From IMG/VR virus record IMGVR_UViG_3300007538_000160, positions 1 to 25,770 of that record: a stretch of DNA of 25,770 bases; one strand, 5' to 3'. The position numbers and the translations under genes were made by a program. This stretch comes from a virus. The notes under the pieces are model-generated. The model had not been told where the DNA came from. It did no database searches and saw nothing but the letters and a program-made list of their open reading frames with translations. Below are positions 1 to 25,770 of this stretch, piece by piece (the stretch's first letter is position 1; each line of letters opens with the position of its first letter).

Positions 1-1
1 A

Positions 2-2317
2 CTACCTAAATTCAATCATATCCCAAAAATCCGAGGTAACTCCATACACAATACTTTTGGGCCTTCCAAGCCTTCCACCTGCTGAATTTACATGATATTT
101 TGTGTCACCGGGCGCGGAGGGATCAAATGCTTTAAATATTAACTGGTTGTCTGTCATATATTGTATAACTTTCTGAAATCCAGTCATTGATCTGCCTCTA
201 CCACTAGCGGAGTCATTTAGATCATTTAACATCTTGTTATTCTTCAATACACATCTCAACCCAGAGAGCGGGAACAACCCTTTTTCTCTATCTTTTGTTG
301 GAAGTAAGCATTTTTGATCCTTATATTTACCTTTTAAAATTTTAATGATAGCTGGCGCCACAAGGGTAACTGCTATGTCATCTAATATATTCCCAAAATC
401 TCCTCCGCGAAAGAAGCTTTCCACTCCTTCCATCTCATATTCAACTAAACTTTTGCCCCATTGCCATTCTTCCTCACATATTATTGCCTCACTTCTATTG
501 AAAACAGAGCATATACCAGCATATTTTAATGCCTTAACAGCAGCACGTGACCACATTATGCTTTTAATCCCGTCCAAATCTCTATATTTCCTCTCCATAT
601 TAACGCAATGATCCATAAATTCATATATATCATCCTGCAATGAAGCGGACTCTGCTGGCATTAAATGAACTTTCGGATCACTCTCTGCCTGAGTTTGGCT
701 ACATTTGTGAGCCAAATATTTCAATTTATCAGCGCATTCAGTATCTATAAAATAATCAAATGTCCTGCTAATATGAGGCTTGTCTCCAGATATTCTAAAT
801 ATGCTCTGTCTTGCTATATCACCTCTTTCTGCAGCACCACTAGCGCGGAATGTGCTCAATAATGTCTCAGGAGTGGCTTCACTTACAATGCTCAATGATG
901 GCGCTCTCAGAACTGGCACATCATTCTCTGAATCACTAAATCCCTCTGCATTACTATAACCAGTACTAGCACTACATGAATACAGGGACAGCAAGGCGCG
1001 GGTAAAACCGCTTATATCACCACTCTTACTTGCCAGTAATAATCCTGCCTCAGTGAATATACTCACCTTACAGCGGGCTGATTCAAGATCATTTATTACT
1101 GCCTTATAACTTGTATACCTTGATTTGCCTAAAAAGCTACATGATCTATTATCAACATCACTTATTACTGTATAATATACATGCTTAATAAATTCACCTA
1201 TGCTATCTTTACCCATACCTGTTGGCATGATCAATGTTAAATATACATTAAGGCCAAGAGGTTTTGGACAGCTTACATTAAATTTTCTCCCTATTATGCC
1301 AACAACGGCTCCAACAGCGGATACCAGTGCGACTTCTCTATACCTAAACAGGGCCATATCATACGCATTTTGAGTCAATTTACCCAATAATCCAGGCGGC
1401 CATGGTATTACCCTGGAACTTTTGTAATATCCTTCTTCTTCAAGATCAGGCAGATTATCAATATCAATATGAACTTCATTTATCTTTTCATATCCTTGCC
1501 TGACAATCCTATTAATATCATCATATCTTTGGTGCCATCTTGAATCTTTCTCTGCATCAGCGCACGCGGAAAATAGAGTTTGTATGAAAGCGACTGCCAT
1601 TGATTCATCTACGCCATCCTTGGCAAATGCCCAACCCATGCTCAATATGCCAGGGTGGAACATATCTGATTCAATGATCCCTCTCATATGTCCATGCCAA
1701 TCACGGGAAAAGTCAAATATCTTTCCATTCTCACCCGCTACAGACAACTCTTCATGAGCCTCTTTTACTGGAATGCTAACACCTCCAAACCATCCGTAAT
1801 ATTCAAACAACCCATCTTCTGGATCATCTCTGGATGGAATAAACCAAGGCTGGCTCCATCTCCACATTTCATTACATGGATATATCCCTACAGATTTATC
1901 CTTCAATTCTCTTAATATTGATCCAACAGTTGCCCTTAACTGACTCTTTTCAATTGGCACTACTGTCCTGAGCACACAGCGAAACTTATTCTTCTCAGCC
2001 CCCATATGACTATGTGAGGTATAAATGAAATGATTATATCCTAGTTTACGCAATGCATCATGTACCTCTCTAGGACTTGGAGCATTCCCTTTATCAATCC
2101 CCATATCTCCATCAAGAACAATTAGCTCAGATTTAAAGATGTTAGCATCTTTCCTATACATAGGCTCACATGCACCTCTAACAAAATATGCATGGTGCTT
2201 GCTTCCCTTAATAGGCTTTCTGAAATGGGTTGACATCTCCTCAAGTGAGCCATATTTGCATAACTCGCCATTGTCTACATTACGCTGATCACCTGAAAAA
2301 TAAGTTATTGTAAACAA
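2..2317 (-). CDS. Primase-helicase-like replication protein (AEP-like N-terminus + DUF3987-like ATPase)
   Basis: Likely a replicative primase-helicase that primes and unwinds phage DNA. The first ~200 residues resemble archaeo-eukaryotic-type primases: an IVLDGD metal-binding motif, then YTSHSH about 30 residues later (the sxH-type motif), then an FRCVLR strand. From about residue 300 the protein looks like the DUF3987 ATPase family: a PPGLLGKL lead-in, then a Walker A-like PTGMGKDS. The longest frame opens with TTG at 2332, but that codon has no ribosome site. A second TTG at 2317 has GAGAGGA just upstream, so I start there (771 aa). It is the only gene of this arm visible on the minus strand and is transcribed away from the rest of the replication genes. 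The motif reading is direct. The primase-helicase role is family inference. A catalytically altered regulator of replication is possible. Confidence 0.65.
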   Translation of the reverse strand: MFTITYFSGDQRNVDNGELCKYGSLEEMSTHFRKPIKGSKHHAYFVRGACEPMYRKDANIFKSELIVLDGDMGIDKGNAPSPREVHDALRKLGYNHFIYTSHSHMGAEKNKFRCVLRTVVPIEKSQLRATVGSILRELKDKSVGIYPCNEMWRWSQPWFIPSRDDPEDGLFEYYGWFGGVSIPVKEAHEELSVAGENGKIFDFSRDWHGHMRGIIESDMFHPGILSMGWAFAKDGVDESMAVAFIQTLFSACADAEKDSRWHQRYDDINRIVRQGYEKINEVHIDIDNLPDLEEEGYYKSSRVIPWPPGLLGKLTQNAYDMALFRYREVALVSAVGAVVGIIGRKFNVSCPKPLGLNVYLTLIMPTGMGKDSIGEFIKHVYYTVISDVDNRSCSFLGKSRYTSYKAVINDLESARCKVSIFTEAGLLLASKSGDISGFTRALLSLYSCSASTGYSNAEGFSDSENDVPVLRAPSLSIVSEATPETLLSTFRASGAAERGDIARQSIFRISGDKPHISRTFDYFIDTECADKLKYLAHKCSQTQAESDPKVHLMPAESASLQDDIYEFMDHCVNMERKYRDLDGIKSIMWSRAAVKALKYAGICSVFNRSEAIICEEEWQWGKSLVEYEMEGVESFFRGGDFGNILDDIAVTLVAPAIIKILKGKYKDQKCLLPTKDREKGLFPLSGLRCVLKNNKMLNDLNDSASGRGRSMTGFQKVIQYMTDNQLIFKAFDPSAPGDTKYHVNSAGGRLGRPKSIVYGVTSDFWDMIEFR

Positions 2318-2549
2318 TTCTCTTCCTCTCAAAATAAAATGGAACTACAGAACAGAACAGTGGCATATAGGCCCACAATTAACTTCAACAAAAGTTGACA
2401 CTTAACTAAATTATACTATTAAATAGGAATGTAAAGTTGTAAAACTGTTAACCGTAAACTGCTAACTGATAGCATTGCAGCCAGCACCGCACCACGCGGG
2501 GAAGTAATTATATACTATAATAAAGGAATAAATCGATAGGTAAAAAGTA
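2318..2549. promoter_or_regulatory. Divergent intergenic control region
   Basis: This gene-free stretch separates the minus-strand primase-helicase from the plus-strand arm. On the plus strand it holds TTGACA (2395-2400), a 16-base spacer and TATTAA (2417-2422), a plausible sigma70 promoter. On the minus strand it holds a TATAAT (2410-2415) preceded by ATAG, the same -10 context seen at other promoters here; its -35 is unclear. The two candidates overlap, so they could compete. A short GC-rich island with CACGCGGGG lies near 2492-2502. I see no ORF of note. Calls are by eye. Confidence 0.4.
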
Positions 2550-2579
2550 TTTACTCACATCATATATTTATAGTATACT
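2550..2579 (+). promoter_or_regulatory. Sigma70-like promoter (TTTACT-18-TATACT)
   Basis: TTTACT (2550-2555), an 18-base spacer ending in TTTATAG, and TATACT (2574-2579). The same layout recurs at 4949 and 8950, which strengthens the call. It would drive the small ORF at 2617 and possibly the genes from 2886 onward. Confidence 0.55.
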
Positions 2580-2616
2580 ATTACCTCACAAAATGATTAA
2601 ATGTAAGGGAGATTAA

Positions 2617-2745
2617 ATGAATAGGGCCATTGCAATTTTGTTTTCATATATAATTTTAACAGACAGTGGTAGCTACTATACATCATCACATGATCTTTTG
2701 GATGAATTACTCAATGAAACTGTAAGTAAGATCACCCTTGAGTAA
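2617..2745 (+). CDS. Small hypothetical protein (42 aa) behind a promoter
   Basis: An ATG with a strong upstream ribosome site (AAGGGAGA, ending 4 bases before the start) opens a 42-codon frame. The N-terminal part (AIAILFSYIIL) is hydrophobic and could be a short membrane segment or signal-like helix. The C-terminal half is acidic (DLLDELLNE). It is the first frame after the promoter at 2550, the position where phages often place small early host-takeover proteins. I do not recognise a family. The ribosome site and promoter spacing support translation; its shortness and lack of a recognisable homologue limit confidence. Confidence 0.45.
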   Translation: MNRAIAILFSYIILTDSGSYYTSSHDLLDELLNETVSKITLE

Positions 2746-2885
2746 GGTGATTTGCCCAGCAGATAGTGGCATTGTAACTTCTGAGTTGTGGACAGAGTGG
2801 CTTCTTAAAACGATGTGACTAAATCATTCCCGAAGCAAGACGCGGGCCACAACATTTTTTTAATTAAAAGTGGGATAAATAGCAT
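2746..2885 (+). promoter_or_regulatory. Structured leader upstream of the HTH gene
   Basis: 140 bases with no convincing gene. GTGGC (2797-2801) can pair with GCCAC (2846-2850), and the second arm is followed after four bases by a run of seven T, giving a weak, long-looped terminator-like or attenuator-like layout. GCTTC and GAAGC inside the loop offer a competing pairing. A 24-codon frame from GTG near 2815 ends by overlapping the ATG at 2886 and could act as a leader peptide. Both readings are speculative. Confidence 0.25.
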
Positions 2886-3095
2886 ATGATTAAATGGCAA
2901 AAACTCATTGATAATTTTATTAAAAATGGAATTAATCCAAATCAGCTTGCACTTCTTTCTGGCTGCATGACTCAAGATATATGCGACCTAATGAATGAAG
3001 TCACTATTGAGCCTCCATTTAGCACTGGATTAAAGCTCTTGGATATACATCTGGACTACTTTCCAACAAAGCATAATTTCATAATCGAGGATTGA
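2886..3095 (+). CDS. Small helix-turn-helix protein (XRE/Cro-like)
   Basis: 69 residues. The pattern INPNQLALLSGCMTQDICDL fits a helix-turn-helix of the XRE/Cro type: a first helix with a small residue at the turn, then a recognition-like helix. The tail FSTGLKLLDIH matches the usual end of short phage HTH proteins that bind one operator half-site per domain. It would act as a transcription regulator, probably of the promoters just upstream. The start is the only ATG near the frame opening. Its ribosome site is weak (GTGGGA about 10 bases upstream). The next gene's ribosome site lies within its last codons, so the two are coupled. The specific operator is not evident. Confidence 0.55.
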   Translation: MIKWQKLIDNFIKNGINPNQLALLSGCMTQDICDLMNEVTIEPPFSTGLKLLDIHLDYFPTKHNFIIED

Positions 3096-3097
3096 AA

Positions 3098-3565
3098 ATG
3101 ATTATTGTAGATATTGATAATTGCATATCAGAAGATAATTGGCGTGTAAAATACATAAATAGTTATTATGACAACAATAATCTATTTGATAAGTTTCACA
3201 AATACCATTCTCTATCAGCATTTGATATATCGCATCAGTTCCCCCAATACGCAGAACACATATTGAATAATGAGACTATTGTATTTGTAACATCTAGGCC
3301 AGAATTTTATCGTTTCACAACTGAATATTGGCTAGATGTAAATGGATATGAATATGACTACCTATTTATGAGACAAAAGGGCTGTGATCTATCTTCCGCT
3401 GATTACAAGTCAAGGCTTGTAAGATGGATTAAGGCTGATTTCAGAGAAGAAATCACAATGTGCTATGATGATAGGATCGATGTTCTTGAGTCATATCGCA
3501 AACTAGGACTCAAGACAACTAGAATTGCAATTCATGATACTGTCCAAGCTAAATATCAACCTTAA
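3098..3565 (+). CDS. HAD-superfamily phosphatase
   Basis: 155 residues. Motif I is IIVDIDNC near the N-terminus (nucleophile Asp and second Asp; the usual DxDGT has become DIDNC). Motif II is VFVTSRPE (Ser/Thr plus Arg). The C-terminal acidic pair is in CYDDR. This matches small HAD phosphatases of phages, related to the phosphatase half of polynucleotide kinase and to 5'-nucleotidases. The likely substrate is a nucleotide or a nucleic-acid 3' end; the sequence does not say which. I start at ATG 3098, with GAGGA seven bases upstream, not at the TTG six bases earlier. It overlaps nothing and follows the HTH gene by two bases. Confidence 0.7.
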   Translation: MIIVDIDNCISEDNWRVKYINSYYDNNNLFDKFHKYHSLSAFDISHQFPQYAEHILNNETIVFVTSRPEFYRFTTEYWLDVNGYEYDYLFMRQKGCDLSSADYKSRLVRWIKADFREEITMCYDDRIDVLESYRKLGLKTTRIAIHDTVQAKYQP

Positions 3566-3576
3566 ATAAAAGTGTA

Positions 3577-3611
3577 TAAAATTATAGTTGACCCAAATGA
3601 ACATATTCATA
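3577..3611 (+). repeat. 35-bp direct repeat, copy 1
   Basis: 35 bases identical at 33 positions to 4053-4087. Here the repeat spans the leader and start codon of the gene at 3597. A remnant frame within it would read KIIVDPNEHIH, nearly the same as the start of the gene at 4048. Confidence 0.8.
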
Positions 3612-4046
3612 CTAGACACCAACCCTGAACTTGCAGCTAAATACCATTGTGACCAACATGTCGTCAAAATGATATTGGAATCTGCTCAAATGCTTTCAAC
3701 TGTAATTGGAGCTGGATATAAGCAAACTCATGAAAATCATCCTTGTACACTATGGCTGAAGAAATCACAAGCTAATTGCACATGGCTTATTCAACTAGCA
3801 GCAAGTCTTAATGAAGAATACAGGATTCGCTTTAATCACAGAAGGAATCACAAGTCATGGGATGTTATATCAGAGTTCCATATGTTCAATTATGAACATT
3901 TACCAGATATTCCAATGACTCCATTTGCACAGGCTATGCCTGACTTATATAAATCTGATAATGCTGTAGAATCTTACAGACGATATTATAAATTGCAGAA
4001 ACCGTTTGCCACTTGGCGCAATGATATTCCTTATTGGATGGAATAA
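3597..4046 (+). CDS. Conserved phage protein of unknown function (MNIFILD... family)
   Basis: 149 residues. The N-terminus (MNIFILDTNPELAAKYHCDQ, then HVVKMILESAQMLS) matches a protein I recall from many tailed phages, typically annotated hypothetical. The invariant-looking residues are Cys, Asp, His, Lys, Glu and Gln in that block. The C-terminal part has SYRRYY, FATWRND and PYWM, which suit a compact nucleic-acid-binding fold. The general plan is reminiscent of small pyrimidine-dimer glycosylase-type proteins, but I cannot establish homology. I start at ATG 3597 because the upstream TTG has no better ribosome site. The start codon lies inside the 35-bp repeat shared with the next gene. Confidence 0.6.
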   Translation: MNIFILDTNPELAAKYHCDQHVVKMILESAQMLSTVIGAGYKQTHENHPCTLWLKKSQANCTWLIQLAASLNEEYRIRFNHRRNHKSWDVISEFHMFNYEHLPDIPMTPFAQAMPDLYKSDNAVESYRRYYKLQKPFATWRNDIPYWME

Positions 4047-4047
4047 A

Positions 4048-4392
4048 ATGATTAAAATTATAGTTGACCCAACTGAACATTTTCATAATCTGGAAGATAA
4101 GGTTTTATTAGAACATTGTAATGTTGTGATCTCTTGGGCTGTGAATCCTATATTTTCAAAGTCCACATTTAAAGCATCTATTTTACAGCAATATCTATAT
4201 AATCTATCAGACTTCTGTATGGGTGGAGAAGTTGGCAATGATGGAGTTTATAGATATGAAGGAGATGAGCCGCTATATCCTCTCATCTGCCTGGAAAAAG
4301 GTGATGATATTCTATATTTTTATGAATATGATATTATAGCACTCAAGGATAGCAAACAGGAAAAGGGATTTTATATAACCAGGGTTGACTAA
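4048..4392 (+). CDS. Hypothetical protein (114 aa)
   Basis: I start at ATG 4048, immediately after the previous stop; GGA lies eight bases upstream and the longer frame upstream is only overlap with the previous gene. The protein starts MIKIIVDPTEHFHN. It has an acidic, aromatic-rich C-terminal half ending in a DILYFYEYDIIALKD stretch, which suggests a small beta-sheet protein. I recognise no family. Its first ~13 codons lie in the 35-bp repeat whose other copy precedes the gene at 3597. It overlaps no gene and abuts the deaminase, consistent with one operon. Confidence 0.5.
   Translation: MIKIIVDPTEHFHNLEDKVLLEHCNVVISWAVNPIFSKSTFKASILQQYLYNLSDFCMGGEVGNDGVYRYEGDEPLYPLICLEKGDDILYFYEYDIIALKDSKQEKGFYITRVD
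4053..4087 (+). repeat. 35-bp direct repeat, copy 2
   Basis: Matches 3577-3611 at 33 of 35 positions, 476 bases downstream. In this copy it encodes the N-terminus of the protein starting at 4048, in a different frame from the gene that starts inside copy 1. Confidence 0.8.
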
Positions 4393-4393
4393 T

Positions 4394-4843
4394 GTGAAAA
4401 TTGATAAACTTATACCAGTTGCACGTTCAATTGCATTTTTATCTAAGGACAGAGTTAAGGTTGGCGCTATCATTTGTAGTGATGATGGAGCAATAGTATC
4501 AACTGGGTTTAATGGATTTCCAAGGGGAATCTGTGACTATGATGATAGAATTAATAATGAAGAGGTGAGACTTAAATATATTGTTCATGCTGAGGCAAAT
4601 GCTATCATCCAAGCGGGTAGATTAGGAACTAATGTTATTGGCAAAAATCTAATAGTTTGGGGCAGAGCCATATGCTCAGAATGTACTAAATTTGCAATAC
4701 AGGCAGGAATAAGTAAAATTTACACCCCAAGCGTCATAGCAGGAAGCAGCTTGAAATGGACTATTCACAGAATAAATAGTAGGGCGCTTTGCAAAGAAGC
4801 GGGTGTTATTGTAATAGAGTATAATCAAAATGACATTTTTTAG
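4394..4843 (+). CDS. Deoxycytidylate (dCMP) deaminase
   Basis: Deaminates dCMP to dUMP with zinc, supplying the substrate for thymidylate synthase. The zinc-site motifs are VHAEANAI (His65, Glu67) and CSEC (Cys94, Cys97), after an N-terminal KVGAII...GFNGFPRGI block typical of the family. The second motif lacks the usual proline before its first cysteine. 149 aa is a normal length. I prefer GTG 4394, placed ten bases after AGGG, over TTG 4385. It pairs functionally with the ThyX-like and pyrophosphohydrolase genes downstream. The call is firm; the substrate is assigned by family. Confidence 0.88.
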   Translation: MKIDKLIPVARSIAFLSKDRVKVGAIICSDDGAIVSTGFNGFPRGICDYDDRINNEEVRLKYIVHAEANAIIQAGRLGTNVIGKNLIVWGRAICSECTKFAIQAGISKIYTPSVIAGSSLKWTIHRINSRALCKEAGVIVIEYNQNDIF

Positions 4844-4934
4844 ATTGTTAATAGAATTTGCATTGTCAGCAGCTATGATTATTGTTGCTTTATTGCTGAT
4901 CCGCTGGCTTGAGTCTATATCTTACAGAAAATAA
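4830..4934 (+). CDS. Small single-pass membrane protein (34 aa)
   Basis: A 34-codon frame overlapping the last 14 bases of the deaminase gene. It is almost entirely one hydrophobic helix (ALSAAMIIVALLLI) followed by a basic end (ESISYRK), as expected for a one-pass membrane peptide. Position and overlap fit translation coupled to the deaminase. No strong ribosome site is visible and I recognise no family. Confidence 0.4.
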   Translation: MTFFRLLIEFALSAAMIIVALLLIRWLESISYRK

Positions 4935-4948
4935 TTTAAAAATTTTTC

Positions 4949-4977
4949 TTTACTTCAGTTATCTTTTATAGTATAAT
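4949..4977 (+). promoter_or_regulatory. Sigma70-like promoter (TTTACT-17-TATAAT)
   Basis: TTTACT (4949-4954), a 17-base spacer ending TTTATAG, and a perfect TATAAT (4972-4977). Transcription would start near 4984, exactly where the tRNA-like structure begins, and continue into the recombination genes. Confidence 0.65.
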
Positions 4978-4984
4978 ATATTCC

Positions 4985-5056
4985 AATGGTTGGTTAATGT
5001 AGCTGAGGAGGCTTTTATAAAAGAGTCTCCCAGGGTGCAAATCCTGTACCATTCCA
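4985..5056 (+). ncRNA. tRNA-like structured RNA with encoded CCA
   Basis: 72 bases starting at the expected start point of the promoter at 4949. Stems read by eye: AATGGT (4985-4990) with ACCATT (5048-5053), followed directly by CCA; GGAGGCT (5007-5013) with AGTCTCC (5024-5030), seven pairs including one G-U; CAGG (5031-5034) with CCTG (5043-5046). TAGCTGAGGAGG (5000-5011) fits the A-box consensus of tRNAs and GGTGCAAATCC (5034-5044) fits the B-box with one mismatch. No proper D-stem forms and the middle loop has ten bases, so no anticodon can be assigned. It may be a degenerate tRNA, a tRNA mimic, or the structured leader of the gene at 5077. Confidence 0.35.
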
Positions 5057-5076
5057 AAGTAAAATGGTGAACACAA

Positions 5077-5451
5077 GTGAACGAAAACAAACTGATTGAA
5101 CTAATTGGAAAACAGAAAGAAATGGCCTCAACTTTGAAAAGGCTTAAAGATGAAGAGTCAAAAATCAGAAGAGAGATTTGCGACCATCTTCTTGAAGGGA
5201 AGGCTGCTGGGACTCATAAGTTCAATATTGGTGATTATCAAGTTAAAGCTGTTAAGTCATTTTCATACTCGCTGGACCAGAATCTAGTTCAAGTTATGCT
5301 TGAATCAGGAGATTTTTCAGATGATGAAGTTGATGCTATTAGAACCAAGTATGAGCTTAATTTGACAAATTATAAAAATTTGGAAAACTCTGATGGCTTA
5401 GATGATTGTATAACTGTGAAGGAATCAATGCCGTCTCTTACTGTTGATTAA
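5077..5451 (+). CDS. Recombination-module accessory protein (DUF7173-like)
   Basis: 124 residues. The N-terminal ~45 residues are a charged helix likely to form a coiled coil (KQKEMASTLKRLKDEESKIR). A small core follows (GTHKFNIGDYQVKAVKSFSY), then a C-terminal part ending in VKESMPSLTVD. This layout matches a small phage protein I recall as usual beside Sak4/ERF-type recombinases; its function is unknown. The start is GTG 5077 with a weak ribosome site, just downstream of the tRNA-like structure. The gene directly precedes the RecA-like ATPase, which supports the assignment. Confidence 0.6.
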   Translation: MNENKLIELIGKQKEMASTLKRLKDEESKIRREICDHLLEGKAAGTHKFNIGDYQVKAVKSFSYSLDQNLVQVMLESGDFSDDEVDAIRTKYELNLTNYKNLENSDGLDDCITVKESMPSLTVD

Positions 5452-5456
5452 ACAAA

Positions 5457-6110
5457 ATGGCAATTAAGATACAATCTAGTAAGGGTTGTTATACTGATGG
5501 TATTAAGGCGGTAGTATATGGAGCATCAGGAGTTGGCAAGACAGTCCTATGCTCCACTGCCCCAAGGCCAGTCATTATCTCAGCAGAAAGAGGGTTGCTT
5601 TCACTATCAAGTATGGACATTCCATATGTAGAAGTGAATACATCTAAGGATATTCAAGAGGCTTATGATGCTTTAAAGTCAAATGATGATTATGATACAA
5701 TTTGCATTGACTCGCTTTCTGAGGTTTCAGAAGCCGTCCTTGCTGAATTGAAGAAGGGAGTTGCTGATGGCAGACAGGCATATATGAAATTGTCTGAATC
5801 TATGGGCGGCTTTATAAAGAATTTCCGTGACATTCGTGGCAAAAATGTCATCTTCATCGCAAAATCAAAGAGGGTTGAAGATGAAGAAACGGGATCATCC
5901 CAACATGAACCATATATACCTGGCAAGGTTCTGCCATTCCAATTGCCTTATATGGTTGATGAAGTCCTATACTATGATATAGATCGCAAAGGGAACAGGC
6001 AACTGTGCACCAAAGCATCAAGAAAATACATAGCAAAGGATCGTAGTGGGAAACTAGATGAGTTTGAATCACCTGATCTTACTCATATTTTTAACAAAAT
6101 CGCAAAGTGA
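5457..6110 (+). CDS. Sak4-like RecA-family ATPase (recombinase)
   Basis: A short RecA-core ATPase (217 aa) of the AAA_24/Sak4 type used by phages to anneal single-stranded DNA or assist recombination. Walker A is GASGVGKT (22-29) and Walker B is YDTICID (Asp85), followed by SLSEV. The C-terminal part has YIPGKVLPFQLPYMVDEVL, the usual landmark of the family. There is no separate DNA-binding domain, as is normal for Sak4. It sits between the accessory protein and the DUF669 protein, its standard partners. The family call is firm; activity is inferred. Confidence 0.85.
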   Translation: MAIKIQSSKGCYTDGIKAVVYGASGVGKTVLCSTAPRPVIISAERGLLSLSSMDIPYVEVNTSKDIQEAYDALKSNDDYDTICIDSLSEVSEAVLAELKKGVADGRQAYMKLSESMGGFIKNFRDIRGKNVIFIAKSKRVEDEETGSSQHEPYIPGKVLPFQLPYMVDEVLYYDIDRKGNRQLCTKASRKYIAKDRSGKLDEFESPDLTHIFNKIAK

Positions 6111-6122
6111 ACGAGGTATATT

Positions 6123-6530
6123 ATGGCTATTCTTCCTAATGTTTTTAAAGCTGATGATTCACCTTCAGGCTATGAGCCTATCCCCGCTGGGTGGTATGAG
6201 GCTGAAGTCGTCAAATCAGAGATGAAGGACACCAAATCTGGCGGGAAGATGTTGTCTGTACAGTTTAAAGTCCTTGAGGGGGAGCATGAAAATAGGCTTG
6301 TATTTGCAAATTTCAACCTTATTAATGCCAATCCTACTGCAGTGGAAATTGCACAGCGTGAATTGGGCAATTTGGTTAATGCTTGCGGTCTTGATGAGGT
6401 GGAAGATTCAGCAGATTTACACAGCATCCCAATTGCAATTAAAGTAAAGATCCAAGAAGGCAATGCTGCTTATCCAGAGCCAAGAAATGCTATTGCGGCA
6501 TATAAACCTTTGAGCGAAATGCCTAACTAA
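6123..6530 (+). CDS. DUF669 single-stranded DNA-binding-type protein
   Basis: 135 residues with DUF669 landmarks: FKADDSPSGYEPIPAGWYEA near the start, KSGGKMLSVQFKVLEGE, and NRLVFANFNL. Proteins of this family are OB-fold-like and are thought to bind ssDNA beside a Sak4/RecA-like recombinase, which is exactly the neighbour here. GAGG lies eight bases before the ATG. A strong terminator follows immediately, so it ends the transcript started at 4949. The DNA-binding role rests on family and context. Confidence 0.8.
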   Translation: MAILPNVFKADDSPSGYEPIPAGWYEAEVVKSEMKDTKSGGKMLSVQFKVLEGEHENRLVFANFNLINANPTAVEIAQRELGNLVNACGLDEVEDSADLHSIPIAIKVKIQEGNAAYPEPRNAIAAYKPLSEMPN

Positions 6531-6547
6531 GATTCTCTCCTCAACTT

Positions 6548-6575
6548 GGCCCGTGTAAAAAACGGGCCCTTTTTT
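6548..6575 (+). terminator. Intrinsic terminator
   Basis: GGCCCGT (6548-6554) pairs perfectly with ACGGGCC (6562-6568) across a seven-base loop, followed by C and six T. It ends the Sak4-DUF669 transcript. The next gene starts only eight bases after the T-run. Confidence 0.9.
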
Positions 6576-6582
6576 AAAGAAT

Positions 6583-7395
6583 ATGGCTTTATTACCAAAA
6601 AGAAATCTCATTGAAGAGCTGGTTGAAAGGGGAGAAATACCCCAAATCGACAGACCTTATATTGGGTACTCATCATTAGGAGGATCTTGCCAAAGACGCA
6701 TATGGCTTAATTTCAGATGGGCGTATGAGAGAACGATTCCAAAAAGAATTAATAGAATATTTGAGAGAGGATTTTGGGCAGAGGAGCGGATAGTAAAAGA
6801 TTTAAACTCTGCAGGAATGACAGTATCAGGCGAGCAATATGAGCTAGTGGATGAGACTGGACATTTAATGGGCCATACTGATGGCATTGTTACCGGAATT
6901 CCAGGAGATGAGGAGACACCTCATCTTCTTGAAATAAAAACAATGAATGACAAGAGGTTCAAACAATATATTAAAGATGGATTAAAGCTATCAAATCCAC
7001 AATATTGGGTTCAAATACAGTTGTATATGGGGTGTCTCAACATAGACAAATGTTTGTTTATTGTTGAGAACAAAGACAATGAACATAGGGATTATCAAAT
7101 GTATGATTTTGATCCTGAAGTGTATCTAAGATATAAAGATGTTGGATTTCAGATACTAACATCTGAAAATGCACCAAACAAAATTGGCTCCAGTATCTGG
7201 CATGAATGCAAAATGTGTGATGCCTTTAAGTATTGTCACAAAGACCAATACACAGCTGCCAATTGTAGAACATGTTCATTTGCAAATATAGAAATGGAGG
7301 GAAAATGGTCTTGTGATAAGCTCAACAAGATTCTATCTGTTGATGAACAGAGAGTTGGTTGTGATGAATATGAAAAATCAGAGGTCTATAAATAA
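6583..7395 (+). CDS. PD-(D/E)XK nuclease with cysteine cluster (RecB/Cas4-like)
   Basis: A DNA-end-processing nuclease (270 aa). Core motifs: GHTDG (Asp100), LLEIKT (Glu117, Lys119) and QIQLYM (Gln144-Tyr148), the standard active site of RecB-family nucleases. Cys36 near the start plus Cys209, Cys212 and Cys218 near the end match the layout of Cas4/AddB-type iron-sulphur nucleases. A further set, Cys228, Cys231, Cys244 and Cys260, looks like an added zinc ribbon. It overlaps the helicase start by one base, so the pair probably works together on recombination ends. The ATG follows the terminator closely with only AAAGAA as ribosome site. Metal identity is inferred. Confidence 0.8.
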   Translation: MALLPKRNLIEELVERGEIPQIDRPYIGYSSLGGSCQRRIWLNFRWAYERTIPKRINRIFERGFWAEERIVKDLNSAGMTVSGEQYELVDETGHLMGHTDGIVTGIPGDEETPHLLEIKTMNDKRFKQYIKDGLKLSNPQYWVQIQLYMGCLNIDKCLFIVENKDNEHRDYQMYDFDPEVYLRYKDVGFQILTSENAPNKIGSSIWHECKMCDAFKYCHKDQYTAANCRTCSFANIEMEGKWSCDKLNKILSVDEQRVGCDEYEKSEVYK

Positions 7396-8945
7396 TGTTT
7401 GAACTCAGGCCATACCAAACCCCTATTGCTGGAAAAGTTTTTAAGTATATTGAAGACAATCCGGCAAAACATCCGCTTGTGGCATTGCCCACAGGAGCGG
7501 GGAAAACGGTAGCGCTTGCAGAATGTATAAAAGAATATCTGAGGAGAAAACCAAATGGAAATGTCCTTGTTCTTTCACATGTTAAGGAGATACTTCAGCA
7601 GAATGTTGAAGCAATTGAGGATCACCTATTATTCAGTGTTGGTGTTTATTCAGCTGGGCTTGATTCAAAAGAAATTAAACAAGTCACTGTAGCAAGTATT
7701 CAATCTGCTTATAGCAAGCCTGAATTATTCCAAGATTTCAAATTTGTAATTATTGATGAATGTCATCTAATCCCAACAGATGATAACACAATGTACAAAA
7801 GATTCTTTGCAGGGCTTAATAGTCCAAATTATTTTGGCTTAACTGCAACTCCATTCAGGCTTGGCTCTGGATATATTTATGGTGAAGATGATTCTATATT
7901 TGATGATGTGGTATACGACCTTACATCAATGGAGAACTTTAACAAACTAGTTGAAGATGGATACCTTTGTAAATTGATGACAAAGGCAACTTCAAATGAA
8001 TATGATTTAGATGACATCAAAACTGTAGCGGGTGATTTTGATTTAAAAGGGATGTCTCGTGCTTTTGATAGAGACAACATAACAAACAAGTGTATAAAGG
8101 AGATAATTAAAGCTGGCGCCAACTACAAAAAGTGGCTTGTATTTGCAATTGATATTGATCATGCAGAACACATAGCGGAGGCATTGATCCGCTCTGGTGT
8201 GCCAACTTGTGTCATCCATTCTAAAATGGATTTTGATCGAGACAAAGTAATTCAAGATTTTAAGAATGGAGTTTACAAGGCTGCTGTAAATGTTAATGTA
8301 TTGACTACAGGGTTTAATGATCCTGAGATTGACTTAATAGCTATGCTTAGGCCAACAAAGTCACCTATCATTCATGTACAGACTATTGGCAGAGGGCTAA
8401 GAACAGCAGATGGAAAAGATCACTGTCTTATTCTTGATTTCTCAGGTAATACTGAAAGGCTTGGCCCAATCAATGATGTCCATGTATACAGAAAGAGAAA
8501 ATCAACTGGTGATGGTGAGCCAATAACAAAAAGATGCCCTTCTTGTGACTACATCCACCATCCAACTGTTAAGATTTGTGACAATTGTGGTCATGTATTT
8601 AAGTTCAAAACAAATCTAAATATATCATCAACATCCGCTGATGTAGTAGCAACAACTAAGGTTAACTGGTTTGATGTTAGTAATATCAAATACTATATCC
8701 ACACTAAGCGGAATTCCCCAGATTCTGTGAGGGTACAGTATTCTTGTGGTATGAGATACTTTAATGAATTTGTTTGCATAGAACATCCTGGGTATGCCGG
8801 CTATAGAGCCAAGCATTGGGCGCGATTTCGGGGAACAGAAGCGGATACCGCCAAGGAACTCATTGAAGCGGAGAAAAAGGAACCTAAGAAAATTAAGGTT
8901 GATACTAGGGGAAAGTATCCGGTTATTGTCGATTTCGAGTTTTAA
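7395..8945 (+). CDS. SF2 DNA helicase (RadD/DEAD-like) with zinc finger
   Basis: A 516-aa superfamily 2 helicase acting on recombination or replication intermediates. Motif I is LPTGAGKT (31-38), motif II DECH (121-124), motif III TAT (150-152), and motif VI TIGRGLR (about 330). A four-cysteine zinc finger follows at about 384-398 (CPSC...CDNC). A C-terminal domain ends in VRVQYSCGMRYFNEFVC and HPGYAGYRAKHWARFRG, a tail I recall from phage RadD-like helicases. It is translationally coupled to the nuclease (TAATG overlap). The last ~150 bases are richer in CpG than the rest of the gene. Confidence 0.85.
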   Translation: MFELRPYQTPIAGKVFKYIEDNPAKHPLVALPTGAGKTVALAECIKEYLRRKPNGNVLVLSHVKEILQQNVEAIEDHLLFSVGVYSAGLDSKEIKQVTVASIQSAYSKPELFQDFKFVIIDECHLIPTDDNTMYKRFFAGLNSPNYFGLTATPFRLGSGYIYGEDDSIFDDVVYDLTSMENFNKLVEDGYLCKLMTKATSNEYDLDDIKTVAGDFDLKGMSRAFDRDNITNKCIKEIIKAGANYKKWLVFAIDIDHAEHIAEALIRSGVPTCVIHSKMDFDRDKVIQDFKNGVYKAAVNVNVLTTGFNDPEIDLIAMLRPTKSPIIHVQTIGRGLRTADGKDHCLILDFSGNTERLGPINDVHVYRKRKSTGDGEPITKRCPSCDYIHHPTVKICDNCGHVFKFKTNLNISSTSADVVATTKVNWFDVSNIKYYIHTKRNSPDSVRVQYSCGMRYFNEFVCIEHPGYAGYRAKHWARFRGTEADTAKELIEAEKKEPKKIKVDTRGKYPVIVDFEF

Positions 8946-8949
8946 AGTC

Positions 8950-8979
8950 TTTACTTTCATCCCCTTTATAGGGTACAAT
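8950..8979 (+). promoter_or_regulatory. Sigma70-like promoter (TTTACT-18-TACAAT)
   Basis: TTTACT (8950-8955), an 18-base spacer containing TTTATAG, and TACAAT (8974-8979), beginning five bases after the helicase stop. It resembles the promoters at 2550 and 4949. It drives the single gene at 9031. Confidence 0.6.
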
Positions 8980-9030
8980 ATAATCCGACTTGTAAGGGTC
9001 GTCTTTTAATCTAACAATCTTGAGGGCTTT

Positions 9031-9603
9031 ATGTCTACTATCCTTGATGCTTTCCGCGCTGGTATTGAATCCAATCTTGATGAAGATGCTATCAAGCTAT
9101 CGATGATCCAGGCTGGCGACACTTTTAAAACTGTTGCAAAGAATTATAGTGAATTCCTTGTTTCTGAGGGTCTTGTAGAATCCAAAGAAAGCAAAGAAGA
9201 GAAGATCACTGATATTCTATCTAGGTTTGATGTATCTGATGAACAGGGTTTCAATGCCGCTGTTGAAGAAGTTGTTAATGCTGTAAAAGGTGTTGATGCA
9301 AGATCCGCTGCTGGCTCCATCCGCTATTGGTGTCGCAAAAATGAAAGGGAGTATTTCACCAAGCCGAAGGCTGAGTCTGGCAGCGGACATAGCGGATTTG
9401 CAAAAAGCTTCTATAATGCTCTAATTGAAAATCCTGCCATGACTGAAGATGAAGCATTTGACCTCATCCTTGGTAGAAATGGCAATGATGAAACTTCTGC
9501 TAATGTACAAAAGCACGCTTCACATTACCAGGGTATTCGCAAGTTGGCCAATGCTATCATTAGCGCCCATGCTTATGAAAGCGATGATTCAGATGAAGTA
9601 TGA
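9031..9603 (+). CDS. Hypothetical acidic-tailed protein in its own transcription unit
   Basis: 190 residues, mostly predicted helical and acidic. A central block (SAAGSIRYWCRKNEREYF) is basic and aromatic and may bind nucleic acid. The end is strongly acidic (ESDDSDEV), reminiscent of the acidic tails of phage and bacterial ssDNA-binding proteins, but there is no terminal Phe and I cannot see an OB fold. It has GAGGG before the ATG, its own promoter upstream and a strong terminator downstream. Its codons (CTT, GCT, GGT, ATC) look like those of a highly expressed gene. I recognise no family; an abundant DNA-associated protein is a guess from context. Confidence 0.6.
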   Translation: MSTILDAFRAGIESNLDEDAIKLSMIQAGDTFKTVAKNYSEFLVSEGLVESKESKEEKITDILSRFDVSDEQGFNAAVEEVVNAVKGVDARSAAGSIRYWCRKNEREYFTKPKAESGSGHSGFAKSFYNALIENPAMTEDEAFDLILGRNGNDETSANVQKHASHYQGIRKLANAIISAHAYESDDSDEV

Positions 9604-9623
9604 TATTTTTGTAGTCTAATACA

Positions 9624-9648
9624 AGGGGGCCATTTATGGCCCCTTTTT
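9624..9648 (+). terminator. Intrinsic terminator
   Basis: GGGGCCA (9626-9632) pairs with TGGCCCC (9637-9643) over a four-base loop, extended by A-T pairs, then five T. It closes the one-gene unit at 9031. Confidence 0.9.
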
Positions 9649-9667
9649 AACGTGCGGGGATGAGCAA

Positions 9668-10552
9668 ATGAAGATAATAGGTGCTGGGTTAGCAGGGTTA
9701 ATGGCAGGGGCTCTTAACCAAAATGCTATTATATATGAACCAATGGATCAAATTCACTTGCACAAGGCTGTCCTCCGCTTCAGGTCTCCAGATATTGGAG
9801 AGGCGGTGGGCATACCTTTCAAAAAGGTGACTGTTTACAAAGGTGTTTGGGACCACGGGGATATACCATTATCACCAAAGGTTATTTCACTGTATTCACA
9901 AAAAGTAAGCGGGAGAATATCGCACAGATCAATTGCCAATATTGATTCCGAATGCCGTTGGTTGGCACCAGATGATTTCCAATCACGTCTATTGGATATG
10001 TGTGGTAATAGAGTGTTATATGGCAAAGTGCCTGATCTATTTGATAAATCAATTAAGATTAGCACAATGCCGATTAACATACTAGCAGACAGACTTGGGT
10101 ACAATATGGTTATCCCTGATAATGTTACTAAGCCAATCTATGTTAGAAGGTATAAGATAATTGATTGTGATGCTTATATGACATATTACTATACAGACCC
10201 TAGTTTTAATGTGTATAGGTCGTCAATTAGCGGAAACACTCTCATCATAGAGAGTATGTCCCCAATCAATGAACATGATGTTGAAGAAGTATTAGTGTCA
10301 TTTGGTATTAAAAGAAGTATGCTGTATGATGAAGAGCTTGAAGTAAAGCAAAAAAATGGAAAGATGAGTCCTATCTGTGAAAAGACTAGAAGGGATTTTA
10401 TTTCCAGAGCTACTTTAGATTATAATATATACTCCTTGGGGAGATTGGCCCTGTGGAGAAGCATTGTTCTTGATGAGGTATATAAAGACCTGCTCAAGAT
10501 CAAATCCATGATCAATAAAGACCATTATGAACATTTGAGGGATTATATATGA
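9668..10552 (+). CDS. FAD/NAD-binding oxidoreductase-like protein
   Basis: 294 residues. It opens with a Rossmann dinucleotide-binding motif, MKIIGAGLAGLMAG (GxGxxG), followed by an acidic residue at the end of the second strand (IIYEP), as in FAD-dependent oxidoreductases and amine oxidase/mutase-like flavoproteins. The block AVLRFRSPDIGEAVGIPFKK is one I recall from phage proteins annotated only as FAD-dependent oxidoreductase; their reaction is unknown. Its ribosome site is GGGGATGA. It ends by overlapping the ThyX-like start (ATGA), so the two are coupled and may share a flavin or a substrate. The family is fairly clear; the substrate is unknown. Confidence 0.65.
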   Translation: MKIIGAGLAGLMAGALNQNAIIYEPMDQIHLHKAVLRFRSPDIGEAVGIPFKKVTVYKGVWDHGDIPLSPKVISLYSQKVSGRISHRSIANIDSECRWLAPDDFQSRLLDMCGNRVLYGKVPDLFDKSIKISTMPINILADRLGYNMVIPDNVTKPIYVRRYKIIDCDAYMTYYYTDPSFNVYRSSISGNTLIIESMSPINEHDVEEVLVSFGIKRSMLYDEELEVKQKNGKMSPICEKTRRDFISRATLDYNIYSLGRLALWRSIVLDEVYKDLLKIKSMINKDHYEHLRDYI

Positions 10553-11286
10553 AAGTTGAACTTATCAATCACACCCAGTTTGCCCTAGAAACTTTGATTT
10601 ACACCAAGAATACTAGGCTACAGGGGCAAATGTCTCTTGATGATATTATAAGCTGGCCATTTGAGAAGAAAGAAGATGAATTCAAATATATGTTGGATAC
10701 AATCCAAAGCTCATTAGAGTTTGTGGATTACACGTTCAAGATTAGCGGAGTGACAAGAGCATTTACCCACCAGTTGGTTAGAACGAGAACTGGGTCTTAT
10801 GCCCAGGAGGCACAACGTGTGGTGGATGTTAGGGATCAAGAGGTGTTGAATACTACAGGTGACACTTTGTTTGATGAATTGTCTAATTATATCTTGAATG
10901 AATATGGCAAAATGATAGATAGCGGAGTTTCCGTACAAGATGCTAGGGGGATACTTCCTACTAATATGACGACTAACATAATCTGTAAGTTTAATTTAAG
11001 AACATTGCATGACATGTCATTACTTAGACTATGTAAGAGGGCGCAAGGTGAATATCAAAAAGTATTCAAGCAGATTGTCGACTCAGTAGTAGCCGTGCAC
11101 CCTTGGGCTGAAAGATACCTGAAGGTTTATTGCGTATGGTATGGCTCCTGTGCATTTCCTCGATATACAGAATGTCCTATGCAAACTAATTGCTTTAAGC
11201 CAGATAGAGAAGATTTACAAGCAAAGTTTGACCAAATAGAGCATGAAGCGGCTCCTGTACTGGTGCAAAATGGGAGGACGATGTGA
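10549..11286 (+). CDS. thyX: Divergent ThyX (flavin-dependent thymidylate synthase-like)
   Basis: ThyX methylates dUMP to dTMP using FAD, NADPH and methylene-tetrahydrofolate. The 245-aa protein keeps the fold landmarks: FTHQLVRTRTGSYAQEAQR (72-90), then ARGILPTNMTTN and FNLRTLHDMSLLRLCKRAQGE. The RHR-x7-S signature reads RTR-x7-A (Thr79, Ala88), and the usual Tyr after QR is Val. A late cysteine set (Cys195, Cys201, Cys209, Cys215) resembles a C-terminal feature I recall in other phage ThyX proteins. It overlaps the FAD-type gene upstream and the pyrophosphohydrolase downstream. It could be a normal but divergent ThyX, or an enzyme adding a different one-carbon group. Confidence 0.75.
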   Translation: MKVELINHTQFALETLIYTKNTRLQGQMSLDDIISWPFEKKEDEFKYMLDTIQSSLEFVDYTFKISGVTRAFTHQLVRTRTGSYAQEAQRVVDVRDQEVLNTTGDTLFDELSNYILNEYGKMIDSGVSVQDARGILPTNMTTNIICKFNLRTLHDMSLLRLCKRAQGEYQKVFKQIVDSVVAVHPWAERYLKVYCVWYGSCAFPRYTECPMQTNCFKPDREDLQAKFDQIEHEAAPVLVQNGRTM

Positions 11287-11567
11287 ATGATGGTGTAAAA
11301 TTCGATGATAGTAAAATCCGCTGGGGATTGCTACCTTGGGCTGAGATTCAGGACATACTTGAAATCTTGGAATTTGGAGCTAAGAAATATGAGGAGGACA
11401 ACTGGAAGAAAGTGAACAATGCAGATGATAGATATTTCAATGCTGCTATGAGACACTTTATATCATGGAAGAAAGGAGAGAAGGCAGACCCTGAAACGGG
11501 TAAAAGCCACCTTGCCCATTTAGCCTGTAATATACTTTTTTTAATGTATCATGATAAAAATAATTAG
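11283..11567 (+). CDS. DUF5664 nucleotide pyrophosphohydrolase (dATP/dGTP-type)
   Basis: 94 residues matching the small phage DUF5664 family: KIRWGLLPWAEIQDI, then GAKKYEEDNWKK, and a C-terminal PETGKSHLAHLACN. Family members are annotated as dATP/dGTP diphosphohydrolases that trim the nucleotide pool. The start is GTG 11283, overlapping the ThyX stop, with a strong GGGAGGA upstream. It lies among nucleotide-metabolism genes and complements MazG at 18207. The substrate is assigned by family only. Confidence 0.75.
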   Translation: MNDGVKFDDSKIRWGLLPWAEIQDILEILEFGAKKYEEDNWKKVNNADDRYFNAAMRHFISWKKGEKADPETGKSHLAHLACNILFLMYHDKNN

Positions 11568-12465
11568 TTTTAATGATAGGCCTGAGCAAATAGGAGGTGC
11601 TCAGATTCCTGCTTACGCTTTTAAAGCGTGGATGGATATATTTGGCATAGAAAGCGAAATTGTGACTACGCCTGATGAAGCTGTAGGTGCTGATTGGTAC
11701 TTCCTTGCTACACCTGGCCCATTTAACGGGGGTGCTTGGGAGTTAGATGCGCCATTTGCCTTAATGGCTCATGCTGAATTTGATAGCCAGCTATACAAAG
11801 ACTTTGGTTGGTATTTAGGACACCCTAATTGCAAGTTGTTTGTGACTATCACTGATTTTTGGGGTTGGATAAATAAACCAAAGTTACATTGGCATCCTTG
11901 CACACATCCTGATTATCTCTTAACTGAAGGAACAATCTTTAACAAAGACTTTAAAGAAGGGATAATATATGCGGCAAGAATATCTAGGTGGAAAAGTCCA
12001 AATCTGCTGGCAGCACTAACTAAATATGGGCCGTTCATGGAAGCAGTGGATAACCAAGTCCATATAATTGGAAAGCCGTCATCGGATTTTGAGATCGATG
12101 AAGGTAACTATATTAGGATAGATACCAGATATGATTCACGCAAAGTATCAGATACCAAGAAAATGTTCTCTGTGTATAAATACTTTTGGGACTATGCCTC
12201 CCATCCAGAGATTAGTAACAGGTACAAGCGGTTGAACTTAGCAGCATATGAGGCTATAAGTGAAGGTTGCATACCTGTAGTAAATCCTAAATATACAGAT
12301 CCATCCGCTATTAAATTTGGCATAGATTTAACAAAGGGGTTTCCCAATACTAGAAGGGAGTATATACTAAGACAAGATTATATGAAAGAAGTCATGATAA
12401 ACAAAGGATTGTCCTATAATGGTGTTAAAGACCAAGTAGTTAAAATTGTGGAGTTTATGTCGTGA
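11551..12465 (+). CDS. GT-B glycosyltransferase-like protein
   Basis: 304 residues. A C-terminal donor-binding-type motif, NLAAYEAISEGCIPVVNP, is typical of GT4-like GT-B enzymes (E-x7-E region). An N-terminal half with GGAQIPAYAF and a middle segment GIIYAARISRWKSPNLL (the strand that starts the second Rossmann domain) agree. It overlaps the DUF5664 gene by 17 bases with no ribosome site of its own, so translation is probably coupled. It could glycosylate modified phage DNA, a virion protein or a host glycan; nothing in the sequence decides. The acceptor-binding half is shorter than in many GT4 enzymes. Confidence 0.6.
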   Translation: MIKIISFNDRPEQIGGAQIPAYAFKAWMDIFGIESEIVTTPDEAVGADWYFLATPGPFNGGAWELDAPFALMAHAEFDSQLYKDFGWYLGHPNCKLFVTITDFWGWINKPKLHWHPCTHPDYLLTEGTIFNKDFKEGIIYAARISRWKSPNLLAALTKYGPFMEAVDNQVHIIGKPSSDFEIDEGNYIRIDTRYDSRKVSDTKKMFSVYKYFWDYASHPEISNRYKRLNLAAYEAISEGCIPVVNPKYTDPSAIKFGIDLTKGFPNTRREYILRQDYMKEVMINKGLSYNGVKDQVVKIVEFMS

Positions 12466-13001
12466 AAACTACAATATTGTTTGATACTGAAACTACAGGA
12501 CTGTTAGTGCCTGAAATTAACAGACTTGATGCACAACCTTATATTGTGGAGTTGTACGCTTGTAAGGTTGATGAAGAGTTTAACATGATAGGCGAGTTTT
12601 ACTCAAAATTTAAGCCACCTATCCCAATTCCCGCAGATGTTTCTAAGGTTCATGGCATTACTGATGAGATTGCAGCGAAACAGCCTGTGTTTGGGGATTG
12701 CGTAGATGAGCTTGCCGATCTGTTTCTTGGGGCTGATACGCTGGTTGGTCACAACCTGTCATATGATCGCTCAATGCTTGCTAATGAACTACTCCGCTGT
12801 GATCGATTGCTAAGATTCCCGTGGCCTCCTGAGCATATCTGTACAATAGAGATGTCTATGGGCCTAGAACAGCGGAGGCTAAATCTAGGAGCATTGCATG
12901 CTTATGCCACTGGCAAGCCTCATGAGAATGCGCATACCGCCAAACATGATGTATTTGCTCTTGTTCGTTGTTACCATTGGCTATTGGAGCAAAAGAAATG
13001 A
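12462..13001 (+). CDS. DnaQ-type 3'-5' exonuclease
   Basis: 179 residues of the DEDDh exonuclease family, giving proofreading or DNA-trimming activity. Exo I is FDTETTG (Asp8, Glu10), Exo II GHNLSYDRS (Asp102), and Exo III HTAKHD (His158, Asp163), with all four acidic residues and the His present. The DnaE-type polymerase at 13872 has no exonuclease domain, so this protein is the natural proofreading subunit. The GTG start overlaps the previous stop and GGAG lies upstream. Family and catalytic residues are clear; pairing with the polymerase is inferred. Confidence 0.88.
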   Translation: MKTTILFDTETTGLLVPEINRLDAQPYIVELYACKVDEEFNMIGEFYSKFKPPIPIPADVSKVHGITDEIAAKQPVFGDCVDELADLFLGADTLVGHNLSYDRSMLANELLRCDRLLRFPWPPEHICTIEMSMGLEQRRLNLGALHAYATGKPHENAHTAKHDVFALVRCYHWLLEQKK

Positions 13002-13753
13002 AATTAGTATGGGAAGTAGTGTACCAATATGCTGGAGGCCAGACTAGAACTATACCTGCTGTCGACAACTGTTTCCATGCTGATCCGTTTACACGCAATA
13101 ATGTAATCTTTCTTGAAGAGTATTCATATAAGAAAGAAAAGGGTTACATTGTCGCCTACAAAGTGGATATGAACAATGAGCCTGTTAGGCTAGGTGTCGT
13201 ACTTGAAGAAGAGTTTCACCTTTCATTTCCTTACATGTTTAGTTATGCTGGTGGTATCTGGATGGTTCCAGAGTCACACAAAGCGGGAGAAATAAGGCTA
13301 TACAAATGTGTAAAGTTCCCCCTTGAATGGGAATTTGTTAAGGTTTTAGTACAGCTCCCGGCTGCAGACAGCGTGCTATTTCCTGGCGAATCTAAATGGT
13401 ATATGCTTACAAACCTTGGGGATTTCAATAATGAGCTACATATGTATACTGCTGACAATCCGCTGTCTGATTGGGTTAAATTAAATGGGCCTGTAGTTGT
13501 AGGTAACCATGCTAGAAATGGCGGACTTATCATTAAGGACACAGCTATAACGAGAGTGGCGCAAAACCAAGGCAAGGTATATGGGGAATCCTACAGTCTT
13601 AATAGGATTGATAATATATACCCATATAAAGAAACAAAGATGTCTCACATCTACCCTAAATCTGGATACGATGCTACTCACCATTTGTGTATTCAAGGTG
13701 ATTTAACAGTCTGGGATCAAGCAAAACTTTGCAACCCTTATAAAACCCTATAA
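12998..13753 (+). CDS. GH43-like five-bladed propeller protein (sugar-related)
   Basis: 251 residues. Motifs HLSFPYMFSYAGGIWMVPES, then LYKCVKFPLEW and ADSVLF...WYMLTN, match the GH43-like propeller domain found in glucosamine inositolphosphorylceramide transferase-like proteins and beside bacterial sugar-modifying enzymes. It probably binds or processes a carbohydrate. I start at ATG 12998, which overlaps the exonuclease stop (ATGA) and has GGAG seven bases upstream, rather than an earlier TTG. It sits with a glycosyltransferase two genes upstream. I cannot identify the catalytic residues, so it may be a binding protein. Confidence 0.6.
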   Translation: MKLVWEVVYQYAGGQTRTIPAVDNCFHADPFTRNNVIFLEEYSYKKEKGYIVAYKVDMNNEPVRLGVVLEEEFHLSFPYMFSYAGGIWMVPESHKAGEIRLYKCVKFPLEWEFVKVLVQLPAADSVLFPGESKWYMLTNLGDFNNELHMYTADNPLSDWVKLNGPVVVGNHARNGGLIIKDTAITRVAQNQGKVYGESYSLNRIDNIYPYKETKMSHIYPKSGYDATHHLCIQGDLTVWDQAKLCNPYKTL

Positions 13754-13861
13754 GGGCCGAAAATATCTATCCACTAGGGCGCTAGCGCCTACTAGTACTA
13801 ATTCGCGCTGCAAACCGCGCTAGATAGACTATACCGCGCTTATTCGGCCTATAATTGATTG
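13754..13861 (+). promoter_or_regulatory. Nested GC-rich inverted-repeat region upstream of the polymerase gene
   Basis: About 100 bases with CpG density far above the surroundings. The outer arms GGCCGAA (13755-13761) and TTCGGCC (13843-13849) pair. Inside, TCTAT-CCA-CTAG (13766-13777) pairs with CTAGATAGA (13820-13828) around a three-base bulge. At the core GGCGCTAGCGCC (13778-13789) is a perfect palindrome. CGCGCT occurs three times (13804, 13816, 13835). TATAAT (13850-13855) follows, with TAGACT (13825-13830) a loose -35. It may be an operator, a structured leader or a replication origin. Confidence 0.45.
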
Positions 13862-13871
13862 GAGGGTTACT

Positions 13872-16574
13872 ATGCTATATAACATAGCTTTAAAGACTGA
13901 GTTCTCATTTAAGTCTTGCTATATGTCTATTAAAGATATACATAAATATGCCTTGAATGGAGTTGTAGGTATAGCAGACTTGGACAATACATTCGGACAC
14001 ATCCCGCTTCAGGTTCAAGCTAGGAAGCATGGCTTCAAGCCTATATATGGGGTGAGGATTAGGGTGTCACGACCTGAGAATGCCAAACGTCAAACGGGTA
14101 ATGTATATACCACATTTATTGCTAAGAATGAAGATGGGCTTGTAGCTTTACGAAAGTTGGTTAATAAGGCTTGGGATCAGTTCTACTATTTTCCAAGACT
14201 TTTTGTTGAAGATATTGAAGAACTAAATCCCGGTATTATCAATTTGGGCGAAAATGTTTATGAAAACTTCTACCCAACTATAGATGAAAGGGGTGTATAC
14301 CAAATACTCGCAGGCTCCAGCAAGCGTGGTGATGGGTACATATATAATTTTTCTAATAAAGCTGGGCCTATGCATATCATACCAGGGGAATACCAGCATA
14401 TAGTAGACCAATGCGAAGATATTACAATTCCTAATGCTAGTATGGTCAAATGGGGAAAGCCGTTTGATATTAAGCAGCTATGCATAGACTCGGCAAAACG
14501 GAAAGGTGTCAAACTAAATGGGGAGTATGGCAAAAGACTAGATTATGAGCTTGATCTTATTGTTAAGAAAGATTACCAAGACTATTTTATGATAGTGGCC
14601 GATATGGTAATGGAAGCGAAAAAGAAAATGTTAGTAGGTCCAAGTCGTGGTTCTTCTGCTGGCTCCCTTGTCTGTTACCTGCTAGGTATAACAGAAGTTG
14701 ACCCTATTGCACACAAGCTAATCTTTGAGCGATTTATTGATATTAACCGTTTTGACTTACCTGATATAGATGTAGACTTTCCAGACAAGAAAAGGCAAGA
14801 TGTTTTAAAATATCTAACCGGAAAATACGGTAGGGATAATGTTAGAACTTTGGCTAATATCAATACTTTTATGCCCAAGTCGGCAATAGCGGAAACTGGC
14901 AAGGCTCTTGGCATACCTAAGTACAAAATACAGCCTGTGCAGGATGCTATTATTGAGCGTAGTATGGGGGATGCTAGAGCAGCTATGTGCATTCGTGACA
15001 CCTTTGAGACTACTGAAGCGGGAAAAGAGATTGTAATTGAGTATCCTAATATAGAGCTGTCAGCTTATCTTGAAGGACATGCTGCCAATTCTGGCAAACA
15101 TGCTGCTGGCGTGATTGTATCAACTCTACCTTTATCCACCTATGCCTCTGTTAATTCTCGTGATGATGTAGTCATGATGGATAAAAAGGATGCCGAAGCT
15201 ATAAATCTTTTAAAGATTGATTGTCTGGGCCTAAGAACATTATCAATCATTGAAGATACGGTTAAGCAAATAAAAGGTATGAGACTATCTGATGTATACA
15301 ACTTACCTCTTGACGATAGAAGAGCTTTTGATTTATTCAATAATATGCGGCTTAGTGGCATATTCCAGTTTGAAGGTCTGGCGTTGCAGATCCTTACTAA
15401 GCAAATGGGGGTTAATCATTTTAACGATATTGCAGCTATTACAGCTCTTGCTCGTCCTGGCGCACTTAATAGCGGTGGTGCGACAAGATATGTCAAGTAC
15501 CATACAGGCCAAGAAACACCTAGATACTTCAACAGCATACACAAAGAAATTACTGAAGAAACATATGGAGTAACAGTATACCAAGAGCAAATGATGGAGA
15601 TTGCCAGACGTATCGGCAGGCTATCTTGGGAGGATGTATCAACACTTAGAAAAGCTACGTCCAAGTCTCTTGGTGATGAATTCTTTGGCAAATATAAAAC
15701 ACAGTTTGTCGAAGGTGCTAAGGAATCTGGATTGTCAGATGAAGAGTCAGCGGATATTTGGAATGACATATCACATAGTGGGTCATGGTCGTTTAACAAG
15801 GCGCACGCTGTTAGTTATGGCTTGGTATCATATTGGACTGCATACTTCAAAGCAAATTATCCGCTTGAGTTTGCAGTTGCCTCTCTTAACAATGCTAAGA
15901 ATGCAGAGACAGCAATTAAACTTCTAAGGGATATGGTTGAAAATGAAAATATGGAATATGAGCCTGTCAATCCTCAGAAATCAGGATTAGATTGGTCTGT
16001 AATAGATGGCAAGCTAGTTGGCGGATTAAAAAGTATTGATGGCATAGGCGACATCAAGGCTGGCAAATTCATCAAAATGAGAGAAGGTAAGATAAAGCCA
16101 ACCCCACAGTTTTGGAAGATAATGGAGAATCCAAAAACGCCATTTGATATTATATTCCCTTGTCGACACCATTGGGGTATTTTATATAATGACCCTCAAT
16201 CATATGGATTGCCAAGAAAGCCTGATTTAATAGAGTCTATTGATGGCATAGGAGATTATATAATTGTTGGCTGTCTTGTTGATAGAAACTTGCGTGATTT
16301 AAATGAATATACTTTTCTGAAAGATAGAGGTGGGAAAATTATTGATGAAAATAATCTTTATCTAAATTTCACAGTTGAAGATGATACTGGCACTATTATG
16401 TGTAAGATTGATAGATGGAAATTTGAACAGCTTGGTGGAAGGAAAATTGCAGAGCAAGGCAAAGTTGGGGAAAGTTGGTATCTTATCAAGGGGAAGATTA
16501 AAAATCAATGGCGAAAAGTTGAAGTAGATGCCATATTTAATCTTACTGAAAAATTTGGTAGCCTTGCACTATAG
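13872..16574 (+). CDS. DnaE-type DNA polymerase III alpha-like polymerase
   Basis: A C-family replicative polymerase of 900 aa, shorter than E. coli DnaE (about 1160). The N-terminal PHP-like domain lacks the usual HxHS metal ligands (IALKTEFSF at residues 5-13), so it is probably structural. The palm has GPSRGSSAGS (257-266), PDIDVDF (Asp300, Asp302) and KIDCLGL (Asp450), the three catalytic aspartates, plus GKHAAGVIVS (408-417). A helix-hairpin-helix region (SIDGIGDIKAG) and an OB-fold-like C-terminus follow. There is no exonuclease insert and no visible C-terminal clamp motif. GGAGGG precedes the ATG. Together with the DnaQ-type protein it should synthesise phage DNA. Confidence 0.9.
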   Translation: MLYNIALKTEFSFKSCYMSIKDIHKYALNGVVGIADLDNTFGHIPLQVQARKHGFKPIYGVRIRVSRPENAKRQTGNVYTTFIAKNEDGLVALRKLVNKAWDQFYYFPRLFVEDIEELNPGIINLGENVYENFYPTIDERGVYQILAGSSKRGDGYIYNFSNKAGPMHIIPGEYQHIVDQCEDITIPNASMVKWGKPFDIKQLCIDSAKRKGVKLNGEYGKRLDYELDLIVKKDYQDYFMIVADMVMEAKKKMLVGPSRGSSAGSLVCYLLGITEVDPIAHKLIFERFIDINRFDLPDIDVDFPDKKRQDVLKYLTGKYGRDNVRTLANINTFMPKSAIAETGKALGIPKYKIQPVQDAIIERSMGDARAAMCIRDTFETTEAGKEIVIEYPNIELSAYLEGHAANSGKHAAGVIVSTLPLSTYASVNSRDDVVMMDKKDAEAINLLKIDCLGLRTLSIIEDTVKQIKGMRLSDVYNLPLDDRRAFDLFNNMRLSGIFQFEGLALQILTKQMGVNHFNDIAAITALARPGALNSGGATRYVKYHTGQETPRYFNSIHKEITEETYGVTVYQEQMMEIARRIGRLSWEDVSTLRKATSKSLGDEFFGKYKTQFVEGAKESGLSDEESADIWNDISHSGSWSFNKAHAVSYGLVSYWTAYFKANYPLEFAVASLNNAKNAETAIKLLRDMVENENMEYEPVNPQKSGLDWSVIDGKLVGGLKSIDGIGDIKAGKFIKMREGKIKPTPQFWKIMENPKTPFDIIFPCRHHWGILYNDPQSYGLPRKPDLIESIDGIGDYIIVGCLVDRNLRDLNEYTFLKDRGGKIIDENNLYLNFTVEDDTGTIMCKIDRWKFEQLGGRKIAEQGKVGESWYLIKGKIKNQWRKVEVDAIFNLTEKFGSLAL

Positions 16575-16600
16575 ACTGTTTTACTATTATATAGTATAAT
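16572..16600 (+). promoter_or_regulatory. Sigma70-like promoter (TAGACT-17-TATAAT)
   Basis: TAGACT (16572-16577), 17-base spacer, TATAAT (16595-16600) in the ATAGTATAAT context of the other promoters. It overlaps the polymerase stop codon region and would drive the ligase and the genes to MazG. Confidence 0.5.
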
Positions 16601-16625
16601 ATAGTCTCGCAAAAAGGTGAATATT

Positions 16626-17660
16626 ATGATTAATCTATACATGAAAGATGCAAAAGGCAAAATTCGCATTTGGAGCATTGAGGAGTTGGTTGATGGGTTT
16701 GTAGTTTCACACGGCGTGTTAGGTGGATCTATCCAAGAAAAGTTTGAAGAGGTGCTAGATGGAAAAGCTGGTAGAAGCCAAAGTGAACAAATTGATCTTC
16801 AAATAAAGTCTAGGATAAACAAGCAGCTGGACATAGGCTATGTTCATTCGCTTGAAGAAGCGAAAGTTAATAAAGTTACAAATTCTATTGGGCTTCTAAA
16901 ACCTATGCTTGCTAGGAAAATAGATGAAGTATCAATAGACTATAAAAGTGCATTTGTTCAAAGAAAGTATGATGGCAATAGATGCCTAATTACTAGAGCA
17001 AATGGAGAAATTATAGCATATAGCAGAAATGGAAAGCCTATAAATAGTATTGATCACATATTGAGCGGTCTTGATTTACAAGATGGAGAGACTATTGATG
17101 GTGAGCTTTATTGCCATGGAGAGAGTCTGCAAAAGATTGTATCACTAATCAAAAGAAAGCAGCCTGAATCTAAGAAAATAAGATTCAATCTTTATGATTA
17201 TGTCAGTGATAAACCTTTTACAGAAAGGCTAAAAGAGATTCAGAGATTCAATCATGAATCAATTGATATTGTTGAGACTATTCCAGTATCTGATCTGGCA
17301 GATGTAATGGATTTGCTCAAACAATTCAGAGATGATGGATATGAAGGAGCTATAGTTCGTCATGGCTCCGCTGGGTACCAAGATGGAAGAAGATCATCAA
17401 GTCTTTTAAAAGTAAAAGAGTGGCTTGATATGGAGTTCCCAGTCATAGATATTAAGGAAAGCAAGGATGGCTGGGCACTTTTAAGATGCGTTGCCCCTAA
17501 TGGCAATATCTTTGGTGTAACATGTCATGGTGATGTATCATATAAACAGCATGTTCTTAAAAACAAAGAGTATTACATTGGCAATCTGATAACTATAGAA
17601 TTTGCATATCTTACAAAAGATGGAATACCTTTCCACCCAATTGCTAAAGCATGGAGATAG
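16626..17660 (+). CDS. ATP-dependent DNA ligase with N-terminal WGR-like domain
   Basis: Seals nicks in phage DNA. The 344-aa protein carries ligase motif I KYDGNR (Lys114 is the AMP-accepting lysine), motif III DGELYCHG, motif IV EGAIVR and motif V LLKVKEW, then an OB-fold end. The first ~80 residues (WSIEELVDGFVVSHGVLGGS) resemble a WGR domain, seen in some phage ligases and poly(ADP-ribose) polymerases. I start at ATG 16626 because AAAGGTGA sits just upstream; the GTG nine bases earlier is part of that ribosome site. It overlaps nothing and leads the operon that ends at MazG. Confidence 0.88.
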   Translation: MINLYMKDAKGKIRIWSIEELVDGFVVSHGVLGGSIQEKFEEVLDGKAGRSQSEQIDLQIKSRINKQLDIGYVHSLEEAKVNKVTNSIGLLKPMLARKIDEVSIDYKSAFVQRKYDGNRCLITRANGEIIAYSRNGKPINSIDHILSGLDLQDGETIDGELYCHGESLQKIVSLIKRKQPESKKIRFNLYDYVSDKPFTERLKEIQRFNHESIDIVETIPVSDLADVMDLLKQFRDDGYEGAIVRHGSAGYQDGRRSSSLLKVKEWLDMEFPVIDIKESKDGWALLRCVAPNGNIFGVTCHGDVSYKQHVLKNKEYYIGNLITIEFAYLTKDGIPFHPIAKAWR

Positions 17661-17662
17661 TC

Positions 17663-17875
17663 ATGTACGAGCCCTTATTATGGTTTATTGGTGGTTTTCT
17701 TTTAATTGGACTTCTTGTCAAATTTAGCGCACATTTATTCCAGATAAGTCTGTTCTTTTTGGTAGCAAGCATAGCAGCAGGTAATGAAAATGCAATGATA
17801 ATATCAGGAATGTTCTGTATTGTTTTTGGCGCAATTACAGCAAGTCAAGGAGTTGTTAATGTATGGAGTAGATGA
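17663..17875 (+). CDS. Small membrane protein (70 aa)
   Basis: Almost entirely hydrophobic, with three probable membrane segments (about residues 5-20, 22-40 and 46-66). I start at ATG 17663 with GGAGAT upstream; an in-frame ATG 12 bases earlier overlaps the ligase end. The pattern is holin-like in size but the gene is far from the lysis cluster and I recognise no family. Its end overlaps the next gene. Confidence 0.5.
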   Translation: MYEPLLWFIGGFLLIGLLVKFSAHLFQISLFFLVASIAAGNENAMIISGMFCIVFGAITASQGVVNVWSR

Positions 17876-18044
17876 TAATCTGATATCAAAAATATCAGAT
17901 GAGGTTTGGGGTGAAAGTATTTTCAGGCCAACTAAAAGGGAGTTGGATAGATTTACAAGCCTTATTTTGAAGGAACTTCTATCACAAGAGTCCGAAGCTG
18001 TCAAACATATTCTGAGGGATATACTTGGAGTTGAATATGAATGA
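17859..18044 (+). CDS. Small hypothetical protein (61 aa)
   Basis: Starts at ATG 17859 inside the end of the membrane-protein gene, with AGGAG seven bases upstream. It is helical and charged, with a central FRPTKRELDRFTSLILKEL segment that resembles small phage proteins of unknown role. It overlaps the next gene by eight bases, indicating coupled translation. I recognise no function. Confidence 0.5.
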   Translation: MYGVDDNLISKISDEVWGESIFRPTKRELDRFTSLILKELLSQESEAVKHILRDILGVEYE

Positions 18045-18210
18045 TAAGAAAGTTAAGCAATTATCTGCTGCTCTTTTTATGATAGAGAATATTAATACAC
18101 TACTTAATGATCTAGCAGAGGGAATAGATGATGAAGAGTTGAAGAAGTTTTTAGTACATACAACATTGTTGCACATACACCTTGAAAGAAAATTAGAGAG
18201 TGTGAAATGA
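18037..18210 (+). CDS. Small helical hypothetical protein (57 aa)
   Basis: Starts at ATG 18037, with GGAG seven bases upstream, inside the preceding gene's end. It is one or two long amphipathic helices (LSAALFMIENINTLLNDLA, then ELKKFLVHTTLL). I recognise no family. Its stop overlaps the MazG start (ATGA), placing it in the same coupled operon. Confidence 0.45.
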   Translation: MNDKKVKQLSAALFMIENINTLLNDLAEGIDDEELKKFLVHTTLLHIHLERKLESVK

Positions 18211-18569
18211 CTGAAGTAAAATCTGATGTTCCGCTGTATACATTTGATTTGTTCCAAGAGCATGCAATGCGCACTGCTAAGGAAATTGGCGATGTTGAGG
18301 ACATCCTGCATGCCACCCTTGGCATAGGCTCAGAAGCGGGTGAATTGCAATCATCTGTTAAAGGATGGCTTGCTTATGGGAAAGATTTGGATGTTAAAAA
18401 CATCATTGAAGAAATGGGTGATATTTTATGGTATATCGCTCTTATGTGCAAAAGGCTAAACATTCCAATGCAGCATGTGGCAATTGAAAATATAGCAAAG
18501 CTATATGCTAGGTATCCAGAGAAATATACAGATGAAGATGCTATAGCAAGAGCTGATAAGTCAGAATAA
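18207..18569 (+). CDS. MazG-like nucleotide pyrophosphohydrolase
   Basis: Hydrolyses nucleoside triphosphates to monophosphates with magnesium, controlling the nucleotide pool or removing noncanonical dNTPs. The 120-aa all-helical protein carries the metal-binding pair ExxE (Glu43, Glu46 in GSEAGEL) and ExxD (Glu69, Asp72 in EEMGDILWY) at the expected spacing. It is the last gene of the plus-strand arm, right before a bidirectional terminator, and complements DUF5664 at 11283. The exact nucleotide is not evident. Confidence 0.85.
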   Translation: MTEVKSDVPLYTFDLFQEHAMRTAKEIGDVEDILHATLGIGSEAGELQSSVKGWLAYGKDLDVKNIIEEMGDILWYIALMCKRLNIPMQHVAIENIAKLYARYPEKYTDEDAIARADKSE

Positions 18570-18572
18570 AAT

Positions 18573-18601
18573 AAAAGGGGCTTAAAATGAAGCCCCTTTT
18601 T
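18573..18601. terminator. Bidirectional intrinsic terminator between converging arms
   Basis: AAAAGGGGCTT (18573-18583) pairs perfectly with AAGCCCCTTTT (18590-18600) over a six-base loop. T-runs lie on the 3' side of either strand, so it serves both MazG (plus) and the glycosyltransferase (minus). Confidence 0.92.
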
Positions 18602-18604
18602 CTT

Positions 18605-19699
18605 CTATACCCAGACAGCATCAGTTGGGTTGTCAGAATACCATCCTTCTCCATCAAGCAATTTAATTTGTTTAAAGATTCTATCCATCTGCATACCAAC
18701 AGATTTTAGACATCTTTTATTTCTAGTTGATAGTGCTATGTACTTTCTGTCTAGCATATCAATCTTTTTAATAGCATCCAAATAATCCGCTAAGGTGTGG
18801 CATCTAAATCCATTTATGCCATGCTGGACAGTCTCTGCAAATGCGCCAAAATCACAAGAGATTAAAGGTGTTCCACAAAGCATCCCTTCTATCCCTGCAT
18901 TACCAAGTGGCTCAACAAAGCGGGTTGGCATCAGCATAGCCTTAGCCTTCCTTAAAAGGTCGCTACGGGCCGTTCCGGTTATAGGGCCTATATAGGATAG
19001 GTTCGGAATTTTCGGGTCTAAAAACGGCTTAGGGTCGCCTTCTCCCGCTAGAATTACCGGATAATCTACCCGCTTGGCTATCTCCTTGATGATATACAGA
19101 CCTTTGGAGTCTATAATCCTGCCAAAGTAAAGGAGATATTCACCTTGTTCATAACTTGGCTTCCATTCACTTAAATCATATCCCATAGGACATACAAAGT
19201 TATAGTCACTTCCCCAAGTATTGGTTTTGCCATAATGCCAAGATTGCCAATGATTTGTTTCAAATACTTTGAATGGGGCAAAAGCCTCTTCATAACCAAT
19301 TCCTACTTCAACATGGTAAGCAAGCGGAAACTTTACAAGTAGATCAGCATGTGCAATTCCAAATGTATGTGCTACTATATCACCTGGCTTAACTTTATCT
19401 TTCAAACACTCGAATAACTTTTCAGAAAATTCCTTATATAAAGTTGAATCAATGCTGGCAACTGAATTAGGCTGTTCCTTTTTGTATAGCTCCTTGAGTA
19501 AGCGGAATTCCTCCTTATCCAGAACTTTAATGATTTCGCTTGCATTTGTTGTGCTACCTTCATTTGAGTATTCAATAACATTATAGCCAAATGGCTTCAT
19601 CATTTTTGAGAATGTTCTTATCCTATTTGTGAATGCGCAATGGGTGTATTCATCATTTGGGATTGTGTGGAATAATCCAAGTAAGTGTATAGTAGTCAT
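18605..19699 (-). CDS. GT4-family glycosyltransferase
   Basis: 364 residues, GT-B fold. Landmarks: an N-terminal HLLGLFHTIP strand, LLYFGRIIDSKGLYIIKEI (start of the nucleotide-sugar domain), VILAGEG, YIGPITGTARSDLLRKAKA, and the EPLGNAGIEGMLCGTPLI donor-binding motif (E-x7-E type). It likely transfers a sugar to a glycan, a protein or modified DNA. The ribosome site AGAGGGC precedes the ATG. It sits next to the tail-fibre gene and is transcribed with it. About 120 bases (18957-19080) have CpG-rich codons unlike the rest of the gene. Confidence 0.8.
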   Translation of the reverse strand: MTTIHLLGLFHTIPNDEYTHCAFTNRIRTFSKMMKPFGYNVIEYSNEGSTTNASEIIKVLDKEEFRLLKELYKKEQPNSVASIDSTLYKEFSEKLFECLKDKVKPGDIVAHTFGIAHADLLVKFPLAYHVEVGIGYEEAFAPFKVFETNHWQSWHYGKTNTWGSDYNFVCPMGYDLSEWKPSYEQGEYLLYFGRIIDSKGLYIIKEIAKRVDYPVILAGEGDPKPFLDPKIPNLSYIGPITGTARSDLLRKAKAMLMPTRFVEPLGNAGIEGMLCGTPLISCDFGAFAETVQHGINGFRCHTLADYLDAIKKIDMLDRKYIALSTRNKRCLKSVGMQMDRIFKQIKLLDGEGWYSDNPTDAVWV

Positions 19700-19717
19700 T
19701 TTGCCCTCTTTTGACCA

Positions 19718-22700
19718 TTATTTATTTTCTAGTGCATCAATTTTTGCAGAAAGCTGTTTAACTGCTTCAACAAGTGCAGCAATAATTGCTCTATCATAAT
19801 AATTTCTAAACACGCCATCATCATCGCTGTTTGGCGATGCTTCTGGTATGACTTCAGCAACTTCCTGAGCTATGAATCCTAATTCTTCACCATCCGATGC
19901 AAATGGGGAATCTTCTTTCCACCTATAGTAAGTAGGCATCAATTTATTGATAAGTCCCAATCCATTATCAATGCTTCTGGTTTTAATTTTGTATCTGCCA
20001 TCAGAAGCAGATATAACCCCAGAGCTATTTGTTGATAGTGTTCCAGCTCCATAATTGTTAAATATGACTTGTCTAGATGAATTAGTTGTTATAACAGGTG
20101 ACCCAAAAGCCAGTATATTAGTTGATCCTGGCGATGGATTCCCAATCCCTGTATCACCATCATAATAAAATCCATAAATAGGTACAGCCGCATTATTTAT
20201 TGTGGTTGCATTTATCTGTGCCCCGCCACCATTGCAACCTTTAATATAAAAATTAGCAAACCCGTCCTGGTATTTATACACTCTTGTCCATGGTAATGCA
20301 GTTGATCCAACAACTCCAGAAGATGAAGATGTGCATCTCCATAGGCTGTTTGCTTGTGTTGATCCGCTGACTACATACACATAGCTGTTATAAAGATTCG
20401 ACCAAGTTGAAGCTGAATTTGATCTATACCAACTTCCTGATTGGACTGTATATATCCCATTTTGCGCACTACTTGTTTGATTTTTAACAAGTACTAAATT
20501 GCCAGCTGAAACACTTACACCATCAATAACTTGACTTCCTGATAGTGATATATTACTTGTTGTAGCAGCGGAGACTGGCCAATGATTGTTGTTAACACAA
20601 AGCATTTCATTGCCATAATTACCCCTTCTCAATGTCGCCCATTCAAGAGGCTGCCCAATACGAACATTATTAGAATGCCATGTGGTTTGCTGGCTGTCTA
20701 TCCTGAAGGCTTCCTTGAGATTAAAACCATAACTAGATGGGTCTGGATCAATTGATCTAGTGGCGCCGTAAATCCTTGTTGGCATACTATTGAAAGATGC
20801 AGCCCCATCAGTAGCAGAATTCCATATGGAGCCTTTTATGAATTTAGATCCGTCAGACCCATGCCAAGAGTGTTCGCCTAAATCTTGATTATCTTGCAAT
20901 GCTGTCCCAAAATCATTCATTGCAGTTCCATTTGAGCGGAACATGCCAAAGAATGTTGCATTTGTAGGATAACCTAAATATGGACTGTTATTTACACTAA
21001 ACAACCCAATTGCGCAACCATATCCTCCGCCAGATGGTGCAGCATTTGAATAATCAGTTATCTGTATTCTTGTATATGCAGCATCGCCTGTGCCCCATCT
21101 ACTTGAAGAGTTTATTAAAAGTGCATTATTTGGGTCTGTAATTAAGTAAGTATTTTCAGATCCAACAGCTCCATTAACTTGCCAATTTGCTGACTCGCCA
21201 GCAGGGCCTGTCGGACCAGTAGCACCCGTGGCCCCTACTGGACCTTGTATACCTTGAAGCCCAGAAGGCCCAGTTACGCCAACTGGACCCTGTATACCTT
21301 GTGGTCCTGTTGCTCCAGTTAATCCTTGGATGCCTTGAGGTCCAGTAGGCCCTTGCAGTCCTTGTATTCCTTGAGGCCCTGTAGCACCTGTAGGCCCTGG
21401 GACTGTACTTGCTGCTCCGCTTGGGCCTGTGGCTCCTACTGGCCCTTGTATACCAGTTGCACCAACTGGACCTTGTGGCCCAGAAACTCCTTGAGCACCT
21501 GCTGGACCTAAAACTCCAGCATCAGATTCTACCCACTGAGAGCTGCTTCCATCATTGTAATAGATATTAAGAATTCCAGTTGTTGAATTCCACCATTGTG
21601 GGTATGCATCGGGATCAGAAGGAGGTGTAGTTGCAGCCCAAATTCTAGCACCAGTCAACCCGCTTGGGCCTGAAGGGCCTGATGGTCCACTTGATCCTAT
21701 ATTACCTGTAATTGATATGAACCAAGAAAAATAAGTTCCTGTCCCAACTGTGTAATCAATATTTACACCGATAGTATCGCCTGTGTAGCTGAATATAGTT
21801 CCTTCTGCATACTTTGTGGAATCTCTGGAAATTCTTACTCTGTTACCAATCTCATATGCATTAGACCCATAGTTCTGATTAACAGTAAAATATCTAACAC
21901 CAAGAGCACCAATTGTGTAACCAGTATTACTTTCAAAATCTGCATAACCCAATCCAATTGGGCCTTGTATACCTTGTGGGCCTTGTATGCCTTGAGCCCC
22001 TTGTATACCTGATGGGCCTTGAATTCCTTGTGGCCCTTGTGGACCAGTTGGCCCTTGTGCCCCGCTAGGGCCAACAGGCCCTGCAGATCCAATTGATGGC
22101 GTATCAACCTGAACCCACTGACTTCCATCAAAATCAGTATACCAAACGAAAAGATCCCCAGTAACAGTGCTGAACCAATATGGATATGTAACTGGATCAG
22201 CAGGAGGCGTTGTATCATTCCAGATATTAGCTCCGCTTAGTCCTGTTGCACCTGCTGGTCCTGACGGGCCACTTGGTCCCGCTGCGCCAGATGGACCTTG
22301 TGATCCTATGTTGCCAGATAAATAAATATTCCAAGAATTGTAAATCCCAGAACCATATCCATAATCAACTAATACAACAAAGCTAGTGCCACTGTAAGAA
22401 CTCAAAACACCTTCAACATAGTTCAAAGTGTTGTATGATATTCTTACTCTCTGCCCAGGGGCAAATGCATTGCTGCCATATATTTGATTCACTGTAAATG
22501 TTACAGTGCCGACTGTGCCAATAGTAAATGTAGTTCCACTAATAAGTCCTGAGTATCCTAACCCAGTAGGACCAGTTAATCCTTGTATTCCTGTTGGGCC
22601 AATCGCACCAGCAATACCAGATGCACCTGTTGCTCCAACATCACCTTTTGGCCCTGTTGCTCCTACGGCACCAGAAGCGCCAGTTAAGCCTGTAGGCCCA

Positions 22701-23986
22701 GTTGGGCCAACAGTGCCAGCAACTCCAGACGGGCCTTGTAAGCCAGATACACCTTGTGGTCCAGTAGCACCAGCGGGGCCTTCAGCTCCGCTTGGGCCTA
22801 CAATCGGCCCAACATTATCCCAGCCAGAGCCACTCCAAATATATAGATCACCATCTGCTTCTACAATATAGGCATCACTTACTTCAGCTGTTGCTGGAAG
22901 GTCGCCTACAGTTGGAACAGATCCTTTAAGGTTAATTGATGTTCCTTGTGGCCCTGTAGCACCTCTTGGCCCAGTGGCACCAACAGGTCCAGCTGCACCA
23001 ATTGATGGAGTGTCAACTTGTACCCACTGGCTGCTGTTAATATCAACATACCATACAAATAGGTTTCCAGTGGAAGTATCAAACCAATACTGATAAAGCT
23101 CTGTGCTTTGTGGCGGAGAAGTCCCATTCCAAATATTGGCGCCACTTAATCCTGTTGCGCCTCTTGGCCCAGTTGCACCTATTGGTCCTATTGGCCCAGT
23201 GCCTCCAGTATCACCTTTATTGCCTTGTGGCCCAGATGGACCAGTTGCACCTATTTCGCCAGTCGGACCTTCTGGCCCTGTTGCCCCTATTGGGCCAGTT
23301 GATCCTGCTTCACCTCTAAGACCAGTGGAGCCAACTGCACCTTGTGCACCTGATGGGCCAGTAGATCCAGTAAGACCAATAGGACCAGATGGCCCTGTGG
23401 ATCCAGTTGCGCCAACGCGTCCATTTGATCCATCTTTACCCGCCGGCCCAGTGACACCTGTTGCCCCTTTTAGTCCAGTAGCACCTTGTAATCCAGATGC
23501 ACCTTGAATTCCTTGAATACCTTGCTGCCCCTGAACACCCTGAACACCCTGTATGCCAGATGGTCCAGTGACACCTTGCTTGCCAGTTAAGCCTTGTGGA
23601 CCTTGTTCACCTACTGGTCCTCTTACACCTGTTGCACCTGTTACGCCTGTAGCTCCGAAAAAGCCTCTGGGGCCAGAAGGTCCAGAAGCCCCTTGAATTC
23701 CGCTTGGCCCTGTTGGACCAGAAGGGCCTGAAGGCCCTTCAAGTGGACCAATATTAATCCACTCAATATCATTCCATACATAGAAATCCCCAGTATTAAG
23801 AACTTTGTAAGTATCATTGACACTGGGGCTTTCAGGCAAATCTGTAATTGTAGCTACATCACCTTTGAAATTAATACCAGCTCCCTGTGGCCCAGTTGGC
23901 CCAGTTGGCCCTTGTGGGCCTTGCATAAATTGTCCAAGCTCAACCAGAATTTCAGCAGAACTCTGGATAATTTCAACATTAGACAT
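19718..23986 (-). CDS. Collagen-like tail fibre with S74 intramolecular chaperone
   Basis: A 1422-aa host-recognition fibre. After a short N-terminal segment (about 21 residues) most of it is Gly-X-Y repeats ([10 protein letters not shown] style), expected to form a triple helix. Non-collagen modules interrupt it: an A-type module starting [15 protein letters not shown] (two copies), a B-type IWN/IWA...PYWF/QYWF...[12 protein letters not shown] (three copies, the last diverged), and a C-type with GSNA...RVRIS (two copies). Near the end a [16 protein letters not shown] module occurs, then the S74 chaperone starting SDGRYKIK; its Ser/Lys pair lets the domain cut itself off after trimer folding. 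AAAGGAGC precedes the ATG. Ligand specificity is unknown. Confidence 0.92.
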
Positions 23987-24007
23987 TGTAGCTCCTTTTA
24001 CAGATAA

Positions 24008-24178
24008 TTATACAGTGGCCTCAGAATCTCCACCAACATCAGCGGAGTCATCTTCTTTTTGCTGCTCATATTGGTAAACAATTTTTTGAGCAAGTGGCCA
24101 AGCATTGGATTTAGTTGGAAGTTCACCAAGTACATTAATGATGCTTGCTACTTCACTTTCTTCAAGTTCTAGGTGCAT
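24008..24178 (-). CDS. Small conserved phage protein (56 aa)
   Basis: I start at ATG 24178 with AAAGAGGGC upstream (the same ribosome-site style as the glycosyltransferase). The earlier TTG would add 12 residues without a better site. The pattern ESEVASIINVLGELPTKSNAW, then AQKIVYQYEQQ, matches short proteins I recall near the tail/lysis genes of several phages. Their role is unknown. The tail is acidic. Confidence 0.55.
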   Translation of the reverse strand: MHLELEESEVASIINVLGELPTKSNAWPLAQKIVYQYEQQKEDDSADVGGDSEATV

Positions 24179-24232
24179 AATGCCCTCTTTTGCTAAAAGT
24201 CTTGAAACCCTCAAGACAAGGTGTGCGCCATT

Positions 24233-24418
24233 TTATTTAGGCGCCTTTAATAATATTCTTGCTGCTACATAATTCCTCAGCAATATTTCACCCCCTTCAT
24301 CAGATTCAATATTGTCTCCATCTATAACTAGATTAACTTTATTTGGTACTGGTGGCATCTCAAGAACAGGAGGAATTGAACAGCCAGATAACAGAATTGA
24401 TAAAAGTAAAAATTTCAT
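24233..24418 (-). CDS. Small lipoprotein, possible outer-membrane spanin
   Basis: 61 residues with a lipoprotein signal: MKFLLLSILLSGC, where LSGC is the lipobox and the Cys would be lipidated. The mature part begins proline-rich (IPPVLEMPPVPN). A proline-rich small lipoprotein next to holins suggests an Rz1-like spanin, which fuses the outer membrane in Gram-negative lysis. It overlaps the holin-like gene stop (ATGA). No inner-membrane spanin partner is obvious. Confidence 0.55.
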   Translation of the reverse strand: MKFLLLSILLSGCSIPPVLEMPPVPNKVNLVIDGDNIESDEGGEILLRNYVAARILLKAPK

Positions 24419-24630
24419 TTTCTACCCTCTTCTAAAACCTGCTTTATATCCATTTCCTTCTTTTTCTCATCTGAAAAGATAAGTCCAATTGCTCCAACAA
24501 CAGTTGCACCAGTTGTTACAATTGCATTAATATGTTCAGGATCCAATTGGACTCCAAGCACAGATAGCAAAATAGCAAGTCCGCGCCAGGTGCTTGGTTG
24601 GCTTGCAATAATACCAATTCTTGACCACAT
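24415..24630 (-). CDS. Holin-like membrane protein (71 aa)
   Basis: A short protein with hydrophobic stretches at about 17-27 (GLAILLSVLGV) and 37-52 (TTGATVVGAIGLIF) around LDPEHINAIV, and a charged C-terminal tail (EKKKEMDIKQVLEEGRK). This matches a common phage holin-type family with the STWRGLAILLS opening. It would make or regulate the inner-membrane hole. AAGAGG precedes the ATG. It is coupled to the lipoprotein gene. Confidence 0.65.
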   Translation of the reverse strand: MWSRIGIIASQPSTWRGLAILLSVLGVQLDPEHINAIVTTGATVVGAIGLIFSDEKKKEMDIKQVLEEGRK

Positions 24631-24641
24631 AAAATAACCTC

Positions 24642-24980
24642 TTAATTGTCTGTATTTGGAAATATTTTCTGTATAAATATTTCAAATTGGAATAAAAGCC
24701 TGCTTCCCATGTGCCCGCTTATACCAACAAGGGCTGCAGTAAGCAAGCTTCCAAATTCCGCGTGCATACACAGTAAATATGTTATCACTCCTGTAAAAGC
24801 ACTTGTTGTTAATTCGCCTATAAATTCAACAACATTGAATGCTCTTGAGTGCTTTGATTTAATTTTCCTAAAAAAATTTACAGCACCTCCAACTGATGAT
24901 AGAAGCACAACCCATATCCATGTGAATAATGATAAATCATTAATTCCATTCTGGTTATTAAAACTATCCATATTTGACAT
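24642..24980 (-). CDS. LydA-type holin
   Basis: 112 residues with about three membrane segments (roughly 18-36, 54-72, 76-94) and the LydA-family block AALVGISGHMGSRLL. LydA-type holins permeabilise the inner membrane at the end of infection. The N-terminus is hydrophilic. AGG lies nine bases before the ATG. It sits between two other small membrane-protein genes; no endolysin gene is visible in the window. Confidence 0.7.
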   Translation of the reverse strand: MSNMDSFNNQNGINDLSLFTWIWVVLLSSVGGAVNFFRKIKSKHSRAFNVVEFIGELTTSAFTGVITYLLCMHAEFGSLLTAALVGISGHMGSRLLFQFEIFIQKIFPNTDN

Positions 24981-24986
24981 CTAAGT

Positions 24987-25205
24987 CTACCTGCTTAATG
25001 CTCTACCAGCAATCAGAGACAGCAATAACTCAAGGCTGCGATCCCATTCATGCACCCATACTGAAAACCGCTCCTTGGTACACATCCCATAAATGTCGTG
25101 GTGCCACATCCCCCACATGCAGGATGATACCGCCAAAGTAAAAAGCACCAACTGAACGATCATGTAAGCCGCAAGTAGCAGAAATGATCCTTTTACAATG
25201 TCCAT
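24987..25205 (-). CDS. Small membrane protein in the lysis cluster (72 aa)
   Basis: One clear membrane segment at about residues 7-28 (FLLLAAYMIVQLVLFTLAV), then a Cys/Trp/His-rich middle (SSCMWGMWHHDIYGMC) and a second, weaker hydrophobic end (LELLLSLIAGRAL). AGGA lies four bases before the ATG. I recognise no exact family. Context suggests a lysis or membrane accessory role. Confidence 0.5.
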   Translation of the reverse strand: MDIVKGSFLLLAAYMIVQLVLFTLAVSSCMWGMWHHDIYGMCTKERFSVWVHEWDRSLELLLSLIAGRALSR

Positions 25206-25241
25206 GCATCCTGCACTAAAAGATATATCTGTTAAAGTAAA

Positions 25242-25592
25242 TTAAGCCGGGAGCTGGGTATCTATCCACGGTAGAGGGGGTGTGATCTGCGAGGGGTTTT
25301 TGGCCTCCTCGATCTGGGCATCGATGCTCGCGTAAATGGCCGCGACCTGCTCCTCGCCCAGTGCGTCCTGAGTCCACTGGATAGCCTGTGCTTCCGTGAT
25401 TTCGTTAAAGGGGACGAAGTTGGGTTTGTCGGGATCGACATTGAAGGAGACAGTGCTGTAGCACGATCCGGTATGCCCTTCGCCATCATCGCCGTTACAG
25501 CGCCAGTGAGAACAAACGACGTAATCCAGCATTCCATTCACGTCTGGGATGCAGTCTAGGGCGCTGATAGTCCATTTTACGGTAGTTGTCAT
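25242..25592 (-). CDS. GC-rich small phage protein (DUF7936-like)
   Basis: 116 residues. An N-terminal TVKWTISALDCIPDVNGMLD and a SHWRC motif, then a PFNEITEAQAIQW helix and an end PPLPWI, match a small protein often placed next to tail fibres in marine and T7-like phages. Its role is unknown; an accessory to the fibre is a guess. Base composition is clearly GC-richer than the rest of the window, as is the partial gene beside it. The ATG starts one base after the upstream gene's stop. Confidence 0.6.
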   Translation of the reverse strand: MTTTVKWTISALDCIPDVNGMLDYVVCSHWRCNGDDGEGHTGSCYSTVSFNVDPDKPNFVPFNEITEAQAIQWTQDALGEEQVAAIYASIDAQIEEAKNPSQITPPLPWIDTQLPA

Positions 25593-25593
25593 A

Positions 25594-25770
25594 TTAGTTT
25601 ACCTTTGCTTTGAGTGATTCGATTTCGGCGTGGAGTTCTTGGATGGATTTTACAAGGACGGACACAAAACGATCATAAGCGACAGACTCAGGCAGACCAT
25701 CTTTGTTCAAAGAGACTAGCTCTGGAATAACAGGAAGCACTTCTTCTGCAATCAATCCCACATCTGTACG
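25594..25770 (-). CDS. Second S74-chaperone tail protein, C-terminal end (5'-partial)
   Basis: The visible 58 residues run off the window edge. VGLIAEEVLPVIPELV and YDRFVSVLVKSIQELHAEIESL match the last part of the S74 intramolecular chaperone, which ends in a trimeric helix bundle, and align with the end of the fibre at 19718 ([13 protein letters not shown]). So the phage carries at least two S74-tipped tail proteins. Base composition is GC-richer than the fibre gene. Confidence 0.85.
   Translation of the reverse strand, partial: RTDVGLIAEEVLPVIPELVSLNKDGLPESVAYDRFVSVLVKSIQELHAEIESLKAKVN

Follow-up and report, generated by a model that had tools for sequence, protein, structure and literature searches.

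Directly upstream of the gene for a PHP-DnaE-type DNA polymerase III alpha (pol), the analysed phage DNA contains a CpG-rich noncoding gap of 118 nt, which may well be a lineage-specific, fast-evolving promoter/operator segment, located at an insertion hot spot and supplying pol with a transcription start of its own. We put this reading forward tentatively, and it draws on a diverged, probably homologous gap in the closest relative found. All coordinates of the gap count from position 1 of the window, by which we mean the whole stretch of 25,770 nt. The features concerned are as follows.

12462–13001, + strand: DnaQ/RNase T-type exonuclease gene (exo; PF00929, 6.8e-17; PHROG 192), bounding the insertion hot spot on the left
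12998–13753, + strand: GINT1_N-like gene (PF24793, 8.9e-32) with a predicted beta-propeller domain
13754–13871, + strand: CpG-rich noncoding gap, 118 nt, with a probable diverged counterpart at L001:2351–2540
13755–13761, + strand: outer inverted-repeat arm GGCCGAA, partner TTCGGCC at 13843–13849 (from sequence and DNA fold)
13766–13771 and 13823–13828: inner arms TCTATC and GATAGA (from sequence)
13774–13777 and 13820–13823: CTAG arms (from sequence)
13778–13789, no strand: palindrome GGCGCTAGCGCC, extended by the flanks ACTAG and CTAGT to an imperfect palindrome of about 24 bp
13804–13840, + strand: three CGCGCT direct repeats, starting at 13804, 13816 and 13835
13825–13855, + strand: candidate sigma70-type promoter TAGACT-19-TATAAT (PSSM score 8.2, p 0.04 against shuffles)
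13861–13865, + strand: Shine-Dalgarno sequence GGAGG of pol (from sequence)
13872–16574, + strand: pol (PF07733, PF17657, PF02811; PHROG 405, 2e-219)

The letters and coordinates given in a first-pass annotation for the arms, the palindrome and the CGCGCT repeats proved correct when checked against the sequence. The CpG excess described there was likewise confirmed, with ten CpG within 13755–13851 (97 bases) against a window mean of 1.6 per 97, and so was the isolated position of the gap, which is the longest within a replication block of tightly packed genes, the neighbouring intervals ranging from −17 to +85 nt. The window as a whole is CpG-poor, containing 428 CpG versus about 1000 expected (0.43 of expectation), and a density of ten CpG per 97 bases is reached at just two other places, both at 25.27–25.53 kb. 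Eight perfect 12-mer palindromes are present in the window, of which GGCGCTAGCGCC is the sole GC-rich one, and the gap contains CTAGGG in a palindrome. Copies of the 13-nt sequence ACTAnnnCGCGCT additionally occur in the gap at a distance of 31 nt.

The GINT1_N-like gene represents cargo between exo and pol, and its ATG overlaps the exo stop codon. A GINT1_N domain gene (PF24793) is found inside a phage replication operon; it has no counterpart in the 13 relative records searched nor in the phage collection, and scanning viral contigs as well as genomes with seeds gave no relative of the protein. Polymerase relatives were collected, together with phage records, and 86 exo-pol junctions were read, including that of the window. 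The two genes abut or lie no more than 30 nt apart in 44 junctions. Because the interval exceeds 30 nt in the other 42, which hold small spacers or varied inserted ORFs, we regard the junction as an insertion hot spot. Among the 86 intervals, only those of the window and of L001 contain a long noncoding stretch whose CpG content stands out from AT-rich surroundings, with 8.2 CpG per 97 bases in the window gap (background 1.6) and 6.6 in the L001 gap (background 1.4), while the other CpG-rich exo-pol spacers belong to CpG-rich contigs.

The phage record L001, whose polymerase is 77% identical to that of the window, is the closest relative found and the only one among the 86 junctions in which a counterpart of the gap was detected. 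Its noncoding, CpG-rich gap (L001:2351–2540) is 190 nt long, with exo on one side and, on the other, an HNH_3 endonuclease gene that overlaps pol; the inserted neighbours differ, with the GINT1_N-like gene beside the window gap and the HNH gene beside that of L001. It contains a 14-nt inverted repeat (TAACCCGCTAGGGT/ACCCTAGCGAGTTA) around two exact copies of the 13-nt repeat TCGCGCTTCTACG, which are 22 nt apart, followed downstream by a promoter-like TTTACT-17-TATAAT, GGAGG and ATG. In both gaps, CTAGGG forms part of inverted repeats, (T)CGCGCT occurs more than once, and a TATAAT stands 5–7 nt ahead of GGAGG, followed by ATG. They share 23 same-strand 6-mers versus 10–15 in simulated sequences (p 0.002–0.05), and the shared 7-mers gave p values of up to 0.09 in second-order simulations. 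Shared words exceeded the simulation in the 3' 50 nt (p 0.0015) as well as in the remainder (p 0.008), and word sharing with the opposite strand showed no excess. When both strands of the whole 51-kb L001 genome were compared, corresponding to about 1,000 independent places, the best 190-nt 6-mer match was the syntenic gap, which also outscored every other record compared. A gapped alignment of the two gaps was weak (p 0.026), and their local similarity by Smith-Waterman did not reach p 0.05. Because identity at four-fold sites of pol has fallen to 42% between the two phages, unconstrained DNA would be nearly unalignable. The two gaps are probably homologous, with some of their words under selection, as moderately but not strongly supported by these sequence comparisons.

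An operator had been among the functions suggested for the gap, and an operator/promoter role gains some support from the diverged L001 counterpart at the same junction and in the same orientation, from the promoter-like site and from the layout of −10 box, Shine-Dalgarno sequence and ATG. The candidate promoter is weakened by its long spacer of 19 nt and by the implied start at about 13861–13863, inside the Shine-Dalgarno sequence of pol, and scanning the gap at 16–18 nt spacing gave no match. This promoter class is plausible because the window phage and L001 each have boxes of the type TTTACT/TAGACT-17..19-TATAAT in further gaps. The proteins scanned yielded no phage DNA-binding regulator. 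We propose that a segment between exo and pol was already present in the common ancestor of the window phage and L001, and that cargo would have entered on different sides of it, with the GINT1_N-like gene lying upstream in the window and, in L001, the HNH endonuclease gene lying downstream. The −10 box and the ribosome site of pol would be provided by the 3' part of the gap, and the upstream CpG-rich part, with its inverted repeat around the CGCGCT copies, may be a DNA site recognised by a regulator of phage or host origin. The presence, position, composition and repeats of the gap, its promoter-like match and its word similarity to the L001 gap beyond simulation are observed; that the two gaps share descent and that the segment acts as a promoter, binds protein and regulates pol is what we infer from these patterns. 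If this applies, the phage would keep its polymerase expressed despite foreign genes inserted upstream, since pol would carry its own promoter segment, and the gap would offer a concrete testable element in an uncultured phage group; as mere debris or an ordinary promoter, it would be of local interest.

It is doubtful that the gap acts instead as a structured RNA in a read-through transcript, setting polymerase translation as a leader, an RNase processing site or an attenuator. The arms of the nested pairing proposed by the first-pass annotation are present in the sequence and are returned by DNA folding of the + strand, but the fold energy does not go beyond composition, whether RNA or DNA is folded and whichever strand is taken. 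As RNA, a 131-nt segment gave z values of −0.63 and −0.45 and the 95-nt core −1.57 and −1.35, and the core as DNA gave −0.58 and −1.25. The outer arms are also paired in the RNA fold, but the inner stems are other than those proposed. An RNA function would agree with the minimum free energy fold, in which ACCCU at the GINT1_N end (13745–13749) pairs with the Shine-Dalgarno region (13863–13867), with a perfect 8-bp hairpin without a T run across the GINT1_N stop codon (CCCTTATA-AAACCC-TATAAGGG, 13735–13756; z −4.3, picked post hoc) and with the folding of the L001 gap (z −2.2). It is at odds with z values of just −0.6 to −1.6 for the gap itself, with the lack of any Rfam match for the gap at gathering or relaxed thresholds, and with arms that are not alignable in any relative. 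A conserved leader RNA, another of the functions suggested initially, is thus not supported, given the absent Rfam match and folding without excess over composition. An intrinsic terminator was dropped as an interpretation because the GC stem has no T run, and the gap is missing a U-tract terminator, unlike other gaps of the window phage. A tRNA was dismissed because ARAGORN found none, as was an integron attC site, no GTTRRRY/RYYYAAC ends being visible by eye. Very unlikely, moreover, is the suggested origin of replication or a replication-associated site. Direct repeats inside inverted repeats and an adjoining polymerase gene would suit such a site, and a CpG-rich island of L001 sits at the skew minimum of that record (45642). 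However, the cumulative GC skew of the window, which here also tracks gene direction, switches at 2495 (minimum) and 18592 (maximum) and not at 13.8 kb, making an origin at the gap unlikely, and the gap is missing in most relatives. The skew minimum at 2495 lies in a divergent region beside the primase gene (2395–2424 and 2333–2885), where promoter-like sites occur; this region is the likelier origin or early control region.

A small MITE-like or palindromic insertion directly after the GINT1_N stop codon would also account for the foreign composition of the gap, and we consider it possible but weaker, and on the whole unlikely. The insertion would end in GGCCGAA...TTCGGCC and be flanked by the direct repeat TATAA (CCTATAA with overlap allowed), and its removal would leave a normal compact junction consisting of the stop codon, 17 nt with GGAGG and ATG. 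The empty site would then read TATAATTGATTGGAGG. Of 5000 shuffled versions of the gap, 8 had terminal inverted repeats of 7 nt with a 5-bp direct repeat at the ends, although this combination was picked post hoc and the whole window contains a second one of the kind. The record L022 has two noncoding islands that are related to each other and inverted (85% identity across 76 nt), in line with mobility, but the L001 counterpart does not have the GGCCGAA/TTCGGCC ends, and searches of viral, genome, phage and plasmid collections gave no copy. The gap is single-copy within the window, and BLAST against phages and plasmids gave nothing significant. Exact seed scans covered viral contigs with GGCGCTAGCGCCTACTA, CCGCGCTTATTCGGCC, GGCCGAAAATATCTAT, GCGCTAGATAGACTAT and CTAGTACTAATTCGCG and genomes with ACCGCGCTTATTCGGCC; the few matches did not extend past the seed and were taken as chance, and those of the CGCGCTTATTCGGCC seed in genes would be explained by its reading YRAYSA as codons. 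In G6, 13 bases match at 46.3 kb inside an apparent gene, which was also taken as chance, and none of the local alignments of the gap to the other L001 islands or to islands of L008, L022 and L042 reached p 0.05. It is rather improbable that the gap is neutral debris, left under no selection where modules were exchanged at a recombination hot spot. This would fit an exo-pol interval that exceeds 30 nt in 42 of the 86 junctions, often with varied ORFs, and a gap fold not beyond composition, but is at odds with the words shared with L001 at saturated divergence.

Apart from the gap, we observed further GC-rich or CpG-rich noncoding stretches in these phages. The L022 islands (record G7, 7393–7738 and 18193–18401) are GC-rich inverted copies of each other, matching at 85% over 76 nt and at 74% over 84 nt, in which AAATCAAYRACTTA words are repeated; one is located between divergent and the other between convergent genes, and they resemble an origin or a mobile element. 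The L001 record contains more CpG/CTAG-rich islands (CCGCTAGGGTT...CTCTAGCGGCTTTCG) at 42076–42223, 42617–42953 and 45495–45713, close to the syntenic counterpart of the window's primase gene, and the cumulative GC skew of that record has its minimum in the last of these. Promoter-like TTTACT/TAGACT-17-TATAAT boxes are present at 4949–5065 of the window and at about 48160–48270 of the L001 genome (L135), in both cases followed by a similar tRNA-looking noncoding stretch, GTTGGT..AATGTAGCTGAGGAGGCTTT..GAGTCTCCCAGGGTRCAAATCCTGTRCCAT; ARAGORN detected no tRNA in the window, and a relaxed Rfam search gave nothing in window 4900–5100. It is conceivable, if improbable, that noncoding cassettes of palindromes and direct repeats, CpG-rich, fast-changing and mobile between gaps, form a family in the AT-rich phages of this DnaE-polymerase group. 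Such cassettes would set transcription or replication of the adjoining genes, with the window gap, three islands of L001 and both inverted L022 copies as examples.

Several known systems resemble the gap in part. PeSLs of T4-type phages are reportedly mobile regulatory cassettes consisting of a promoter and a stem-loop, present in many copies at insertion borders. The gap resembles them in being small and intergenic, in combining a promoter-like site with a stem-loop and in bordering inserted genes, but it has no homology to them, does not contain a T4 early promoter and is mobile only by conjecture; with a single copy in the window and a weak promoter match, it does not qualify as a PeSL. Bacterial palindromic repeats and MITEs of the ERIC, RUP or Correia type are intergenic elements of about 100 bp with inverted ends and a flanking direct repeat. 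The gap is similar in size, inverted ends, overall palindromic build, intergenic location and the direct repeat at its flanks, but differs in that its arms are just 7 bp long and no second copy was found anywhere searched. With ordinary sigma70-type promoter/operator gaps of phages, it has in common the −10/−35-like boxes, the inverted repeats and the position before a replication gene in a packed operon, whereas it is set apart from them by being unusually CpG-rich, fast-changing and confined to one lineage.
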